Source: Halorubrum sp. CBA1229 (GTDB lineage Archaea; Halobacteriota; Halobacteria; Halobacteriales; Haloferacaceae). From it: a DNA stretch of 64,000 nucleotides. How positions within the stretch are numbered: position 1 is the first letter of the stretch; each line of letters begins with the position of its first letter. The notes under the pieces were generated by a model. It ran no database searches. It saw only the letters and a program-made list of their open reading frames with translations, and was not told the DNA's origin. This document shows, in pieces, positions 1 through 64,000 of the stretch. The stretch covers positions 2,232,001-2,296,000 of the forward strand of contig NZ_CP054585.1 of NCBI RefSeq assembly GCF_003721435.2, in the 5' to 3' direction. The position numbers and the translations under genes are program-made.

Positions 1-182
1 AGGGGATCAACGAGGCGCTCGCGGAGTTCGACGAGATCCCGAAGCCGGTCGTCGTCCGGCTCGCCGGGACCAACGCCGAGGAGGGGATGGAGATCTTAAA
101 CACCGACCTGATCGAGGTCGAGGAGACGCTGGAGGACGCGGTCCAGCGCGCGGTGAAGAACGCGGAGGAGGTGACCCAATGA
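1..182 (+). CDS. sucC: Succinate--CoA ligase (ADP-forming) beta subunit, C-terminal end
   Basis: Only the last 60 codons are in the window; the gene begins upstream. The readable tail contains [16 protein letters not shown], the conserved C-terminal stretch of the ATP-grasp/CoA-ligase beta subunit, which with the alpha subunit converts succinyl-CoA plus ADP to succinate plus ATP in the citric acid cycle. The stop codon overlaps the start of the next gene by ATGA (179-182), so the two subunits are translationally coupled. The identity is inferred from this tail plus the alpha subunit directly downstream. Confidence 0.93.
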
Positions 183-1048
183 GCATTTTCGTCGACGACG
201 ACACCAGAGTGGTTGTGCAGGGGATCACCGGCGGGGAGGGGAAGTTCCACGCCGGCCAGATGATCGAGTACGGCACGAACGTCGTCGCCGGCGCGGTCCC
301 CGGCAAGGGCGGCCAGGAGGTCGCCGGCGTTCCCGTCTACGACACCGTGGACGAGGCCGTCGAGGCCGAGAACGCCGACGCCTCCGTCGTCTTCGTCCCG
401 CCGGCGTTCGCGGGCGACGCGATCTTCGAGGCGCTCGACACCGACCTCGACCTGGCGGTCGCGATCACCGAGGGGATCCCGACCCAGGACATGGCGAAGG
501 TGAACAAGCGGCTGAGCGAGACCGACACGCGGCTGCTCGGCCCGAACTGCCCCGGGATCATCACGCCCGGCGAGGCGAAGCTCGGCATCCTGCCCGGCAA
601 CATCTTCTCCGACGGCAACGTCGGGCTCGTCTCCCGCTCCGGCACCCTGACGTACCAGGTCGTCGATAACCTCACCGAGCGCGGGCTCGGCCAGTCGACC
701 GCCATCGGGATCGGCGGCGACCCGATCATCGGCACCTCCTTCATCGACGCCCTCGAGGCGTTCGAGGCCGACGGCGACACGGACGCCGTCGTGATGTGCG
801 GCGAGATCGGCGGCGAGGACGAGGAGCAGGCCGCGCGGTTCATCGGCGAGCACATGGACACGCCGGTCGCCGGCTTCATCGCCGGACGGACGGCCCCGCC
901 GGGCAAGCGGATGGGCCACGCGGGCGCCATCGTCTCCGGCTCCGGCACGGGCACCGCCCAGTCGAAGATCGACGCGCTCAACGACGCGGGCGTCCCCGTC
1001 GGCGACACCCCCGAGGAGGTCGCCGACCACGTCGAAGACTTCCTCTAA
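179..1048 (+). CDS. sucD: Succinate--CoA ligase alpha subunit
   Basis: 289 aa, the usual length for the family. The N-terminal CoA-binding Rossmann domain carries the [12 protein letters not shown] motif near residues 15-30, followed by [14 protein letters not shown]. The C-terminal ligase domain contains [13 protein letters not shown], where His247 is the expected phosphohistidine. The product pairs with SucC to make ATP from succinyl-CoA in the cytosol. It starts inside the sucC stop codon and is the last gene of the operon, since the next gene is 116 bp away and unrelated. Confidence 0.97.
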
Positions 1049-1164
1049 GCGACGACGGGTCGAGCCGACGCCGCTCGCCGCTCGACCCCCGTTTTCCGAC
1101 GCCCGGTTCTCAGCGTTGACTATCGGAGCGCAAGATAAAATTACCGGCGGCGTGAGAGCCACCC

Positions 1165-3855
1165 ATGGACACCGCTCCCGGGGAGGCCGGTGACGGCGCC
1201 GTCGCCGCCGCGTTCAGCGGGTCGGACCCCGCCGGCGGCGGCCCGCGGCGGGTGCTCTTCGTCGACGACGAGCCCGGGGCGGCCGACCTCGCGGCGACGC
1301 ACGTCGAGCGGCTGGTCGACGGGATCGAGACGGTCACGTTCACCGCCCCCGACGACGCGCTCGCGGCCGTCGAGACGGAGCGCGTCGACTGCGTCGTCAG
1401 CGATTTCGACATGCCGGGCAGCGACGGGCTCGAACTGCTCACGGCGGTCCGCGAGGTCGACCCCGGCATGCCCTTCGTGCTGTTCACGGGGAAGGGGTCC
1501 GAGGAGATCGCCAGCGAGGCGATCTCCGCCGGCGTGACGGACTACCTCCAGAAGGGCGCCGGTCGGGACCGGTACGAGATGCTCGCGAACAGCGTCGAGA
1601 ACGCGTTGGACCGCCGACGGGCGGAACGGGACCTCCGGGAGGTGAACGCGAAGGTGACCGCGCTCCACGAGTTCGCGACGGACGTCGCCGCCTGCGACCG
1701 CGTCGACGACGTGTTCGAGCGGACCGTCGACGCCGCGGAGGGGATCCTGGAGTTCGACCGGTGCGTCACGGCTCACCGCCGGGGCGATCGGCTCGTCCCC
1801 GCGGCGCTCTCGGAGAGCGTCACGGACGACGAGGTCCGGGCGTTCGAGGTCGGCGAGGGGATCGCCGGCACCACGGCCGCCGAGGAGCGGACGATGGTCG
1901 TCGACAACGTCACCGTCGACCCGGCCGACCCGGACCAGCTGGAGGACCCGGCGAACTGCGACGCCCCGGGCGCCGGCCGCCGCGACGACGCCGGGCGGGT
2001 CAGTGCCGAGGGACGACCGGACGACGGCGGCCGAGCCGACGGCACCGCGGTCGCCGACCCGGTCGCCGACGACATCCGGTCGGCGATCAGCGTTCCGATC
2101 GGGTCGTACGGCGTGCTACAGGTCGTCTCGGACGGCTACGCCGCGTTCGACGACGGAGACGTGGAGTTCGCGGAGCTGCTGGCCGCCCACGCCGCCGACG
2201 CGATCGAACACATCGAGGCGGAGAACGCGCTCCGGGCCGAGCGCGACCGGCTGACGGCGCTGTTCGACGACCTCCCGCTCCCGGCCGCCAGGACGGTCGC
2301 GCTCGGGGGCGGCGAGCGCCGCCTCGACGCCACGAACGAGGCGTTCGAGCGGACGTTCGGCCACTCGGCGGCCGACCACGGCTACTGCGAGATCCGCGAC
2401 GCGATCATCCCGGAGGGCGCGGACCGACACGACCCCGAGACGGTCCTCGATGGGGACGAGATCCCCCGGCTCGAGGTTCGCCGCCGAACGACCGACGGGC
2501 TCCGGGACTTCATCCTGCACGTGATCCCCGTCCGTCGCGGCGACGAGACGGTCGTCTACAGCGTCTACGCCGACATCGGCGAGCAGAAGCGGGTGGAGCG
2601 CACCCTGCGGAACCTCCACGAGACGACCCGCGAGATGTTCCGCGGGGAGGACCGCGAGGAGATCGCGGCGCTCGCCGCGCGCGCGGCCATCGACATCCTG
2701 GAGTTCCCGAGCAGCGGGGTCCGTCTGTACGACCCCGAGAGCGGGACGCTGCTCCCCACGGCGATCAGCGAGGAGGCGACGGAGGCGCTCGGGGACCGCC
2801 CGGCCTTCGGTCCCGACGACGGCCGGATCTGGGAGGCGTTCGAGACCGGAGAGCCGATCGTCGTCGGCGATCTCGACGCCGTCGACACCGCCGTCGGCTA
2901 CGGCGAGCATCGGAGCCTGCTCGTCGTCCCCCTCGGTGACCACGGCGTGATGCCGCTCGGCTCCCGCGAGCCGGACTTCTTCGACGACACGGCGATCCAG
3001 CTGGCGCGGGTGCTGGCGGCGAACGTCACCGTCGCGCTCGACGGCGCCGAGCGCACGGCGCAGCTGCGGAGCCGCGACGCCGCGCTCCAGCGCGAGATCG
3101 ACCGGCTGGAGAAGTTCGCCGGGCTCGTCTCGCACGACCTCCGGAACCCGCTCAACGTCGCGACCGGCCGGCTCGAACTCGCGCGGGAGCTCGTCGACGA
3201 CTCGGACGCGCTCGCCGAGCTCGACCGGATCGACGACGCTCACGAGCGGATGGAGGAGCTCATCGACGACCTCCTCACGCTGGCGCGACAGGGCCGGACG
3301 GTCGACGAGTCGGAGTCGGTCTCGCTCGCTGAGGCGGCGGCGGCGGCGTGGCGCACCGTCGACACCACCGGTGCGACGCTGGACGCACCCGACGAGGGGG
3401 TCGCGGTGGAGGCCGACCCGGAGCGGCTCCGCACGCTGTTGGAGAACCTGTTTATAAACAGCGTGGAACACGGTTCCACTGGCAGCCGGACGAAGTCCGG
3501 CGACAGCGAGGGACACAGTCCCTCGGGCAACCGGGCTTCGCCCGGTGACAGCGAGGCGCTACGCGCCTCAGGCAGTCAGGCTTCGCCCGACGATAGCGTC
3601 GAGCGCGGCTCGCCCGACACCGACTCTCGTGTCACCGTCACGGTCGGCGCGCTCCCCGACGGGTTCTACGTCGCCGACGACGGCGCGGGGTTCGACGTCG
3701 ATCCCGAGGAGGCGATCGAGTACGGAACCTCCAGCGATCCGGACGGGACCGGGTTCGGCCTCGCGATCGTCCGCGAGATCGCGACCGCGCACGGCTGGTC
3801 GCTCTCAGTCGACGACGACGGCGGGGCACGGTTCGAATTCCGAGCGAGCGAGTAG
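1165..3855 (+). CDS. Receiver-GAF-PAS-GAF histidine kinase
   Basis: 896 aa soluble hybrid sensor kinase with no membrane segments. Domains in order: receiver (about 29-145; acidic pocket VDDEP, likely phosphoacceptor Asp80 in VSDFDMPG, and the haloarchaeal FTGKGSEEIASEAISAG stretch), GAF (about 155-320, with a low-complexity insert near 245-290), PAS (about 345-470), second GAF (about 480-625), HisKA with His657 in LVSHDLRNPL, and HATPase with N-box ENLFINSVEHG (760-770), DDGAGF and GTGFGLAIV. Between N-box and G1 box sits an Asp/Ser/Gly-rich insert of about 50 residues, encoded by tandem hairpin repeats (separate entry). The signal sensed is not evident. No dedicated response regulator is adjacent, although a small HTH gene follows. 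Confidence 0.92.
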   Translation: MDTAPGEAGDGAVAAAFSGSDPAGGGPRRVLFVDDEPGAADLAATHVERLVDGIETVTFTAPDDALAAVETERVDCVVSDFDMPGSDGLELLTAVREVDPGMPFVLFTGKGSEEIASEAISAGVTDYLQKGAGRDRYEMLANSVENALDRRRAERDLREVNAKVTALHEFATDVAACDRVDDVFERTVDAAEGILEFDRCVTAHRRGDRLVPAALSESVTDDEVRAFEVGEGIAGTTAAEERTMVVDNVTVDPADPDQLEDPANCDAPGAGRRDDAGRVSAEGRPDDGGRADGTAVADPVADDIRSAISVPIGSYGVLQVVSDGYAAFDDGDVEFAELLAAHAADAIEHIEAENALRAERDRLTALFDDLPLPAARTVALGGGERRLDATNEAFERTFGHSAADHGYCEIRDAIIPEGADRHDPETVLDGDEIPRLEVRRRTTDGLRDFILHVIPVRRGDETVVYSVYADIGEQKRVERTLRNLHETTREMFRGEDREEIAALAARAAIDILEFPSSGVRLYDPESGTLLPTAISEEATEALGDRPAFGPDDGRIWEAFETGEPIVVGDLDAVDTAVGYGEHRSLLVVPLGDHGVMPLGSREPDFFDDTAIQLARVLAANVTVALDGAERTAQLRSRDAALQREIDRLEKFAGLVSHDLRNPLNVATGRLELARELVDDSDALAELDRIDDAHERMEELIDDLLTLARQGRTVDESESVSLAEAAAAAWRTVDTTGATLDAPDEGVAVEADPERLRTLLENLFINSVEHGSTGSRTKSGDSEGHSPSGNRASPGDSEALRASGSQASPDDSVERGSPDTDSRVTVTVGALPDGFYVADDGAGFDVDPEEAIEYGTSSDPDGTGFGLAIVREIATAHGWSLSVDDDGGARFEFRASE
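3486..3612 (+). repeat. Tandem 3-nt-loop hairpin repeats inside a kinase gene
   Basis: Six consecutive short inverted repeats, each with a 3-nt loop: 3486-3500 (CCGGAC/GTCCGG), 3508-3524 (GAGGGAC/GTCCCTC), 3531-3545 (CCGGGC/GCCCGG), 3553-3569 (GAGGCGC/GCGCCTC), 3576-3590 (one mismatch) and 3600-3612 (CGAGC/GCTCG). They are spaced 22-24 bp apart, so two units make 45 bp, or a 15-residue protein repeat (GDSEGHSPS..., GDSEALRAS...). The frame stays open throughout. The stems differ in sequence, but the first four and the sixth are perfectly paired. Confidence 0.85.
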
Positions 3856-3963
3856 CGGAGCGCAGCGGCGTCGCTGGTACTGCTTATAAATCACAGGGGA
3901 GCTGTGCGGTCTGTGCGCACACCCGGGCCACGGTTATTGACGACTCGCCCGTGTACATAGTGT

Positions 3964-4281
3964 ATGGACGACAGTGCCCGCGAGCTGCTTTCGCCGCTTC
4001 CCCCGAGCGCCAAACTGGTCTACTACGTCCTCGACGAGGAGGGCCGGTTCGACCAGACCGGGCTCGCCGAGGAGACCCGCCTTTCGACCCGAACCGTCCG
4101 GTTCGCGATCGAGAAGCTGACCGAGGTCGGGCTCGTCGAGGAGGGGCTCTGTCCCCGCGACGCCCGTCGGTCGGTGTACGCGCCGGTCCCCGAGTCGGAA
4201 CGCCCGACCGAGGCCGAGCCGGACGCCGCCTCGGAGGCCGACACCGAGGCGCCCACGGCGGCCGCGGTCGCCGAGGACTGA
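3964..4281 (+). CDS. Small winged-helix DNA-binding protein
   Basis: 105 aa. Residues about 8-75 read as a MarR/TrmB-like winged helix: LPPSAKLVYYVLDEEG, then the recognition region LAEETRLSTRTVRFAIEKL and LTEVGLVEEGLC. The C-terminal 35 residues are an acidic Ala/Glu/Pro tail, common in haloarchaea. The role is inferred as transcription regulator; the target is unknown. The start at 3964 fits a TATA-like box (gttattg) about 30 nt upstream. A TTATAAATC motif also lies in the leader near 3892. It follows the histidine kinase gene in the same orientation, but the 108-bp gap with its own promoter argues against strict co-transcription. Confidence 0.8.
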   Translation: MDDSARELLSPLPPSAKLVYYVLDEEGRFDQTGLAEETRLSTRTVRFAIEKLTEVGLVEEGLCPRDARRSVYAPVPESERPTEAEPDAASEADTEAPTAAAVAED

Positions 4282-4335
4282 ACGCGGGACCGCTCTGTTT
4301 CCTTCCGGGGCCGTCGGCGCGTTTCGACGGCAGAC

Positions 4336-4342
4336 GTATTTA
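4336..4342 (+). promoter_or_regulatory. TATA-like box of deoC
   Basis: GTATTTA centred 28 nt before the deoC ATG, the normal spacing for a leaderless haloarchaeal transcript. Inferred from position and composition only. Confidence 0.5.
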
Positions 4343-4366
4343 CCGCTCCGGGTTGTAGAACAAGAC

Positions 4367-5038
4367 ATGTCATTAGAGAGTACTATCCGAGACGATCCGG
4401 AGCGGATCGCGTCGGTCATCGATCACACCAACGTCGACCCGACCGCGAGCGAAGAAGCGATACGGTCCCTCTGTACCGAGGTCCTCGAATACGGGTTCCG
4501 GTCGGCCGTCGTCGTTCCGTACCACGCCGAGCTCGCGAGCGAACTGCTCGCCGGCGAGGCGAACGTCGTCGCGGTGATCGGGTTCCCGTACGGGATACAG
4601 AACTCGGCGGCCAAGCGGAGCGAGGTCGAAGCGCTCCACGAGCACGTCGACGAGTTCGACATGGTCATGAACAGGACCGCGTTCGCGAACGGCGACCACG
4701 ACGCCGTCGTCGACGACGTCGAAGCGGTGAAAGACGCGGTCGGCGAGAAGACGCTGAAGTGTATCATCGAATCGCCCGCCCTGACGCCGTCGGAGATACG
4801 GCGGGCCGCCGGACTCGTCGAGGAGGGCGGCGCCGACTTCGTCAAGACGGCCGTCGGGTACGACGGGCCGACGGCCACCGAGGAGATAACGGCGATCCGC
4901 GAGGCGGTCGGTTCGGACACCGAAATCAAGGCGTCGGGTGGGATCGCCTCCTTCGAGGAGGCGCTCGAGATGGTGGCCGCGGGGGCGACCCGGATCGGCG
5001 CCTCCTCGGGGGTCGAGATATACGAGAGCGCGCGGTAG
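4367..5038 (+). CDS. deoC: Deoxyribose-phosphate aldolase
   Basis: 223 aa, the standard length for a class I DeoC. It cleaves 2-deoxyribose-5-phosphate to glyceraldehyde-3-phosphate and acetaldehyde in deoxynucleoside catabolism. The Schiff-base lysine is Lys160 in FVKTAVGY, and the partner lysine is Lys188 in EIKASGGI. IDHTNVDPTAS at the N terminus and VIGFPYG near residue 70 are also family landmarks. It is monocistronic by spacing; no nucleoside phosphorylase or phosphopentomutase lies beside it. The start is supported by the TATA-like box at -28. Confidence 0.96.
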   Translation: MSLESTIRDDPERIASVIDHTNVDPTASEEAIRSLCTEVLEYGFRSAVVVPYHAELASELLAGEANVVAVIGFPYGIQNSAAKRSEVEALHEHVDEFDMVMNRTAFANGDHDAVVDDVEAVKDAVGEKTLKCIIESPALTPSEIRRAAGLVEEGGADFVKTAVGYDGPTATEEITAIREAVGSDTEIKASGGIASFEEALEMVAAGATRIGASSGVEIYESAR

Positions 5039-5169
5039 CGCCGCGGCCGCCGGTCCGACGACCCACCGGTCCCTGCCGCGGTCGAACGGCGACGGCGGGC
5101 CGGTGGGTCGTTTCCATGCGATGAGAACGTTACGCACTATTGACATCCTCTCGGTGAGAACCCTCACGC

Positions 5170-5577
5170 ATGAACTTCGACGAATTCACCGGCGACGTAC
5201 AGCACCGGCTCGAGCTTTCCGGGACGGGAGAGACGGTGCGGGCGATCCGGGCGACGCTCATGACGCTCGGGCAGCGGATCCCCGAGGGCAACGCCGAGGA
5301 CCTCGCCGCCTCGCTGCCCATCGAGATCAAGTGGTACCTGACCGGCGCGGTCCACGAACACGGTCAGCGCTTCGACTGGCAGGAGTTCGTCGAGCGGGTG
5401 AGCGAGATCGAGGGAACGGACCCGGCCGACGCGGCCTATCACGCCCGGGTGATCGTGGACGTCGTCCGGTCGCAGGTCCCGGAATCGGACTTCCACCAGC
5501 TCAGGGACATGCTCCCCGAAAGCGGAGACGCCGAGAACTGGGGGAGCCTCTTCGAGGTCGTCGACGAGGGGAACTGA
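5170..5577 (+). CDS. DUF2267 family protein
   Basis: 135 aa soluble acidic protein resembling the DUF2267 family (FDEFTGDVQHRLELSG, AIRATLMTLGQRI, LAASLPIEIKWYL). DUF2267 proteins are small, all-helical and of unknown biochemical function; in some species they occur with stress or membrane genes. Here the gene stands alone between deoC and tRNA-Ser. No catalytic motif is visible. Confidence 0.85.
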   Translation: MNFDEFTGDVQHRLELSGTGETVRAIRATLMTLGQRIPEGNAEDLAASLPIEIKWYLTGAVHEHGQRFDWQEFVERVSEIEGTDPADAAYHARVIVDVVRSQVPESDFHQLRDMLPESGDAENWGSLFEVVDEGN

Positions 5578-5660
5578 AGCGAGCCGGCGCTCGTTTCGTC
5601 GCCTCGCGGTTCGCCGGCACCCGTTCGCGGTTCGCCGTCGCTGACCTGACGTGGTCGCTC

Positions 5661-5744
5661 GGTGGGATGACGGAGTGGACGAACGTGCCTGCTTGGAAAG
5701 CAGGTGGCCGGAAGGCCTCGTGGGTTCGAATCCCACTCCCACCG
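5661..5744 (+). tRNA. tRNA-Ser(GGA)
   Basis: 84-nt class II tRNA. The acceptor arm GGTGGGA (5661-5667) pairs with TCCCACC (5737-5743), with discriminator G at 5744. The anticodon stem CCTGC/GCAGG encloses the loop TTGGAAA, so the anticodon is GGA (Ser, UCY codons). The long variable arm GGCCGGAAGGCC-like and the T-arm TGGGTTCGAATCCCA complete the cloverleaf. CCA is not encoded. The 3' end is duplicated about 100 bp downstream. Confidence 0.95.
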
Positions 5745-5860
5745 TACGCACGCGGCGCACTCCGCGCCGCGGGCGTCTCGTGCGGGGATTCGAATCAGAG
5801 AGCGACCGACAGGGAGCGACCGTGGTTCGAATCCCACTCCCACCGTACGCACGCGGCGCA
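5723..5860 (+). repeat. Direct repeat of the tRNA-Ser 3' end (att-like)
   Basis: A perfect 37-bp direct repeat, copies at 5723-5759 and 5824-5860. Each copy contains the T-arm and acceptor 3' half of tRNA-Ser plus 15 bp of downstream flank (TACGCACGCGGCGCA). The 64 bp between them hold a further degenerate T-loop-like GATTCGAATC near 5787. The second copy has no 5' half and cannot be a tRNA. Repeats of a tRNA 3' end are the classic trace of site-specific integration; with almost nothing between them, this looks like an excised or collapsed element. Confidence 0.7.
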
Positions 5861-5914
5861 GTCGACGCCGATCCGTCGTCCTTTTGACCGCGCGTCGGTT
5901 ACTACGCACACTCG

Positions 5915-7225
5915 ATGGCGACGTACCACATCGAAACCTACGGCTGTAGTTCGAACCGGGGTGAGAGCCGGGAGATAGAGCGCGCGCTTCGCGACGGCGG
6001 CCACCGCCCGGCCGACGGACCCGAGGACGCCGACGTCGCCATCCTCAACACCTGCACGGTCGTCGAGAAGACGGAGCGGAACATGCTCCGCCGCGCCGAG
6101 GAGCTCCAGGAGACGACCGCCGACCTCGTCGTCACGGGCTGCATGGCGCTCGCGCAGGGCGAGCTGTTCGAGGAGGCCGGTGTCGACGCCGAGATTCTCC
6201 ACTGGGACGAGGTTCCCACGTACGCGCTCAACGGGGAGTGCCCGACGACCACGCCCGACGCCGAGCCGGTCCTCGACGGCGTCGTGGGCCTCCTCCCCAT
6301 CGCCCGCGGCTGCATGAGCAACTGCTCGTACTGCATCACGAAGTTCGCGACCGGCCGGGTCGACTCCCCGCCGGTCGAGGAGAACGTCGAGAAGGCCCGT
6401 GCGCTGGTCCACGCCGGCGCCAAGGAGATCCGGGTGACCGGGCAGGACACCGGCGTCTACGGCTGGGATACCGGCGACCGGAAGCTCCCGGAGCTGCTCG
6501 ACCGCATCTGCGACATCGACGGCGAGTTCCGGGTCCGGCTCGGGATGGCGAACCCCGGCGGCATCCACGGGATCCACGAGGAGCTCGCCGACGTGTTCGC
6601 GGAGAACGAGGAGCTGTACGACTTCATCCACGCGCCGGTCCAGTCGGGCTCCGACGACGTGCTGGAGGAGATGCGGCGGCAGCACCGCGTCGACAAGTTC
6701 CGCGAGGTGGTCGAGACGTTCGACGACCGGCTCGACCACTGGACGCTCTCGACCGACTTCATCGTCGGCTTCCCGACCGAGAGCGACGCCGACCACGAGC
6801 TGTCGATGGACCTCCTCGCCGAGGTCCGCCCGGAGAAGATCAACGTCACCCGCTTCTCGAAGCGCCCCGGCACGGACGCCGCCGACATGAAGGGGCTCGG
6901 CGGGACGGTCAAGAAGGAGCGCTCGAAGGCGATGTCGGAGCTGAAGATGGAGGTCGTCGGCGAGGCGTACGAGTCGATGGTCGGCGAGCGCTACGAGGTG
7001 CTCGTCGTCGAGGAGGGCACCGGCGACTCCGTGAAGTGCCGGGACTCCGCCTACCGCCAGATCATCGTCCAGAACGCGAGCGATCGCGGCGTCGAGGTGG
7101 GCGACTTCCTGGAGGTCGAGGTGACCGGTCACAACACGGTGTACGCGTTCGGCGAACCCGTCGACGACGCGCGTTCCGACGCCGCCGGCGTCGACGACGC
7201 CGGTCCCGTGCCGGGCGACGACTGA
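5915..7225 (+). CDS. tRNA t6A37 methylthiotransferase (e-MtaB type)
   Basis: 436 aa radical-SAM enzyme that adds a methylthio group to C2 of t6A37 in ANN-decoding tRNAs. The N-terminal UPF0004 domain (about 3-110) holds the first Fe-S site: ETYGCSSNRGE, NTCTVVEKTE and VTGCMA. The radical-SAM core carries Cys133-x3-Cys137-x2-Cys140 in GCMSNCSYCI. A C-terminal TRAM-like region follows (about 365-420), then an acidic tail. The archaeal/eukaryotic CDKAL1-like subgroup is inferred from the CSSNRGE form of the first motif. It is a single gene between tRNA-Ser and a convergent acyl-CoA synthetase. Confidence 0.93.
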   Translation: MATYHIETYGCSSNRGESREIERALRDGGHRPADGPEDADVAILNTCTVVEKTERNMLRRAEELQETTADLVVTGCMALAQGELFEEAGVDAEILHWDEVPTYALNGECPTTTPDAEPVLDGVVGLLPIARGCMSNCSYCITKFATGRVDSPPVEENVEKARALVHAGAKEIRVTGQDTGVYGWDTGDRKLPELLDRICDIDGEFRVRLGMANPGGIHGIHEELADVFAENEELYDFIHAPVQSGSDDVLEEMRRQHRVDKFREVVETFDDRLDHWTLSTDFIVGFPTESDADHELSMDLLAEVRPEKINVTRFSKRPGTDAADMKGLGGTVKKERSKAMSELKMEVVGEAYESMVGERYEVLVVEEGTGDSVKCRDSAYRQIIVQNASDRGVEVGDFLEVEVTGHNTVYAFGEPVDDARSDAAGVDDAGPVPGDD

Positions 7226-7238
7226 CTGGACGCGCCGC

Positions 7239-9350
7239 CTACTCCTCGTCGTAGATCAGCTCGACCTCGTCGGCGAAGCGGTCGAGGATGTTGCGCCGTT
7301 TCTTCTTCATCGTCGGCGTGAGCAGGTCGTTCTCCTCGGTGAACTCCTCCGCTACCAGCTTGAACCGCTTGATCCGCTCGTACGGTTCGAACTCCTCGTT
7401 CACGCGGTCGACCTCCGTCTGGATCCGCTCGCGGACCCGCTCGTCCCGGCAGATCCCCTCCCGGTCGCCGGGGAGGTCGATCCCCCGCGTCTCCGCCCAC
7501 GCCGCGAGCCGCTCGAAGTTCGGGACGATGAGCGCGGAGACGAACTTCTGGGAGTCGCCGAGCACGACGCACTGCTCGACGAACTCGTTGGCGGCGAACC
7601 GGTCTTCGATCGGTCCCGGCGCGACGTTCTTGCCGGTCGAGAGCACGAGCAGCTGCTTGGCGCGCTCGCGGAAGGCGATGTACCCGTCCGGCCGGAGCTG
7701 CACGATGTCGCCGGTGTGGAACCAGGGCTCGTCGGGGTCGCCGTCGCGGTCCTCGGGTGGCGTGCCCGCCGTGACGGCGTCCGACGGGAGTCTGCCGGCC
7801 TCGGTGAACGCGTCGGCGGTCGCGTCCGGCCGGTTCCAGTAGCCGTCGGTCACCTGCGGGCCGCGGACGAGCAGCTCGCCCACGTCGCCGGCGAGGTCTG
7901 CGACCTCTTCGCCGACGACCGTGTCGTCGATCGCGATCTCGGTGTCGACGACCGGCGGGCCGATGGTGCCGACCTTCGGCGCCTCCGGGGGGTTGACGCT
8001 GATGACGGGCGAGGTCTCCGTGAGCCCGTACCCCTCCAAGATCGGGAGGTCCATCCCGTGGTATAACGCGCACAGCTCGGCCGACAGCGACCCGCCGCCC
8101 GAGATGAAGAAGTCGACGTTGCCGCCGATCGCGTCCCGGACCGACGAGAACACCAGTCGGTCGGCGACCGCGCGCTTCGCGTCGAGCAGGGGGCCCGGGC
8201 TGTCGGCCTCGTGGTGGGCGCGCCCGACGTCGACCGCCCACTCGAATATCCGCTCTTTCACCGGCGACTCGCTCGCCTGCTCGCGGATCGCGTCGTACAG
8301 CTTCTCGTAGACGCGCGGGACGCTGGTGGTCGTCGTCGGCCGCACGAGCCCGAAGTCCTCGCGGAGGGTGTCGGGGCTCTCGGCGTACCCGACCGTCGCG
8401 CCCGCCGCGAACATCATGTAGTGGCCGGCCATGCGCTCGAAGACGTGCGCGAGGGGGAGGAACGAGAGCGTCGTCGACTCGGCCGCGATCCCCGGCACGT
8501 CCGGGTCGCGGTCCGGGCGGTCGGCGAAGCGGCGGTAACACTGCGAGACGTTGTCCCGGAAGTTCGCGTGGGTGAGCCGGACGCCCTTCGGCTTCCCCGT
8601 CGTCCCGGAGGTGTAGATGAGGCTGGCGAGGTCGTCGACGTCGACCGCGTCGATCCACCCCTCGTAGGCCTCCGCGTCGAAGGCCTCGGCGCCCAGCTCG
8701 TGGACGGCGCCGAGGGTGTACACGTCGTCGGCCCCGAGGGCGGTGTCGTCGCCGTCGCCGCCCGACGCGTCCCCGTCGCCGCCCGACGCGTCGCCGCTGC
8801 CGTCGCTACCGTCGCCGAAGTCGAGCTCGTCCGCGTCCACGTCGTCGAACGAGACGACCGCGTCGAGGTCGTGCGAGAGGTCGCCGGCGACGGCGAGCAC
8901 CTCGTCGAGGAGGTCGCGGTTCTCGACGACGACGACGGTCGCGCCGGGGTCCTCCAGCAGGTACCGGACTTGGCTCGGCGACGAGGAGGCGTAGACGGTC
9001 GTCACCACCGCGCCCGCGGCCAACACCGCGAAGTCGGTTTGGGCCCACTCCATCCGGGTCTGCGCGTACAGCGCCACGCGGGTGTCGCCGTCGACGCCGA
9101 GCTCGCGGAACCCCGCCGCGAGCCGGCGGACGATACCGCGCATCTCGTCGTAGGTGACGTCGGCGTACTCGCCGTCGGCCGCGGGCGGGACGACGCCTTC
9201 GGAGACCAGCGAGCGGTCGTAGACCCCGCCCTTGTACCGCTGAGCGGTCCGGTCGGCGTTGCGCTCGGCCGACCGCTCGAAGGTGCGCGGGAGCGTCTCC
9301 CGGGCGACGACGTCGTCCGCGAACTCCCGTTCCGCCTCCTGCCAGTGCAT
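7239..9350 (-). CDS. Long-chain acyl-CoA synthetase (AMP-forming)
   Basis: 703 aa from the chosen ATG at 9350 (MHWQEAEREFADD), which has GGGAGG just upstream; an in-frame extension to 9464 would run through promoter-like AT-rich sequence. It belongs to the ANL superfamily and activates fatty acids to acyl-CoA through an acyl-adenylate. The P-loop LIYTSGTTGKPKGVRLTHAN is near residue 245; EGYGLTETSPV and WFHTGDIVQLRPDGY follow, and the C-terminal lysine region ends in TPTMKKKRRNIL. A Gly/Asp/Ser low-complexity insert lies near residues 190-215. Several such paralogues are usual in haloarchaea, so the substrate chain length is not predictable. Confidence 0.93.
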   Translation of the reverse strand: MHWQEAEREFADDVVARETLPRTFERSAERNADRTAQRYKGGVYDRSLVSEGVVPPAADGEYADVTYDEMRGIVRRLAAGFRELGVDGDTRVALYAQTRMEWAQTDFAVLAAGAVVTTVYASSSPSQVRYLLEDPGATVVVVENRDLLDEVLAVAGDLSHDLDAVVSFDDVDADELDFGDGSDGSGDASGGDGDASGGDGDDTALGADDVYTLGAVHELGAEAFDAEAYEGWIDAVDVDDLASLIYTSGTTGKPKGVRLTHANFRDNVSQCYRRFADRPDRDPDVPGIAAESTTLSFLPLAHVFERMAGHYMMFAAGATVGYAESPDTLREDFGLVRPTTTTSVPRVYEKLYDAIREQASESPVKERIFEWAVDVGRAHHEADSPGPLLDAKRAVADRLVFSSVRDAIGGNVDFFISGGGSLSAELCALYHGMDLPILEGYGLTETSPVISVNPPEAPKVGTIGPPVVDTEIAIDDTVVGEEVADLAGDVGELLVRGPQVTDGYWNRPDATADAFTEAGRLPSDAVTAGTPPEDRDGDPDEPWFHTGDIVQLRPDGYIAFRERAKQLLVLSTGKNVAPGPIEDRFAANEFVEQCVVLGDSQKFVSALIVPNFERLAAWAETRGIDLPGDREGICRDERVRERIQTEVDRVNEEFEPYERIKRFKLVAEEFTEENDLLTPTMKKKRRNILDRFADEVELIYDEE

Positions 9351-9462
9351 ACCCTCCCCCACCCGTCCGAACAGTATAAACGATCGGGTAGTTTCGAGTT
9401 CATTCGGTCGCGGGGCGAATTCTTGGCAATAATTTATTATATATTGACACGTACGGAGTCGC

Positions 9463-10176
9463 ATGGCGACCGAGAGGCAGCGGGTGTCCTGGTACGATTC
9501 GCGCGTCGGCCGGATCTTTTACTGGGGACTGATCCTCGCGACGTTGACTGCGGTCGTCCTCTCGTCGACGGGAGCCCTCGGTACCGAACTGCGGATCCCG
9601 CCGGGGGTGTACCTGTTCGGGTTCCTCGGGGCGACCGTGTACGCGTTCACCACCTTCGCCCGCCGGTTCGACCGGAAGGGGCGGTACCGGCTCAAGGTCC
9701 TCAGTCGGACGCTCGCCGCGCTTCCGCTCGTCGCGGGCGTGTACCTGTTGGGGTTCGCGTTCACCGGAACCGACGGGGGGGCCGGAGAGTTCACCGGCCC
9801 CCGATACGTGGCGGGGCTCGCGTTCCTGGCCGGCCTCTACGTGAGCACGACGCTGCAGTCCCTCGAAGTGCTCGCGAACCGGTTCCTCGGGTTCGACCAG
9901 CCGCAGACGGGAGGGCCGGCCGAGAGCGACGAGGAACCGGGCGAGGCCGCCGACCTGGGCGAGGAGATCGCTGGAGAACGCCCGGACGACGAGGAAACGG
10001 GGAGTAGCGGGAGTGCGGACGACGAAGGGGAGACCGCTGACGCCGGTGACGGAGGAGACGAGGACGAGACCGCCGACGATGGGGCCGACGATGACGAGAC
10101 CGCCGACGACGGTGGAGACGAAGAGGAGACGACCGACGAGGAGACAGCGAGAGACGAAGACGAGTCGGCCGGTTGA
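9463..10176 (+). CDS. Membrane protein with acidic C-terminal tail
   Basis: 237 aa. Residues about 15-145 hold four hydrophobic stretches (FYWGLILATLTAVVL, VYLFGFLGATVYAFT, LAALPLVAGVYLLGF, YVAGLAFLAGLYVST), consistent with a four-helix membrane protein. The last 85 residues are a disordered run of Glu/Asp/Ala/Thr with repeats of ETADDG type. No family is recognised; it is probably a conserved haloarchaeal protein of unknown function. It is divergent from the acyl-CoA synthetase across an AT-rich promoter region (TTTATTATATATTG near 9432). The helicase follows on the same strand. Confidence 0.75.
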   Translation: MATERQRVSWYDSRVGRIFYWGLILATLTAVVLSSTGALGTELRIPPGVYLFGFLGATVYAFTTFARRFDRKGRYRLKVLSRTLAALPLVAGVYLLGFAFTGTDGGAGEFTGPRYVAGLAFLAGLYVSTTLQSLEVLANRFLGFDQPQTGGPAESDEEPGEAADLGEEIAGERPDDEETGSSGSADDEGETADAGDGGDEDETADDGADDDETADDGGDEEETTDEETARDEDESAG

Positions 10177-10238
10177 TCGAGGCCGACGGATCGACCGCGA
10201 GGCGAGGGTTTAATCCCGGGAGGGGGCGAGGGACCCCT

Positions 10239-12158
10239 GTGGACCCCGACCGGATCCCTGCCGAGTTTCCCGCCCCGAGCTTCCGCGGCGCGCAGGAGCG
10301 AGCGCTCGCGGATATCCGCGACGCGTTCGCCGCCGGCAACGAGGTCGTCCTCGTGCGCGCGCCGACCGGCAGCGGGAAGTCGCTGCTCGCGCGGGCCGTG
10401 ATGGGCGCGGCCGCGACGGTCGACGAGACGGCGCCGAGCGAGGCGACGGGCGCCTACTACACGACGCCGCAGGTGTCGCAGATCGACGACGTCGAGGCCG
10501 ACGACCTGCTCGACGACCTGGCGGTAATTCGGGGAAAATCGAACTACGACTGCATCCTCCCCGGCGAGCACGACACGCCGGTCAACCGCGCGCCCTGCGT
10601 CCGCCAGCAGGGGTTCGACTGCTCCGTGAAACACCGCTGTCCGTACTTCTCCGACCGCGCGATCGCCTCCGGGAACCGCCACGCCGCATTAACGTTAGCG
10701 TACTTCATGCGAACCGCGGGCTCCGAGGTGTTCCGGAAGCGAGACGTCGTCGTGATCGACGAGGCGCACGGGCTCGCCGAGTGGGCGGAGATGTACGCGA
10801 CGATCGAGCTCTCGCCCGACCGCGTCCCCGTCTGGGACGAGGTGAGCGTCCCCGACGTCGAGGCCGACGCCGGCCCGGAGGAGGACGCGCTCGACCGCAC
10901 CGCCCGGTTCGTCGGCTCGCTCCGCGACGTCGCGAAGCGGGCGAAAGACGAGCTGACGGGGCGGCCCGAGCTCGACCGCGAGGAAGTCGCGCGCCGCGAC
11001 CGCCTCCAGGAGCTGATAAGCGAGCTCGGCTGGTTCTTAGAGGACTACCGCGACCTCGACTCGCCCACGACGTGGGTCGTCGACCAGTCCGGCGGTGAGG
11101 GGTCGCCGCTCGCGATCAAGCCGCTGGACCCGGCCCGCTACCTCCGGCACACGGTGTGGGACCGCGGGAACCGGTTCGCGCTGCTCTCCGCCACCATCCT
11201 CTCGAAGGAGGCGTTCTGCCGCGGGATCGGGCTCGACCCCGCCGACGTCGCCCTCGTCGACGTCCCCCACACGTTCCCGCTGGAGCACCGCCCGCTGTAC
11301 GACGTGACGCGGGGGTCGATGACCTACGAGCACCGCGACGAGACGATACCGAAGATCGCCCGCCTGATTGTGCGGCTCATGGCCCGACACCCGGACGAGA
11401 AGGGGCTGATCCACGCGCACTCGTACGACATCGCCGGGCGGATCACGGAGCTGCTGGGCGAGTTCGGCGTCGCCGCGCGGGTCCGGCGTCACGGCCGCGA
11501 GAACCGGGACGCCGAGCTGTCGGCGTGGAAGGCGAGCGATGACCCGGAGGTGTTCGTCTCCGTGAAGATGGAGGAGGCGCTGGACCTGAAAGGCGACCGC
11601 TGCCGCTGGCAGGTGGTGTGTAAGGCGCCGTACCGCAACACGAACGACTCCCGCGTCGCCCGCCGGCTCGCGGACGACCAGTGGGCGTGGTACCACCGGA
11701 CGGCGCTCCGGACCGTCATCCAGGCGTGCGGTCGCGTCGTCCGCGCCCCGGACGATCACGGCGCGACGTACCTCGCGGACGACTCCCTGCTGGACCTCTT
11801 TGACCGCGCGCGCGCCGACACACCGCCGTGGTTTCGGGACCAGATCGACGCGATGACGACGCCCGATCTGCCCGACTTCGACCCCGCCGCCGCGCTCGCC
11901 GGGATCGACGCCGACCCCTCCGGTCCCGCCCGAGCCGGACGGAAGCGGACGGGCGGTGGCGGCGCGTCCGCTCGCGGCGGCTCCGACGCGGAAGGGTCCG
12001 GGGGCGCCGCGACCGGCGGAATCGACGCGGTCGACGCCGACGAATCGGCGGACGGAACCGGACGCGGCGGCGACGCCGGAGGGACCCGGACCCGGTCGGA
12101 GGCCGACGCCGATCGGCGCGAGAACCACCCGCTCTCCGACGTCTGGGGCGACGGCTGA
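10239..12158 (+). CDS. XPD/DinG-type ATP-dependent DNA helicase
   Basis: 639 aa from the GTG at 10239 (DPDRIPAEFPAPSFRG), chosen because a TTTAAT box lies about 30 nt upstream and the earlier in-frame sequence is Arg/Gly-rich. An upstream TTG at 10173 is possible. Superfamily 2 helicase motifs: Walker A RAPTGSGKSLLA, DEAH box VVIDEAHGLAEW, SATILS, and motif VI QACGRVVRAPDDHG. Cysteines in DCILPG, APCVRQQGFDC and HRCPYF fit the Fe-S cluster of the XPD/DinG family. The last 90 residues are a Gly/Asp/Ala-rich tail. It is probably a 5'-3' helicase in DNA repair. Confidence 0.9.
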   Translation: MDPDRIPAEFPAPSFRGAQERALADIRDAFAAGNEVVLVRAPTGSGKSLLARAVMGAAATVDETAPSEATGAYYTTPQVSQIDDVEADDLLDDLAVIRGKSNYDCILPGEHDTPVNRAPCVRQQGFDCSVKHRCPYFSDRAIASGNRHAALTLAYFMRTAGSEVFRKRDVVVIDEAHGLAEWAEMYATIELSPDRVPVWDEVSVPDVEADAGPEEDALDRTARFVGSLRDVAKRAKDELTGRPELDREEVARRDRLQELISELGWFLEDYRDLDSPTTWVVDQSGGEGSPLAIKPLDPARYLRHTVWDRGNRFALLSATILSKEAFCRGIGLDPADVALVDVPHTFPLEHRPLYDVTRGSMTYEHRDETIPKIARLIVRLMARHPDEKGLIHAHSYDIAGRITELLGEFGVAARVRRHGRENRDAELSAWKASDDPEVFVSVKMEEALDLKGDRCRWQVVCKAPYRNTNDSRVARRLADDQWAWYHRTALRTVIQACGRVVRAPDDHGATYLADDSLLDLFDRARADTPPWFRDQIDAMTTPDLPDFDPAAALAGIDADPSGPARAGRKRTGGGGASARGGSDAEGSGGAATGGIDAVDADESADGTGRGGDAGGTRTRSEADADRRENHPLSDVWGDG

Positions 12159-12193
12159 ACGGACGCGCTACGCCGTGCGGCGTGCGATACGCC

Positions 12194-12277
12194 CTACAGC
12201 AGCGAAATGCCCCAGGCGGCCATGGAGCTCACCATGAGGAACGCGAAAAACAGCGCGAAGATCTGTTGTCTGTTCAT
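12194..12277 (-). CDS. 27-residue single-helix membrane peptide
   Basis: MNRQQIFALFFAFLMVSSMAAWGISLL: a short polar start followed by one uninterrupted hydrophobic helix. An AGGAGGT ribosome-binding site sits directly before the ATG, and a CATAATT box lies about 26 nt upstream. These three signs together make a real small gene likely. It could be a signal-anchor peptide or a subunit of a membrane complex. Function unknown. Confidence 0.65.
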   Translation of the reverse strand: MNRQQIFALFFAFLMVSSMAAWGISLL

Positions 12278-12437
12278 ACCTCCTCTGCGCCGTAGAGCGG
12301 CATAATTCCTGCGGGCCGTCCTCGGTAGTGGTTATACGCCGCCGATCTGATCGTCCGTCAATATATATCGTATAAGGTGTATCATGGACCTCAATCAATT
12401 AGTAACCTTCATAAACCTTCACGGGCCTACTGTGAGT

Positions 12438-12629
12438 ATGGCAACGAAGGGCCTCACGAGTGCGCTGACGCTGTACGGAGCGCGAACGCTGACACTCTCT
12501 CAGGCGGCCGCACAGGCGGGCCTCAGCGAGGCCGAGTTCGTCGAGCAGCTGGAGCGCCGCGGCATCGACGTGACCGACTCCGAGCGCGCCGCCGCGCTCG
12601 GAAACGAGTCGACCGCCCGCGCCGACTGA
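12438..12629 (+). CDS. Small HTH-like protein, UPF0175/DUF7317-like
   Basis: 63 aa from ATG 12438 (MATKGLTSALTLYGARTLTL). The pattern LSQAAAQAGLSEAEFVEQLERRGI resembles the small haloarchaeal UPF0175/DUF7317-type proteins, with a helix-turn-helix-like core. An in-frame ATG at 12384 would add 18 residues, but that stretch has AT-rich codons unlike the rest, and a CATAAACC box lies 27 nt before 12438. The role is possibly regulatory or antitoxin-like, which is an inference from fold resemblance only. No toxin-like partner is adjacent. Confidence 0.7.
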   Translation: MATKGLTSALTLYGARTLTLSQAAAQAGLSEAEFVEQLERRGIDVTDSERAAALGNESTARAD

Positions 12630-12765
12630 TCTCGACGCGCAGGTCTGCAGGTCTTGATCGGTCGTCGTACGCGTCCGGTTCTCTAGGGATATTCTCGCTC
12701 GACACGCCCGGTCGCTAACCGGTGCTGTCCGATCGATAGCGGGAGTGAGTGTCGTAGATCGGTTC

Positions 12766-13270
12766 GGGCGTTGTTTATAAGTAAACGAGAGGTGTTGCAA
12801 TCGGCTGTTTATAAACAACGACGACGCTGCGGTGAACACCGCCAAAGCTCCAGCCGCTCGTTGATACGTCGTTGCTGACGAGACGACGGTGAAGCCCTCC
12901 AAAGCCCCAGCCGCGAGGACGGCGCACGCTCGCTGCGCTCCTCAGTCGCTCGTTTCACTCGCTCCCTGCGGTGCTTACCTCGCCTGCGCCGTCCTCGCGG
13001 CTGCCCCTTTGAGTCCCACCCGACCATCGGAAGACGGTCCTGCTCGCTCACTGCGTTCGCTGCGCGGACTGCGACTTCCGTGCTCCCGCTCGTTCCACTC
13101 GCGGGACCGCAACCGCATCGCACCTCACGCCTCCCCAGCCTCGTCGCTCGCTCGGGGCTCCCTTCGGTCGCCCACTACGCTCGCGACTCCCTCGCGCGTG
13201 CACCTCGCGCCCGCCGAGGGCGGACGCTCGGAGGCACGCGCCACCGCAGAGCCGTTTATAAGCAATTAGC
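12766..13270 (+). repeat. Hairpin-rich dispersed repeat element, copy A
   Basis: This fills most of the gene-free stretch 12630-13437. It starts with TTTATAA motifs and 57-bp phased units (CAGCCG at 12851 and 12908), then a structured core. Arm CAGCCGCGAGGACGGCGCA at 12908-12926 is perfectly complementary to 12985-13003. A third hairpin lies at 13207-13227 (9-bp stem with one mismatch, loop GAG). It ends with another TTTATAA at 13253. Long open frames across it arise from the biased GC composition and are not believed to be genes. The remaining 13271-13437 shows only an AT-richer leader. Related copies are at 18.9 kb (inverted) and 30.9 kb. Confidence 0.85.
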
Positions 13271-13437
13271 GCCGTTACTCGTCACTATTTAACTATCTCA
13301 TCGTTGCCAACGATCTGCAACACCTACTCCCGCTATCGAACGCTGCTGTTCCCGTCATCTCTCCTCGGGGCTAGGCGTCTCACATCCTGCGGATTCTACC
13401 GGCGCCGATTTTTAGATAGGTGCGTGACGCCCGCGAC

Positions 13438-14544
13438 CTACTCCTCGGGGACGAGGTGGATGTCGCCCCCGTGCTCGAACGCCAGCACGCTGTCGGCGTC
13501 GCCGTCGACGAAATCGGGGTTCGGGACCGTCTTCGCCTCGTAGGTGACGGGGTCGAGCACCTGGATCGCGTTCTCGTCTTCCACCGTCACCACCGTCGTC
13601 TCCGTCGCGTCGTCCCGGGTGCCGAGGCGGGTCGCGTCCGGCGCCTCCGCGTCCTCGAAGTCGGAGGTGTACGCCCCGCCCGTCGCGAGCCGCACGCCCT
13701 GCAGGCGCCCGGAGACGCCCGTGACGAGCACGGGGCCGTCGCCGTCCTCGGGGTCGATGATCTCGCCCTCGGCGTACCGAGGGAGCCGGACCGCGAACGT
13801 CACGCGGTACACCTCGTTGCCGTCGCCGTCCTCGGTGACGAGCGTGGGGTACGACTCGAAGCTCCCGCCGAGCGCGTCGGTGATCCGGGTCGCGACGTTC
13901 TGCGCGAGGCGGTTCGAGGAGAGCTTCACGTCCGGGCCGTCGTCGGTCTCTTTCACCTCCGTGATGAACGCCTCGCGGTCGCCGTCGGCCTCCTGGGCCG
14001 CGACGTACGACTCGGCGATCTCGAGCGCCTCGGAGCGCTCCGCGGGCGTCAGGTCGCGCTCGTCCGCGCGCACCTGCACCGTGCCGGCGTAGTAGCCGCC
14101 GGCGATCCGCCCGCAGCGGTCGCAGGTCCCCCGCGATATCTTCACCGGGACCGTGACCTCCGCGGAGCGGAGCGTCCCCCGGACTACGCCCGAGAAGCGG
14201 CAGTGCATCCGGACGTTGTTCTCGTCGACCTGCTCCGGCTCGACGCCCCACTCGACGTCGGTGGCGTCGACGTGGACCCCGAGCGCCTCCGCGACCTCGT
14301 CGACGGCGACGTCGGTGTAATCGCGCGCGCCGACGTCGCGCCACGACTCGCCGCGTCGGACCGCGCCGCAACCCGAACAGACCAGCACCTCGATCCGGTC
14401 GGGCGCGTCGACGAGATCGAAGTCCTCGAAGTAGCAGTCGTCACACAACAGCGCGTCCCGTCCGCGCGGCTCGCCGGGGAGCGGCTCGCGCCGCTCCGGG
14501 ACCGGATCGCCGCACCGCGGACAGAACTCCCGCGACTCGCTCAT
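13438..14544 (-). CDS. nmd3: NMD3 family 60S/50S export-related protein
   Basis: 368 aa archaeal NMD3 homologue. The N-terminal zinc-binding part has three CxxC pairs: FCPRCGDPVP, LLCDDCYFEDF and VLVCSGCGAVRRGESW; a later pair, GTCDRCGRIAGGYYAG, is near residue 140. The C-terminal half is beta-rich (eIF5A/OB-like in the eukaryotic protein). Eukaryotic NMD3 is the export adaptor of the large ribosomal subunit; the archaeal protein probably acts in large-subunit maturation, which is inference. It is divergent from the PDCD5 gene, and a TTTAA box lies about 25 nt upstream of its start. Confidence 0.93.
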   Translation of the reverse strand: MSESREFCPRCGDPVPERREPLPGEPRGRDALLCDDCYFEDFDLVDAPDRIEVLVCSGCGAVRRGESWRDVGARDYTDVAVDEVAEALGVHVDATDVEWGVEPEQVDENNVRMHCRFSGVVRGTLRSAEVTVPVKISRGTCDRCGRIAGGYYAGTVQVRADERDLTPAERSEALEIAESYVAAQEADGDREAFITEVKETDDGPDVKLSSNRLAQNVATRITDALGGSFESYPTLVTEDGDGNEVYRVTFAVRLPRYAEGEIIDPEDGDGPVLVTGVSGRLQGVRLATGGAYTSDFEDAEAPDATRLGTRDDATETTVVTVEDENAIQVLDPVTYEAKTVPNPDFVDGDADSVLAFEHGGDIHLVPEE

Positions 14545-14721
14545 TACCGGCGGCTACGCCGAGGAGGCGTTTAAGCGACGCGGACCGTCGGTATCGCCGC
14601 GGCGATCGCGGTCGGCCGACCCTGAGGCCGGTTCGGCGATCTCGACCCGACCGTCGGTCGCGCCGCGATCGCCCCCGCTCCCTCCGAAATCGTTTTTCGC
14701 GCGGACCGTGAAGGCCCTCGT

Positions 14722-15075
14722 ATGAGCGAGAACCCCGACGACGAACGGCTGGAGGAACTGCGAGAGAAGAAGATGGAGGAGCTCCGCGAGCGCCAGCAGG
14801 GCGGCGGCGGCGACGCCGAGGCCCAGCGGGAGGCCCAGGAGCGCGCCGACGCCCAGCAGGAGGCCGTGCTCAAGCAGTACCTCACGGACGGCGCGCGCCA
14901 GCGGCTCAACGCGGTCGAGATGTCGAAGCCGGAGTTCGGCGAGAAGGTGAAACAGCAGGTCGCGGCGCTCGCGCAGAGCGGCCGGATCCAGGGACAGATC
15001 GACGAGGACCAGATGCGCGACCTCCTGAAAGAGCTCCAGCCCGACCAGCAGAGCTTCGACATTCGGCGGCGATAG
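14722..15075 (+). CDS. PDCD5-family DNA-binding protein
   Basis: 117 aa, highly helical and charged. The family pattern is clear: [16 protein letters not shown] at the N terminus, the Gln/Ala-rich linker, then [18 protein letters not shown] and [19 protein letters not shown]. The archaeal homologue of human PDCD5/TFAR19 binds DNA and may assist chaperonin or chromatin functions; the exact role is unsettled. Its stop codon abuts the start of the next gene with no gap, so the two are co-transcribed. Confidence 0.95.
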
Positions 15076-15669
15076 ATGGAGCTCGCGCTCCTGTACAGCG
15101 GGGGGAAGGACTCCTCGCTCGCCGCCCACCTGCTCGACCGCTTCTACGACGTCCGCTGCGTCACCGGGAGCTTCGGACTCACCGACGACTGGGAGCACGC
15201 CGAGCGGGCGGCCGCGGAGCTGGGGTTCCCGTTCGAGCGCGTCGAGCTGGACCGCGAGGTGGCCGAGGAGGCCGCCGCGACCATGCTCGAGGACGGCTAC
15301 CCTCGCAACGGGATCCAGCGCGTCCACGAGCACGCGCTGGAGGCGATCGCGAGCCGCGACGTCGACGCGGTCGCGGACGGCACCCGCCGGGACGACCGGG
15401 TCCCGACGGTCTCGCGAGCGCAGGCGCAGAGCTTAGAGGACCGCCACGGCGTCGACTACATCTCCCCGCTGTCGGGGTTCGGCCGCCACGCCGTCGACCG
15501 CCTCGTCGAGGAGACGTTCGACGTCCAGCAGGGGCCGAGCGAGGAGGTGCCGAAGGCCGACTACGAGGACGAACTCCGGACCCTCATCGCGGAGGAGCAC
15601 GGCGAGGCGACCGTCGACGAGGTGTTCCCGGACCACGACCAGACGTACGTTCACGGCCGGAACGACTAG
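15076..15669 (+). CDS. PP-loop (adenine nucleotide alpha hydrolase-like) ATPase
   Basis: 197 aa. The N-terminal LALLYSGGKDSSLAAHLL is the PP-loop motif SGGKDS that binds ATP and releases pyrophosphate in tRNA thiolation, asparagine synthase and NAD synthase families. ADGTRRDDRVPT and DYISPLSGFGRHAVD follow as further conserved blocks. It is often annotated as an asparagine-synthase or alpha-hydrolase homologue. The substrate is unknown; a role in RNA or cofactor modification is inferred from family behaviour. It is in an operon with PDCD5, an arrangement I believe is common in haloarchaea. Confidence 0.85.
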   Translation: MELALLYSGGKDSSLAAHLLDRFYDVRCVTGSFGLTDDWEHAERAAAELGFPFERVELDREVAEEAAATMLEDGYPRNGIQRVHEHALEAIASRDVDAVADGTRRDDRVPTVSRAQAQSLEDRHGVDYISPLSGFGRHAVDRLVEETFDVQQGPSEEVPKADYEDELRTLIAEEHGEATVDEVFPDHDQTYVHGRND

Positions 15670-15722
15670 GGCGGCGTCCCGGACGCGTTACTTTTTGAAC
15701 GGTTGACCGCCCGAGCGCCGCC

Positions 15723-16691
15723 TCAGCGACGGTCGGCGAGGAACGACTCCACGTCCGCCTTCGCGGGGAGCGCCGTCATCCCGCCCTCCTCTCGAACCGA
15801 CATCGAAGCCGTCGCGTTGGCGAACGCGACCGCCTCGTCGAGGTCGGTGTCGGCCTCACCCTCGGCCAACCGAGCGATCAGCCCCGCGGTGAACGCGTCG
15901 CCGGCGCCGGTCGCGTCCACGGCCTCGACCGCGAAGCCGGCGTGGCGGGCGGTCCGTTCGCCCCACGGCGCCGCCGCCGCGCTCGTGACGACCGCGCCCG
16001 CCTCTCCGAGCGTGACGACGGCGGTGTGCGGGCCGAGCGCCAGCAGGTCGCGGCCGAGCGCTTCGCCCTCCTTCGAGGAGAGCCCCGTCGCCGCCACGTC
16101 CTCGTCGCTGGCGAAGACCACGTCGCTGTCGGCGACGATCTCTCGGACCGCGTCGACGACGGCCTCGCGCTCGCCGTCCGGCACGAGGTCCTCGCGGTAG
16201 TTGACGTCGAACGACACCGTACAGCCGTGCGCGGCGGCGGTCGCGGCCAGTTCGCGCATCGCCGCCCGCCCGTCCGGGTGCGTCAGGGCGACACCGCCGA
16301 GGTGAACCCACGAGGCCGACGCCAGCGCGTCCTCCGGGACCGACTCGGGCTCGAAGCCGAACGCGACGTCCCGGGAGCCGTAGAACCGGAACCGCCTCCC
16401 GTCGACGCCGGGCGGCGAGACGACCGCGAGGGTGGTGTTGCCGTCGACCCGTTCGACGGCCACCGTCGGCACGCCCTCCTCGACGAGCGTCTCGCGCAGG
16501 AAGTCGCCGAAGGGGTCGCCGCCGAGCCGGGTCCAGAACGCCGGCGTCGCGCCGAGCCGGGAGAGCCCGACCGCGACGTTGGCCGGTGCGCCGCCCGGCC
16601 GGTGTGAGAAGCCGTCGACGTCGCGGAGCGTCTCCCCAGGCCCGGGGAGCAGGTCGATCAGCGTTTCGCCGGCCACGAGGATCTCCGCCAT
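15723..16691 (-). CDS. PfkB-family sugar kinase (fructokinase-like)
   Basis: 322 aa from ATG 16691 (MAEILVAGETLIDLLPGPG). Ribokinase/PfkB fold: N-terminal signature GGAPANVAVGLSRLG near residue 35, and the C-terminal ATP/anion-hole motif DATGAGDAFTAGL near residue 255. It phosphorylates a sugar or sugar acid with ATP; fructose or 2-keto-3-deoxygluconate are the likeliest substrates, but the sequence does not decide. An alternative start at 16718 would add nine residues. It is convergent with the PP-loop gene, with a short T-rich spacer (15692-15700) that may terminate both. Confidence 0.88.
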   Translation of the reverse strand: MAEILVAGETLIDLLPGPGETLRDVDGFSHRPGGAPANVAVGLSRLGATPAFWTRLGGDPFGDFLRETLVEEGVPTVAVERVDGNTTLAVVSPPGVDGRRFRFYGSRDVAFGFEPESVPEDALASASWVHLGGVALTHPDGRAAMRELAATAAAHGCTVSFDVNYREDLVPDGEREAVVDAVREIVADSDVVFASDEDVAATGLSSKEGEALGRDLLALGPHTAVVTLGEAGAVVTSAAAAPWGERTARHAGFAVEAVDATGAGDAFTAGLIARLAEGEADTDLDEAVAFANATASMSVREEGGMTALPAKADVESFLADRR

Positions 16692-16798
16692 GCGAGAGAG
16701 GGGGCCGCCGGGCGACATGAAAGTGTGCGATTCGCCCGCGCTTCTCCCGTGCTCGTCCCTCGCTCGCCCTCGTTCACCCCTCGCCCGCGGACGACCGC

Positions 16799-18073
16799 TT
16801 ACTCCTCGTCGTCGGCCTCGGACTCGGCTGACTCCCCGTCGGCCGCGACCTCCTCGGCGACAGCTTCGAACGCGGCGAGGATGACCCGCTTGCAGGCCTG
16901 CCCCTCGGTCGTCCAGTGCTGGGCGTAATCGAGCATGTCGTCGTAGATGTCCGGCTTGCAGCCGGCGGCCTGCGGGTGGCCGCCGCCGTTGACCTTCCCG
17001 GCGACCTCGTGGGCGTGCTGGAATCCCTCGGAGCCGCGGATCGACGCGGAGCCGGCGGGCTTGACGATCACCGCGGCGTCGGCGCCCGCCTCGCGGAGCG
17101 TCTCCGCGACCTCGTTCTGCGAGCACCGACCGTACGTCACCGCGACGCTCCACTCGCCGACCTCGTGGGTGACCGCGCGGTCGACGGCCGCGTCGATCCG
17201 GGCCTCCTTCTCGACGCGCCGGTCGGCGACGAACGCCTCGACGGTCTCGGGGAGGTCGGCGCCGTACGCGCCGACGACCGTCGCGTACTCCTCGCCGCCG
17301 GCCCAGTAGGAGTAGTCGGCGAGGTCGTCCGAGCGCGGGTCCTCCTTGATCCAGAGGTCGTGGTCGCGGGTCACCGCCGCCAGCTCGGCCCATCGGTCGT
17401 CGAACGCGTACTCCAGCGAGCGGAGCGTCACGTCGGCCGTGCACTCTTCGTCGGACTCACCGACCACGAGATCGACGCCGAGCTCGCGGACCGCCGCGGC
17501 CGTCTCGTCGTCCCACTGGTGGTGGTCGAACCACCGGATCGAGTCGGTCGCCTCCGCGAGCGCCTCCAGCGGCTCCGCGATCCACTCGTAGTCGTCCGGG
17601 CAGAGGTCGCAGACGAACAGGTCGATATCGTCGTCGGCGTACGCGAGCACGCGTTCGAGCGACGCGTCGAGCGAGTACGGCCCCGCTGAGACCAGCCCGA
17701 CCGGCGAGCGCGTGTGGGCGTCGGCGGTGGGACCGTCCTCGTCGCCGTCCGCCTCGCCCGTCAGCGCGTCGTCATCGTCGGTCTCCGCCTCGTCCTCCTC
17801 CCCGTCGCCCGCCGCGAGACGAGCCGCGATGGCCGCCTCGAAGTCGGCGGCGTCGAGCGCGGCGTCGTACGCCTCGCGGATCATCGCCGCGCAGGCGAGC
17901 CCGTCGGCGTCGCCGTCGGCGATCACGACCGCCTCGCTCCCCTCGATCGCCTCCTTCGCTCGCCGCTCGGCGCGCTCCTCGTCCAGCGAGTCCGGGTAGA
18001 AGAAGCCCTTGCCGGGCAGCCGCGTGTACCGCGAGCGAGGGATCCCCGCCTCGTCGATGAGATCGTCGTCCAT
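16799..18073 (-). CDS. DHH-family phosphoesterase (RecJ-like)
   Basis: 424 aa. The N-terminal DHH domain includes VIADGDADGLACAAM (residues about 50-65) and the family-naming IRWFDHHQWDDET (about 192). The DHHA1-type C-terminal substrate domain ends with KVNGGGHPQAAGCKPD. An Asp/Glu-rich insert lies near residues 85-115. DHH/DHHA1 proteins are RecJ-type single-strand exonucleases or nano-RNA/cyclic-dinucleotide phosphodiesterases. In archaea some act as GINS-associated nucleases; which one this is cannot be told. A single gene with a short acidic tail. Confidence 0.9.
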   Translation of the reverse strand: MDDDLIDEAGIPRSRYTRLPGKGFFYPDSLDEERAERRAKEAIEGSEAVVIADGDADGLACAAMIREAYDAALDAADFEAAIAARLAAGDGEEDEAETDDDDALTGEADGDEDGPTADAHTRSPVGLVSAGPYSLDASLERVLAYADDDIDLFVCDLCPDDYEWIAEPLEALAEATDSIRWFDHHQWDDETAAAVRELGVDLVVGESDEECTADVTLRSLEYAFDDRWAELAAVTRDHDLWIKEDPRSDDLADYSYWAGGEEYATVVGAYGADLPETVEAFVADRRVEKEARIDAAVDRAVTHEVGEWSVAVTYGRCSQNEVAETLREAGADAAVIVKPAGSASIRGSEGFQHAHEVAGKVNGGGHPQAAGCKPDIYDDMLDYAQHWTTEGQACKRVILAAFEAVAEEVAADGESAESEADDEE

Positions 18074-18151
18074 ACCGTCGACCCGAGCGGAAGCGGGAAA
18101 ACTCCGCCGTTCTCGGAGCGCGTCGCCCCGTCCCCTCGGTGCGTCCGCTCC

Positions 18152-18616
18152 TTAGATCGTCGTTCGGCGCTGGTCCTCGTCGGTGAGCTGGCGGACGGTG
18201 AGCACGGGGATCGGGCAGGTGCGCACGACGCGCTCCGCGACGGAGCCGATGAGGAACCGGTTCTCGCCGTGGCGACCGCGGGTTCCCATCGCGACGACGT
18301 CGGCGTCGATATCCCGGGCGTACCCCGAGATCTCGGCGGCCGGCCGCCCCTCGCGCACCTCGGCCGTCACGTTCAGTCCGGGGTCGCGCTCCGCCGCGGC
18401 GTCGGCGACCTGTTCGAGCGCCGCCTCGCCGTGGTCGTCGAGCGCGTCGCGGAGGTCCTCTCGGACCTCGTCGGGGGTGGACTCGACCTCGCCGCTGTCG
18501 ACGATGTAGACGGCGTGGACCTCGGCGTCGAAGCGGGCGGCGATGTCGACCGCGACGTCGACGGCCCGGCGCACGCTGTCGGAGCCGTCGGTCGCGACCA
18601 CGATCGTGTCGAACAT
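18152..18616 (-). CDS. Universal stress protein (UspA family)
   Basis: 154 aa, one Usp domain. MFDTIVVATDGSDSVRRAV starts the fold. The ATP-binding motif is MGTRGRHGENRFLIGSVAERVVRT (G-x2-G-x9-G-S/T form), then CPIPVLTVR. Haloarchaea carry many Usp paralogues with roles in stress survival; no specific partner is visible. It is transcribed toward the DHH gene, from the side of repeat copy B. Confidence 0.95.
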   Translation of the reverse strand: MFDTIVVATDGSDSVRRAVDVAVDIAARFDAEVHAVYIVDSGEVESTPDEVREDLRDALDDHGEAALEQVADAAAERDPGLNVTAEVREGRPAAEISGYARDIDADVVAMGTRGRHGENRFLIGSVAERVVRTCPIPVLTVRQLTDEDQRRTTI

Positions 18617-18700
18617 ACGCCTCCGTTCGCCGAGCCGATAGTTAAAAACAGGCGGTCGACGCCGGCACCACGTCGATCGACACCGCGAGCGCGGCGACGG

Positions 18701-19305
18701 AATATTTTATAAACGACTGAGCCGGTGCGGCGGCGCGCGCCTCCGAGCGGTCGCCCTCGGCGACCGCGAGGAGCACGTGCGAGGGAGTCAGTCGTCCGGA
18801 GCGAAGCGGAGGACGACTGACGAGGCTGGGGAGGTGTGAGGTGCGGTTGCGGTCCCGCGAGTGGAACGAGCGGGAGCACGGAAGTCGCAGCCCGCGCAGC
18901 GAACGCAGTGAGCGAGCAGGACCGTCTTCCAGCGGTGCTGCGCGGGGCGGGGCTCAAAGGGGCAGCCGGGAGGCGGGCGCAGGCGATGTAAGCACCGCAA
19001 CGAGGGAGCGAACGTAGTGAGCGACCGAGTGAGGAGCGCAGCGAGCGTGCGCCCGCCTCCCGGCTGGGGCTTTGGAGGTGTTCACCGTCGATCCGTCAGC
19101 AACGATTTATAATCGAGCGACCGGAGCTTTGGGGGTGTCCACCGTCGCTCCGCTGGCAACGATTTATAAATAAACGACGGGGACGTCGGAGACATTCGTT
19201 CCGTCTTCAGGAGTCATTTATAAGTAATCAAACGGCGATCGGCCGATCGACAGCAACGAATAATAACCGATCTCCACTTGAGCGATCACTTATAAATCGC
19301 GATCC
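18701..19305 (-). repeat. Hairpin-rich dispersed repeat element, copy B (inverted)
   Basis: This fills the gene-free stretch 18617-19319. Main arm CAGCCGGGAGGCGGGCGCA at 18963-18981 is perfectly complementary to 19048-19066. A second hairpin at 18787-18821 has an 11-bp perfect stem (GTCAGTCGTCC/GGACGACTGAC) around a 13-nt loop. A third at 18747-18767 has a 9-bp perfect stem (GCGGTCGCC/GGCGACCGC) with a 3-nt loop. Two 57-bp units (from 19070 and 19127), each with an ACGATTTATAA box, follow; further TTTATAA motifs lie near 18706, 19217 and 19290. No gene is supported here. Confidence 0.85.
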
Positions 19306-19319
19306 GCGCACCGCCTCGC

Positions 19320-20912
19320 CTACGCCAGGAAGACGTGGCGCGGCCGGTCGGCCAGCACCTCGCGGCCCCACTCCACCGTCTCCCGGAACTCGTCGGAGCC
19401 GAAGAAGGTCATCGCGTCCTCCTTCGCCTCCCACTGGCTGGCGATGAACATGTCGTTCTCGTCTTCCACGTTGCTCATTAGGTCGGTCTCGACGTGGCCG
19501 TTCATCTCCGCGAGAATGTCGCCGACCTCGTCGAACGTGTCGCCGAACTCCTCGCGGTAGTCGGGCTTGACGGTGTAGAACATCCCCATCGTGCCGAAGC
19601 CGGACTCCTCGCCGGCCCGCGCGACGACCTCCGGGAGCTCCGAGAGGAAGCCGGCCGCGGTCTCGGCGGCGGAGGCCGTGTCCCAGATGGAGACGACCGC
19701 GGCCCGGTCGGTGTGTCGGCCCTCGTACACCGCCGTCTTCACGTGGGTGCCGTAGTGGTCGAAGTTGCCGCGGAGCCCCTCGACCTCGTCGAACAGCTCG
19801 TCGACGTCGGCCTCGCTGTACAGCACGGTCGCGTACACGTCCTCGCCGTGCGGCTTCCCGGCGTAGATGTCCAGGTCTGCGAGCTCGCCGCGGATCTCCT
19901 CGTCGGAGACGCCCCCGCCGTCCCCCTCGTCGCCCGCGTGCGGGTGGTCGCCCTCGCCGCCCGCGTCCTCCTCGCCGTGCGGGTGGTCGCCGCTGGCGGA
20001 GCCGCCGCCGGCGCCGGCGTGGTCGTGGCCCTCGCCGTGGCTCCCGTGACCGTCGTCGCCGTGGTGGCCGCTCTCGCCGTGGTGACCCCCTTCGCCGTGG
20101 TGGCCCCCCTCACCGTGACCGCCCTCTTCGCCCGTGGGCACCGTCTCGCCCGCGAGGTACGCGCCCAGGTCCGCGGGCGGGAACCGCCGGCCGATGTAGA
20201 AGTCGCCGAACTCGCCGTAGCGCGAGGAGGCGGGGTCGAACCGCATCTCGTAGACGATGTCCTTGATGTCCGTCGGATCCGATCCGAACAGCGTGACGCC
20301 CCACTCGTGGCTGTCGAAGCCGACCGAGGAGGCGATCACCTGCTTGATCTTGCCGGCGTACTCCTTGCCGACCTCGCCGTGACCGGCCATGAGGTCGGCG
20401 CGGTCCTCGAAGTCGAGGTCGTACCAGTTGTACTCCTCGCCGCGGCGCTTGCTCATCGGGTAGAAGCAGACGTACTCGTCGTCCGGGATCTCCGGCGTCA
20501 GCTTCCCCTCGATGTACCGCCGGAGGCCGGCGTCGACCTCCTCCGGCCCCTCCTCGAAGTACGCGTCCGAGACGTAGCCGGAGACCTCGGTGACGGAGAC
20601 GTACGAGGTCGTCCGCTCGGTGAACGCCGCCAGGGCGGTGTCCTCGAAGCGGCGCTCGATCGACGAGAGATCGTCGAGCGACGGCCGGAAGTGGACGAAC
20701 AGCAGGTCGGCCTTGTGCCCGAGCACGGAGAACAGCCCGGAGTCGCCCTCCTCGGCGTCGGCGACCAGCTCGCGGTGTTTCAGGAAGGCCTCGCCCTCCT
20801 CGATCGCTCGGCGTCGCTCCCGCTCGGGGGCGTCGCGCCACGCGTCCCAGTCGATCGACCGGAAGTCGTGCAGCGCGAACCACCCCTCCTCGGTCTGTGG
20901 TGCCTCGACCAT
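19320..20912 (-). CDS. pitA: PitA-type haem protein: chlorite dismutase/ChdC domain fused to an ABM domain
   Basis: 530 aa. Residues about 8-245 are a chlorite-dismutase-family domain. It keeps the coproheme-decarboxylase signature CFYPMSKRRGEEYNWYDL (Tyr151) and the likely proximal haem ligand His178 in AGHGEVGKEY. A linker (about 261-337) has 15 histidines in HG-rich repeats. Residues about 345-530 are a ferredoxin-like ABM (antibiotic biosynthesis monooxygenase) dimer domain. This is the PitA arrangement known from haloarchaea. The signature supports a role in converting Fe-coproporphyrin III to haem; haem binding without catalysis is the alternative. It is divergent from the UbiA-type gene. 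Confidence 0.9.
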   Translation of the reverse strand: MVEAPQTEEGWFALHDFRSIDWDAWRDAPERERRRAIEEGEAFLKHRELVADAEEGDSGLFSVLGHKADLLFVHFRPSLDDLSSIERRFEDTALAAFTERTTSYVSVTEVSGYVSDAYFEEGPEEVDAGLRRYIEGKLTPEIPDDEYVCFYPMSKRRGEEYNWYDLDFEDRADLMAGHGEVGKEYAGKIKQVIASSVGFDSHEWGVTLFGSDPTDIKDIVYEMRFDPASSRYGEFGDFYIGRRFPPADLGAYLAGETVPTGEEGGHGEGGHHGEGGHHGESGHHGDDGHGSHGEGHDHAGAGGGSASGDHPHGEEDAGGEGDHPHAGDEGDGGGVSDEEIRGELADLDIYAGKPHGEDVYATVLYSEADVDELFDEVEGLRGNFDHYGTHVKTAVYEGRHTDRAAVVSIWDTASAAETAAGFLSELPEVVARAGEESGFGTMGMFYTVKPDYREEFGDTFDEVGDILAEMNGHVETDLMSNVEDENDMFIASQWEAKEDAMTFFGSDEFRETVEWGREVLADRPRHVFLA

Positions 20913-21051
20913 ACCTCGGCTTGGGGCCCCGGACCTTAGGGGTTTGCGAGTCGTCGCCGCGTCTCCGGAGCCGAACTCGTCTCGGCGAGTCGGGCGGGCG
21001 TACCTGTGAAACCCCCAACAGGATTAATCGTTATTAGTGCGTTGGTAACAC

Positions 21052-22248
21052 ATGGCGATCGCTCGGCACGAACGGGGACTGCGGGCGGACCTGCGGGCGT
21101 TGCTCTCGCAGGTCCATCCGGTGTTCATGTTGCCGCCGCTCGCGGCCTCGTGGTTCGGCGCGGCCGTCGCCGGCGAGTTCGGCCTCGCGGTGGGCGCGAT
21201 CCACATGACCGCCATCTTCCTCGCGGTGTACACGGCGCACGTGAAGGACGGCTACGTCGACTTCCATCGCCGCGGCGAGGACGACGACCACCCCATGACG
21301 GTCCGCGGCTGTCGGCTCTCCCTCCTCGCCGCCGGCGTCGGCTTCGCCGCCTGTACGCTCGCGCTCGGCGCGCTCGTCGGCCCGGGCGCCGCGCTCGTCA
21401 CCCTCCCGACCTGGTTCATCGGGTACCTCCACGCGCCGCAGCTCGACACGAACCCGCTCACCACGACGCTAGGGTACCCGACCGGCATCGCGCTCGCGCT
21501 GCTCGGCGGGTTCTACGTCCAGACGACCGAGGTGACCGCGACGATACTCGGCTTCGCGCTCGTCTTCCTCGTCACGCTCGCCGGGGTGAAGATCATCGAC
21601 GACGAGCAGGACTACGCGTACGACCGGTCGATCGACAAGCGGACCGTTTCGGTGGTGCTCGGCCGACCGCGGGCCCGGACGCTGGCGTTCGCCCTGCTAA
21701 TGACCGGGCTCGTCGGCGTCCTCTGGGGGACGGTCGGCGGACTGTTCCCCCCGTCGGCGCCGGCCGCGGCGCTGGCGTTCGGCTCGGTAGCGGTGGTGGC
21801 CAGACCGGCCCGCCCGACGATCGCGACGATGCTCCTCATCCGCGGCGCCTACGTCTTCTTGGCCCTCTTGATCGTGGCCGTCTGGTTCCGGCCGCTGTCC
21901 GGCGCTCCGCTCCCCGACATCACCGTGTTCGGTCCGTACACGTACCTCGCCACCGAGGTCGCCTTCGGGGCGGTCGCGCTCGCCCTGCTCCGCTACGCCG
22001 GCGCGCTCCGTCGGTCTGCCCGGACGATCGCCGCCCTGTACCCGATCGCGTACCTCTGGGACTGGTACACGCTGGAGGTCGGCGTCTTCGAGATCACGAT
22101 GCGCACCGGGTACGACCTGTTCGGGATCCCGATCGAGGAACACCTCTTCATGATCGTCGTGCCGGCGCTCGTCCTCGGGGTTCACGAAACGATCCGGACG
22201 CTCTCGTCCGAGTCGGACGAGTCGTCTCGAAGCGACTCGCAGGCGTGA
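21052..22248 (+). CDS. UbiA-like prenyltransferase fused to a lycopene-cyclase domain
   Basis: 398 aa polytopic membrane protein. The N-terminal part (about 10-245) is UbiA-like: first Asp-rich motif near HVKDGYVDFH, second DDEQDYAYDRSIDKRTV near residue 185. The C-terminal part (about 290-385) resembles one half of the archaeal/fungal lycopene cyclase repeat: YPIAYLWDWYTLEVGVFEITMRTGYDLFGIPIEEHLFMIV. Function is inferred as isoprenoid or carotenoid metabolism; whether it prenylates, cyclises or both is unknown. TAATCGTTATTA about 30 nt upstream of the ATG is the likely promoter. A carotenoid cluster is not present around it. Confidence 0.8.
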   Translation: MAIARHERGLRADLRALLSQVHPVFMLPPLAASWFGAAVAGEFGLAVGAIHMTAIFLAVYTAHVKDGYVDFHRRGEDDDHPMTVRGCRLSLLAAGVGFAACTLALGALVGPGAALVTLPTWFIGYLHAPQLDTNPLTTTLGYPTGIALALLGGFYVQTTEVTATILGFALVFLVTLAGVKIIDDEQDYAYDRSIDKRTVSVVLGRPRARTLAFALLMTGLVGVLWGTVGGLFPPSAPAAALAFGSVAVVARPARPTIATMLLIRGAYVFLALLIVAVWFRPLSGAPLPDITVFGPYTYLATEVAFGAVALALLRYAGALRRSARTIAALYPIAYLWDWYTLEVGVFEITMRTGYDLFGIPIEEHLFMIVVPALVLGVHETIRTLSSESDESSRSDSQA

Positions 22249-22348
22249 GCGCGCTCGTCGACGACGCCCGCGTGAATCCGTTCGCGGTGCGACCGCCGGT
22301 CCGCGTCCGACCGAAACGCTTTCCGAGTCTCCCGTAAAGGAGGTGACG

Positions 22349-23014
22349 ATGCGGAAGAGCGGACCGCCGAAGGGACTGATCTCGTATCTCGTCTTGGAGC
22401 TACTCGACGAGCGACCCCGGTACGGCTACGAGCTGCTGGGCGAGATCACCGCGATCAGCGGCGGCCACTGGGAGCCCTCGTACGGCTCGCTCTACCCGAT
22501 CCTCTACAAGTTCGAGGACGAAGGCGTCGCCGAGCGCGTCGAGCGCGCCGACGAGCCCGACCGGAAGTACTTCGCACTCACCGACGCGGGCCGCGAGGAA
22601 TTGGTCGAGAAGCGCCGGGAGATCGGCGCGGAGGCGAAGGAGTTCGGCGACGTCGTCCTCGGCTTCTACCACCTGTACGCCGCGCTCGCCACCGACGACC
22701 GGTTCGACGTCGACGACGCGGACGGCGACTGGGAGTACTCCGAGCGCTACAGCGCGTGGATCGTCGAGCAGACGATCCGCCACCACGAGCGCGACTTCGG
22801 CGAATTCGAGCGGATCGACGCCACGCCGGAGGAGTTCTACGCGGGGACGGACGCCGCGGGCGACGCGGACGACGCCGAAGGGACGGACGCCGAAGCCGCG
22901 GGCGACGGCGAAGGGGTGGACGCCGGTGGCGCGGGCGACGCGGACGACGCCGCCGGCGACGGCCCAACCGAGGGGGACGCGGCCCCCGACGGCGGCGACG
23001 CTACCGATCGATGA
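22349..23014 (+). CDS. PadR-family transcriptional regulator
   Basis: 221 aa from ATG 22349, fixed by an AAGGAGGTGA ribosome-binding site three bases upstream. The N-terminal PadR winged helix is clear: LISYLVLELLDERPRYGYELLGEI, WEPSYGSLYPILYKFEDEG, and ERADEPDRKYFALTDAGREEL. The middle is helical (dimerisation), and the last 55 residues are Asp/Gly/Ala repeats (GDADDAEGTDAEAAGDGEG). It probably represses an unknown target. Its 3' end overlaps the convergent SDR gene by 14 bp. Confidence 0.9.
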   Translation: MRKSGPPKGLISYLVLELLDERPRYGYELLGEITAISGGHWEPSYGSLYPILYKFEDEGVAERVERADEPDRKYFALTDAGREELVEKRREIGAEAKEFGDVVLGFYHLYAALATDDRFDVDDADGDWEYSERYSAWIVEQTIRHHERDFGEFERIDATPEEFYAGTDAAGDADDAEGTDAEAAGDGEGVDAGGAGDADDAAGDGPTEGDAAPDGGDATDR

Positions 23015-23813
23015 GCCGCCCGAGCACCCCGCCCGGGAGCCCGGCGCGGACCAGGCGGTCGTACAGCCGATCTGGGAGCACCGCGGCCAGCCGCGGGAGC
23101 CAGCGCGCGCGGCGGCTCACTCGGTAGACCGCGCGCGGCCGCTCGGTCGTTGCCGCGACGACGACCCGCTCGACCACGGTCTCGAGGTCGGTCGCGGCGG
23201 GCGCGTACCCCTCGAACGCCCGGTAGGCGTCGGCGTACGGGCCGTCGGGGTCCTTCGCGTTCCGGTCCGAAATCCCCGCGGCCGCGCGCTCGTTGAACCC
23301 GGTCGGGACCGGCCCGGGCTCGACGAACGCGACCGTCGCGCCGTGGGGCTCGACTTCGCGGCGGAGGGCGTCGGCGTACCCCCGCAGTCCGGCCTTCGCG
23401 GCGCTGTAGGCGCCGTGATAGGGGAGCGCGGTCGACCCGATCATCGAGCCGACCACGACGATCCGGCCGCCGCGCTCGCGGATCGACGGGAGCGCGGCCC
23501 GGACGACCGTGTGGACCGCGGTCAGGTTCGTGTCGAGCTGGCGGCGGAACGAGTCCACGGCGGTGTCCTCGACCGCCGCGATCTCGTACCCGCCGACGCA
23601 GGAGACGACGCGGTCGAACTCGCGCCCGGCGAGCAGCGCCTCGACCGCGTCGCCGTCGCGTAGATCGAGGGCGTGCGTCTCCGCGGCGTCGGGGAGGGCG
23701 GCCAGCCCGTCGGCGTCGCGGTCGATTCCGGTCACGTCGTGGTCTGCGGCCGCGAGCGTTCTGACGACGCCGCCGCCGATCCCGCCGGCCGCCCCGGTCA
23801 CGAGGACGCGCAT
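23001..23813 (-). CDS. Short-chain dehydrogenase/reductase
   Basis: 270 aa classical SDR. The cofactor motif is TGAAGGIGGG at residues 6-15; Asp in GIDRDADG favours NAD(H). The catalytic triad reads as Ser in VVGSMIGS, then YHGAYSAAK (Tyr and Lys near residues 150-154). EPGPVPTGF is the typical post-catalytic loop. The C terminus is Arg/Leu-rich. The substrate is unknown; the form resembles SDRs acting on lipids or steroids. Convergent with the PadR gene. Confidence 0.9.
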   Translation of the reverse strand: MRVLVTGAAGGIGGGVVRTLAAADHDVTGIDRDADGLAALPDAAETHALDLRDGDAVEALLAGREFDRVVSCVGGYEIAAVEDTAVDSFRRQLDTNLTAVHTVVRAALPSIRERGGRIVVVGSMIGSTALPYHGAYSAAKAGLRGYADALRREVEPHGATVAFVEPGPVPTGFNERAAAGISDRNAKDPDGPYADAYRAFEGYAPAATDLETVVERVVVAATTERPRAVYRVSRRARWLPRLAAVLPDRLYDRLVRAGLPGGVLGRLIDR

Positions 23814-23904
23814 GGGAGCCGATAGCGCCCGGGGCGTGGTGACGCTGGCGGTTCGGGGCGGACGCGCGGTTCGCGAGGGGGGCTCCGGGTCGCCCTCCCG
23901 AAGG

Positions 23905-23911
23905 CATATAT
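23905..23911 (+). promoter_or_regulatory. TATA box of the 68-aa protein gene
   Basis: CATATAT centred 28 nt upstream of ATG 23936, as expected for a leaderless transcript. Confidence 0.55.
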
Positions 23912-23935
23912 CGCCGACCCGCGATTACCCGACGT

Positions 23936-24142
23936 ATGTCCACCGACGAACCGTCCGTCCCGATCGTCTGTACCGAGTGCGAGACGGAGACCAGCGTCCC
24001 CCTCTCCGACGTGGCGGACGCGCTCGCGAAACACAACGACGGGAAACACGACGGCGAGGAGGTGGCGGAGGTCGACCCGGCGTTAAAAGATCAGCTCGCC
24101 GACCTCGTCGCCGAGGACCTCGGGCTCTTCGAGGAGGCGTAG
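23936..24142 (+). CDS. Small acidic protein with an N-terminal CxxC
   Basis: 68 aa. IVCTECETETSVPLSDVADALAKHNDGKHDG contains Cys-x2-Cys followed by two histidines, compatible with a small zinc-binding C2H2-like finger. The second half is a helical acidic segment (ALKDQLADLVAEDLGLFEE). Haloarchaeal conserved type, function unknown. The start is supported by the TATA box at -28. Confidence 0.75.
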   Translation: MSTDEPSVPIVCTECETETSVPLSDVADALAKHNDGKHDGEEVAEVDPALKDQLADLVAEDLGLFEEA

Positions 24143-24217
24143 GCGAGAGAACGCGGCCGGGGATGACGTAGGCGAGAGAACGCTACCGGAGGTGGCGCAG
24201 TGGAGAGAACGCGGCCG
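24140..24217 (+). repeat. Short interspersed direct repeats GAGAGAACGC
   Basis: TAGGCGAGAGAACGC occurs at 24140-24154 and 24169-24183, and GAGAGAACGCGGCCG occurs at 24145-24159 and 24203-24217. The spacing of the common GAGAGAACGC core is 29 bp and then 29 bp. They sit between the 68-aa gene and a convergent small gene, in a 131-bp spacer. Function unknown; a slippage product or terminator region is possible. Confidence 0.55.
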
Positions 24218-24273
24218 CAGGAGGCAACGGGCTGCGGACGCCGGCGTCGGTCGCGGACCGTTCTCGCGGGCGG

Positions 24274-24510
24274 TCAGTCGTTCTGCGCGAGGGCGCCTTT
24301 CGGGTGGCCCTTGTGCTGGAGGTTCCGGTTGTCCCGCTTCCGAGTCGCCGTCGCCGGGATGACCGTCTCGGCGTCGACCTCGTCTCGCGGTCGCCCGGTG
24401 TAGCCGTGGTCGGGGTGCTCGGCGCAGTGGGCCATCGCGTCGTGCGACCCCTCCCACGGCCCCTCGTCGCAGTCGTCCGCCGTGCAGACGAACACTATCT
24501 CATCGGACAT
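24274..24510 (-). CDS. Small putative zinc-finger protein
   Basis: 78 aa. FVCTADDCDEGPWEGSHDAMAHCAEHPDHGY shows Cys-x4-Cys plus two downstream Cys/His pairs, a plausible single zinc site. The rest is basic and polar (TATRKRDNRNLQHKGHPKG). No family name is recognised. A TCTATATAAACG box about 29 nt upstream of the start supports it as a leaderless gene. Confidence 0.7.
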   Translation of the reverse strand: MSDEIVFVCTADDCDEGPWEGSHDAMAHCAEHPDHGYTGRPRDEVDAETVIPATATRKRDNRNLQHKGHPKGALAQND

Positions 24511-24534
24511 GTTGACGGAGGATTCCCGACCGGT

Positions 24535-24544
24535 CTATATAAAC
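24535..24544 (-). promoter_or_regulatory. TATA box of the 78-aa protein gene
   Basis: On the minus strand this reads TTTATATAGA, centred 29 nt before the ATG at 24510. Strong match to the haloarchaeal consensus. Confidence 0.6.
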
Positions 24545-24555
24545 GTGGAGCCGTA

Positions 24556-24573
24556 GTTATCAAAACAGATAAC
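24556..24573. other. Short inverted repeat GTTATC-N6-GATAAC
   Basis: Perfect 6-bp arms (24556-24561 and 24568-24573) around AAAACA. It lies upstream of the 78-aa gene promoter and downstream of the GTP cyclohydrolase stop, so it could be an operator for the first or part of a terminator for the second. Confidence 0.4.
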
Positions 24574-24618
24574 GGACGCCCTTGCGGGGCGGTCCGGCCG
24601 CCGGGCCCGAGTCTCGGC

Positions 24619-25392
24619 TCAGTCGCCGGCAGCGGGGACGCCGAACAGCTCGACGCTCGTGCCGTCGTGGCGGCAGTCCTCCAGCGCGTGCTTGGCGGCG
24701 AACCCCGCCTCGTGAGCGGAGGCGCCGCGGCCGACGCCGACTTGGAGTTCCACGCCCACATCGTCTTCGACGTGCGCGACCGCATCGGCGAACGCGCGCT
24801 CGGGGAGGTCGGGGCAGACCGAGATGATGTTGTCGCCGCCGACGAAGAAGGAGAGCGCGCCGTGCTGCTCCCGGAGGTACCGCATGACGGAGGCGTACGC
24901 CTGTTCGATGTTGATGAACGTGTCGAACTCGTTGAGCTGGTCGGTGTACTTGCCGGTCGCGTTGACGACGTCGAAGTGCGCGACCTGGAGGTCCGAGCCC
25001 GTCGCCTCCGTGAGGTACTCGCCGGCGAGCACCTCGGTCCGGGCCTCGTCCTGCGCGCTTCCCTCCACCTGGAGCCGGCGGTTCGCGTCCTCCAGCGCGT
25101 CGACCGGTCGCTCGGCGACCGCGGTGCCGAGGCTGACGCTCACCGGGTAGCGGTTACCGATCGATTCTTGGAGGGCCGCGTGGGCCGCGCCGTCCATGCC
25201 GTTCGTCACCGCGACCATGTTGTCGAAGCGCGTGAAGAAGACGTACGCGTCGCGGTGGCCGACGAACTGAGCGATGTCGGCGAAGAGCCGCGACTGGAGC
25301 GTCTGGAGGTCCATCTCCCGGCGCGGCTCCGGCGTCGTCGTCCACGGCCCGTAGTTGTCGATCTGGACGAGGGTCACCTGGGTCGTCGTCAC
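24619..25392 (-). CDS. gch3: GTP cyclohydrolase III
   Basis: 257 aa, the archaeal type III enzyme, which hydrolyses GTP to FAPy (2-amino-5-formylamino-6-ribosylamino-4-pyrimidinone phosphate), the first step toward riboflavin and the deazaflavin F420. The protein is a tandem of two GGDEF-like folds: VTLVQIDNYGPWTTTPEPRR in the first and ALSFFVGGDNIISVCP in the second, with GVGRGASAHEAGFAAKHAL near the C terminus. A single gene; other flavin genes are not in the window. Confidence 0.94.
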   Translation of the reverse strand: MTTTQVTLVQIDNYGPWTTTPEPRREMDLQTLQSRLFADIAQFVGHRDAYVFFTRFDNMVAVTNGMDGAAHAALQESIGNRYPVSVSLGTAVAERPVDALEDANRRLQVEGSAQDEARTEVLAGEYLTEATGSDLQVAHFDVVNATGKYTDQLNEFDTFINIEQAYASVMRYLREQHGALSFFVGGDNIISVCPDLPERAFADAVAHVEDDVGVELQVGVGRGASAHEAGFAAKHALEDCRHDGTSVELFGVPAAGD

Positions 25393-25499
25393 AGTACCGT
25401 TGGTTGGGAGTCGGGCCGCTTTACCTTTCCGTTATCCCGAAGGTGAAACCCGTACCGAATTTGGAACCCGCGTGCGGCGGGACGGGCGCGACGGCCCCG

Positions 25500-25573
25500 C
25501 AACCACTCGACCGTGGCGCACTCCACAACCACTCGACCGTGGCGCACTCCACAACCACTACGGCCGTGGCGCC
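25500..25573 (+). repeat. 26-bp tandem repeat upstream of the HAD gene
   Basis: A unit beginning CAACCACTCGACCGTGGCGC occurs at 25500-25525 and identically at 25526-25551. A third degenerate copy follows at 25552-25573, ending 12 bp before the HAD start codon. It lies between the divergent gch3 and HAD genes and could affect promoter geometry. Confidence 0.75.
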
Positions 25574-25585
25574 CCGACGACGGAC

Positions 25586-26365
25586 ATGGCATTCAGCGGC
25601 GCCGTCATCGACGTGGACGGCACGGTCGTGCGAGGCAACGATCCGATCCCGGGCGCTCCGGCGGGCTACCGTCGGCTCCGCGAGGCCGGGATCGAGACGC
25701 TGTTCGTCTCGAACAACCCGACCAAGGCGCCGCCCGCGTACGTCGACCGGCTCGGCGCCGCGGGGTACGACGTCGACGCCGACCGGGTGTTCACGGCCGG
25801 GACGGTGACGACGCGCTACCTCCGCGAGCACCACGCCGACGACGACCTGCTGTGTATCGGCGATCCCGGGCTGCTCGACCAGTTCGCGGAGGCGGGGCTC
25901 TCGACCACCGACGACGTCGACGCCGCCGATGCCCTCGTCGCCTCGATCTCCCGAAATTTCGACTACGACGACCTCTGTACCGCCATGTGGACGCTCGAGC
26001 GCGACGTGCCGTTCATCGGCACCGACCCCGACGTTGTCATCCCGGCCCCCGAGCGCGACGCGCCCGGCTCCGGGGCGGTGATCAACGCGATCGCCGGCGT
26101 CGCGGAGCGCGAGCCCGACGTCGTCTTGGGCAAGCCGTCGGACCCCGCGATCGAGATGGTGAGCGAGCGGCTTCCCTACCCGCCCGAGGAGTGCCTCGTC
26201 GTCGGCGACCGTCTGAACACGGACATCGCGCTCGGCGAGCGAGCGGGAATGACCACGGTCCTCGTCCGGTCCGGCGTGACCGACGAGGACCGGCTCGCCG
26301 CCGCCGACGTCACCCCCGACTACGTCCTCGACGATCTCGGTGACATCGACCGAGTCATCGACTGA
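25586..26365 (+). CDS. HAD-IIA family phosphatase (NagD-like)
   Basis: 259 aa from ATG 25586 (MAFSGAVIDVDGTVVRGNDP); longer in-frame extension would translate the tandem repeat. HAD motif I is DVDGT (nucleophile and acid/base Asp residues), motif II FVSNNPTKAP, and motif III/IV LGKPSDPAIEM with VVGDRLNTDIALGERAGM. The cap is of the C2 NagD type. It hydrolyses phosphate monoesters; the true substrate (nucleotide, glycolytic phosphate or pNPP-like) is unknown. Confidence 0.92.
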   Translation: MAFSGAVIDVDGTVVRGNDPIPGAPAGYRRLREAGIETLFVSNNPTKAPPAYVDRLGAAGYDVDADRVFTAGTVTTRYLREHHADDDLLCIGDPGLLDQFAEAGLSTTDDVDAADALVASISRNFDYDDLCTAMWTLERDVPFIGTDPDVVIPAPERDAPGSGAVINAIAGVAEREPDVVLGKPSDPAIEMVSERLPYPPEECLVVGDRLNTDIALGERAGMTTVLVRSGVTDEDRLAAADVTPDYVLDDLGDIDRVID

Positions 26366-26470
26366 GCGGGGCGCTGGCGTCGCACCCGACATCCGCCACC
26401 ACGCTTCTCCCGACATCCGCCAGCTCGCCTCGCTCACGCTGCCCCTGTCACTTCCGCTCCGTGGCTAACA

Positions 26471-26480
26471 TTTATAAAAG
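26471..26480 (+). promoter_or_regulatory. TATA box of the 37-aa ORF
   Basis: TTTATAAAAG centred 27 nt before ATG 26501. Confidence 0.6.
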
Positions 26481-26500
26481 CCAGACGCCTCCCGTCGCGT

Positions 26501-26614
26501 ATGAGTGACGTTGACACGCGCGAGGAGGCGACCGGGGACGACGACGAGGACCCGGAAAGCAGGGTCCGCGTGATCGAGGGGCACGCGGTCCGGTTCAACG
26601 AGTATCGATACTGA
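26501..26614 (+). CDS. 37-residue acidic microprotein
   Basis: MSDVDTREEATGDDDEDPES, then a basic/polar end, VRVIEGHAVRFNEYRY. Start codon, acidic haloarchaeal composition, and a well-placed TTTATAAAAG box at -27 support a real leaderless gene. The VRFNEYRY tail looks like a folded or binding segment rather than random sequence. No family recognised. Confidence 0.6.
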   Translation: MSDVDTREEATGDDDEDPESRVRVIEGHAVRFNEYRY

Positions 26615-26677
26615 CCGACGCCGCGGTCGCCGGCCGGTGTCGGGACCGTTAAGTGCTCGTCCCGGGTAGCCGACTGT

Positions 26678-28078
26678 GTGATACGGAGGCTCCGACGCGC
26701 GAGTACCTTCGCCGCTGTGGCCGCGCTCGCGGCCCTCGCGCCGACGCTCGGCGACGCCGCCGTCGTGCCCTTCCTCGCCGTCGCCGGCCTCGCCTTCTTC
26801 GGGATCCGCGACGGCGAGTGGTTCGAGACGCTCGCGCTCCCGGGCGACCGGGAGGAGGAGCGGCTGTACGGACTGGTCGCCTTCTCGGTCGCCGCCGCGG
26901 GCCTCGCGCTGTTCGCCTCGCTCCCCCGCGCGCCGCTCCCGTACGAGGCGTTCGCCGCGGCGGCGCTCGCCGTCGGCGGCGGGCGACTGGGCCGGGAGCT
27001 CGTCGGCCGGTCGACGAGCGACGAGTTCCCGCTCGTCGCCGGCTACGTCGGCGTCGGCGCGCTCGCGGCCCTCGCCGGACAGGTCGCGGTGCGCCTCCAG
27101 ACGGAGCTCCTCGGCGTCGCCGGCGGCCTCTCCCTCGGCGGGCCCGCCCCGGCCCCGAGCCTCGACCCCGCGGGGGCGACGTCGGCGCTGGCGACCGCCC
27201 TCCCCGACCTCGTCTTCCTGGCGTCCGTGGCCGCGCTGACGGCCGCGCTCGTGCGGTCGCTGGTGTTCGCCCGCGACGCGCACATCACGGTCATCCTCGT
27301 CGCGTTCGCGGTCTGGGGGTTCGTCGCGCTCGACCCGGCGGTCACGGTCCCCCTCGTCGCGTTCGGGCTCGGCGTGACCGCCGCGCTCGGCTACGTCTCC
27401 TTCGCGCTCGGCACCGCCTCGGTCCCGGGCATGCTGACCGGGGTGCTCTCCGCCCTGCTCGCCGTCGTGCTCGGCGGCGTCGGCTGGTTCCTCACGCTGA
27501 TGGCCTTCTACGCCGTCGGCGGCCTCGCCTCCAAGTACCGGTTCGACGAGAAGGCCGCGCGCGGCGTCGCCCAGGAGAACGAGGGGGCCCGCGGCACCGG
27601 CAACGTGCTGGCGAACTCCGCGGTCGCCTTGGCCGCGCTCCTCGGCTACGCGGCGACCCCCCACCTCGGCGTGCCGGCCGCCCCCTTCGCGTTCGCCTTC
27701 GCCGGGGCGACCGCCACCGCGATGGCCGACACGCTCTCCTCGGAGATCGGCGGGCTGTTCGACGGGCCCCGGCTCGTCACGACCCTCCGGCGGGTCGAGC
27801 CCGGCACCGACGGCGCGATCACGTGGCAGGGCGAGCTCGCCGGGCTCGCGGGCGCGCTCCTCGTCGGCGGCCTCGCCGCGGTCGGGATGCCGGTCGGCGA
27901 CCCGGTCGTCGGCGGCGGGCTCGTCGTCCTCGCGGGCGTCGCCGGCATGACCGTCGACAGCGTCCTCGGCGCGGTGGTCGAGGGCGAGCGCGTCGGCAAC
28001 CAGGCCGTGAACTTCCTCGCGACGCTGTCCGGGGCGGCGGTCGCGGTCGCGGCCGCGCTGGGGGTGGCGGGGTTTTGA
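26678..28078 (+). CDS. DUF92 family membrane protein (VTE6-like)
   Basis: 466 aa polytopic membrane protein from GTG 26678; a GTTAAG box is about 30 nt upstream. The C-terminal DUF92 domain (about 240-466) has [44 protein letters not shown] and [18 protein letters not shown]92 includes plant VTE6, a phytyl-phosphate kinase, so a role with polyprenyl phosphates in the membrane is a reasonable inference. The N-terminal 235 residues add six or more hydrophobic segments not typical of the minimal family. Overlaps the next gene by TTGA. Confidence 0.85.
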
Positions 28079-28527
28079 CCCGCTCTGCCGACGACGAGGA
28101 GTCCGCCGCCGCCCCCGACCCGCGCGTTCGGGCCGCCCGCCCGACCGACGCCGACCGGATCCGCGAGCTGCAGGGGTTCCTCTGGCGGCCGAACCCGGAC
28201 CTCCTGGAGTACGGGCTCGCGGTCGGGTCGGCGCTCGTGAGCGTCGCGGACGGCCGGACCGTCGGCTACCTGCTCCCGGTCGACGCCCCGAACCGGCCCG
28301 GCGTCCACGTCGCCGAGCTCGTCGTCGACCCGGACCACCGGCGCGAGGGGCGCGCCAGCGGCCTCCTCTCGGCCGCGATCGCGGACGCGGACGGACCCGT
28401 GACGCTGCAGGCGCACCCCGACAACGAGGGGGCGCTCGCGCTGTACGACGGGCTCGGCTTCGAGGTCGTCGACCGGCGCGCCGACGCGTACGCCGACGGC
28501 GACGCGCTCGTGTTGCGGCGGGAGTAA
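28075..28527 (+). CDS. GNAT-family N-acetyltransferase
   Basis: 150 aa. No ATG or GTG fits; the TTG at 28075 overlaps the DUF92 stop (TTGA), the usual coupling arrangement, and gives [20 protein letters not shown]. The acetyl-CoA-binding motif is [20 protein letters not shown] near residue 80, with [16 protein letters not shown] near the C terminus. The acceptor substrate is unknown. Co-transcribed with DUF92. Confidence 0.87.
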
Positions 28528-28619
28528 CGCCGGCACCGTCTCGGGTGGGAGTAGCGCCGCCGCCGTCTCGGGCGGGAACAGACAAAAGGACTATTCGAGC
28601 CCCGCGCCTCCGCCGAGAC

Positions 28620-29033
28620 ATGAGTGACGCCGACGCGGACGCGGGAGCGAGCGGGGCCGGCGAGGACGGGGGCGACGGCATCGACGTCGACTTCGGCGAG
28701 GATGGGCTCGTCCCCGCGATCGCCCAGGACGCCGACTCGGGCGAGGTGCTGATGCTCGCGTACGTCTCGCCGGAGGCGCTCGACCGCACCCGCGAGACGG
28801 GCGAGGCCCACTACTACTCCCGGTCGCGCGACGAGCTGTGGCGCAAGGGCGGCTCCTCCGGCCACACGCAGGCGGTCCGCGAGGTGCGCGTCGACTGCGA
28901 CGCCGACACCCTGCTGTACCTCGTCGACCAGAACGTGGGAGCGTGTCACACGGGCCACCGCTCCTGCTTCCACCGGACGATCGACGGCGAGCACGTCGGG
29001 GAGCGCGTCTTCGACCCCGAAGAGGTGTACTGA
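28620..29033 (+). CDS. hisI: Phosphoribosyl-AMP cyclohydrolase
   Basis: 137 aa from ATG 28620. It catalyses step three of histidine synthesis, opening the adenine ring of PR-AMP. Family motifs: [49 protein letters not shown], and the zinc-binding [13 protein letters not shown]. The N-terminal 20 residues are an acidic haloarchaeal extension. No HisE domain is fused and no other his gene is adjacent. The next gene starts one base after the stop. Confidence 0.96.
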
Positions 29034-30194
29034 ATGGGCGGCGCCGCGGAGGAGAGTAAGACGGGCGAGACCGACCCGGTCGCCGAGGCGGGCGAGGCGG
29101 CCGCGACGCTGCGCGAGCGCTACGACGAGCTCCGGCGGCTCGAGGAACGGATCGCCGACCTCGGCCGGGAGCGCGTCGAGGCCGCGGCGGACACGTATCG
29201 GCGGGCCCACCGCGTGCTCGACCAGTACGAGGAGGACGCGGTCGGCAGCGGCGACTTCGCGGCCTACGTCCAGTTCGAGGGCGAGTTCGCGAACGCGGTC
29301 GACGTCGACGACGACGCGCTCGCGGCCGACGCGTTCGCGGCCGCCGACGAGGCGGTCGACAAGAAGCGGCTCTCCGAGTCGGACTTCGCGGCGGCCCGCG
29401 AGGCGCTCGACCCCGCCGGCGAGTACGTCGACCTGCTCGCCGACCGCGACGAGGCGGTCGACGACTACCGCGCCGCGCGCAAGGACGCGCGAGCGGCGCG
29501 GAAGGCCCTCGCCGCGCGGCTCGACGAGCTGCGCGAGGTCGCGGAGATGGCCGACGCCGACCTCGACGCCGACGTCGACCGCCTCCGCGAGCCGGTCGCG
29601 ACGTACAACGAGGCGGTCCGCGAGTCGTTCGCCGACTTTTATAAGTCGGCGTCGGCCCGCGACGTCTTCGCCTTCCTCGACCGCGCGGACGCGACGCCGT
29701 TCGTCGACGTCAGAGTCCCGCCGACGGACCTCGCCGAGTACGTCGCGGAGTACGAGGCGGGCGAGGAGCCGCTGCCGACCCTGCTGGAGTACGCGGACTA
29801 CTCGAACTCCAAGCTGGAGCACTACGTCGAGGACCCCGGCGCGCTCCGGACGGCGGTCGCGGTCCACCGCACCTACATCGAGCGGCTCGACGGCGAGCCG
29901 CTGACGCTGGACTGGCCGCCCGCCGGCGGCGACGAGCTCGCCTACGAGATCGACGAGCTGATCCCGCTGGTCTCGCGGGTCGCCGACGACGAGACGGTCG
30001 CGACGCTGCGGGCCGTGCGCGACCTCGCGCGCGACGACGCGTACGAGCGGCTCCGCCGCGCCGCCGAGGTGCGCGACGCGCTCGACGAGCCGGAGCTGGA
30101 GCTCGTGCGGACCGGCGCGATCCACGACCGGGTGCACGAGGCCGAGCGAACGCTCGATATCGCCGAGGACGTGCTGGCGGAGACGGAGCGGTAG
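29034..30194 (+). CDS. Coiled-coil protein, DUF7118-like
   Basis: 386 aa, almost entirely helical and very rich in Ala, Glu, Asp and Arg. Residues about 20-70 (LRERYDELRRLEERIADLGRER) and 130-190 form likely coiled coils. The second half has RDVFAFLDRADATPFVDVRVPP and LEYADYSNSKLEHYVEDP. Known to me only as a conserved haloarchaeal protein of unknown function. It abuts hisI, but a link to histidine synthesis is not suggested by its sequence. Confidence 0.8.
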   Translation: MGGAAEESKTGETDPVAEAGEAAATLRERYDELRRLEERIADLGRERVEAAADTYRRAHRVLDQYEEDAVGSGDFAAYVQFEGEFANAVDVDDDALAADAFAAADEAVDKKRLSESDFAAAREALDPAGEYVDLLADRDEAVDDYRAARKDARAARKALAARLDELREVAEMADADLDADVDRLREPVATYNEAVRESFADFYKSASARDVFAFLDRADATPFVDVRVPPTDLAEYVAEYEAGEEPLPTLLEYADYSNSKLEHYVEDPGALRTAVAVHRTYIERLDGEPLTLDWPPAGGDELAYEIDELIPLVSRVADDETVATLRAVRDLARDDAYERLRRAAEVRDALDEPELELVRTGAIHDRVHEAERTLDIAEDVLAETER

Positions 30195-30260
30195 CGGGCT
30201 TTTAAATCGGAGCGGGGGGAGTCGGGGCCTTTCAAGAGCCGCCGGCGCCGACGTGGTGGC

Positions 30261-30659
30261 ATGACCCGATTCGACGCCGCGACAGGGGACGAGCGGCTGA
30301 AGCTGTTCGCGGACGCGGCGACCGCCCACCGGACCCGATCGAGCGACGTGATGACCGTCGACGTCGACCCCGACAGCGACGTCACCGAGGGCGGCGAGGT
30401 GCCGCCGTGGATCCAGCTCGCCGGCACGGAGGTGGTCTTGGACTGCACGGACGACGAGTTAGAGCGGCTGAAGGAGTTGTTGGGGGAGTTCCCGGAGTTC
30501 CGGATCGACGAGCTCGTCAGCCCGGAGGAGGCCGAGGGGACGAACGCGGTCGTCACGGCGCGCTCTGACGCCAACCGCGTGGCGGGATTCATCGAGCGCG
30601 CGTTCCGCGAGGTGTACGGGCTCGACGAGGAGTACCGGGCCTGGGTGACGGCTATATAA
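30261..30659 (+). CDS. Conserved haloarchaeal protein of unknown function
   Basis: 132 aa soluble protein: TRFDAATGDERLKLFADAAT at the start, PWIQLAGTEVVLDCTDDELERL in the middle, VYGLDEEYRAWV at the end. No catalytic motif or metal site is evident. CTTTTAAATCGG about 50 nt upstream is promoter-like. It is the last gene before repeat copy C. Confidence 0.75.
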   Translation: MTRFDAATGDERLKLFADAATAHRTRSSDVMTVDVDPDSDVTEGGEVPPWIQLAGTEVVLDCTDDELERLKELLGEFPEFRIDELVSPEEAEGTNAVVTARSDANRVAGFIERAFREVYGLDEEYRAWVTAI

Positions 30660-30689
30660 CTCGGAGTGGGGTGTTGCTGTCGGGTGTTT

Positions 30690-31050
30690 ATAATTGAGTG
30701 ACGGCTCGGCGGTGACGGCTTTCGGATTCCCAGCCGCCCGCTTATAAATCGTTGATCGTGGCTTGACGGTGAAAACCTCCAAAGCCCCAGCCGTGAGGCG
30801 GGCGCACGTTCGCTGCGCTCCTCGTCACTCGCTTCGCTCATTCCTGCGGTGCTTACGTCACCTGCGCCCGCCTCACGGCTGCCCCTTTGAGTCCCACCCC
30901 GACCGCGCCCCGACCGCACAGCCTCACGCCTCCCCAGCCTCGTCGGCCGGCCTCCGCTTCGCTCCGGCCGGCCGACTCCCTCGCACCGGCGGCTCGCGGC
31001 CTCCGGCCGCTCGCCGGGGCGCGCCACCGCGTCGGTTGCTTATAAATCGC
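30690..31050 (+). repeat. Hairpin-rich dispersed repeat element, copy C
   Basis: This fills the gene-free stretch 30660-31181. 57-bp phased units (CAGCCG at 30731 and 30788) carry a CTTATAAATCG box. Main arm CAGCCGTGAGGCGGGCGCA at 30788-30806 is perfectly complementary to 30863-30881. Second hairpin: 30942-30952 pairs with 30966-30976 (GTCGGCCGGCC/GGCCGGCCGAC) around the 13-nt loop TCCGCTTCGCTCC. Third hairpin: 30996-31010 (GCGGCC/GGCCGC, loop TCC). It ends at CTTATAAATCGC near 31038. Same orientation as copy A. The rest up to 31181 is the thyA leader. Confidence 0.85.
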
Positions 31051-31181
31051 AGTTCGACGCCGGGGTGCGTGTCGGCGACTCGCCTCGATTCCGGTCACGA
31101 TACACTTACTTTCCGCGGCGCGTTTGACCCGATAGACCCGTCGCTCCCCGCGCTTCCCGGACGGGGGCGACGCCGACCACC

Positions 31182-32210
31182 ATGCAACAGTACCTCGATC
31201 TCGTCGACGACACCCTGTCGACGGGCACGTACAAGCCGAACCGGACCGGCGTCGACACGATCGCGTCGTTCAGCGGGCAGTACACCGTCGACCTCGCGGA
31301 GGGGTTCCCCCTCCTCACCACCAAACAGATGGACGGCTACCGCTGGAACTCGCTCATCCACGAGGTGCTGTGGTACCTCTCCGGCGAGGAGCACGTCAGG
31401 AACCTCCGCGAGGAGACGAAGATCTGGGACGCGTGGGCCGACGACGAGGGCCGACTCGACACCGCCTACGGCCGGTTCTGGCGCCGCTACCCAGTTCCGG
31501 AGGACGACGCCGCGCTTCCCGGCGAGACGTGGCCCGAGGACGCCCACCGCTGGGTGACCGTCGAGGAGGGCCCCGACGGGGGCGAGCGCCTGACGTTCGA
31601 CCAGATTCGGTACGTGCTCGACACGCTCGAGGAGAACCCGCGCTCGCGCCGGATGGTCGTCAACGCGTGGCACCCCGCCAACGCCGCGACCTCCACGCTC
31701 CCGCCGTGTCACTACTCGTTCGTGGTGAACGTGCAGGACGGCCGTTTAAATCTCCACCTCACGCAGCGCTCGGGCGACATCGCGCTCGGCGTGCCGTTCA
31801 ACATCGCCGCCTACGCGATCCTCGCGAACGCGCTCGCGCAGCGGACGGGGTTCGAGGTCGGCGAGTTCGGTCACACCGTCGTCGACGCGCACGTCTACTG
31901 CGGCCGCGGCGAGCGCGGCAAGTGGTACGCGAACAACCTCCCGTACGTGCAGGAGCGGCTCGCGAACGTCGGGAGCAAGGCCGACTACCTCGACGTGAAG
32001 GACTGGGTCGAGCGGACCGCCCCGGACGAGGCCGACGGCGAAGCGGGGTACGATCACGTCCCCGGCCTGCTCGAACAGCTCTCGCGGGAGCCGCGCGAGC
32101 GCCCCCGGATCGAGATCGCCGACGTCCCCCTCGACGAGCTGACCTACGAGGACGTCGAGCTCGTCGACTACGACTCCGCGGACGGCCTCTCGTTCGCGGT
32201 CGCGGAGTGA
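31182..32210 (+). CDS. thyA: Thymidylate synthase
   Basis: 342 aa folate-dependent ThyA, making dTMP from dUMP with methylene-tetrahydrofolate. Catalytic Cys176 in LPPCHYSF; the Arg motif SRRMVVNAWHP, QRSGDIALGVPFNIAAYA and DAHVYCG are all present. It is longer than E. coli ThyA because of inserts near residues 95-130 and an acidic C-terminal extension. Its stop shares a base with the folA start, and the two enzymes work in one cycle. Confidence 0.96.
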   Translation: MQQYLDLVDDTLSTGTYKPNRTGVDTIASFSGQYTVDLAEGFPLLTTKQMDGYRWNSLIHEVLWYLSGEEHVRNLREETKIWDAWADDEGRLDTAYGRFWRRYPVPEDDAALPGETWPEDAHRWVTVEEGPDGGERLTFDQIRYVLDTLEENPRSRRMVVNAWHPANAATSTLPPCHYSFVVNVQDGRLNLHLTQRSGDIALGVPFNIAAYAILANALAQRTGFEVGEFGHTVVDAHVYCGRGERGKWYANNLPYVQERLANVGSKADYLDVKDWVERTAPDEADGEAGYDHVPGLLEQLSREPRERPRIEIADVPLDELTYEDVELVDYDSADGLSFAVAE

Positions 32211-32788
32211 TGGGCGGCGACGCGCCCGCCGGCGACGGCGCGGGCAGCGCCGAGATCGCCGACGTCGACCTCGTCATCGTCGCCGCCGTCGCCGAGAACG
32301 GCGTCATCGGCGACGAGGGCGGGATGCCGTGGCACTACCCGGCCGACCTGGCGCACTTCAAGCGTCTCACGACCGGCCACCCCGTGATCGTCGGGCGGAA
32401 GACGTACGAGAGCATCGCCGCCCGGATCGGCGGCCCGCTCCCCGACCGCACCAGCGTCGTGCTGACGACGCGCGACCTCGACCTCCCCGAGGGGGCCGTC
32501 GCCGCGAACGACGTCAGCGGGGCGGTCGTGCTCGCCGCCGCCGACGCCGCCGACCGCGGCGTCGACGAGGCGTACGTGATCGGCGGCGCCGCCGTCTACG
32601 AGCAGTTCCTCGACCTCGCCGACCGGATGGTGTTGACGGAGGTCCCCGGGCGTCCCGACGGCGACACGCGGTTCCCGGACTGGGACGCCGACGCGTGGCG
32701 GGAAGTCGACCGCGAGGTCGTTCCGGACGCCGAGACCGACGGCGACGGCGACCTCGCGTTCGTCACCTACGAGCGAAAAACCGACTGA
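32210..32788 (+). CDS. folA: Dihydrofolate reductase
   Basis: 192 aa. It regenerates tetrahydrofolate from the dihydrofolate made by ThyA, using NADPH. Motifs: VAENGVIGDEGGMPWHYPADL (substrate site), VIVGRKTYESI (NADPH site) and YVIGGAAVYEQFL. There is an N-terminal extension of about 18 acidic/Gly residues. The start ATG overlaps the thyA stop (TGATG), giving coupled translation. Equivalent to the hdrA/hdrB type enzymes of haloarchaea. Confidence 0.95.
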   Translation: MGGDAPAGDGAGSAEIADVDLVIVAAVAENGVIGDEGGMPWHYPADLAHFKRLTTGHPVIVGRKTYESIAARIGGPLPDRTSVVLTTRDLDLPEGAVAANDVSGAVVLAAADAADRGVDEAYVIGGAAVYEQFLDLADRMVLTEVPGRPDGDTRFPDWDADAWREVDREVVPDAETDGDGDLAFVTYERKTD

Positions 32789-32922
32789 CGGTCGGGGCGT
32801 TCCTCTTGTACTGAGTGGACGTTCGGGCTGGATACTTCGCGAGAAGCACGCGGAACAGATATCTATGGCAAAAATACCACACGTAACAAAACTCTTGAGC
32901 TTCTAGATTGGTATGTGATGTC

Positions 32923-33099
32923 ATGGCATTAGCGGAGTCGACGATCGAGCCGAGGCGGTGCCCGTTCTGCGAGGCGGAGTTGGCGTCCCCCGGAGCGGGG
33001 TTCGTCCGGCACATCGAGGAGAGCCCGGAGTGTCGAGACGCCTTCGAGACGTGGCGCGACCGCGTGACCGACGACATGCGCGGCGGCTGGGCGGGGTGA
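32923..33099 (+). CDS. Small zinc-finger protein, DUF7501-like
   Basis: 58 aa from ATG 32923. RRCPFCEAELASPGAGFVRHIEESPECRDAF gives Cys-x2-Cys then His-x6-Cys, a compact zinc finger. An AT-rich 5' region (32865-32920) contains several TATA-like stretches, unusually AT-rich for this genome. Possibly DNA- or RNA-binding; function unknown. Confidence 0.72.
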   Translation: MALAESTIEPRRCPFCEAELASPGAGFVRHIEESPECRDAFETWRDRVTDDMRGGWAG

Positions 33100-33151
33100 C
33101 GGTCCCGCTCGCGGAGAGACGCCGCCGGGCTCGCCGTCGGGTCGCGGCTGC

Positions 33152-34359
33152 TCAGCTCCGGAGCGCCTCGACCGGTCGCTCGTTCGCGGCCTTCCAGGCC
33201 GGGTAGGCGCCGCTGACGAGCCCCACGCCGACGCCGAAGCCGAGCGCGAGGAGGAGGTAGTAGCCGTTCGTCGGGTCGAGCGCGAGGGCGGCGTCGACCT
33301 CCGGGGTCGCGGCGACGAGCCCGGCGACGAGCAGGACGGTGAGGAGGGTCCCCGCGGCGGCGCCGATCGCGCCGATGAGGCCGGCCTCCGCGAGCAGCAC
33401 GCGCAACACGTCGCGGCGGGTCACGCCGACCGCGCGCATCACGCCGATCTCCTCCCTGCGCTCGACCGTGCTCATTAACATCACGTTGAGGATCGAGACG
33501 CCGGCGACGACGAGCGAGATGGCGCCGAGACCGAGGAGGAACGTGCTGAGCAGCCCGAAGAACTCGTTGACCTCGTCGACGATGGCGGCGAGCTCGAACA
33601 GCTCGACGCGCTCCTCGCGGGCGTTCACCTCCGCGCGGATGTCGTCGGCCGCGACCCGCGCCGCCTCGCCCGATTCGGCGACGACGAGGGCCTGCGCGTA
33701 CCCGTCCGCCGAGAAGGCCGACTCGGGGAGGAAGACGGCGTCGTCGGGCGCGACCGGGCTGAACGTCTGGCTCTCGACGAGCACCGCGACGACGCGGACC
33801 TGGGTCCCCGCGATCCCGACGGTGTCGCCCGCGCCGACGCCGAGCTCCTCGGCGACGTCGGCGCCGACGATCGCGCCCTGCCGGTGGCGCTCGGGGAGCC
33901 GGCCCTCCGCGGCCTCGAACGCGAGCGCCGGCTCCTCGACGCCGTAGACGGTCGCGAACTCTTGGTCGCTCTGACTGGCGACGACCGCGTTGTCCGAGTA
34001 CAGCGGGACGACCGCCGGCTCGCCCACGGCGCGCCGAATGTCGGCCACGTCGGCGTCGGAGAGCGACTCGATCCCGGCGTCGGCGTTCGGCGAGACCACG
34101 ACCTGCGTGCCGATGTCGCCGATGGCGTCCTGGGCGCCCAGCGCCAGCACGTTGCCGAAGATCCCGAGCGCCGCGACCGCGAGCACGCCGATGCAGACGC
34201 CGAGCACCGCGAGCGCGGTCCGCACCCGGTTCCGGCGCAGGTTCCGCGCGGCCATCCCTACCGCGGGGCGCCAGCCGCGGAGCCAGCCGCTCGCTCCGGA
34301 CTTCGGCCGCGAGCCCGGCCCCGAACCCGAACCTGACTGCGCCGCCGGTTCGCCCCGGC

Positions 34360-34363
<4 letters not shown>
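33152..34363 (-). CDS. ABC transporter permease, MacB/FtsX type
   Basis: 403 aa. One N-terminal helix (TALAVLGVCIGVLAVAALGI, about 50-70), a periplasm-like MacB core domain (about 75-265), and three C-terminal helices in the FtsX region (LGLGAISLVVAGVSILNVM; GAIGAAAGTLLTVLLVAG; LALGFGVGVGLVSGAYPAW). RREEIGVMRAVGVTRRDV is the conserved cytoplasmic loop, and AYPAWKAANERPVEALR the family C terminus. The start overlaps the ATPase stop (ATGA). Probably a mechanotransmitting exporter acting on lipids, peptides or lipoproteins. Confidence 0.92.
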
Positions 34364-35089
<726 letters not shown>

Positions 35090-35097
<8 letters not shown>

Positions 35098-36514
35098 CGC
35101 GCCGACGCACGACGCCTCCCACGACCGCGAGCCCGGCGGCACCGACGAGGCCGACCGCCCCGAGCGCGCCGACCGAGCCGAGCCCGCCGGCGGAGCCGAG
35201 GGTGCCGGCGGCGCCCGAGCTCCCGTCTCCGGTTCCCGCGCCGTCCGGGAGCGCCACCGCCTCCGTCTCCACGTACCGCACGCCGCGCTCGGTGTACGCG
35301 ATCCGGATCGGGACCTCCTCGGCGACCGACGCGTTCACGGTCGTCCGCAGGTCGAAGGCGACGAAGTCGCCGGCACCGACCGCGCCGACGAAGTACTCGC
35401 CGCCGGCCGGCGTCGGTTCGACGCCCGGCGCCTCCCCCACGGAGACGACGACGCCCTCCAGATCCCCGCCGCCCGCGTTGCCGAGGTTGGCGTCGACAAG
35501 GACCTCGCCGTCGTCGGTCGCTTCGACCGTCGCGTCGGTGACAATCGGCTCCCCGTCGTGCGCGGGGTACCGGAGCGTCGACGTCGCGGTGCGCTCCGCG
35601 CCGGCGCCGTCCTGCGCGTCGATGCCCGCCCGGAACGCCGCCGTGAACGTCACCGCCGAGCGCCGGTCGAGGGGGCCGAGGTCGACGACGACGCGCCGCT
35701 CCTCTCCGGGCGCGACCTCCTCGACGACGTACGGGCCGGCCTCGAACGTCCCGTTTTCACTGCCGTTTCCGCTTCCATCACCGCCCGCGATCGGCTCGCC
35801 GGCCGCGGTCAGGCTCACGCGGTCGGCGGTCGTGGTTCCCGTGTTGACCACGGTCACCGCCACCGGGGAGTCGGCCGACCGCACGGCCTCCGCGGCGTCC
35901 TCGCCCGTGTCGAGCCCGCCGCCACCGCCGCCGAAGATCCCCTCGATGCCGTCGACGCCGATGCCGCCGGCGTCCTCGCTCTCGTCGTCGCTCCGGAGGT
36001 CCTCCGGGGCGAGCCCGCGCGTCCGGAGGTCGAGCGTCACCACGGCCGGCTGGACGTCGACGACGACGTCGCGCGTCACGGTGACGGTCGCCGGGTCCTC
36101 GCCGTCTTCGGCCTCCGCCTCGGCGACGACCTCGACGGTGACCCGGCGCTCGCCGGGGTCGTCGAACCGGGTCCAGAGGGTCACGTCGGTGGCGTCGCCG
36201 GGCGAGAGCGCGCCGACCGCGGTCGCCTCATCGAGCGGGTCCGCGTCGTCGTCCGCGCCCGCGTCGACGACCCTGACGCTCGTCACGTCGGCGGCCGAGG
36301 GGCTGCCGCCGGAGTTGGAGAGCGAGACGTTCAGGCTCGTCCGCTCGCCGACGACCGGATCGGTCGTACTCGCGTCGATCCCGTCGATCGCGATCCGGGC
36401 GTCCGGCACCGCCGCGACCCCGCCGACGGCCGCGAGGAGCACGAGGAGGGCCGTCAGCGCGGCTGTCGTTCGTGTGGGAGTCAAATTCGACCGCGCTAGG
36501 GGACCGATCGGCAT
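35090..36514 (-). CDS. Secreted CARDB/COG1361-like surface protein
   Basis: 474 aa from ATG 36514. Residues 1-35 are a signal peptide (TAALTALLVLLAAVGGVAAV). Three immunoglobulin-like beta domains follow, in the CARDB/COG1361 style (RTSLNVSLSNSGGSPSAADV; PVAVTVVNTGTTTADRVSL; VLVDANLGNAGGGDLEGVVV). A Gly/Ala-rich stretch leads to a C-terminal membrane anchor (VGLVGAAGLAVVGGVVRRRDV). Asp/Glu-rich linkers are numerous. Gene order (surface protein, ATPase, permease) is a repeated haloarchaeal module in which it probably acts as the extracytoplasmic partner. Confidence 0.85.
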
Positions 36515-36693
36515 ATATCCGTCGTAGGCGGGGATCGCGGATTCCGCGCGTTGCGGTCGAGCGACGCCCGTCTCGGCGATCTCCGACCCGCCGACGCCGA
36601 CGCCGACGCCGCGGGCAACTAAAGGGTCCGGGGTCGCTCCCGGCACGTACCGGTTACGGACCCTTTTTCAACCGTCCGGCGTAATGACGGGTA

Positions 36694-36735
36694 ATGAGCC
36701 AAGGCGACACCGCGAGAGCGGGTGATCGACGATGA
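36694..36735 (+). CDS. 13-codon upstream ORF overlapping the psmA start
   Basis: ATG at 36694 encodes MSQGDTARAGDRR and stops at TGA 36733-36735, which overlaps the double ATG of psmA. A CCCTTTTTCAA stretch about 25-30 nt upstream could be the promoter, making this the first ATG of a leaderless transcript. It may be a translational coupler or a chance ORF. Confidence 0.35.
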   Translation: MSQGDTARAGDRR

Positions 36736-37526
36736 TGGGCAACAACGACCAGCAGGCGTACGACCGCGGCACGTCGCTGTTCTCGCCCGACGGGCGCATC
36801 TACCAGGTCGAGTACGCCCGCGAGGCGGTCTCGCGCGGCGCGCCCAGCGTCGGGATCCGCACCGCCGAGGGCGTCGTGTTCGTCGCGATGTCCCGCGCCT
36901 CCTCGACGCTGATGGAGGCCGAGAGCATCGAGAAGCTCCACAAGCTCGACGACCACCTCGGCACCGCGAGCGCGGGCCACGTCGCCGACGCGCGACAGCT
37001 GATCGACCTCGCTCGCCGGCAGTCGCAGGGGAACCGCCTGCGCTACGGCGAGGCGGTCGGCGTCGAGACGCTGACGAAGTTCGTCACCGACCACATCCAG
37101 GAGAACACCCAGCGCGGCGGCACCCGCCCGTACGGCGCCGCGCTCCTCATCGGCGGCATCGAGAACGGCGAGCCGCGCCTGTTCGCCGCCGACCCCTCCG
37201 GCACCCCGAACGAGTGGAAGGCGACCGTCATCGGCGGCGGCCGGAAAGAGATCCAGGGCCACCTCGAAGAGGAGTGGAACGACGACCTCTCGCTTCCCGC
37301 CGGTATCGAGCTCGGCCTCGCCGCGCTCGCGGCCCACGAGGACGAGTTCGAACCCGACGACGTCGCGGTCGCGACGATCACCGAGGCCGACGGCTACCGG
37401 ACCGTCCCCGGCGACGAGGTCGCCGAGGCGTTCGCGGCGGCCGGGCTGGCGACCGAGGACGACGAAGAGCCGGACGCCGACGGAGACGAGGAGACCGACG
37501 CTGCCGACGAAGACGACGAGGAGTAA
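36732..37526 (+). CDS. psmA: Proteasome subunit alpha
   Basis: 264 aa. The N-terminal gate helix region YDRGTSLFSPDGRIYQVEYAREAV is the alpha-type signature, followed by APSVGIRTAEGVVFVAMSR and RPYGAALLIGG. It forms the outer heptameric rings of the 20S core with beta subunits encoded elsewhere. The last 30 residues are an acidic Glu/Asp tail, typical of haloarchaea. The start could be either ATG of the pair at 36732/36735. Confidence 0.96.
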   Translation: MMGNNDQQAYDRGTSLFSPDGRIYQVEYAREAVSRGAPSVGIRTAEGVVFVAMSRASSTLMEAESIEKLHKLDDHLGTASAGHVADARQLIDLARRQSQGNRLRYGEAVGVETLTKFVTDHIQENTQRGGTRPYGAALLIGGIENGEPRLFAADPSGTPNEWKATVIGGGRKEIQGHLEEEWNDDLSLPAGIELGLAALAAHEDEFEPDDVAVATITEADGYRTVPGDEVAEAFAAAGLATEDDEEPDADGDEETDAADEDDEE

Positions 37527-37582
37527 CGCCGCCGCCGCGCCGTCGACCGATCGCTTTTCTCACGCGCCGTCGAACGCGGGAC

Positions 37583-38464
37583 ATGGCACGCATCGCGGAC
37601 CTCGTCGCCTATCCGCTGAAATCGAACGACGGCGTCGCCCTCGACCGCGCCGAGCTGGGGGCGGCCGGCGCGCTCCGCGGGGACCGCACGTACGCGCTCG
37701 TCGAGGCCGGCGTCGACCCCCACGAGGCGTCCGTCGGCGGGAACGGCGGCTACGTCAACGGGAAGCGCGAGCCCGCGGTCCACGGGATCCGCGCGAGCTA
37801 CGAACTGACCGACTCGGTCGACGCGACGCCGACCGCGGTGACCCTCTCGCGGCCGGCGCGCGCCGAGACGAGGACCGATGCGGACGAGCGGCGGTTTGCG
37901 CTCCCCGACGAGGCCGACGCGGTGGAAGCGTGGGTCGGCGAGTACCTCGGCTACGATGTCGACCTGGTGCGCGAGCCCGACGGCGGGCTCCCGGACGACC
38001 GGGTCGCACACGGGCCGACGGCCGTCTCTCGCGCGACGCTGGAGACGGTCGCGGGCTGGTTCGACGCGGTCGCGGACGCGACGGAGATGCGTCGGCGGCT
38101 CCGTCCGAACGTGGTCCTCGACGACTGCCCCGCCTTCTGGGAGGACCGGCTGTTCGCCGACCGCGGGGAGGCCGTCCGCGTCGCCGCGGGCGACGCCGAG
38201 CTGCTCGGCGTCAACCCCTGTCAGCGCTGCGTCGTCCCGTCCCGGAACCCGGACACGGGCGCCGAGATCGACGGCTTCCGCGAGACCTTTATAAAGAATC
38301 GCCGGGCGACGCTCCCGGACTGGACCGAGAGCGACCGCTTCGACCACGACTTCCGGCTGATGGTGAACACCGTCGTCCCGGAGACGCAGCGGGGGGCGAC
38401 CCTCGCCGTCGGCGACGAGGTGCGGATCGAGGGGATCGAGCCGCTCGACGGAGAGCTGTACTGA
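37583..38464 (+). CDS. MOSC domain protein with beta-barrel N-terminal domain
   Basis: 293 aa. The N-terminal MOSC_N-type beta barrel (about 1-120) has LVAYPLKSNDGVALDRAEL and GDRTYALVEAG. The MOSC domain (about 150-290) ends with LGVNPCQRCVVPSRNPDTG, whose Cys pair is the expected molybdenum-cofactor sulfur-carrying site (cf. mARC and YcbX). An oxidoreductase or sulfur-transfer role is inferred. An internal CTTTATAAAG (38287) is read through as coding. Confidence 0.88.
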   Translation: MARIADLVAYPLKSNDGVALDRAELGAAGALRGDRTYALVEAGVDPHEASVGGNGGYVNGKREPAVHGIRASYELTDSVDATPTAVTLSRPARAETRTDADERRFALPDEADAVEAWVGEYLGYDVDLVREPDGGLPDDRVAHGPTAVSRATLETVAGWFDAVADATEMRRRLRPNVVLDDCPAFWEDRLFADRGEAVRVAAGDAELLGVNPCQRCVVPSRNPDTGAEIDGFRETFIKNRRATLPDWTESDRFDHDFRLMVNTVVPETQRGATLAVGDEVRIEGIEPLDGELY

Positions 38465-38491
38465 GCGCTCGGCGCGTCCGAACCGGCGAGA

Positions 38492-38509
38492 GCGTTTAAA
38501 AGGAAACGC
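38492..38509. terminator. Hairpin between convergent genes
   Basis: GCGTTT (38492-38497) pairs with AAACGC (38504-38509) around AAAAGG, in the 64-bp gap between the converging MOSC and HMA-like genes. Plausible bidirectional terminator; weak stem. Confidence 0.45.
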
Positions 38510-38528
38510 GCGGCGAGACCGTCGGCGA

Positions 38529-39428
38529 CTACCGGCCGCCGTCGGTCATCGCGACCGGCTCCTCCTCGGTGGCGTCGGCGGGAGCGTCGCTCCCGTCGGC
38601 GGTCGGTCCCTCGACGCCCGCGGTGTCGGGCGTCGTCTCGCCGACGCCGAAGTGGTTCCAGAGGGTGACGCCGACGACCGCGTACGCGACGAGGTCGTAG
38701 TGGACGGCCCCCTCGAACGCGGTGAACGCGGCGAGGGTGCTGTAGCCGAACAGCGCGACGACGCCCGCCACGAAGACGCTCTCGTTCGTCACCTCGCCCG
38801 CGGCCGCCGCGGCGAGTGACCGCTTGATCATCGGACCGCAGGCGACGAGGAACGCGATCCCCGACAGCGAGCCGAGGTTGACGAAGAAGTGCGTCGCCAT
38901 CTGCGAGTCGAGGATCGACTGGAGGTACTGGACCGTCACCGGGTCGTAGAACAGCCACTCGACCCGGGTGGGGTAGAGGACGGCGATGTACGGGGTCGCG
39001 ACCATCAGCCCGAAGAGGACGGCGACGGCGACGCGGGCGGAGTCGAACTGCGCGGCGCGCCGCACCTCGAACGCCGCGTCGCCGGGCGCGACCACGAGCC
39101 CGCAGGCCTCCAGCGCGTCCCGGAGCTCCCCGCGGGAGACGTCCGGGTCGTGGTGGATCCCGACCGTCCCGTTCCGCCTCGTCGCCGAGGCGGCGCTGAC
39201 GCCGTCGCGGTCGAGCAGGACGGCCTCTAACAGCCCCTCGCGTCGCTTCGTGTCGATCCCGTCGACGGAGAAAGTGTCGTGGACGTGCGGCTCGGGCACC
39301 CGCGCGGTCCGCGGCCCCGCGTCGTCGGGCGGCGCCGCGTCGCGTCGGTCGCCCGCCGGCGCGTCCAGCCCCCGTTCGCGGGCCGCGGCGTCGAGCCGCG
39401 TCGAACGCCCGTGGCGGTCGTCTGGCAT
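38529..39428 (-). CDS. HMA-like domain plus membrane segments, truncated P1B-ATPase-like protein
   Basis: 299 aa. Residues about 48-115 follow the heavy-metal-associated ferredoxin-like pattern (HDTFSVDGIDTKRREGLLEA, GVSAASATRRNGTVGIHHDP, LRDALEACGL), but the metal-binding CxxC position reads DTKR. Four hydrophobic segments follow (VAVAVLFGLMVATPYIAVL; LGSLSGIAFLVACGPM; VFVAGVVALFGYSTLAAF; DLVAYAVVGVTLWNHFG). This resembles the N-terminal half of a copper-type P-ATPase; there is no phosphorylation DKTG or ATP-binding domain. Acidic tail. Function unknown. Confidence 0.7.
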   Translation of the reverse strand: MPDDRHGRSTRLDAAARERGLDAPAGDRRDAAPPDDAGPRTARVPEPHVHDTFSVDGIDTKRREGLLEAVLLDRDGVSAASATRRNGTVGIHHDPDVSRGELRDALEACGLVVAPGDAAFEVRRAAQFDSARVAVAVLFGLMVATPYIAVLYPTRVEWLFYDPVTVQYLQSILDSQMATHFFVNLGSLSGIAFLVACGPMIKRSLAAAAAGEVTNESVFVAGVVALFGYSTLAAFTAFEGAVHYDLVAYAVVGVTLWNHFGVGETTPDTAGVEGPTADGSDAPADATEEEPVAMTDGGR

Positions 39429-39521
39429 GTGAACTACCTACGTCCGCATCAGCATGAAACTTCCCCCGGATCCCGCCGAACGGGCCTCGGTCGGCCTCCC
39501 ACCGGCCGGCGTCCGGCCGCC

Positions 39522-39698
39522 TCACTTGGCGAAGTAGCTCGTCAGGTATCCCGAGAGGAACGAGGCGATCCCGACCGCGGCCAACAGCTCCCCCGTCGAC
39601 CACTCGTCGCTCTCCTCGGATCGCGCGGCCGCGGCGGTCACGGCGAGGCTGACGAGAAGCGAGATGACACCGTTGCTGAAGTCGGTCTTGAATCCCAT
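39522..39698 (-). CDS. 58-residue small membrane protein
   Basis: Two hydrophobic stretches, VISLLVSLAVTAAAARSEE and LLAAVGIASFLSGYLTSYF, separated by the acidic loop ESDEWSTGE. ATG at 39698. The composition and codon use match the neighbours. It lies between the HMA-like gene and cheF, all on the minus strand. No family recognised. Confidence 0.65.
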   Translation of the reverse strand: MGFKTDFSNGVISLLVSLAVTAAAARSEESDEWSTGELLAAVGIASFLSGYLTSYFAK

Positions 39699-39751
39699 AC
39701 CGGTCGGAGGTGACGGCGAGGCATAGTCGTTCGGCCGGGCGGCGTCGGCAG

Positions 39752-40621
39752 TCAGGCGTTGACCGACTCCAGGTACGTGGTGACGATCATCTGCCCCTTC
39801 CGCGTGAGCGCCGCGCCCGACTCGCCGTCGACGACGAGCTCCTCCTCGCGGAGCTGATCGAGGACCATCGACGTCTGCGCGACGTCGCCCGTGACCACGT
39901 CGGCGATGTTCGCCTCCCCGCCGGCGGAGTAGATCGACACGAGGATCTCCAGCTGCTCTTCGGTCGGGTCGAACGACTCCAGCTCCTCCATGACCTCCTC
40001 GTACTCCAGCTTGATGTACCGGCCGAGCACGTTCAGCGTGCGCTCGTTCGGGACGGTCGCGATCGACGTGACGGTCCGTGAGTCGACGACGTGGCGGAAC
40101 ACGAGCGCGGGCCGCTGGGTGCCGGCGAGCGTCCGGTCGGTCCGCTCGTAGTCGATCACGGCGGAGAGGTCGACCTCGAACGGGTCGGGACAGTCGACGA
40201 AACCGATCGCGCCGGGCGACAGCGTCACCGACGCCGTGTGGTCCGACGCGTCCGTGACGCGACCGCCCACCTTCGCGGGGTGCCGGACGGTGACCGTCAC
40301 GCCGCGCAGCAGCGCCTTGAACAGCAGGCGGATGAACCGCTCCATGTCCTCCGACTCGCCCTCGACGAGGGCCGTGCGTCGGTCGCCCCGCCGCTCGTAC
40401 GCCAGGGTGACGCTGTCGCTGAAAAACGAGCGCAGGTCGCCGGGGACGGTGCCGACGGAGACGTCGAACACGGCGGACAGGGGGACGGTCGTCTTGTCGT
40501 CGTCCGTCGCGAGCACCAGTCGGCGCTGGCTCAGGAGCACCCGCCCCGTCACCGGCTTGTCGCTCCCGATGTCCGCGGTGTGAACGCGGCCGACGAAGTC
40601 GGCGACGACGGACTCTTCCAT
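39752..40621 (-). CDS. cheF: Taxis protein CheF
   Basis: 289 aa, matching the archaeal CheF (DUF439) family, which links the chemotaxis proteins CheY, CheD and CheC2 to the archaellum motor. Landmarks: MEESVVADFVGRVHTADIG, TGRVLLSQRRLVLA, AVFDVSVGTVPGDLRSFF, LLFKALLRGVTVTVRHPA, and a C-terminal winged-helix-like region EEQLEILVSIYSAGGEANIADVV. No other taxis or archaellum gene is in the window, so this is a stand-alone copy; many haloarchaea have more than one. Confidence 0.88.
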   Translation of the reverse strand: MEESVVADFVGRVHTADIGSDKPVTGRVLLSQRRLVLATDDDKTTVPLSAVFDVSVGTVPGDLRSFFSDSVTLAYERRGDRRTALVEGESEDMERFIRLLFKALLRGVTVTVRHPAKVGGRVTDASDHTASVTLSPGAIGFVDCPDPFEVDLSAVIDYERTDRTLAGTQRPALVFRHVVDSRTVTSIATVPNERTLNVLGRYIKLEYEEVMEELESFDPTEEQLEILVSIYSAGGEANIADVVTGDVAQTSMVLDQLREEELVVDGESGAALTRKGQMIVTTYLESVNA

Positions 40622-40824
40622 CGGACCACGCTACGCGCCGTTCGCTATTTACTGTTACCCACGGCGTATCAGTCATGATAACGAGCTGTCAGGCCGACCG
40701 CGCGGCGAGAGCGAACGTGTTCGGCGGCTCGCTCGGTTCTGATCGTCCGACGGGTCTTCCGATCGATCACCCGTGAGGCGAGGAACAGCAAAGCCTAATG
40801 AGGAGGGCATCAAACCGACAGGTG

Positions 40825-41214
40825 ATGCCCACAGTAGAATACCTCAACTACGAAGTGCTCGACGACCACGGCTGGTCGATGGACGACGACAACCTCTTCG
40901 AGGAGGCCGCCGAGGCCGACCTCGACGCCGAGGACTACGGCACCCTCGAAGTGAATCAGGGCGAATACATCCTCGAATCCGCCGAGGCACAGGGCTACGA
41001 CTGGCCCTTCTCGTGCCGCGCCGGCGCCTGCGCGAACTGCGCCTCCATCGTGAAGGAGGGCGACATCGAGATGGACATGCAGCAGATCCTCTCCGACGAG
41101 GAGGTCGAAGAGAAGAACGTCCGTCTCACCTGCATCGGCAGCCCGGCGACCGACGAGGTCAAGATCGTCTACAACGCGAAACACCTCGACTACCTGCAGA
41201 ACCGCGTCATCTAA
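40825..41214 (+). CDS. fdx: 2Fe-2S plant-type ferredoxin
   Basis: 129 aa from ATG 40825. The 2Fe-2S ligands are Cys64, Cys69, Cys72 (CRAGACANC) and Cys103 (LTCIGSP). The N-terminal 30-residue acidic insertion ([19 protein letters not shown]) is the halophilic adaptation known from the Halobacterium ferredoxin. It carries electrons for 2-oxoacid:ferredoxin oxidoreductases and other redox enzymes. Single gene with a strong terminator downstream. Confidence 0.96.
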
Positions 41215-41256
41215 CGCCGTCCCGACCACGTCGCGGTCGTACTCACAGACGGTGTT

Positions 41257-41292
41257 CGATGTGGGTCGCCCCCATCGGTGCCACCGTTTTTT
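41257..41292 (+). terminator. Ferredoxin terminator
   Basis: CGATGTGGG pairs with CCCCCATCG (one mismatch) around TCG, followed by GTGCCACCG and a run of six T (41287-41292). Confidence 0.7.
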
Positions 41293-41341
41293 CGGAAGGC
41301 TCGTTCCCCGGAGCGACCGCTGACTCCCGACGCCGCGACGC

Positions 41342-41992
41342 CTACCAGGCGGACCAGGCCGTCAGGCTCTCGTCGCGGCCGTACACCCGCTTACAGTCCT
41401 TCGCGTAGGCGAAATCGCCGTCGTGGTCGAGCTTCTCGTGGCGGTACTCCGGGGCGTCCTCGCGGATCTGGACGCCCTCGACGACGAACTCCTCGTCGCC
41501 GAACTCCTCGGTCTCGGCGACGGTGAACTCGTAGTCGCCGGGGACGTTCACCCGGATCGAGCGCGTCTCGTCGGCGTTCCCGTCCTTCGGGTGCAGCGTC
41601 ACCGGAACGGTGACGTTGTCGACCGCGCGGGTCCACAGCGTCTCGACGGTCTCGATGTCGGCATCTTCGACGCGCTGCTCCGGCCCCACCTCGATCCCGG
41701 TGACGCGGACCTGCATCAGCGCGTCGGGGGTGTCGACGACGAACTCCTCGCCGGTCCCGACGTAGGTGTCCGCGGGGACGTCCATTCGGGTGGTGAACGA
41801 CTCGCCGTCCTGCGAGACGACGATGTCCAACTCGACCGTGTCCTCCTCCGGGATCTCGGTCTTGTGCGTGTGGTCGCAGTCGGTACAGCGGACGGTCGCC
41901 TGCCCGCCGGGGCGCAACACTTCGTGGACGGTCTCCTCGCCCGGCGAACACGACGGGCAGGCGAGACCGACTCGGTCGCCTGTTTCGGTCAT
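41342..41992 (-). CDS. HVO_0476-family zinc-finger protein
   Basis: 216 aa. The N-terminal zinc ribbon has LACPSCSPGEETVHEVL and ATVRCTDCDHTHKTEI (two CxxC pairs). The remainder is a beta-rich domain (VVSQDGESFTTRMDVPAD; QVRVTGIEVGPEQRVED; FVVEGVQIRED). The family is conserved in haloarchaea and named after the Haloferax volcanii protein; the function is not established, but nucleic-acid or translation roles are possible. Convergent with the ferredoxin gene. Confidence 0.85.
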   Translation of the reverse strand: MTETGDRVGLACPSCSPGEETVHEVLRPGGQATVRCTDCDHTHKTEIPEEDTVELDIVVSQDGESFTTRMDVPADTYVGTGEEFVVDTPDALMQVRVTGIEVGPEQRVEDADIETVETLWTRAVDNVTVPVTLHPKDGNADETRSIRVNVPGDYEFTVAETEEFGDEEFVVEGVQIREDAPEYRHEKLDHDGDFAYAKDCKRVYGRDESLTAWSAW

Positions 41993-42170
41993 TACGGCGT
42001 CGTATCCGCCGCTCGCGTAAATATCCGCCCCTGTGGTCGCCGTGCGTCACACGCTCGCGTGGGGCTCGGGGCGCCGGTCCGGTGACCGCGTCCCTCGGCG
42101 CCCCGCGGACGACGCCGACCCGCGCCGGAGTAAGGAAACTGGTTTACCGGTGTCAGGGGAACGGACGCCC

Positions 42171-43025
42171 ATGATCGTTCCCGGATCCAGCTCACAGCTG
42201 CTCGCGGCCGCGCTCGCCGAGGAGACGGGCCGACCGCTGGCGACGCCGACGTACGACCGGTTCCCGGACGGCGAGACGCTCGCGGCGGTCCCCGACTTCG
42301 CCGGGGACGAGGCGACGGTCGTCGCGACGACCGACTCCGACGCGGCGTGGGTCGAACTGCTCCAACTCCAGGACGCCGTCCGCGAGGCCGGCGCCGAGCG
42401 CGTGACGACCGTGATCCCCTACATGGGGTACGCCCGGCAGGACGAGTCGTTCGGCGACGGCGAGCCCGTCTCGGCGCGGGCGATGGCGCGGGCGATCTCC
42501 ACCGGCGCCGACCGCGTCGTCCTCGTCAACCCCCACGAGCCGCGCGTCGCCGACTTCTACGACGTCCCCGTCGAGACGGTGGACGCCGCGGCCGTCCTCG
42601 CCGACCCGCTGCCGGCCGGCCTCGCCGACCCGCTGTTCCTCGCGCCGGACGAGGGCGCGGTCGGCATCGCCGAGACGGTCCGGGACGCGTACGGGGCGGG
42701 CGAGACGGACTACTTCGAGAAGCACCGCGACCGCGAGACGGGCGCCGTCGCGGTGTCGCCGTCGGACGCCTCCGTCGAGGGGCGGGACGTGGTCGTCGTC
42801 GACGACATCATCGCGACCGGGTCGACGATGAGCGAGTCGGTCGCCGTGCTGAATGACCGCGGCGCGGCGCGGGTGATCGCGGCCTGCGTCCATCCCATGC
42901 TCGCCGCCAACGCCGTGACGAAGCTGCGCGGCGCCGGCGTCGACCGCATCGTCGGCAGCGACACCATCGAGCGCGGCTGCAGCGTCGTCAGCGTCGCCCC
43001 CGTCCTCGCCGAGGCGCTCGAATAG
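42171..43025 (+). CDS. prs: Ribose-phosphate diphosphokinase
   Basis: 284 aa from ATG 42171. It makes PRPP from ribose-5-phosphate and ATP for nucleotide, histidine and tryptophan synthesis. Motifs: YDRFPDGET, the ATP loop PYMGYARQDESF, and the PRPP-binding VVVVDDIIATGSTMSE. The C terminus is IVGSDTIERG. A TTTACC box lies near -28 (42143). Shorter than bacterial Prs, as usual for archaeal forms. Confidence 0.95.
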   Translation: MIVPGSSSQLLAAALAEETGRPLATPTYDRFPDGETLAAVPDFAGDEATVVATTDSDAAWVELLQLQDAVREAGAERVTTVIPYMGYARQDESFGDGEPVSARAMARAISTGADRVVLVNPHEPRVADFYDVPVETVDAAAVLADPLPAGLADPLFLAPDEGAVGIAETVRDAYGAGETDYFEKHRDRETGAVAVSPSDASVEGRDVVVVDDIIATGSTMSESVAVLNDRGAARVIAACVHPMLAANAVTKLRGAGVDRIVGSDTIERGCSVVSVAPVLAEALE

Positions 43026-43069
43026 TCCGACTCGGCTTCGTCGAATACACTGACACCGGCGTGTTCCTG

Positions 43070-44596
43070 TTAGCGTTGAACCTGTTCGGATATATCCCGC
43101 CCAATACCAACCGCCACTATTTCGTCCCCCAACGGGTCTGTCAGGCGGGTTCCGCGGAACTCGAATGAATGTCTCTCTCCATCGGCTGTGAGTATGTCCG
43201 CCTGAACAACAGTTGAGCCTGTATTCATGACGTCTTCAATACTCTCGTCGATCCGTTCGCGGTGCTCTTCAACGAACAGGTCTGTAGCACCCATCTCGTC
43301 GAGTTCCTCGTCAGCGTATCCAGATACCGTTGATAGGCGTTCGTTCCACCGACGCAACTCTCCGGTCTCGGTTACTGCATAGAAAATGTCCTGAAGCGCA
43401 TCCAGACTCTCGTCGATGAACGTCTGTTGGTTGCGAATCCGCTGTTCTCGCTGGACTTCATCCGAAACATCGGTTATGAAGCCATCGATAACCTCTCGGC
43501 CGGTTACCGGGTCCTCGACCAACTGGCCCTGGTCGCGAATCCACCGCACGTCACCGTCTTTGGTAACGATCCGGTATCTTGAATCGAACCGACCCGTTGA
43601 CTCGAGTCCCTCGATATGGGTAGACCAGAGGTTCTCCCGGTCTTCAGGGTGAATTATCTCTTCTGCGTTGATCACCTGATCTTCTAATTCGGTCGCAGTG
43701 TAGCCCGTAATCAGTTCAGCATCGCCTTTGACAAACTCCAGCGGGTACTCTGGCTCGTACCCGTGGCGATACACGTATCCGGGAAGGTTGTCAATAATCG
43801 TCTCCAGATGTAACTCCCGTTTTTTCTGTTGCGTAATATCACGGACCAGACCGACCACGCGGACCACGTTTCCATCGTCATCTTGAATGGGTTTCGTGTC
43901 GCCGTGAACCCATCGGGGTTCTCCATCCGGTGGAATAACTCGATACTCCACTTGGGATGATTCGCCCGTTGAGAGTGCTTCCATCGACTCACGAGCTTTC
44001 TCTCGGTCGTCGGGATGGACCATATCCAAAAACGACAGCGGGTTTTCCTCCAGCTCGTCGGTTGATCCGCCCCATATCTCTTCATACGCGGAGTTGATGA
44101 AGAGGAGTTCGCTCCAGTCATCGTTGAACATAAAAAGGATATCGTCCGTTCGATTAGCGAGTTCCGAGAGTTTCCGTTCTGTCTCCTGAACCGCTCGGCG
44201 AGAGCGATACTGATCGACCGCATTACTGATCCGATTGGCCAAGACCGTGTACTGACTGGAACTGGACGTTTTCTGTAGATAGTCGGTTACGCCCGCGGAA
44301 ATCGCGTCGCTGGCGATCTCTTCAGAGCCCTTGCCTGTAAAGAGAATGAATGGGAGTTCCGGATACTCCTCGCGGACGGCGTTGAGAAATTCGATGCCGT
44401 CTGTGCCAGGCATGTCGTAATCCGAGACAATGCAGTCGATATCGCGAGCGGCCAAGTGCTGTAATCCATCAGCCGGACTGGTCACCGTTTGGACGTTAAT
44501 CCGATCGTGTTCGCGTTCGAGAAATGTCGTAACCATTTCGGCAAACGATGGTTCGTCATCGACGTGAAGAACGCGAACCTCGCTGCCAAGACTCAT
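43070..44596 (-). CDS. Receiver-PAS-PAS-PAS protein lacking a kinase domain
   Basis: 508 aa. Receiver (1-125; VDDEP, Asp59 in VSDYDMPG, FTGKGSEEIAS), then three PAS/PAC modules (about 135-255, 260-385, 390-508) with PHDD-like MVHPDDREKA and PAC ends VRDITQQKKRE and ITDVSDEVQREQR. It stops right after the third PAC (DISEQVQR), where related proteins continue into HisKA-HATPase. Codon use is clearly more A/T-rich than the neighbours, suggesting recent transfer. It may be a truncated kinase or a signalling adaptor. An AT-rich 157-bp leader lies upstream. Confidence 0.88.
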   Translation of the reverse strand: MSLGSEVRVLHVDDEPSFAEMVTTFLEREHDRINVQTVTSPADGLQHLAARDIDCIVSDYDMPGTDGIEFLNAVREEYPELPFILFTGKGSEEIASDAISAGVTDYLQKTSSSSQYTVLANRISNAVDQYRSRRAVQETERKLSELANRTDDILFMFNDDWSELLFINSAYEEIWGGSTDELEENPLSFLDMVHPDDREKARESMEALSTGESSQVEYRVIPPDGEPRWVHGDTKPIQDDDGNVVRVVGLVRDITQQKKRELHLETIIDNLPGYVYRHGYEPEYPLEFVKGDAELITGYTATELEDQVINAEEIIHPEDRENLWSTHIEGLESTGRFDSRYRIVTKDGDVRWIRDQGQLVEDPVTGREVIDGFITDVSDEVQREQRIRNQQTFIDESLDALQDIFYAVTETGELRRWNERLSTVSGYADEELDEMGATDLFVEEHRERIDESIEDVMNTGSTVVQADILTADGERHSFEFRGTRLTDPLGDEIVAVGIGRDISEQVQR

Positions 44597-44753
44597 AAAT
44601 ATATGCTAGTACGGTTCAACTTAACTGTACTGAGATATGGTAACATTCTGCACTACGAAACGCTGCATCTGACGCTAGTAAACAGTCTCCGCAGTAATGG
44701 GTGTCCCATTTTCCGCGAGATACGTCTGAAGAACCGGGTCGCTCCCGGCATCT

Positions 44754-45311
44754 CTATTCGATCTCCCGGATCACCCGCGCCGGGTTCCCGCCGACCACCG
44801 TGCGCGCCGGCACGTCCTTCGTGACCACCGCGCCGGAGGCGACCACCGCCTCGTCGCCGACGGTCACGCCGGGGTTGAGCACCGCGCGCCCGCCGATCCA
44901 GGCGTCGTCACCGACGGTCACGGGCCGTCCCCGCTCGCGGCCAGTCGCGCGCTCGTCGGGGTCGATCGGGTGGGTCACCGCGTAGACGTGGACGCCCGGG
45001 CCGAGCATACAGCGGTCGCCGAAGGTGATCGGGCACGCGTCGAGGAGGACGCAGCCGTAGTTCGCGAAGAAGTCGTCGCCGACGGCGACGTTGTAGCCGT
45101 AGTCGCAGCGGAGGGACGGCTGGACGACCGGGTCCTCGCCGACCGCGTCGAACAGCTCGCGGAGGAGGTCGGTCCGGCGCTCCCGCTCGGCCCCGCTCGT
45201 CCCGTTGTATCGGCGCGTCAGGTCGCGGGCGCGCTCGCGGTCGGCGACGAGAGCCGGGTCGGTGGGGTCGTACGGCTCTCCCGCCACCATCCGCTCGGTC
45301 TCGGTCGGCAT
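44754..45311 (-). CDS. Hexapeptide-repeat sugar O-acetyltransferase (maltose/galactoside type)
   Basis: 185 aa from ATG 45311 (MPTETERMVAGEPYDPTD). The N-terminal Mac domain (MVAGEPYDPTDPAL, DLTRRYN) is followed by a left-handed beta-helix: NVAVGDDFFANYGCVLLDAC, then AVTHPIDPDERATG and PVTVGDDAWIGGRAVLNPGVTVGDEAVVASGAVVTKDVP. It transfers acetyl from acetyl-CoA to a sugar hydroxyl. The TTATAAATC box about 24 nt upstream (45331-45339) fits a leaderless start. Confidence 0.93.
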   Translation of the reverse strand: MPTETERMVAGEPYDPTDPALVADRERARDLTRRYNGTSGAERERRTDLLRELFDAVGEDPVVQPSLRCDYGYNVAVGDDFFANYGCVLLDACPITFGDRCMLGPGVHVYAVTHPIDPDERATGRERGRPVTVGDDAWIGGRAVLNPGVTVGDEAVVASGAVVTKDVPARTVVGGNPARVIREIE

Positions 45312-45330
45312 GGTCGGGGTAACGGGCGCC

Positions 45331-45340
45331 GATTTATAAG
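45331..45340 (-). promoter_or_regulatory. TATA box of the acetyltransferase gene
   Basis: Minus-strand CTTATAAATC about 20-29 nt before ATG 45311. Confidence 0.55.
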
Positions 45341-45370
45341 TCGTCGGTGGTTCGGTCGCCCGACCGGCCC

Positions 45371-46264
45371 TCACCCGTGCGTGTAGCCGCGGTCGGGGAG
45401 CGGGTCGCCGTCGGCGGTCACCCCGTCTGCGGCGTCGATGACGGTTCCCACGCGCGCGAGCCCGCCCGAGCAGGCCTCGCGGGCGTCGTCGAGGTCGCCT
45501 TCGGGAACGGTACAGACGAGCTCGAAGTCCTCGCCGAAGTGCGCGGCGAGCTCGAAGCGGTCGGCGGGCCCCTCGGCGACGTCGTCGACCGCGGGATGGA
45601 CGGGGAGCCGGTCGCTATCGAGCGCGAAGCCGACCTCGCTCGCCTCCGCGAGCTGGTGGAGCGACCGCGCGAGCCCGTCCGAGGAGTCCATCATCGCGGT
45701 CGCGCGGCCGGCGAGCGCGACCCCGTCGGCGACGCGGGGCGCGAACCGGAACAGGTCGTTGGCGCGCTCGACCGACGCCTCGTCGCCGCGCTCGAACAGC
45801 CGGAGGGCGGCCGCGGACCGCCCCCACTCCCCGGTGACGCAGAGCGCGTCGCCGGGGGCCGCGCCCGACCGCGTCACCGGGCCGGCGTCGGCGACCTCGC
45901 CGATCGCGGTCGAGGCGGTCGTGAACTCGTCGTGGCTGTCGAGGTCGCCGCCGACGTAGTCGGCGTCGACCGACTCGCAGACGTCGACCGCGCCGGCGAC
46001 GAACCGGTCGAGTCGGTCGGGGTCGAATTCGGCGTCGGCGTAGACGGCGACCGCGGCGGTCGCGGTCGCGCCCATCGCCGCCACGTCCGAGAGCGACGCG
46101 CCGACCGCTCGCCACCCCGCGGTGTACCGGGTCGTCCCCGGCGGGAAGTCGGTGCGCTCGTGGAGCATGTCGGTCGTGATGACGGTGTCGCCGACGACGG
46201 CGGCGTCGTCGCCCGCGTGCGGCAGGTCGGCGGAGAGCCGGCGAAGCGCATCGCGCTCGTTCAC
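45371..46264 (-). CDS. thiL: Thiamine-monophosphate kinase
   Basis: 297 aa from GTG 46264 (NERDALRRLSADLPHAGDDAA). It phosphorylates thiamine phosphate to the cofactor thiamine diphosphate. PurM/ThiL fold: AGDDAAVVGDTVITTDML with metal-binding aspartates, GWRAVGASLSDVAAMGA, CVTGEWGRSAAALRL and the ATP-site MDSSDGLARSLHQLAE. Longer upstream in-frame sequence (to 46366) is unlike the family, so the GTG start is preferred. The TMP kinase role is firm from motifs; other thi genes are elsewhere. Confidence 0.93.
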   Translation of the reverse strand: MNERDALRRLSADLPHAGDDAAVVGDTVITTDMLHERTDFPPGTTRYTAGWRAVGASLSDVAAMGATATAAVAVYADAEFDPDRLDRFVAGAVDVCESVDADYVGGDLDSHDEFTTASTAIGEVADAGPVTRSGAAPGDALCVTGEWGRSAAALRLFERGDEASVERANDLFRFAPRVADGVALAGRATAMMDSSDGLARSLHQLAEASEVGFALDSDRLPVHPAVDDVAEGPADRFELAAHFGEDFELVCTVPEGDLDDAREACSGGLARVGTVIDAADGVTADGDPLPDRGYTHG

Positions 46265-46370
46265 GGGCGGGCAAACGCACCCGAGCCGGTTAGAAGGGAT
46301 CGGTCCGACGCCCGACGATTGCCGCCCCGAGCGCGTCGCCCGCCCGATCGTGCCCCGTGATACCACGCAT

Positions 46371-46433
46371 CATTTAAACAGGTAATACACACTAACGAAT
46401 ATTATCATTATCGATCATTATGTTTATTATCAT
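46371..46433. promoter_or_regulatory. AT-rich control region with ATTATCAT repeats
   Basis: An island of A/T in the 46265-46455 intergenic stretch: ATTTAAACAGG near 46372, then ATTATCAT at 46401-46408 and again at 46426-46433 (25 bp apart), with ATCGAT between. It lies between divergent thiL and the aceA gene group and is a likely promoter/operator for the latter. No further gene is visible in this stretch. Confidence 0.5.
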
Positions 46434-46455
46434 CCCTCCGAACTCACCGAGTGCA

Positions 46456-46557
46456 ATGTCAGTATCAGTACGCGGACACGGGGCAGCACGACGCGCCGAC
46501 CGACCGATCACCAGACGACCACCGCAACCACCCACACGACCCGATGACGACACCTGA
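46456..46557 (+). CDS. 33-residue Arg/Pro-rich ORF (uncertain)
   Basis: ATG 46456 gives [20 protein letters not shown] and ends PPTRPDDDT. It lies about 25 nt after the AT-rich region, the right place for a leaderless start, and overlaps the next ORF. The composition is basic and unlike normal haloarchaeal proteins, so coding is doubtful. Confidence 0.3.
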
Positions 46558-46858
46558 CAAGACCACGACGCCCGAGACGACCCGACCGACAGACCGGCAG
46601 ACGACTGAGACGACCCGACCGACAGACCGGCAGACGACCGCTGACGCTTCTCCCCGCTCGATCCCCGGCCGCACGCCGATCACCGAGGAAGCGGGTGCGC
46701 CGATCGTTCCCGCGACCCGGACGTCGACGACGGGGGCGACCGCGACCGACGCCCCGCGTCGCCCGAGCCCGCCGCCGACCGACGCGGAGCGAGACGCGCC
46801 GCTGGTCCCCGACCTGCGTCCGACCCGGACCTCGCGGACCGACGGGGGGTCGCCGTGA
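46544..46858 (+). CDS. Low-complexity Thr/Pro/Arg-rich protein
   Basis: 104 aa: [16 protein letters not shown] duplicated in tandem near residues 15-40, then a Pro/Arg/Thr-rich remainder. It ends in a GTGA overlap with the next small ORF. No hydrophobic segment or known domain. The chain of overlapping frames leading to aceA suggests it might be translated, but the biased composition makes this uncertain. Confidence 0.4.
46574..46639 (+). repeat. 33-bp tandem duplication
   Basis: 46574-46606 repeated at 46607-46639 with only the last base differing; the unit starts GAGACGACCCGACCGACAGA. It encodes two 11-residue Thr/Arg/Asp repeats in the ORF that spans it. Confidence 0.85.
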
Positions 46859-47037
46859 GCCCCGTTCCCCTGTCCGGGACCGGCGCCGGTCCCCGACCCG
46901 ACCCGACGACGTTCACGCGGAGCGCGACCGACCGGTACGCGACGGACCGATCGACGGCCGACCGGCGCGCGACGGATCGAACCACGACCGACAGCGCCGC
47001 GACGGCGCGGTCCACCGACGACGACACCGCAGAGTGA
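46855..47037 (+). CDS. 60-residue Thr/Asp/Arg-repeat ORF (uncertain)
   Basis: GTG 46855 overlaps the preceding stop (GTGA). The product [20 protein letters not shown] continues with repeats of ATDR type ([20 protein letters not shown]). It ends 5 bp before the aceA ATG. Possibly a leader or coupling ORF for aceA rather than a functional protein. Confidence 0.35.
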
Positions 47038-47042
47038 CATCC

Positions 47043-48125
47043 ATGCATCCCAACGAGCTCGACGACGACGTCTTCGAGAGAGATATCGACAACCCGGCCG
47101 GCCGGAAGCTCCGCGAGCTGTTCGCGGAGCAGGAGTACACGTTCGCGCCCGGGATCTACCACGCGCTCGACGCCCGCCTCGCGGAGATGGCGGGCGTCGA
47201 CGCCGCCTACATGAGCGGCTACTCGACCGTGCTCGGTCAGTTCGGCTTCCCCGATCTGGAGATGGTCACGATGACCGAGATGGTCGAGAACGCCAAGCGC
47301 ATGGTCGAGGCGACGAACCTCCCGGTTGTCGCCGACTGCGACACCGGTTACGGCGGCGTCCACAACGTCCGGCGCGCGGTCCGCGAGTACGAGAAGGCCG
47401 GCGTCGCCGCCGTCCACATCGAGGACCAGACCTCGCCGAAGCGGTGCGGCCACATCGCGGGCAAGCAGATCGCCTCCCGCGAGCAGGCGCGGTCGCGCTT
47501 CGAGGCGGCCGTCGACGCCAAGCAGAGCGAGGACACGGTCATCATCGCGCGGACCGACGCGTACGGCTCCGCCAACGGCGACTGGGAGGAGCACCTCGAA
47601 CGCGGCCGGATCTACGCCGACGCCGGCGTCGACCTCGTCTGGCCGGAGATGCCCGACCCGTCCCGCGAGGACGCGGTCGAGTACGCGGAGACGATCCACG
47701 AGACCCATCCCGACCTCGACCTGGCGTTCAACTACTCCTCGTCGTTCGCGTGGAGCGAGCAGGAGGACCCGCTCACCTTCGCAGAGCTCGGCGACCTGGG
47801 CTACCAGTACATCTTCATCACCCTGTACGGGCTCCACTCGGGCGCCCACGCGGTGTACGAGGACATGCAGAACATCGCCGAGAACGACGAACAGGCGCAG
47901 TTCGACCTGGAGGACCGCTACCTCGGTCACGAGACGGAGAGCCACCACGAGCTCTCCTTCGTCCCGCGGTATCAGGACATCGAGGCGCGGTTCGACCCCG
48001 AGGCGTCGGCCCGCCAGGAGGCGTCGGCCGGCTTCACCGAGGAGGAGAACGACCCGATCACCGCCGAAGACGGTGACGCCGAGGGAGAAACGGAGGAGCC
48101 GCCGGCCGCCGAGAGCGACGACTGA
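47043..48125 (+). CDS. aceA: Isocitrate lyase
   Basis: 360 aa, the compact haloarchaeal form. It splits isocitrate into succinate and glyoxylate in the glyoxylate shunt for growth on acetate or fatty acids. Active-site signature KRCGH at 133-137 with Cys135; [18 protein letters not shown] and [10 protein letters not shown] are also present. The C-terminal 45 residues are an acidic extension. Malate synthase is not adjacent in this window; only small low-complexity ORFs precede it. Confidence 0.95.
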
Positions 48126-48143
48126 TCGGTAGCGGATCGCGGA

Positions 48144-48180
48144 ACGAGACCGGAACCGTCCGGTCGTCTCGTTTTTCTTT
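48144..48180 (+). terminator. aceA terminator
   Basis: ACGAGACCGGA pairs with TCCGGTCGTCTCGT (a two-base bulge), followed directly by TTTTTCTTT. Good factor-independent form. Confidence 0.7.
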
Positions 48181-48236
48181 ATCTCCGGCGGTCGGTCGCG
48201 TTTCGGGGACCGGTGGTCGGACGCCGCGCTCGCGGA

Positions 48237-48401
48237 TCAGGCCGGAAGCGTGTCGATACCGTTGATCTCGACGTAGCCGTAGCCGCACTCGGGGCACCGC
48301 CACTTCGTCTTCTCGCCGAGGTGAAGGGTCATCGCCGCGGTCCGGTAGAACGACTGGGTCTCTCCGCACGAGGGACAGTCCACGTCCTTTTCGAGCGCCA
48401 T
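48237..48401 (-). CDS. Small zinc-ribbon protein, DUF7838-like
   Basis: 54 aa: MALEKDVDCPSCGETQSFYR, then KTKWRCPECGYGYVEINGID. Two CxxC pairs make a classical zinc ribbon of the rubredoxin/RNA-polymerase type. The start ATG at 48401 is clear. Probably a nucleic-acid- or protein-binding accessory factor; conserved in haloarchaea, function unknown. Confidence 0.82.
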   Translation of the reverse strand: MALEKDVDCPSCGETQSFYRTAAMTLHLGEKTKWRCPECGYGYVEINGIDTLPA

Positions 48402-48475
48402 GTGCGCGGATCGATCCGGCGCGGTGTTGAAGCTACTGATCCGGCGGCCGCCGCCCGCACGCGCGACTCCGTCCC

Positions 48476-49171
48476 TCAGGCCCGTCTGAGGGACAGGGCG
48501 ACGAGCTTCTGTTCGGCGGCCCGGAGGTGCTGATGGAACGTCGCCGGACAGATCCCGAACCGCTCGGCGAGCTCCTCGGCGGTGACCTCCCGCGGCCAGT
48601 CGTAGTACCCGGCGTCGTGGGCCGCTCCGAGGATCTCCCGCTGGCGATCGGTCATATCCGTCTCGAGGGCCGCCCGGAGACACTCCTGCCCGAATATTGG
48701 TGTCCCGTAGGACTGCTCTCGCTTGACCCTCAGCTCGGCGTCCGGATAGGCGTCGGTGAAGTCGTTTACGACCGTCGAGACGTCCTCGGACGGCGGGACC
48801 TCCGCCCCGACGGTCCCGCTCCCGCCTCGGCTCTCGACGGTGCAGGGGAGCGCGCCGGACTCACCGAGAAAGACCGCCGGACAGCCGTCGTCCACGACGA
48901 ACTCGAATAACGCCTCGTCCGTGAACCGCTCGACGAGACGCGCCTCCACCGACGGGTGGTCGAGGGCCTGCGCGAGGACGGACTCGGGGTCGACGCCGCT
49001 GACCGAGAAGAACTCGGCGTAGCTCCCCGCTCCCCGCGGGATGAACTCCCTCAGCAGCGCCGCTGCGCCGTCCGCCTCGGACACCGCGACGAACGGGTAC
49101 TCGGAGCTCGAAAGGGCGAATTCGACGTAGGTCACCCGTTCGTCCGCCCGGGGGGAATCCTGGGAGGTCAT
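48476..49171 (-). CDS. Bacterio-opsin activator-type HTH regulator
   Basis: 231 aa from ATG 49171 (GGGAGGT just upstream). The N-terminal sensor-like domain (about 10-155; VTYVEFALSSSEYPFVAVSE) is typical of the haloarchaeal Bat/HTH-10 group. The C-terminal HTH_10 domain has LTDRQREILGAAHDAGYYDWPRE-type sequence and TAEELAERFGICPATFHQHLRAAEQKLV. It lies beside the aceA region but with its own promoter; whether it controls aceA is not shown. Confidence 0.88.
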   Translation of the reverse strand: MTSQDSPRADERVTYVEFALSSSEYPFVAVSEADGAAALLREFIPRGAGSYAEFFSVSGVDPESVLAQALDHPSVEARLVERFTDEALFEFVVDDGCPAVFLGESGALPCTVESRGGSGTVGAEVPPSEDVSTVVNDFTDAYPDAELRVKREQSYGTPIFGQECLRAALETDMTDRQREILGAAHDAGYYDWPREVTAEELAERFGICPATFHQHLRAAEQKLVALSLRRA

Positions 49172-49325
49172 GAGGGACCGTTCACTATTGACCCGTTTCA
49201 CTCTTGTCCCGCGCCGACCGCGACGGCGCGGCTGCGGGTTCGAGCGCAGAGGAGCGGGACGAAATACGGCAAAGCTAGGCGCGTGCCTCTGACGATAATA
49301 CGTTACGGCCGCATCCGCTTAGTCG

Positions 49326-49348
49326 CACACCCCAACTGCTTCGGTGTG
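49326..49348 (-). terminator. Hairpin downstream of arcS
   Basis: CACACC (49326-49331) pairs with GGTGTG (49343-49348). It lies 20 bp past the arcS stop on the minus strand. No long T run; weak call. Confidence 0.35.
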
Positions 49349-49367
49349 GGTCCCGCGACCCGCGGGG

Positions 49368-51170
49368 TCACTTCTCGTCCACGTGCCGGACCTCGCTGGC
49401 GACGCCGCGCGTCGAGTCGACCATCTCCGGCCCGGACATCTCGGCGCGGCCGACCGCGAACGCCTTCGGCCCCTCGATGACGACCTCGTCGCCGACGCGG
49501 ATGTCGTCGTCCGCGTCGACGACGCCGGGCGCCAAGACGGAGCCGTGCGGGACGAACGGGTCGATCCGGACCCGTTTCGTGGGGGCGTCGCTCTCGACCC
49601 AGCGGCGCGCGCCGGCGAGGGTGAACGAGAGGGTGCCGTACTGGGGGACCATCGTCGCGAGCTGCTCGCCCGGCTCGCCCTCGCGGCCGGCGTCGGGGTC
49701 GTCGCCCCACACCTGCAGCTTGGGGTACCGTCCGGTGGTTCGAATGTCCGCCTCGCCCGGCCCGCCGAACAGGTCGTCGCCCGCGCCGTCGCCGAGGAGG
49801 TAGTCGGCGATCGCCCGGACCGTGTTGTGCTCGCGCTCGCGCTTGCTGTAGGCGGGCTCGCCCTGCAGGGTCGCGTTCAGCTCCCCGAGCGACTCGTCGC
49901 TCGTCGGGTGGCCGACGCACGTGTACTCGAACGGGACGTCGACCGCGGGGTCGCTCGCGACGCGCTCGCAGATCTCGCGGTAGCCGTGGTCGGGGACGTG
50001 CGCGATCACCCGCGAGTAGTCGTTCCGCGTCAGATACCGCCGGAGCACCTCGGCGACGAAGCCGATCTCGTCTTCGCTCCAGTCGCCAGTGACGACCGCG
50101 TCGTAGTGCTGGGCGGGGTACGTCGTCTCCAGTTCCTGAGGCACCACGCCGATCGGCGAGGTCATCGAGACGGTGTGGCCGCGCCACTGGATCGCGTCGT
50201 GGAACTGCCCGTGGCTCTGGGAGTCGCTGTACGGCTTCGTCGCCGAGCAGGGGACCAACACGAGCGGCTGATCCGTGAACCGGTTCCGGTACCGGCTCGT
50301 CACCCGGTCGGCGAACCGCCGGATCTCGACGCGGTCCAGCGTCTCCGCGGTCGCCGCGGTCACCTCGGCGTCGCGCATCAGCGGCGTGCGCTCCTCGACG
50401 TACCCCCACTGATCGTCGAACTCGCGGAACGCGGCCGTGAGCCACTGCTCGTGGCGGGTCTGCCCTTCGATGTAGTCGCGCAGGCGACCCGCGCGGATCC
50501 GCTCGCGCACGCGGCGGAGCTCCGCGCGGAGCGCGTTCACGTTGTGCTCGGCGCAGTCGGCGCGGGTGAATTCGTCGCGGGGTCCCGCGCAGGCGGGACA
50601 GGCGCACGGCAGCTCGTCGAGATCCTCGAGGAAGTGCTCGGCGTCGGCCGTGAGGTATCGCCCCTGCGTCCCCTTCGCCCGGGCGAGCGTCGCGTCCACG
50701 AGGTCGACGCCGGCGTACGCGAGGACGGCGACGTTCAGCGGCGTGGCGACGCCCGAAAGCATAAGGGCGGTGTCGGCCGGCAGCGCCGCCTTCGCGGCGA
50801 CGATTGCGTCGCGGAACGCCTCGCCGTGGCCGACGAACCCGGACGCGTCCGAGAGCAGGTACGCGTCGGCGCCGACGTCGCGGGCGCTCTCGCTGTCGAC
50901 GACGGCGGCAGAGGGGTAGTCGACATCCGGGTGGTCGACCGCGAACGACTCGCGGACCTCCTCGCGGGTCCCCGCGGGGAACGAGCGGTGCGGCAGGACC
51001 GTGAGCGCGTCGTCGCCGCCGTCCGGGACCTCGCGCTCGCCGGCCCAGAGGCTGCCGGCGTCCGCTAAGAAGGGGTCCGCGAGCGCCGGCGTCGTCACCG
51101 GCTCGGCGAGCCGTAGCTCCCCGAGTCGGGCGGCGCCGTCGCGCTCGTGGACCTCGAAGTGGTCGGTCAT
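49368..51170 (-). CDS. arcS: Archaeosine synthase ArcS (TgtA2)
   Basis: 600 aa. ArcS acts after TgtA on preQ0 at position 15 of tRNA to form archaeosine. It has a TGT-like N-terminal region without full catalytic residues, a zinc site PCACPACAGP (about 190), the ArcS-specific catalytic block LVPCSATKPYSDSQSHG (about 305), and a C-terminal PUA RNA-binding domain (about 510-595; RIDPFVPHGSVLAPGV, GPKAFAVGRAEMSG). Its partner tgtA lies 2.2 kb upstream on the same strand. Confidence 0.95.
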   Translation of the reverse strand: MTDHFEVHERDGAARLGELRLAEPVTTPALADPFLADAGSLWAGEREVPDGGDDALTVLPHRSFPAGTREEVRESFAVDHPDVDYPSAAVVDSESARDVGADAYLLSDASGFVGHGEAFRDAIVAAKAALPADTALMLSGVATPLNVAVLAYAGVDLVDATLARAKGTQGRYLTADAEHFLEDLDELPCACPACAGPRDEFTRADCAEHNVNALRAELRRVRERIRAGRLRDYIEGQTRHEQWLTAAFREFDDQWGYVEERTPLMRDAEVTAATAETLDRVEIRRFADRVTSRYRNRFTDQPLVLVPCSATKPYSDSQSHGQFHDAIQWRGHTVSMTSPIGVVPQELETTYPAQHYDAVVTGDWSEDEIGFVAEVLRRYLTRNDYSRVIAHVPDHGYREICERVASDPAVDVPFEYTCVGHPTSDESLGELNATLQGEPAYSKREREHNTVRAIADYLLGDGAGDDLFGGPGEADIRTTGRYPKLQVWGDDPDAGREGEPGEQLATMVPQYGTLSFTLAGARRWVESDAPTKRVRIDPFVPHGSVLAPGVVDADDDIRVGDEVVIEGPKAFAVGRAEMSGPEMVDSTRGVASEVRHVDEK

Positions 51171-51250
51171 ACTCCCCCTCGCGCGGGGACGGTCAATTCT
51201 CTTGTGTTCCGCGCCGCAACCGTTAGGGACGACCCGTCCGAAGGGATCGC

Positions 51251-51697
51251 ATGGAGCCCTCCGGCCCGTGGGACCGCGACCGCGTCGACGAGTTCCTGAC
51301 CGACGCCCGCGTCCCGGTGCGCCTCGGTTGTCGCACGCCCGCGGACGACCCGTGGATCGTCTCGCTGTGGTTCTCGTGGGACGGCGCCGTCCACTGCGCG
51401 ACGAGCGCCGACGCAGACGTCGTCTCGTTTCTCACGCACGACGACCACGTCTCCTTCGAGGTGTCGACGAACGATCCCCCGTATAAAGGCGTCAGGGGCC
51501 GCGGCCGCGCGACGGTGTCGCCGGACGCGGAGAAGGAGCTGCTGCGCGCCCTGCTGGAGCGGTATCTGGATGGCGTCGACAACCCGACCGGGGACCGGCT
51601 CCTCCGGCCGGAGCGCGAGGAGGTGCGGATCCGGATCGAGCCGGAGCGACTCCACACGTGGGACTACTCGAAGCGGATGGGGTCGGGAGAGGAGTAG
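51251..51697 (+). CDS. Pyridoxamine 5'-phosphate oxidase-like flavin protein
   Basis: 148 aa split-barrel protein: PVRLGCRTPADDPWIVSLWF, CATSADADVVSFLTHDDHVSFEV and VRGRGRATVSPD match the PNPOx-like/general-stress FMN-binding family. The true substrate is unknown; it is probably not a B6 oxidase. Divergent from arcS across 80 bp. Confidence 0.85.
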   Translation: MEPSGPWDRDRVDEFLTDARVPVRLGCRTPADDPWIVSLWFSWDGAVHCATSADADVVSFLTHDDHVSFEVSTNDPPYKGVRGRGRATVSPDAEKELLRALLERYLDGVDNPTGDRLLRPEREEVRIRIEPERLHTWDYSKRMGSGEE

Positions 51698-52064
51698 CGT
51701 CGCGCGGCTGTTTCAGCTCCGGTCGCTGTTGAACTTCTCAGAACGCGACGGGAAGTGGCACTGAATACAGAGGATGTAGTTAGGTACGGCGACTGCGTTA
51801 TGTTCTCTCTGAATCCAGAATCAACCGAGAGGTCGTGCTGCAAATGGAATACGGCTCTTCTACCGTGGGCGAAGAATACCTTCAGGAGCGAAGATAGTGA
51901 GACCGAGTAGACCACCCAACAAGAGAATCGCGGTGACACGCGCTCCGTCTGTACCTGTTGATACTCCGTCTGAGGTGACTCAGCGAGTTCAGACAGACCA
52001 GTTCTAAGTAACTGGGAACTGGCATTAATACTGTATATATTCACAGGCCAACGACCACGCGCAG
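51698..52064. other. Lower-G+C intergenic stretch
   Basis: A 367-bp region of clearly lower G+C than its surroundings. Open frames exist on the minus strand, but they have interrupted codon bias. A short hydrophobic translation (TAILLLGGLLGLTIFAP) in one minus frame near 51910-51960 hints at a decayed membrane-protein gene. The TATA box GTATATATT (52033-52041) at the right end is 28 nt before the halocyanin-like start. Confidence 0.5.
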
Positions 52065-52907
52065 ATGCCCTCCAATAATCGCCGTACGTTCATAGGCGCA
52101 AGTGTAGCTGCTGGATTCGGGTCGCTGGCCGGGTTCAATCGACTCCAAGCACACGACAGTTCGACTCCTGCAGCGGACGAAAGCGACGGTGAATCCTCTC
52201 TGGACACATGGCTCGCAGCCGCGAATGATCCACAGACGAAACAGGTCCTCGACCTCCGGTATGATGATCCACCGACGGTGTATCTCGGTGTGTCGAATAC
52301 GAAATCGTTCTCTCCGCCCGCGATCAAGGTTGCCCCGGACACAACTGTCACCTGGGAGTGGGTCGGAGAGAGTGCGGAGTACAACGTAGTCGCTACCGAC
52401 GGGACGTTCGACAGCGGTCAGGCGGTTGCGAGGATCGGAGAGACATTCGAGTACACGTTCGACGCAGAAGGGACGCACAGATACGTCAGCGAGCCGCATG
52501 CCGACGCGGGCATGAAGGGTGTCGTCGTGGTCGATACGGCCCCGTCGAGCGGGTACCCAACTGTAGATAAGTGGCTCGCCGGAACGAACGAGTACGACGG
52601 AACTATCACAGACCAAACGTCCACCAGTCTCGTTGAAATTACCACCGGGGCGAACGGCAACGGTGGCCCATTCGCGTTCGATCCACACGCAGTGAAGGTA
52701 TCACCCGGAACGACGGTCCGATGGTCGTGGACCGGGACGGGCGGCGCACACAACATCGTCTTCGAGGACACCGATCTCGGTGGTGAAACTCTCCACACCG
52801 AGTCCGGCGTCCACTTCGAAGAAACGTTCTCCGAGACGGGCGTCTTCAGGTACTCTTGTCGACCCCACCGCGATATTGGACACCGCGGTGCCATCGTTGT
52901 TGAGTGA
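52065..52907 (+). CDS. Two-domain halocyanin-like blue-copper protein with complementary ligand loss
   Basis: 280 aa. A Tat-type signal NNRRTFIGASVAAGFGSLAG has no lipobox cysteine. Two halocyanin-type cupredoxin domains follow (about 45-157 and 162-280). Domain 1 has Tyr106 in place of the first His and Ser142 in place of Cys, but keeps His145 and Met150. Domain 2 keeps His229, Cys265 and His268, but has His273 where the axial Met is expected (CRPHRDIGHRG). Domain 1 therefore should not bind copper normally. The codon use is less GC-biased than the flanks. Exported electron carrier or structural relative; function unproven. Confidence 0.88.
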   Translation: MPSNNRRTFIGASVAAGFGSLAGFNRLQAHDSSTPAADESDGESSLDTWLAAANDPQTKQVLDLRYDDPPTVYLGVSNTKSFSPPAIKVAPDTTVTWEWVGESAEYNVVATDGTFDSGQAVARIGETFEYTFDAEGTHRYVSEPHADAGMKGVVVVDTAPSSGYPTVDKWLAGTNEYDGTITDQTSTSLVEITTGANGNGGPFAFDPHAVKVSPGTTVRWSWTGTGGAHNIVFEDTDLGGETLHTESGVHFEETFSETGVFRYSCRPHRDIGHRGAIVVE

Positions 52908-53400
52908 TTTCAGGCTCATTTGTTCTTGATTTTGCGTTGAAACCCTGTTCTTTAGACGCAAGACTGGTTAAAACGGCGGAAAGCCTGAGACCACGTATTG
53001 ATCATCGAGGGTCAGATGTCGGTGGGGGGTTCCGGCACCGCTGGAATGGTAGTTCATCTGCCCCAACATCGTCGCTCCCTCCATCACCGAACTACTATCG
53101 GTTCTCATATTTTGGTTTGGTCTCTGTGTCCTCTTTCTCGCAGCGATTACCAACGCAAAAGTGGGTACAATACAACGATGGGCATAGTCGGACGACTGAT
53201 TGGTACTCTGATCGCGGCCGGAGCACTGCTAATCGCATTTGTGAGGGTAGCCTTGGAGCCGGGACGTAGCAGTTACGTGTGGTCCCTGTACTGAGAGATC
53301 ACTCCCTTCCGCAGATCGGCCCGGTTCGTCCCACATTCGCGCTCTGTAATCAGCACGACCGCTGAAAGCTGGCTCTGCTTGAGGGATTCAACGACCCCCG
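52908..53400. other. Lower-G+C stretch downstream of the halocyanin-like gene
   Basis: 493 bp of A/T-richer sequence between the halocyanin-like gene and tgtA. It contains one possible small gene (53178-53294) and, on the minus strand near 53290-53400, a fragmentary translation (ESLKQSQLSAVVLITEREC) that looks like part of a decayed protein. No complete transposase, tRNA or hairpin is visible. Confidence 0.5.
53178..53294 (+). CDS. 38-residue single-helix membrane peptide (uncertain)
   Basis: MGIVGRLIGTLIAAGALLIA continues FVRVALEPGRSSYVWSLY: one transmembrane helix with a short tail. ATG at 53178; AAGTGGGTACAATACAAC upstream contains a weak TATA-like part. Coding is plausible but not proven. 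Confidence 0.4.
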   Translation: MGIVGRLIGTLIAAGALLIAFVRVALEPGRSSYVWSLY

Positions 53401-54903
53401 TTACCCGGATCGCCCGAGCGTCCGCAGGTCCTCCGTCTCGACGCGGTCGGGAACGGCGTCGAGCGCCGCCTCGGGCCAGCCGTCGTGGCCGAGCGTGATC
53501 TCGGTCTTGGGGTTCGCCGACGCGAGCGCGGCGACGCCCTCGGCCGCGGTGACCCGCGCCGCGTCGTCGAGCCGCTCCGGGACCTCCGCGGTGAGCGGGT
53601 ACGTCTCCGAGAGCGCCCGCGGGAAGGGGCCGAACGGCGGTTTCACGCGCCACACCGCGTCGTAGTCGTGCGTCGACGGCGCGTTCGACTCCGTGAGCAG
53701 CAAGCGGCCCGGCGCCTCCAACCGGGCGAGCCGATCGCGGTGCCGGCGGACCTCCGGGCGCCGGGCCGACTCGTGGGAGGTGTAGAAGAAGGCGTCCTTC
53801 GAGACGGGATCGGTGCGCTCCAGCTCGTCGGCGTGGTCGAGCAGCGCCCGGTAGCCGTCGAGCATCGCGGGGTGACCGCGGGCGCGCCGGTCGACCAGTT
53901 CGAGGAGGTTCCCCGACCGGATCGCGGCCTTCACGCGCCGGAGCTCCTCGAAGGTGACGTGGAGGTTGTGTTCGGCCAGCAGCCGCTCAGGGGACGCGTC
54001 GGCGTCGGGGTCCTCCTCGAGCCCGCGGAGCTCCGCCGGCGTGTGCTCGGCGCAGACCGGACACGAGCAGGGGAAGTACTCCATCTCCTCGAGGTGTTCG
54101 GTGCCCGAGACGGTCAGGTAGCGCCCATCGCGCGCCATCAGCGCGTAGGCGGCCGAGTCGAACAGGTCGCAGCCCGCGGCGACCGCCAGCGCGAGCATCA
54201 TCGGGTGGCCCGCGCCGAACAAGTGGACGGGCGCGTCCGGGTCGAGCCCGCGCTTCGCGGCCCGCACCGCCTCGACGACCTCGGCGTAGCGGTAGGAGTT
54301 GAGCAGCGGCACCATCGCGCCGACCGGGAACACGTCGAGGTCCGTGGCCGTCGCGTGTCGCCCGGCTTCCTCGCGGAGGTCCGGGAACGTCGATCCCTGT
54401 ACGGGGGCGTTGACGAGCATTTCGCCGGTCTCCGCGGCCGCCGCGTCGGCGAGGGCGCGCTCCGTGGTTTCCAACTCCCGCTCGGCGCGCTCGCGGTCGA
54501 CGTCCGGCGGCGTCGGGACGTCGACCGGGGTCGCCACGTCGCTCCCGATACGCCGCTGGAACTCGATGATCTCCTCGGTGGTCACGTCGATGTCGCCGTA
54601 CTCGGCGAGCTGGAAGGAGCCGGAGTCGGTCATGATCGCGCCGTCGAACCCGAGGAAGTCGTGGAGCCCCTCCTCAAGCACCCGATCCCGGATCCGGTCC
54701 GTGCTCCGGATGATGTAGGAGTTGGTGATCAGCATCTCCGCGCCGAACTCCTCGCGGAGCCGCGACGGCTCGACCGTGAGCACGTTGGGGTTGACGACCG
54801 GCAGCAGCGCCGGCGTCTCGACCGTGACGCCGGCGCGGGGGACCTCCAGCCGGCCGATCCGCCCGGCCGCGTCGTGGTCCCGGATCTCGAAGTGATCGCG
54901 CAT
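53401..54903 (-). CDS. tgtA: tRNA-guanine(15) transglycosylase
   Basis: 500 aa from ATG 54903 ([20 protein letters not shown]). It exchanges guanine 15 of tRNA for preQ0, the step before ArcS. Catalytic core: [20 protein letters not shown] with the conserved Asp, and [14 protein letters not shown]. Zinc site: [17 protein letters not shown], then a His ([10 protein letters not shown]). The C-terminal 110 residues correspond to the archaeal lid/C1 region. On the same strand as arcS but separated from it by the halocyanin patch. Confidence 0.96.
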
Positions 54904-54986
54904 ACCCGGAGTGGACGGACGCGGGCGGTAAGGGTTGCGTTCGGGGGCGACGGGCCGGGGACCCTCGCGGAGTCCGATCGATCCCC

Positions 54987-55763
54987 TCAGAGCCCAGTCG
55001 GGTGGCTCACGTACTCCGTCTCCAGTCCCCACTCCGCCGACAGCGACTCGAGTGACCGCACCCCGAACGTCTCGGTCGCGTAGTGCCCCCCGAGGAACAC
55101 CGTGATCCCGGCCTCCCGCGCGTCGTGGTAGACCTGCTGCTTCCCCTCGCCCGTGATCAGCGCGTCGGCGCCGGTCGCCGCGGCCTCGTCGAGCCAGTCG
55201 ACGCCGGAGCCCGTGACGACCGCGACGCGCTCGATCTCGTCGGGCCCGAAGTCGATCACGCGCGTCGGCGACTCCTCGCCGTCGGGCTGCCCCTCGAACC
55301 CGTCGAGCGTCTCCCGGAGCGACGCGGCCGGGAGCGGCTCCGGCAGCTCCCCCGCCGTCCCGATCGTGACCGGGCCGATCTCGCCGAACGGGTCGCGGTC
55401 TTCGAGGCCGATCGCCTCCGCGACGCCGGCCGCGTTGCCGAGGTCGGCGTTGCCGTCCAGCGGGAGGTGCGAGACGTACAGCGCGATGTCGCGCTCGATC
55501 AGCGCCTCGACCCGGTCGTACGTCCGCCCGGTGACGCGGTCGAAGCCCCCCCACGAGATCCCGTGGTGAACGACGAGGACGTCGGCGCCCGCGTCGGCCG
55601 CGGCCTCGATCGTCGCCTCGGCGGCGTCGACCGCGACGGCGACGCGCTCGACCTCGGCGTCGTCCGGTCCGACCTGTAGCCCGTTCGCGCTGGCGTCGAC
55701 GTCGGCGTACGCCGCCGTGTCGAGTTCGTCGTCGAGCCGTTCCGCGTACTCGGAGAGTCGCAT
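54987..55763 (-). CDS. Nif3-like dinuclear metal-centre protein
   Basis: 258 aa from ATG 55763 with GGTGAGC immediately upstream; a GTG at 55769 is an alternative. NIF3/DUF34 family: [17 protein letters not shown] provides metal-binding histidines, followed by [16 protein letters not shown] and, near the C terminus, [15 protein letters not shown]. Often annotated as a GTP cyclohydrolase I type 2 homologue, but that activity is not established. Hexameric metal-dependent protein of uncertain role. Confidence 0.9.
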
Positions 55764-55807
55764 GCTCACCGGTACGCCCGGGGGAAAATAAAGGACGGCG
55801 ACCGCGG

Positions 55808-57148
55808 TCAGTCGTCCAGCTCCTCGGCGACCGACTCCGGCGGGCCGTCGATCTCGGGGCCGCTCCCCTCGCTCGCCGACTCTCCGCCCGGGACCTCCGG
55901 CGGCGCGTCGAACTCGGGGTCGAACAGCTGGAGCGCGGTCCGGATCGTCTCCCAGTCGTCCTCGCCGGCGGCGTCGCGCAGCGAGCTGGTGGGGGCCGCG
56001 AGCAGCTGTCCGACCAAGGCGTCGGCCATATCCTCGACGGTCTCGCGCTGCTCCTCGGTCAGCCCGCCCTGCGCCTCCAGCTTCGAGAGCGCGCGGTCGA
56101 CCTCGCGGGCCTTCACGCGGTCGGCGCCCGCGTACATCGCGGAGATGGCGTCGTCCGCGCGCTTGCGCTTGTACGCCTGCAGGATGCGGTCGAGCTCCTC
56201 GTCGATGATCGCCTCGACGTCGCGCGCCTCCGCCTCGCGGCTCTCGCGGGTCCGCCGCGTCACGTCTTCCAGCGCGTCGATGTCGTACAGCGTCAACCCG
56301 TCGCGGTCGGCAACCGTCGGGTCGACGTCCCGCGGCTGCGCGATGTCGATGCAGACGAGCCGTCCCGCGTCCGCGACGTGTCCCGGCTCGATCACCGGCT
56401 CCGGGCTTCCGGTCGCCGAGATAACGAGGTCGGCGTCGGGGACGACCGCCGGCAGGTCGGCGAGCGAGACGGCCTCCGCGGGCGTGTCAACCTCGCCGGC
56501 GACGAACTCCGCGTTCGGCACCGTCCGGTTGGCGACGACGATATCGGAGACGGCGGTGTCGTCGAGCGTCCGCGCCGCGAGCGTTCCCATCTCGCCGGCG
56601 CCGACCACGACCGCCGACCCGTCGGTGAGGTCGATCTCGGTCGCGGCCAGCCGGACCGCGGCCGAGCCGAGGGAGACGACCCCCTCGTTGATCGAGGTCT
56701 CGTTGCGTGCGCGCTCGCCGACGTGCAGCGCCTTCGTCACCGCGTCCTTCAGGACGGGGCCGATGCCGCCCGCGGACTTCGACTCCTCGTACGCCTCCCG
56801 CAGCTGGCCGCTAATCTGGTCCTCGCCGAGCACGAGCGACTCCAGCCCGGCGGCGACGCGCATCAGGTGTTCCAAGCTCTCCTCGTGGTCGAGTCGGCGG
56901 ACCGCGCCGCCGCGGATGTCGGGGGCGAACGACGCCAGCGCGTCGGCCCCGTCGACGGTCCGGTCGGTGACGACGAACGCCTCCGAGCGGTTGCACGTCT
57001 GGAGGGCGAACGCCTCCTCGACGCCGTCGCGCGCGAGCAGGTCCGAGACGGTCGCGCGGACGCCGTCGCCGCCGGCCGACTCGATCTCGTCGACCGTCGC
57101 GCGGGCGTGAGCGACGCTCACACCGGCGATGGCTCCCGTCTCCTTCAT
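55808..57148 (-). CDS. hemA: Glutamyl-tRNA reductase
   Basis: 446 aa from ATG 57148 ([17 protein letters not shown]), which overlaps the upstream stop (ATGA). It reduces glutamyl-tRNA to glutamate-1-semialdehyde, committing carbon to tetrapyrroles. Catalytic Cys52 in [10 protein letters not shown]; substrate loop [25 protein letters not shown]-domain motif [14 protein letters not shown]-terminal helical dimerisation region, then a Glu/Gly/Pro tail. Last gene of the operon ahbAB-siroheme synthase-hemA. Confidence 0.96.
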
Positions 57149-57849
57149 CTGTTGAGTTCCTCCTCGATCACGGAATACGCCTCTTTCCGACCGTTGGATC
57201 TCCCCTTTTGTAAACCCTTCCAAACCCCCTCGGATCGCACGACACGACGGATTGCCTCCCGACGCGCCTCGGGGTCGACCCCCCGATCTCTGAGCTCCGC
57301 GCGGAGCTCGCCGGAGAGCTCCGCCATCGCCCCCGCACCGTCGATCTCGGCCTCGACGCGCTCGCGGAGCGCCTTCGCGAGCGCCGGGCTCGCGCCCCCG
57401 GTCGAGAGGGCGACCGTGACCGGCGCGTCCTCGACGGTCGCCGGAACGACCACGCTCCGTACGTCGCGCGACCCCGACCGGTCCGCGGTCGACACGTCCG
57501 TCCGATTGACGAGCAGGTCGGCCTCAAGCGCGGCGGCTTCGGCCGCGGCGTTGACGGCGACGTCGTCGGTGGCGGCGACCACGAGGGCCGGTCCGAGGCG
57601 ATCGATCCAGTCTCCGACCGCGTCGGGGTCCGGGGCGGCGCGGACCAGCTCAACGGTCGGGCCCTCCGCCCCGCTCCGGTCGCCCTCCCCCGCGAGGTCG
57701 ACGAGCCGGTCGTCGAACGCCGGGCTCACGACGACGACGCGGGCCTCGGCGGCGAACCGCGACGCCTTCCGCGCGCCCACGGCCCCGCCGCCGAACACGA
57801 GCACCGTCTCCCCGGCGAAGTCGTGGTAGAGCGGGATCACGTCGGGCAC
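57145..57849 (-). CDS. Precorrin-2 dehydrogenase (siroheme synthase-type)
   Basis: 234 aa. Rossmann NAD-binding domain with VLVFGGGAVGARKASRF (about 16-33), then VVVSPAFDD, VVAATDDVAVNAA, and the catalytic-loop region STGGASPALAKALRERVE. It matches Met8p/CysG-N family proteins that oxidise precorrin-2 to sirohydrochlorin and may insert iron. It overlaps hemA by 4 bp and starts 22 bp after the ahbAB stop. The C-terminal basic tail (KGRSNGRKEAYS) is unusual for a haloarchaeal protein. Confidence 0.92.
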   Translation of the reverse strand: MPDVIPLYHDFAGETVLVFGGGAVGARKASRFAAEARVVVVSPAFDDRLVDLAGEGDRSGAEGPTVELVRAAPDPDAVGDWIDRLGPALVVAATDDVAVNAAAEAAALEADLLVNRTDVSTADRSGSRDVRSVVVPATVEDAPVTVALSTGGASPALAKALRERVEAEIDGAGAMAELSGELRAELRDRGVDPEARREAIRRVVRSEGVWKGLQKGRSNGRKEAYSVIEEELNR

Positions 57850-57871
57850 CTCCGGACCGCAGCGAAACGGC

Positions 57872-58957
57872 TCACGCCGTGTTGCTGTCGGCGCGGTCGG
57901 CGATCCGGATCCCCGTCTTCTTCAAGATCCGCGTGGAGAACAGCGTGTCCCAGTCGTCGGCGCCGACGTCCCAGTGCTCGTCCATCAACTCTTTCACCTC
58001 CGCGATTCGCCGCTCGCTCTCGGCCTCCGTCCGACCGTGGGTCATCGCGAAGAAGTTGTACTGCCAGACGCCCGCGTGGCGTGGGCGTTCGTAGCAGTGC
58101 GTGACGAAATCGAGCGAGGCGACGGCGGGCCCGACCTCGTCGAGGGCGTCCTCGGGCACGTCCCAGACGGTCATCCCGTTCTCCGTGTAGCCGAGCGCGT
58201 AGTGGTTCGGGATCACGCCGACGCGGCGCACCTTCCCCTCCGCCTCGAACCGCTTGATCGTCTCGATCACCCACCCGACGTCCGCGTCGAGCGCGGCCGC
58301 CACGTCGGCGTACGGTGTCTCCGTGATCGGGAGCCCGCCCTGGATCTCGACGACGAGGTCGCGCTCGGCGGGCGTGAGCGTCCCCCGCTCGCTCGGCGTG
58401 ACAGCCGGACCGAGATCGGACAGGTCGACGTCGCCGTCGGGAACCGGACCGTCGACGAGGAACTTCGCGCCGACGTGGAACTCCCGGAGCTTCGGCAGGT
58501 TGTACGTCTCTTGGCCCGTCGCCGTCTCGATCTCGGCGAGCACCTCCTCGACCCGGTCGCCCCCGTCCTTGTCGGGGTCTGGGTGATCGGCGACGCTTAC
58601 CACGAACCACATGTTGAGGTGCGGGTGCTCGCGCTCGTAGTTGTGCGCGACCGCGGTGAACTCGTTGACGGTCTCCGCGATCGCGTCGTAGCGGTCCTCG
58701 GGCGCGTGCATCGCGACCAGCGACGCCGCCCCGCCGATCTCCTCGGCGTTGACGAGCGCGCCGAACCGCGAGAGGATCCCCTCCTCGTCGAGCTCGCGGA
58801 CGCGGTCGCACAGCTCGGCCCCGGTCACGTCGACGCCGTGCTCCCGCAGCGCCGCCGCGGCCGGCTCGAAGGGCCGCTCGGTCACCGGAAACCCGCCCTG
58901 GAAGGCGTTGATGATCCCGCGGTCGAGCGCCGTCAGATCCGCGTCGACCTCTCTCAT
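57872..58957 (-). CDS. ahbAB: Siroheme decarboxylase, AhbA-AhbB fusion
   Basis: 361 aa containing two tandem Lrp/AsnC-like units: residues about 8-165 (TALDRGIINAFQGGFPVTERPF, SRFGALVNAEEIGG, YEREHPHLNMWFVV) and about 190-350 (ERDLVVEIQGGLPITETPYADVA, RRVGVIPNHYALGYTENGM, CYERPRHAGVWQYNFFAM). In other archaea AhbA and AhbB are separate subunits that decarboxylate siroheme to 12,18-didecarboxysiroheme in the alternative haem route. Location with siroheme and hemA genes fits exactly. First gene of the operon. Confidence 0.92.
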   Translation of the reverse strand: MREVDADLTALDRGIINAFQGGFPVTERPFEPAAAALREHGVDVTGAELCDRVRELDEEGILSRFGALVNAEEIGGAASLVAMHAPEDRYDAIAETVNEFTAVAHNYEREHPHLNMWFVVSVADHPDPDKDGGDRVEEVLAEIETATGQETYNLPKLREFHVGAKFLVDGPVPDGDVDLSDLGPAVTPSERGTLTPAERDLVVEIQGGLPITETPYADVAAALDADVGWVIETIKRFEAEGKVRRVGVIPNHYALGYTENGMTVWDVPEDALDEVGPAVASLDFVTHCYERPRHAGVWQYNFFAMTHGRTEAESERRIAEVKELMDEHWDVGADDWDTLFSTRILKKTGIRIADRADSNTA

Positions 58958-59023
58958 GCCTCCCGATCGGGTCCGAGCGAGAATAAGCGATCCGACACCG
59001 ACCCGACCGGTTCGGCGTCCGTC

Positions 59024-59491
59024 TCAGCCGTCGAGGTCGCGAGCGATGTCCGCGAGCGACGACGGCGGCCCGCGCGTCGCCTCGTACACGGTCCGCTCGC
59101 CCGGGACCCGGAGCCCGTACAGCTCCCCCGGCACGACGACGTCGAGGACGACGCTGTCGCCCGGCTCGCGGCCGTTCGCGTCGAGCCACGCGACCAAGCG
59201 GTTCTCCCCCTCGCCCGCCTCCCGCGCGAGCCGTCGGTTATCGAACGCGCCGCGGATCAGCCGTCCGGAGCTGTCGGCCGTCACCGGCGCGTGGTTCTCC
59301 TCCCGGTCGAACGCGACTCGGATCACGTCGCCGGCGCTCATCGACAGCGACTCGCAGGTCCCCGACTCGACGCGGCCGGCGAGCTCGTCGTCTTCGGGGA
59401 TACGCACGCAGGGGCGGCGAGTGCCGCCGCTCCGGGCGAGCGAGACGCGTATCGAGGCGACGCCCTCGTCGTCGGAGGGAACGCGGGGCAT
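59024..59491 (-). CDS. DUF7112-like protein of unknown function
   Basis: 155 aa soluble protein rich in beta structure: VASIRVSLARSGGTRRPCVR, then GDVIRVAFDREENHAPVTAD and GDSVVLDVVVPGELYGLRVP, which look like two related beta-barrel halves (AbrB- or double-psi-like). One cysteine pair only. Conserved in haloarchaea next to rps6e as far as I recall. It precedes nothing obvious in the tetrapyrrole operon. Confidence 0.75.
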   Translation of the reverse strand: MPRVPSDDEGVASIRVSLARSGGTRRPCVRIPEDDELAGRVESGTCESLSMSAGDVIRVAFDREENHAPVTADSSGRLIRGAFDNRRLAREAGEGENRLVAWLDANGREPGDSVVLDVVVPGELYGLRVPGERTVYEATRGPPSSLADIARDLDG

Positions 59492-59504
59492 CGAAAAGGG
59501 GCGC

Positions 59505-59906
59505 TTACTCCTCGTCGGCGTCGTCGCCGTCGTCCTCGCCGAGCGCTGCGGCGACGTCGTCGCCCTCGACGACAGAGACGTTGATCTGCGCGACGTCGTC
59601 GTCGATCTCGCGGCCGCGGACGGTGATGCGCTTGCGCTCGCCCTCGCGGGACGGCTTGAAGCCCACGCCGCCCTCTAAGAGGAGCTCCTTCAGGCGGGTG
59701 CCCGAGACGTCCTCGCGCATCGGTCGACCGGTCTCGTCGGAGCCGCCGGTGATCTCGACCGTGTGCTCGGAGAGGCCGACGGCGTCACCGCCGATCTCGT
59801 CGCCGATCTCTCGACCGAGGAACCGGTTGGCGTCCTGTCCGTCGACCTCTCGCTGGAACGTCTCGCCGCTCTCGGGGTCGGCGATGACGACTTTGAATTC
59901 GGCCAT
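59505..59906 (-). CDS. rps6e: Ribosomal protein S6e
   Basis: 133 aa from ATG 59906 (MAEFKVVIADPESGETFQRE). Small-subunit protein; family blocks NRFLGREIGDEIGGDAVGL, ITGGSDETGRPMREDVSG and ERKRITVRGREIDDDVAQIN are clear. The C-terminal tail is acidic rather than the basic phosphorylated tail of eukaryotic S6. The DUF7112-like gene follows after 13 bp on the same strand. Confidence 0.96.
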   Translation of the reverse strand: MAEFKVVIADPESGETFQREVDGQDANRFLGREIGDEIGGDAVGLSEHTVEITGGSDETGRPMREDVSGTRLKELLLEGGVGFKPSREGERKRITVRGREIDDDVAQINVSVVEGDDVAAALGEDDGDDADEE

Positions 59907-60023
59907 GGGCGAACCGAGACCCCCGCGAATAAAAAGCACGTCGAAACCGCGATCGGGCCCGATCGGCCCGGGAACCCGATTCGGCGGAGAGATTCCACGC
60001 CGGTCTCGACTCGACGGCCGCGC

Positions 60024-60749
60024 TCACCGCTCGGCGTCGATCCGCTCGACCCGCCGCGACCCGTCTCCCCACGGGCCGTCGACGAACGCGTCCTCCAGCG
60101 CCCGAACGACGCGTTCCGGGTCGTCGGGTCCGCCGGCGCCCGCGACGCTGCCGACCGTCTCCGGGTCGAACGACACGTCGAGCGCGTCGTAGACGGCGTC
60201 GCTGACGGCGGCGACCTCCCGCGCATCGCCCGGCGAGACGACGACGCAGCCGGCGACCAGCGCCGCGTCCGCGCGGACGCGCTGGGCGATTCCCGACACC
60301 TTCCCGCCGCCGGCGACGCGCACGGAGTGGTCGCCCGGGCAGAACGACGCCGCCGGCTCGCCGGCGACGACGTCGGCGCCGAGCCCCCGGAGCGTCTCGG
60401 TGACCGTCTCGACGGCGTGGTCGTACCGCTCCGCGATCGACCCGCGCGAGCCGCTCCCCGCCGCGTCGCCGCCCAGCGGGATCGCGTGCGCAAACGCGAT
60501 CGTCTCCCCGGCGTACGCGACGGCTCGCCCGCCGACGTCGCGCTCGACCGGGCGGAACCCGCGGTTCGCGGCGACCCGCTCGGCCCGCTCGAAGCCGTCC
60601 TCGCGGGCGTCGCGGCGGCCGAACGCGACTTGTCGGGTCGGCGTCCACACGCGGAGTCCGGGGGTTCCGTCGCCCGCGACTGCGAGGAGCGCCGCCGTTC
60701 GCTCCCGGTCCGCGTCGGGGTCCGCGATCTCCCCTCTGAGTACGCGCAT
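60024..60749 (-). CDS. Lipoate/biotin protein ligase-like protein
   Basis: 241 aa from ATG 60749 (MRVLRGEIADPDADRERTAA). BPL/LPL catalytic fold: WTPTRQVAFGRRDAREDGF, RDVGGRAVAYAGETIAFAHA, and the lysine loop GGGKVSGIAQRV, where the Lys is the expected ligase residue. It may attach lipoate or octanoate to E2/GcvH proteins, or be the LplA-type large domain; no partner is adjacent. Divergent from the histidine kinase. Confidence 0.85.
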   Translation of the reverse strand: MRVLRGEIADPDADRERTAALLAVAGDGTPGLRVWTPTRQVAFGRRDAREDGFERAERVAANRGFRPVERDVGGRAVAYAGETIAFAHAIPLGGDAAGSGSRGSIAERYDHAVETVTETLRGLGADVVAGEPAASFCPGDHSVRVAGGGKVSGIAQRVRADAALVAGCVVVSPGDAREVAAVSDAVYDALDVSFDPETVGSVAGAGGPDDPERVVRALEDAFVDGPWGDGSRRVERIDAER

Positions 60750-60909
60750 ATCGGTATCACAGGCGGTGGCGGACAAGCCGGTTTCGGCCGCCGCCGGCAC
60801 TCCGCTCGCGGGAGAACCCGGCGGCCGCGTCGTCGTCCGGTCGCCGACGGTCGCCGTCCCGGAGTATGACACAAACGTTTTGCCGGCCCTCTGATTGGGT
60901 CACGTATCG

Positions 60910-62589
60910 ATGAGCGATCTCGGCGCGCTGCCGGTCCGAGCGTACCTCGCAGCTTGCCTGCTCGCCGGGGTCATCGGGCTGTGGCTCGGCGGGATCGCGT
61001 GGCGGGAGCGCGACCAGCCGGGCGGCACCGAGGTCGCGCTCTACCTGCTCTGCGGCGGCGGAATCTCGCTTTTGTACGCCGTCAGGGTCGCGAGCGCGAG
61101 CGAGCTGACCATGGTCGTCACGCTCAACCTTGCGACGCCGCTCGTCGCGGCAATTCCCGGACTCTGGACGGCGTTCACGCTCGCGTTCGCCGGCCACGAT
61201 CAGTGGCGGACGGAGCACCGGATCGTCGCGCTAGCGACGCCCCCGTTCGCCTGGGTCCTGCTCGCGTGGTCGAGCGCCACCCACGGGCTCTCTCGGCGCT
61301 CGCTCACCCCGGTCGTCGAGGGGCCGTTCACGCTTCTCTCGTTCGATCTGGGCCTCGCTGACGTCGGGTTCGTCCTGTACGCCTACGCGCTCTGCCTCGT
61401 CGGCGTCCTCGTCGTCGTCGACCTCTACCAACGGACCGGGAACCGGTACCGACTCCAGACGTTCGTGATCCTGCTCGGGACGCTGTTCCCGTTCCTCGGC
61501 GGGATCGCGACCGTCGTGGACCTCGGTAGCTACGCGAACCTCGCTTGGTTCCCGTCGGCGCTCGTCGTCCACGGCGTCTTCCTGTACGGGACTGTGTTCT
61601 GGCTCGGGACGCTCGACGCCGCGGTCGTCGCCCGCGACACCGCCGTCGAGGTGATGCAGGACCCGGTGATCGTGGCGGGGTCCGACGGCCGGATCCGCGA
61701 TCTCAACCCCGCCGCCGAGGCGCTGCTCCCGCCGGACGCCGTCGGCTCGTCGCTCTCGGCGGTGTTCCCGCGGCTGGAGACTGGCGTGGAACACCCGATC
61801 ACCATCGGCGGGCGGCAGTTCGACATTCAGGAGGACCCGATAACGGACCCCCGCGGGACGGACCGCGGTCACGTGTTCCTCCTCCGCGACGTGACCGAGC
61901 GCGAACGGCGACAGTCGGAGCTAGAGCGCCGCGAGGCCGAACTCGAGCGACAGAACGAGCGCCTGGAGGACTTCGCCGGCGTCGTCTCCCACGACCTCCG
62001 GAACCCGCTCGCGGCGGCGACCGCGGCGGTCGAGCTCGCGCGTCACGACGGCGGCGAGAACGACGACGCGCTCGACCGGGCGGCGAACGCCCACGAGCGG
62101 ATGGACGACCTCATCGAGGGGCTCCTCTCGCTGGCGACCGCGGGCCGCTCCGTCGACTCCGCGGACCGGGTGTCCCTCGAGGCGACGGTCCGGCGGGTCT
62201 GGTCGCGGCTCGAGTCGGCGGACGCGACGCTGTCGGTCGAGGGGCCGGACGCGACGGTGCTCGCCGACGGCGACCGGCTCGAACAGCTGCTCTCGAACCT
62301 GTTCCGCAACGCCATCGAACACGCGGGTGACGACGTCGCGGTGCGGGTCGATATCGAACGCCGCCCGGACGGCGTCGCGCTCGCCGTCGCCGACGACGGC
62401 CCCGGGATCCCGCCGGACCAGCGATCGCAGGTGACCGAGCGCGGCGTCTCGCTCGGGGGCGGGACGGGGCTCGGGCTCGCGATCGTCGTCGACATCGCCG
62501 AGGCGCACGGGTGGGAGCTCTCCGTCGAGGAGTCCGAGTCGGGCGGCGCTCGCTTCGTGATCGGCGGGATCGAGCCTGCGGACGACTGA
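60910..62589 (+). CDS. Membrane histidine kinase (7TM-PAS-HisKA-HATPase)
   Basis: 559 aa from ATG 60910. The N-terminal 220 residues hold seven hydrophobic segments in the haloarchaeal 7TM sensory style (AYLAACLLAGVIGLWLGGI; VALYLLCGGGISLLYAV; PLVAAIPGLWTAFTLAF). A PAS domain (about 245-330; DPVIVAGSDGRIRDLNPAAE) is followed by a short coiled coil, HisKA with His361 in GVVSHDLRNPLAAA, and HATPase (NLFRNAIEHAG; ADDGPGIPPDQR; GGTGLGLAIVVDIAEAHG). No response regulator is adjacent. Unlike the kinase at 1165-3855 it has no hairpin insert after the N-box. Confidence 0.93.
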   Translation: MSDLGALPVRAYLAACLLAGVIGLWLGGIAWRERDQPGGTEVALYLLCGGGISLLYAVRVASASELTMVVTLNLATPLVAAIPGLWTAFTLAFAGHDQWRTEHRIVALATPPFAWVLLAWSSATHGLSRRSLTPVVEGPFTLLSFDLGLADVGFVLYAYALCLVGVLVVVDLYQRTGNRYRLQTFVILLGTLFPFLGGIATVVDLGSYANLAWFPSALVVHGVFLYGTVFWLGTLDAAVVARDTAVEVMQDPVIVAGSDGRIRDLNPAAEALLPPDAVGSSLSAVFPRLETGVEHPITIGGRQFDIQEDPITDPRGTDRGHVFLLRDVTERERRQSELERREAELERQNERLEDFAGVVSHDLRNPLAAATAAVELARHDGGENDDALDRAANAHERMDDLIEGLLSLATAGRSVDSADRVSLEATVRRVWSRLESADATLSVEGPDATVLADGDRLEQLLSNLFRNAIEHAGDDVAVRVDIERRPDGVALAVADDGPGIPPDQRSQVTERGVSLGGGTGLGLAIVVDIAEAHGWELSVEESESGGARFVIGGIEPADD

Positions 62590-62688
62590 GGCGATGTCGG
62601 GAGGCGGGTGCGACGCCCCGACGCCGTCCCGCGCCGATCGCCTCCGCCGACGGCCACTTGTGGATCGAGCCCCGCCCTGCGAACGACG

Positions 62689-63591
62689 ATGTCCGTCACC
62701 CTGCCGCTGGACTCGCTCGACGGCTACCGACGGTTCTCGCGGTTCAACTCGCCGTACCCCGCTCACGACGACGGCCGCGCCGTCGACCTGTACCCCGAGG
62801 CCGGGCGGGGGATATCACCCGTCTCGGGAGTCGTCCGCGAGACCCGGACCGTCGGCTGTCCGGACCGGCCGTACGCCGCGAGCGAGGACCACCTGATCGT
62901 CGTCGACCTCGACGACGAGTGGTGTCGACGAGCCGGCGCCGAGCCCGGGACGGTCGCCCGGGTCCTCCACGTGATCCCCGAGGTGTCGCCCGGCGACCGC
63001 GTCGCCGTCGGCGACGACCTCGGACCGACGACGCGCTCCGGGTTCTTCGGGCAGTGGGTCGACGACCACGTCCACCTCGGGTTCCGGGCGCCAGACGCGA
63101 GCGCGCTCAGGGCGAGCGGGTCGCTCCCGGTCGCCGTCGACGTCGCCGTCGAGCCGGTCCCGTGGGACGGGTGCGGAACCGTGATCGAACGCGGCCCGAC
63201 CCACGTGCTCCTCGACGCGCCGACGCACCCCGACCCGGGCGGGACGTTCGCCGCGCTCGCGAGCGACGAGGGGGTCCCGCTCGACGGCGGGCTGGCCCAC
63301 TACGCCGGTGGGGGCGTCTTCGGCGGCGACTCCGCCGGCCGTCTCGACGAGCGAACGACGGCGACGCTGTTCGGCACTCGCGTCGGCGCCGCGGACGGCC
63401 GGGGGCTCGCGTGGGATCCGGTCGACGTGCTCGCGAACGGCGAGCGAGTCGTGGGGCTGTCGCTGTTCGCGGCGCGGGACGCGGGGTACGGCGCGAAGGT
63501 CGTCTGCCCGGACCGCGAGTTCGAGATCGGCGAGGCGGTGTCGCTCGGCGTGGTCCCGAGCGACGACCCGATCCGGCTCGGCGCGGGGTGA
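62689..63591 (+). CDS. M23-peptidase-fold-like protein
   Basis: 300 aa from ATG 62689 (MSVTLPLDSLDGYRRFSRFN); upstream in-frame codons look non-coding. The first 150 residues have the duplicated-hybrid-motif pattern: HDDGRAVDLYPEAGRGISPV, ARVLHVIPEVSPGDRVAVGDDLG, and DDHVHLGFRAPD, resembling lysostaphin-type M23 metallopeptidases (H, D and HxH ligands). Archaea lack peptidoglycan and no signal peptide is visible, so a peptidase role on murein is unlikely; a carrier-like or regulatory use of the fold is possible. C-terminal half unknown. Confidence 0.72.
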   Translation: MSVTLPLDSLDGYRRFSRFNSPYPAHDDGRAVDLYPEAGRGISPVSGVVRETRTVGCPDRPYAASEDHLIVVDLDDEWCRRAGAEPGTVARVLHVIPEVSPGDRVAVGDDLGPTTRSGFFGQWVDDHVHLGFRAPDASALRASGSLPVAVDVAVEPVPWDGCGTVIERGPTHVLLDAPTHPDPGGTFAALASDEGVPLDGGLAHYAGGGVFGGDSAGRLDERTTATLFGTRVGAADGRGLAWDPVDVLANGERVVGLSLFAARDAGYGAKVVCPDREFEIGEAVSLGVVPSDDPIRLGAG

Positions 63592-63844
63592 GGATATTCG
63601 CCGCGCTACTGAGAACAGGTGGCGAACAGCCGGCGCGGGCGCTCTCCGCGGCGGTACGCCGGACTCCCGTCTCGGCCGCCGCGGGCGAGGCGTCAGGTCA
63701 CGGGGCGGCTGGCTCGGTATCGCTGATAAGCGGTCGGACTGGTCGCGGTACAGCCGGACTCCGGCCCGCCGTCGGCGCCGCCAACCTCGAGTCGGTTGTT
63801 TCCCGTTTCAGGGGCTACAAGCGGGACCCTCGTGTGGGAGTGGT

Positions 63845-64000
63845 ATGAACCGGACAGACGTCGCGGATTTGGACCCGCTCTCCGCGGAGGCCGTCGCGCT
63901 CGTCGAGCGTCGGATCGAGGAGGAGCACGGCTACCTCTCGTGGCTGAACACGTCGGTCGACGTCGTCGAGCGCGGGCGGGTCGTCCTCTCTATCCCCTTC
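63845..64000 (+). CDS. PaaI-family thioesterase, N-terminal part
   Basis: Starts MNRTDVADLDPLSAEAVALV and reaches LSWLNTSVDVVERGRVVLSI before the window ends. The beginning matches hotdog-fold PaaI-type acyl-CoA thioesterases of haloarchaea. Only 52 codons are seen, so the active-site region is missing. Confidence 0.75.
   Translation, partial: MNRTDVADLDPLSAEAVALVERRIEEEHGYLSWLNTSVDVVERGRVVLSIPF

Follow-up and report, generated by a model that had tools for sequence, protein, structure and literature searches.

Dispersed intergenic hairpins of haloarchaea keep a G-rich fold on nearly free stem sequence and may form a family of REP/PATE-like DNA elements

Two kinds of dispersed repeat come closest to the elements described here. 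The PATEs of Haloquadratum walsbyi, as presented in the passages of PMC3119063 that deal with them, are haloarchaeal, non-coding and scattered, with copies that number from tens to hundreds; they carry palindromes near their ends and no terminal inverted repeats, are heterogeneous in sequence, and often host inserted small mobile repeats within their palindromes. The elements of our study resemble them in these respects, probably also as regards terminal inverted repeats. REP and REPIN sequences (PMC3116915, PMC6006769, PMC3733652) are likewise extragenic, abundant and randomly spaced, show compensatory changes and form inverted doublets, which in our material occur in haloarchaeal genera other than Halorubrum; one of their strands is recognised, and here one strand is preferred for folding. 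RAYT subclasses have not been reported from archaea (PMC6006769), so that a REP-like system in the present case must use another partner or none.

The window, that is, the whole stretch of DNA that was analysed, covers 64 kb of a Halorubrum genome of 3.58 Mb, at positions 2232001 to 2296000 of its contig C1. This contig is 3.22 Mb long, and the second one, C2, measures 0.36 Mb. A sequence-only reading had pointed out three dispersed copies of a perfect 19-bp stem in gene-free spacers, with variation at stem positions 7, 12 and 13 compensated on the opposite arm. Direct reading of the arms at all three sites bore out the coordinates (Table 1) and the compensation, and the elements are intergenic, as claimed. 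Among the neighbouring genes, element 1 has one of the NMD3 family, element 2 a chlorite-dismutase-like and a universal-stress gene, and element 3 thyA. The strand quoted in that reading is the opposite of the functional one; its G-rich complement folds best.

Table 1. Parts of the three elements in window coordinates
Element	Feature	Position	Strand	Remarks
1	Incomplete 57-bp unit			Further upstream than the complete unit; TTTATAAG at 12774-12781
1	57-bp tandem unit	12843-12899	+	Upstream of H1; supported by the 57-bp spacing of CAAAGCCCCAGCCG genome-wide
1	H1	12900-13011	-	112-nt hairpin holding the perfect 19-bp stem 12908-12926/12985-13003; folding strand minus
1	Linker	13012-13021	-	Reads GGGTGGGACT on minus; holds the conserved GGGNGGG run on the 5' side of H1
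1	Optional hairpin module	13030-13115	+	GGAAGACGGTCC..GGGACCGCAACC; most copies do without it
1	H2	13143-13187	+	Variable palindrome GTCGC..GCGAC
1	H3	13194-13242	+	Terminal hairpin; conserved tandem TC/TC mismatch (GA/GA on minus)
1	TTTATAAG	13255-13262		After H3
2 (inverted copy)	H3	18733-18780	-	
2	H2	18787-18821	-	
2	H1	18955-19074	+	Perfect 19-bp stem 18963-18981/19048-19066; folding strand plus
2	57-bp unit	19075-19131	-	
3	Degenerate 57-bp unit	30723-30779	+	
3	H1	30780-30889	-	Perfect 19-bp stem 30788-30806/30863-30881; folding strand minus
3	H2	30942-30976	+	
3	H3	30984-31026	+	

On the quoted strand, an element starts with a TTTATAA-rich stretch, followed by 57-bp units ending in CAAAGCCCCAGCCG (1 to 5 copies, also in elements outside the window), H1, the linker AGTCCCACCC, the optional hairpin module, CCTCACGCCTCCCCAGCCTC, H2, TCCCTCG, H3, CGCGCC and further TTTATAA; neither a coding sequence nor terminal inverted repeats were seen in the elements. 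The 19-bp stem is only the middle part of H1, a rod-like hairpin of about 112 nt that reads CAAAG CCC CAGCCG ... CGGCTG CCC CTTTG on the quoted strand. Its outer closure, CAAAG/CTTTG, is followed by a step that is an unpaired GGG/GGG on the complementary strand, where, inside the 19-bp stem, short covarying helices are split by tandem G.A steps and a GNA-type triloop closes the rod. The corresponding strict motif, NN-GA-NN-GNA-NN-GA-NN, has seven occurrences in the window, always within elements and always on the G-rich strand, compared to 0 or 1 in shuffles. Among 117 stems of type A, pairing is perfect in 77 and interrupted by a single mismatch in 28; a second stem type (B) has an internal loop. 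The 101 distinct H2 sequences comprise 27 different 9-nt arms, with 93% Watson-Crick pairing.

The complementary strand also carries the GGGNGGG run in 88 of the 104 distinct Halorubrum copies, with A, G, T or C as N, and in most of the 28 copies from other genera, the conserved layout of G residues being GGGNGGG…GGGG[H1]GGGG. Three unpaired G residues per side, flanked by two covarying helices, are odd for an ordinary internal loop. A rare variant, seen in L042 and L049, has GGG in place of CCC in its 3' foot, so that the foot is fully paired.

The compensatory change first noticed in three copies is real throughout the genus and the order, and lies well above the controls with shuffled columns and slid partners. 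The alignment used (A2) holds 38 gapless H1 copies, its rows having been picked for a largely paired outer stem; a mixed H1 alignment, four rows of which have flipped interiors, was set aside. In A2, 98.4% of the cells are paired and 22 of 39 pairs have changed on both sides, and the covariation score of 0.334 exceeds all 500 shuffles (0.126 ± 0.007), slid partners reaching at most 0.057. Furthermore, RNAalifold arrived unaided at the same H1 structure. The cleanest evidence comes from inner helices 3 and 4, because the selection of rows did not use them: eight of their ten pairs vary on both sides, with 98 to 100% of the cells paired. The absence of covariation in a larger alignment, which the sequence-only reading had named as the outcome that would speak against it, thus did not occur under our own shuffle and shift controls.

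Over the whole hairpin, pair tables of the G-rich strand yield 32 G.U against 6 A.C, an asymmetry with p of about 2e-5 if the counts were independent, which is indicative only, the copies being related. Since C-to-T changes are equally likely on either arm, the excess of G.U identifies the G-rich strand as the folding strand. The folding z-scores agree in direction, both for H1 of element 1 (-8.0 on the G-rich strand versus -6.8 on the other) and for the whole of element 1 (-4.4 versus -1.8). Taken by itself, the outer 19-bp stem shows nearly equal wobble classes (13 versus 16 of 2223 cells), uninformative on strand, which suggests that a second, strand-blind process, for example hairpin-templated repair, may keep this stem perfect; the wobble count of H3 is dominated by one linked position. 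The structure of H1 is under constraint, and its fold is strand-specific on a stem sequence that is nearly free.

Copy number and range were measured with a covariance model built on H1. In the genome under study, the 94 matches fall at about 91 places, every one of them on C1; C2 has none, where about 9 copies would be expected (chance of none, 6e-5), and the family is essentially confined to the chromosome. The copies lie on both strands with Poisson-like spacing (gap CV, 0.94), and a replication-polar signal was rejected, strand runs and spacing being random. All 22 same-genus genomes examined carry the element, and in a pattern scan of named genomes all but one of the 80 loci listed belong to Halorubrum, the exception being an uncultured archaeon. 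The search across haloarchaea that the sequence-only reading had proposed found the element, under strict filters, in 88 of 146 genomes sampled from the order, belonging to 38 of 56 genera, some genera of the same family being without it, and the number of copies per genome ranges from 0 to about 90 between genera. In a phylum-wide control, none of the 164 genomes outside the order matched, and all 22 matching genomes lie inside it.

Across ten genomes from eight families, the stem arms have little sequence in common, and in families other than that of Halorubrum they are unrelated to the Halorubrum arms. The 13 pairs beside the feet are 97.8% Watson-Crick in this cross-genus set (48.5 ± 2.1% when shuffled), with 4 G.U and 0 A.C, a figure that may lean somewhat towards pairing because the copies come from a model that rewards it; the phylum control indicates that the model does not pick up such hairpins by chance. 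An internal core of roughly GACGNAAGCACCGCAG ... GAGGAGCGCAGCGAG is kept across genera, the feet AAGGGGC and GGGGCTT occur in 28 of 28 copies from other genera, and GGGNGGGA[C/A]T lies just 5' of them in most. Several other genera carry H1 as inverted pairs around a linker, and such doublets are not the rule in Halorubrum.

The suggestion that the family is undescribed agrees with Rfam: at the gathering threshold no family matches the elements of the window, in which a tRNA is the only match, and at a relaxed threshold five element loci give only weak, sub-threshold matches to miRNA hairpins. No description was found in the open-access literature. Carriage by viruses or plasmids was rejected: viral contigs gave no exact match, phages gave no match, and plasmids gave a single weak one, on the 196-kb NZ_CP134951.1 of Halobaculum (about 177775-177864), where it is flanked by genes for a MaoC-family dehydratase and a sugar transporter.

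Elements are gained and lost at orthologous positions. Three orthologous intergenic sites have the element in many Halorubrum species and lack it in others, sometimes close relatives; the usp site has it even in species between which the adjacent gene shows no more than 81 to 83% identity, so that positions can be old. Both flanks match a copy of the genome under study for 18 of 135 foreign copies, with the same orientation in 17; L042 and L101 share an orthologous site and have the element in opposite orientation. At orthologous sites, the hairpin sequences often differ throughout. Whole hairpins, in turn, are exchanged between loci: L009 and L159, from two species, have identical H1 at unrelated loci, and since the identity ends at the feet, hairpins are copied or converted as modules, which supports the copying process put forward as one explanation of the stems. 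Moreover, in 4 of 157 copies (L119, L132, L153 and L160), the interior is flipped between its feet, which points to hairpin events at the DNA level. Neither ends nor target duplications could be defined between species, the nearest species with an empty site being too diverged.

The hairpins are also hosts to insertions. L063 carries an insert of about 58 bp formed by twin hairpins, between the H1 positions CTCGCTG and CGCGCTTC, and its ortholog L137 offers a clean empty site with no target duplication. Similar modules of about 50 to 60 bp and several sequence types, with variable, self-complementary stems and triloops in both orientations, were observed in L013, L048, L054, L059, L062, L064, L066, L070, L075 and L077, and one seems to lie inside the end of an IS200/IS605 element (L296, about 1270-1360, compared to L295). 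At the thyA site of G004 (L201), H1 is cut down to the base CCCCAGCCGTGAGGCTGCTCCTTTG, as expected for a hairpin deletion. In L055 (G000:C1:530500-533800), a tnpB-like gene of the IS1341 type directly follows the element, an arrangement kept in L123 and L194.

Stems that change freely while shape, core and G-runs are kept imply that the folded strand is read, by a protein or by some other process. The explanation we prefer, with confidence about evenly balanced between belief and doubt, is a REP/PATE-like family of DNA elements, old, distributed through haloarchaea, non-autonomous and dispersed between genes, the folded G-rich strand of which would be recognised in trans. When single-stranded, this strand would fold into the GGGNGGG run, a short outer helix, the unpaired GGG/GGG, a long and nearly free duplex and the apical G.A core, and a putative trans-acting factor could recognise it as folded single-stranded DNA, by analogy with REP/RAYT and IS200/IS605 systems. 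Such recognition may allow the element to spread and to be renewed, and hairpin-templated repair could be one reason why the arms stay nearly perfect. This reading is favoured by the covariation of H1 and the pairing of stems across genera, by the excess of G.U on the G-rich strand, by the roughly 91 randomly spaced copies on both strands of C1 with none on C2, by the frequent location between convergent genes (40% against a 16% background) together with the random orientation between co-directional ones (43:38), by presence and absence at orthologous sites, by differing hairpins at sites with both flanks orthologous, by the identity of L009 and L159, by the interior flips, by the REPIN-like inverted H1 pairs and by the lack of matches in viral contigs and phages, with one weak match among plasmids. 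It is weakened by the retention of positions between diverged species, which also fits a host function, by ends and target duplications that escaped definition, and by the searches of 29 Halorubrum genomes, which turned up no mobilising protein for the element.

In particular, the Y1 transposase (PF01797) gave one match in the genome under study and is absent from 7 of the 29 genomes, and G002, G004, G005, G015, G017 and G018, although without it, have 17 to 27 scored element matches each. Reverse transcriptase (PF00078) is found in none of the 29, control genomes being positive, and retro-copying of the SINE-like, retron or DGR kind was therefore rejected. Descent from IS200/IS605 was rejected as well, the element profile giving no match to eight Halorubrum TnpA loci; an apical GA-tandem motif shared by those loci and the elements was seen by eye only.

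A serious rival, though a less probable one, is that the elements are a multicopy structured non-coding RNA of a new kind: the G-rich strand would be transcribed, and the folded RNA would bind protein, act in regulation or protect the 3' ends of mRNAs. A core and loop sequence conserved while stems covary freely across eight families, covariation in excess of the column and shift controls, the stronger folding z-score of the G-rich strand and the GNA triloops and tandem G.A steps confined to it in the window are what such an RNA should show; the strand-specific preference of G.U over A.C is equally expected for RNA. However, the TTTATAA boxes around Halorubrum elements lie at variable distances and form no consistent promoter, the orientation relative to co-directional neighbours is random (43:38), the copy number swings widely between genera, and the flipped interiors would place the complement in the RNA. 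A distinctly improbable alternative is an immobile cis-element of the host, with hairpins serving as attenuators, insulators or nucleoid-protein sites and spread and homogenised by homologous recombination. The conserved positions and the restriction to the main contig fit it, and so does the gene context, 40% of 176 placed elements lying between convergent genes compared to 16% of other gene pairs (p = 2.5e-11; gene calls from a simple codon score, not from annotation). Yet 60% of the copies lie elsewhere, the distribution is patchy within a family, nested insertions and large differences in copy number better suit a parasite, and a plain attenuator needs neither a conserved core nor G-runs.

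That the perfect arms reflect no structural selection, and result merely from template switching in replication (quasi-palindrome correction) or from inverted duplication, is highly improbable. Hairpin flips do occur, and the 19-bp stem has very few mismatches and nearly symmetric wobble classes, as this explanation would have it, but it fails on the covarying 2-bp helices between conserved G.A mismatches, on the kept core, on the invariant GGG/GGG and on the 32 G.U against 6 A.C; for the inner helices it is largely refuted, and the process may help to keep the outer stem perfect. A more specific proposal concerns what is read. Because three unpaired G residues per side stand between covarying helices, it can be hypothesized, as an unlikely reading, that the G-rich strand is a quadruplex-duplex hybrid and the recognition unit of a class-wide element outside the known families; the upstream GGGNGGG would dock on the unpaired GGG/GGG step, and the long hairpin would be one loop. 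The haloarchaeal cytoplasm contains molar K+, which would favour a quadruplex fold. If true, this would explain the invariant G-runs, the varying N between them and the nearly free stem sequence.

A family with up to about 90 copies per genome, distributed across haloarchaea and missing from Rfam, would be a large unannotated component of these genomes. Free stems with kept pairing, core and G-runs offer many natural variants with which to probe what is read in the fold, the family provides a test of whether quadruplexes matter in cells living on molar potassium, and Halorubrum genomics gains markers for hairpin exchange and nested insertions.

Each of the described systems differs from the elements in some respects. 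Membership in the PATEs fails, as tested here, on the resemblance to IS605 ends, since PATE palindromes match the ends of IS605-type transposons (PMC3119063) and our elements match none of the eight TnpA loci; moreover, the passages on PATEs in that source contain no account of nearly free arms with strict covariation, a core and G-runs. As to REP/RAYT, copy number, spacing and extragenic location agree, whereas membership fails on tag and enzyme: REPs measure 21 to 65 nt and bear a GT[AG]G or CGTC tag, in contrast to about 100 to 120 nt with GGGG feet here, the foot being AAG-GGG-C in all 28 copies from other genera, and they go with a cognate Y1/RAYT gene, for which there is one Y1-family match here and none in several element-bearing genomes. 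For MITEs, which share terminal inverted repeats with a resident transposon and have target duplications, the comparison is less sharp: no terminal inverted repeat was seen here, and species comparison offered no clean empty site. The SMR-A repeats of Haloquadratum are short, make no target duplication and insert into palindromes, like the insert that distinguishes L063 from L137, with about 110 bp against about 58 bp; this likeness concerns the nested inserts and not the element itself. The multicopy structured RNAs of Rfam share covarying stems around conserved loops, and none of them matches the elements of the window at the gathering threshold. Dispersed extragenic hairpins are already known; what has apparently not been described before is a class-wide fold that combines G-runs with free stems.

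Follow-up and report, generated by a model that had tools for sequence, protein, structure and literature searches.

ERIC, REP and Correia sequences are intergenic, palindromic, dispersed and non-coding, as is the longer repeat family of Halorubrum sp. CBA1229 described here; none of them is known to combine a tandem array with more than one hairpin. ERIC and Correia are mentioned in the same source as the BOX elements of Streptococcus pneumoniae, which, in the sections drawn on here, have the arrangement boxA-(boxB)n-boxC and for which terminal inverted repeats resembling an insertion sequence have been proposed (PMC3049150). By analogy, BOX elements are rated as the closest known kind, and the CBA1229 family may be regarded as archaeal modular small interspersed repeats. 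As far as the same sections go, both are modular, occur in many dispersed copies, contain a tandem module of variable number and have stem-loop potential, and the source and the Halorubrum data also agree in slow insertion turnover, nested repeats and the lack, for one family, of an easily comparable empty site (PMC3049150). Unlike BOX, the Halorubrum family is archaeal, GC-rich and longer and has several separate hairpins, and a sequence relation is not expected. In the BOX arrangement as quoted the tandem module is internal, whereas in Halorubrum it forms the left end, together with a TATA-like box. Further differences are that Halorubrum copies are kept at ortholog sites between species, with modules that are uncorrelated across copies, and that an outer inverted repeat pair, a possible counterpart of the ends proposed in the BOX source, occurs in 1 of 101 copies.

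For the tandem module itself, the nearest parallel comes from halovirus HF2, which infects Halorubrum and whose class I intergenic repeats of 56-58 bp are proven promoters with a TATA box at -26 (PMC8707807). In the portion of this source used here, they are like the 57-bp unit of CBA1229 in their near-equal length, internal AT box and Halorubrum context, but they are viral and single and carry the motif TCTTTAAGTC, whereas the 57-bp units are tandem; the HF2 motifs as quoted there are absent, by eye, from the consensus of the unit (PMC8707807). In a keyword search of open-access papers on haloarchaeal repeats, the family was not found described.

Three copies within the window

The window, meaning the whole 64-kb stretch of DNA analysed, contains three copies, A, B and C. 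Copy A, on the forward strand, begins with an outermost unit-like 57 bp (12784..12840) with TTTATAA at 12808-12814 and a further box at 12774-12780, followed by a 57-bp unit GCCAAAGCTCCAGCCGCTCGTTGATACGTCG... without TATA box (12841..12897). Hairpin I (12900..13011), with the arm CAAAG-CCC-CAGCCG and the opposite arm CGGCTG-CCC-CTTTG, leads to the optional hairpin II (13029..13110, GGAAGACGG...GCGGGACCGC), the conserved linker CCTCACGCCTCCCCAGCCTCG (13123..13143), a long-loop variant of hairpin III (13144..13186), hairpin IV (13192..13247), which ends in CCACCGC, and a right-end TTTATAA (13255..13261). Open reading frames were called over copy A between 12399 and 13269, for example one of 126 aa at 12889-13269 (forward strand); ORFs called within the elements are probably spurious.

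Copy B lies on the reverse strand and has two units with TTATAA, an outer one at 19134..19190, beyond which further boxes are found at 19217-19223 and 19289-19295, and an inner one at 19077..19133. They are followed by hairpin I (18955..19074), hairpin II (18849..18930), the conserved linker (18821..18841), hairpin III (18787..18820), hairpin IV (18727..18781, ends approximate) and the right-end TTTATAA (18706..18712). Copy C, on the forward strand, is composed of one 57-bp unit (30721..30777) with CTTATAA at 30741-30747 and an outer TTTATAA at 30687-30693, hairpin I (30780..30889), the conserved linker (30922..30942), hairpin III (30943..30975), hairpin IV (30982..31030, ends approximate) and a right-end CTTATAA (31039..31045).

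The 57-bp spacing reported in the first-pass annotation was recovered in all three copies, with CAGCCG at 12851 and 12908 in A and at 30731 and 30788 in C, and CTTTGG at 19070 and 19127 in B. The TTTATAA box assigned to the unit at 12851-12907 is not there: this unit reads CTCGTTGATACGTCG, and the boxes of copy A lie one unit leftward (12774 and 12808). The junction CCAAAGCYCCAGCCG, at up to 2 mismatches, is found five times in the window, always inside one of the three copies, whereas shuffles give 0.20; for TTATAA the count is 17 and the expectation 0.16, and by coordinates 11 of the 17 fall inside these copies.

A repeat family of the Halorubrum lineage

Instead of the three elements first counted, the chromosome carries about 104 copies. 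In CBA1229, the best conserved stretch of 21 bp was matched 41 times in forward and 63 times in reverse orientation, against 0 and 1 for a backwards-pattern control, and among the 100 of these 104 matches that were listed none lies on the second replicon. BLAST with copy A returned 92 matching pieces on the chromosome. A fuzzy scan gave 105 hits, from which 5 with three errors, attributable to chance, were removed and to which one known copy was added; the resulting parsed set of 101 misses some real copies, for example near 2840174.

By BLAST, 40 of 59 genomes were positive. The 21-bp pattern (at most 2 mismatches) was present in all 34 congeners, with 16-183 matches each, and in 4 of 24 genomes of other families in the order (31, 1, 1 and 3 matches), while its controls totalled 4 matches over all 58 genomes. 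Among the matches listed in a scan of named genomes, almost all were from Halorubrum, accompanied by Haloparvum (at least three loci), Halobellus and Halorussus (at least one each) and a few MAGs. Queried with the core, phage records gave no match and 4 plasmid records gave partial ones; the linker matched viral contigs once, in surroundings unlike the element. Rfam reported only one tRNA in the window at the gathering cut-off and no family for copy A at E<=1.

The 57-bp unit and its TATA-like boxes

In the 101 parsed copies, a variable number of 57-bp units is followed by hairpin I, an optional hairpin II, the 21-bp linker and hairpins III and IV, and usually by TTTATAA, over a length of about 350-500 bp. 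The units are the repeatable left-end module of a long, hairpin-rich, non-coding intergenic repeat family. Their consensus is TCCAAAGCCCCAGCCGCTCG-nTTATAAATnGTTG...CGGATCGACGGTGAACACC; hairpin I starts with CAAAGCCCCAGCCG, which is common to the units, and ends with CGGCTGCCCCTTTG. Of 84 pairs of adjacent junctions in the parsed copies, 67 are separated by exactly 57 bp, 13 by 54 bp and 4 by 51, 58 or 59 bp. The number of further units varies (0, 1, 2, 3 and 4 in 38, 33, 19, 3 and 1 of 94 copies), and arrays of identical tandem units, such as four at 2616175, point to local duplication.

The association of the motif with the elements was borne out by its density, TTATAA being found at 3.83/kb inside them (184 in 48.1 kb) and at 0.14/kb outside (48 in 336 kb). 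Its placement is less regular than had been proposed. TATA-like boxes stand ahead of 38 of the 84 inner junctions and 55 of the 94 outermost ones, which is about half and not most of the units, and junctions without a box are mostly, by eye, of an alternative RTACGTCG type (RTACGTCGTTG). Nor does each element end in the motif: a TATA-like string was present on the right in 78, on the left in 89 and on both sides in 71 of the 101 copies, and the right-end TTTATAA lies, by eye and among the copies listed, about 5-16 bp past hairpin IV.

It is conceivable that the family consists of promoter-driven structured RNAs, the TATA box of a unit starting transcription about 10 nt before TCCAAAG, each copy yielding a hairpin RNA and extra units serving as extra promoters. 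The distance from TATAA to the junction is indeed rigid (exactly 35 nt in 74 of 87 cases, parsed genome-wide), CGGTGAACACC directly ahead of the junction is among the best conserved parts of the unit, and 58-bp AT-containing repeats count among the proven promoters in the pertinent part of the HF2 source (PMC8707807). Promoter function of the units is possible. It is harder to reconcile with the half of the junctions that lack a box, with a purine-rich BRE not being seen upstream and with the related core of other named genera, around which the TATA boxes are absent at all 5 loci inspected by eye.

Paired arms of the hairpins

With no pairing filter applied, Watson-Crick pairs fill 92% of the cells in the 12 outer pairs of hairpin I (220 copies), or 91% when 190 distinct arm pairs are used. 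When the arms were re-dealt between copies, the value was 77% (200 shuffles, maximum 78%), and when they were slid it was at most 44%. Most columns contain more than one Watson-Crick pair type. Among the conserved stem-loops, arm pairing was found in hairpins I and III; in one hairpin I count, 4 of 87 copies were set aside because they paired poorly. An origin of the pattern in chance or in the low complexity of GC-rich intergenic DNA, for which nothing but the GC-rich composition was found to speak, is ruled out for practical purposes by the pattern controls, the window counts and the slid and re-dealt arms.

The paired arms vary widely from copy to copy, as would suit a family of structured RNAs transcribed from the units, and this paired diversity could result from selection on the structure of RNA or of single-stranded DNA. 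The mismatches run counter to an RNA made from the top strand. In distinct arms of hairpin I (at least 8 of 12 paired), A.C mismatches number 43 and G.T 13, two columns giving 26 of the 43, and in distinct arms of hairpin III, for which 136 of 289 copies were used and those with another layout or in which fewer than 7 of the 10 pairs formed were excluded, the numbers are 16 and 6. This wobble asymmetry is not in favour of selection on top-strand RNA and leans toward the other strand. Strand choice by RNA folding energy was tried and rejected: the opposite strand was lower in 92 of 92 copies, yet the difference of 25.5 compares with 23.4 after dinucleotide shuffling (24 of 65 eligible copies), and the argument was dropped because the shuffles retain nearly the whole difference, which is almost all composition. 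Taken with the irregular boxes, these data leave the promoter-driven RNA family a doubtful explanation.

Small double-hairpin inserts (e.g. TCATCAGAACGC..GCGTTCTGATTGGCTCACGAGAGC..GCTCTCGTGAACG) were observed at the same points within hairpin I in some of the copies listed (CBA1229 2635165, 2695865 and 2779883; L188, L189, L191, L208 and L214 of the sister genome G004), and at several sites they are missing from the sister copy of the same site. In Halobellus captivus (L268, near 4300-4500), a similar double-hairpin stretch, TCAGAAATCGAAGATTTCTGATGGGCTGCACGAGAGC..., is found immediately beyond the related core. A search pattern for the insert as a separate family proved too weak (16 matches, control 24).

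Genomic context

The copies are intergenic. With a crude gene caller that left 9 of 101 copies without a class, 92 could be placed between called genes, 52 in tandem, 27 in convergent and 13 in divergent pairs, against 68, 14 and 25 in 107 element-free gaps (p = 0.011). The commoner convergent pairs (27/92 vs 14/107) would fit host sites for chromosome organisation or protein binding (REP/BIME-like), with the 57-bp array as a putative binding array, as would the long-term retention of sites and the confinement of some 100 copies to the chromosome, no match on the second replicon being among the 100 listed. Against such host sites stand the order of orientations along the chromosome, which is not significant (99 of 500 permutations as strong), the spacings of 57 and 54 bp, which are not whole helical turns, and the range of 16-183 copies between congeners, with copies freely lost; they are judged highly improbable. 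A link to Orc1/Cdc6 positions led to nothing.

Gain, loss and mobility

The three sites of the window were compared across 14 congeners. At site A, a full copy is present in G014 and G021 and a shortened one in G005, G011 and G029, and the other 9, including the sister G004, have none. Site B is occupied in 8 of the 14 (G005, G011, G014, G015, G021, G026, G027 and G028). At site C, the copy of G004 is shortened and rearranged, and in the other congeners the two flanking genes are apart. Elsewhere, G004 lacks the CBA1229 copy at 350669, and CBA1229 has other DNA in place of two copies of G004. The presence/absence variation of a dispersed repeat, anticipated for strains, is supported between species, in both directions.

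The first-pass annotation had also offered the units as end sequences of a mobile repeat, of which the end position stands, in that the units are the left-end module, and the mobility gains nothing from the sites: no target duplication or clean empty junction was seen at the filled and unfilled sites examined, which differ by more than the element itself. Copy A is flanked by a short inverted repeat, GATAGCGGGAGT... and ACTCCCGCTATC, at about 12735 and 13321. As a candidate end of the family this repeat was set aside, the pair occurring in 1 of 101 copies (A) and a one-sided match in 5 others.

A currently active miniature transposon of the MITE or single-strand hairpin type, with the TTTATAA boxes as its ends, would account for dispersed, intergenic, hairpin-rich copies that come and go between species in both directions, and for the inverted repeat outside copy A. 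It would also be expected to leave target duplications and empty sites, and it accords poorly with boxes at both ends in no more than 71 of 101 copies, with the second replicon being empty among the matches listed, with the absence of near-identical full-length pairs within the genome and with a site and orientation common to the sister genomes at most sampled sites. An active transposon is accordingly given very little credence.

Conserved sites and the sequences they carry

Among the first 30 of the 75 G004 copies, both flanks match the flanks of a CBA1229 copy in 19, one flank in 5 and none in 6. Orientation is the same at 23 of the 24 sites treated as shared, the exception, L213, being mis-paired and not an ortholog site, and the median identity of 43 flanks is 91%. 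At only 3 of the 24 sites does the resident copy rank first among the CBA1229 copies, its median rank being 17 of 101; without L213 it comes first at 3 of 23 and the median rank is still 17.

Modules are likewise uncoupled within CBA1229. In the 58 of 101 copies used, the similarities of hairpins I and III across copies are uncorrelated (r = 0.013; 120 of 300 permutations as high), weak links join the unit to hairpin IV (0.16) and hairpin III to IV (0.10), and a within-unit control reached only 0.26, while the halves of hairpin I give r = 0.86, as expected given pairing. Because the modules are uncorrelated and the resident copy is seldom the closest, modules appear to be exchanged between dispersed copies. 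Site and sequence could likewise become decoupled if copies were repeatedly lost and re-inserted at hot spots, but this should not preserve orientation. Over more than 250 aligned bases, the best matches of 86 copies within the genome peak at 92% identity, with a median of 85%, which argues against a recent burst; no near-identical recent copies were found in this set.

Proposed explanation and meaning

Copy number, layout, unit geometry, arm pairing, conservation of site and orientation in the sister, loss and gain in both directions and the lack of correlation between modules are shown by the data above and are brought here under one explanation, to which we assign a probability of about 60%: the units are part of a modular dispersed repeat of the Halorubrum lineage that is non-coding and non-autonomous and is rewritten in place by recombination. 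The family would be old and nowadays rarely moving. Its resident copies would be rewritten through homologous recombination (gene conversion) with other copies, as the similarity statistics of 58 of the 101 copies suggest, and the conversion would swap whole hairpins, so that both arms stay paired. Unequal exchange at the TCCAAAGCCCCAGCCG junction homology would let the number of 57-bp units grow or shrink, and the TATA boxes of the units may let transcription run incidentally into the hairpins. The data can be explained without a selected host function.

A bolder version, considered unlikely, is that about 100 fixed hairpin stations swap cassettes via a shared pool, their sequence being continually replaced while place and orientation stay the same, that the 57-bp TATA arrays express the hairpins and that the whole has a host role, for example in steering recombination or chromosome pairing in polyploid archaea. 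If this were true, the stations would together make up a recombining multigene family, dispersed and non-coding, that serves the host and is not a dormant parasite.

A well-studied archaeal genus is seen to carry a major repeat family that is undescribed as far as the literature was searched and that no Rfam family matched. Gene calls inside such elements deserve a warning, since they are probably spurious. The elements would provide about 100 natural reporters per genome of non-allelic gene conversion in polyploid archaea.
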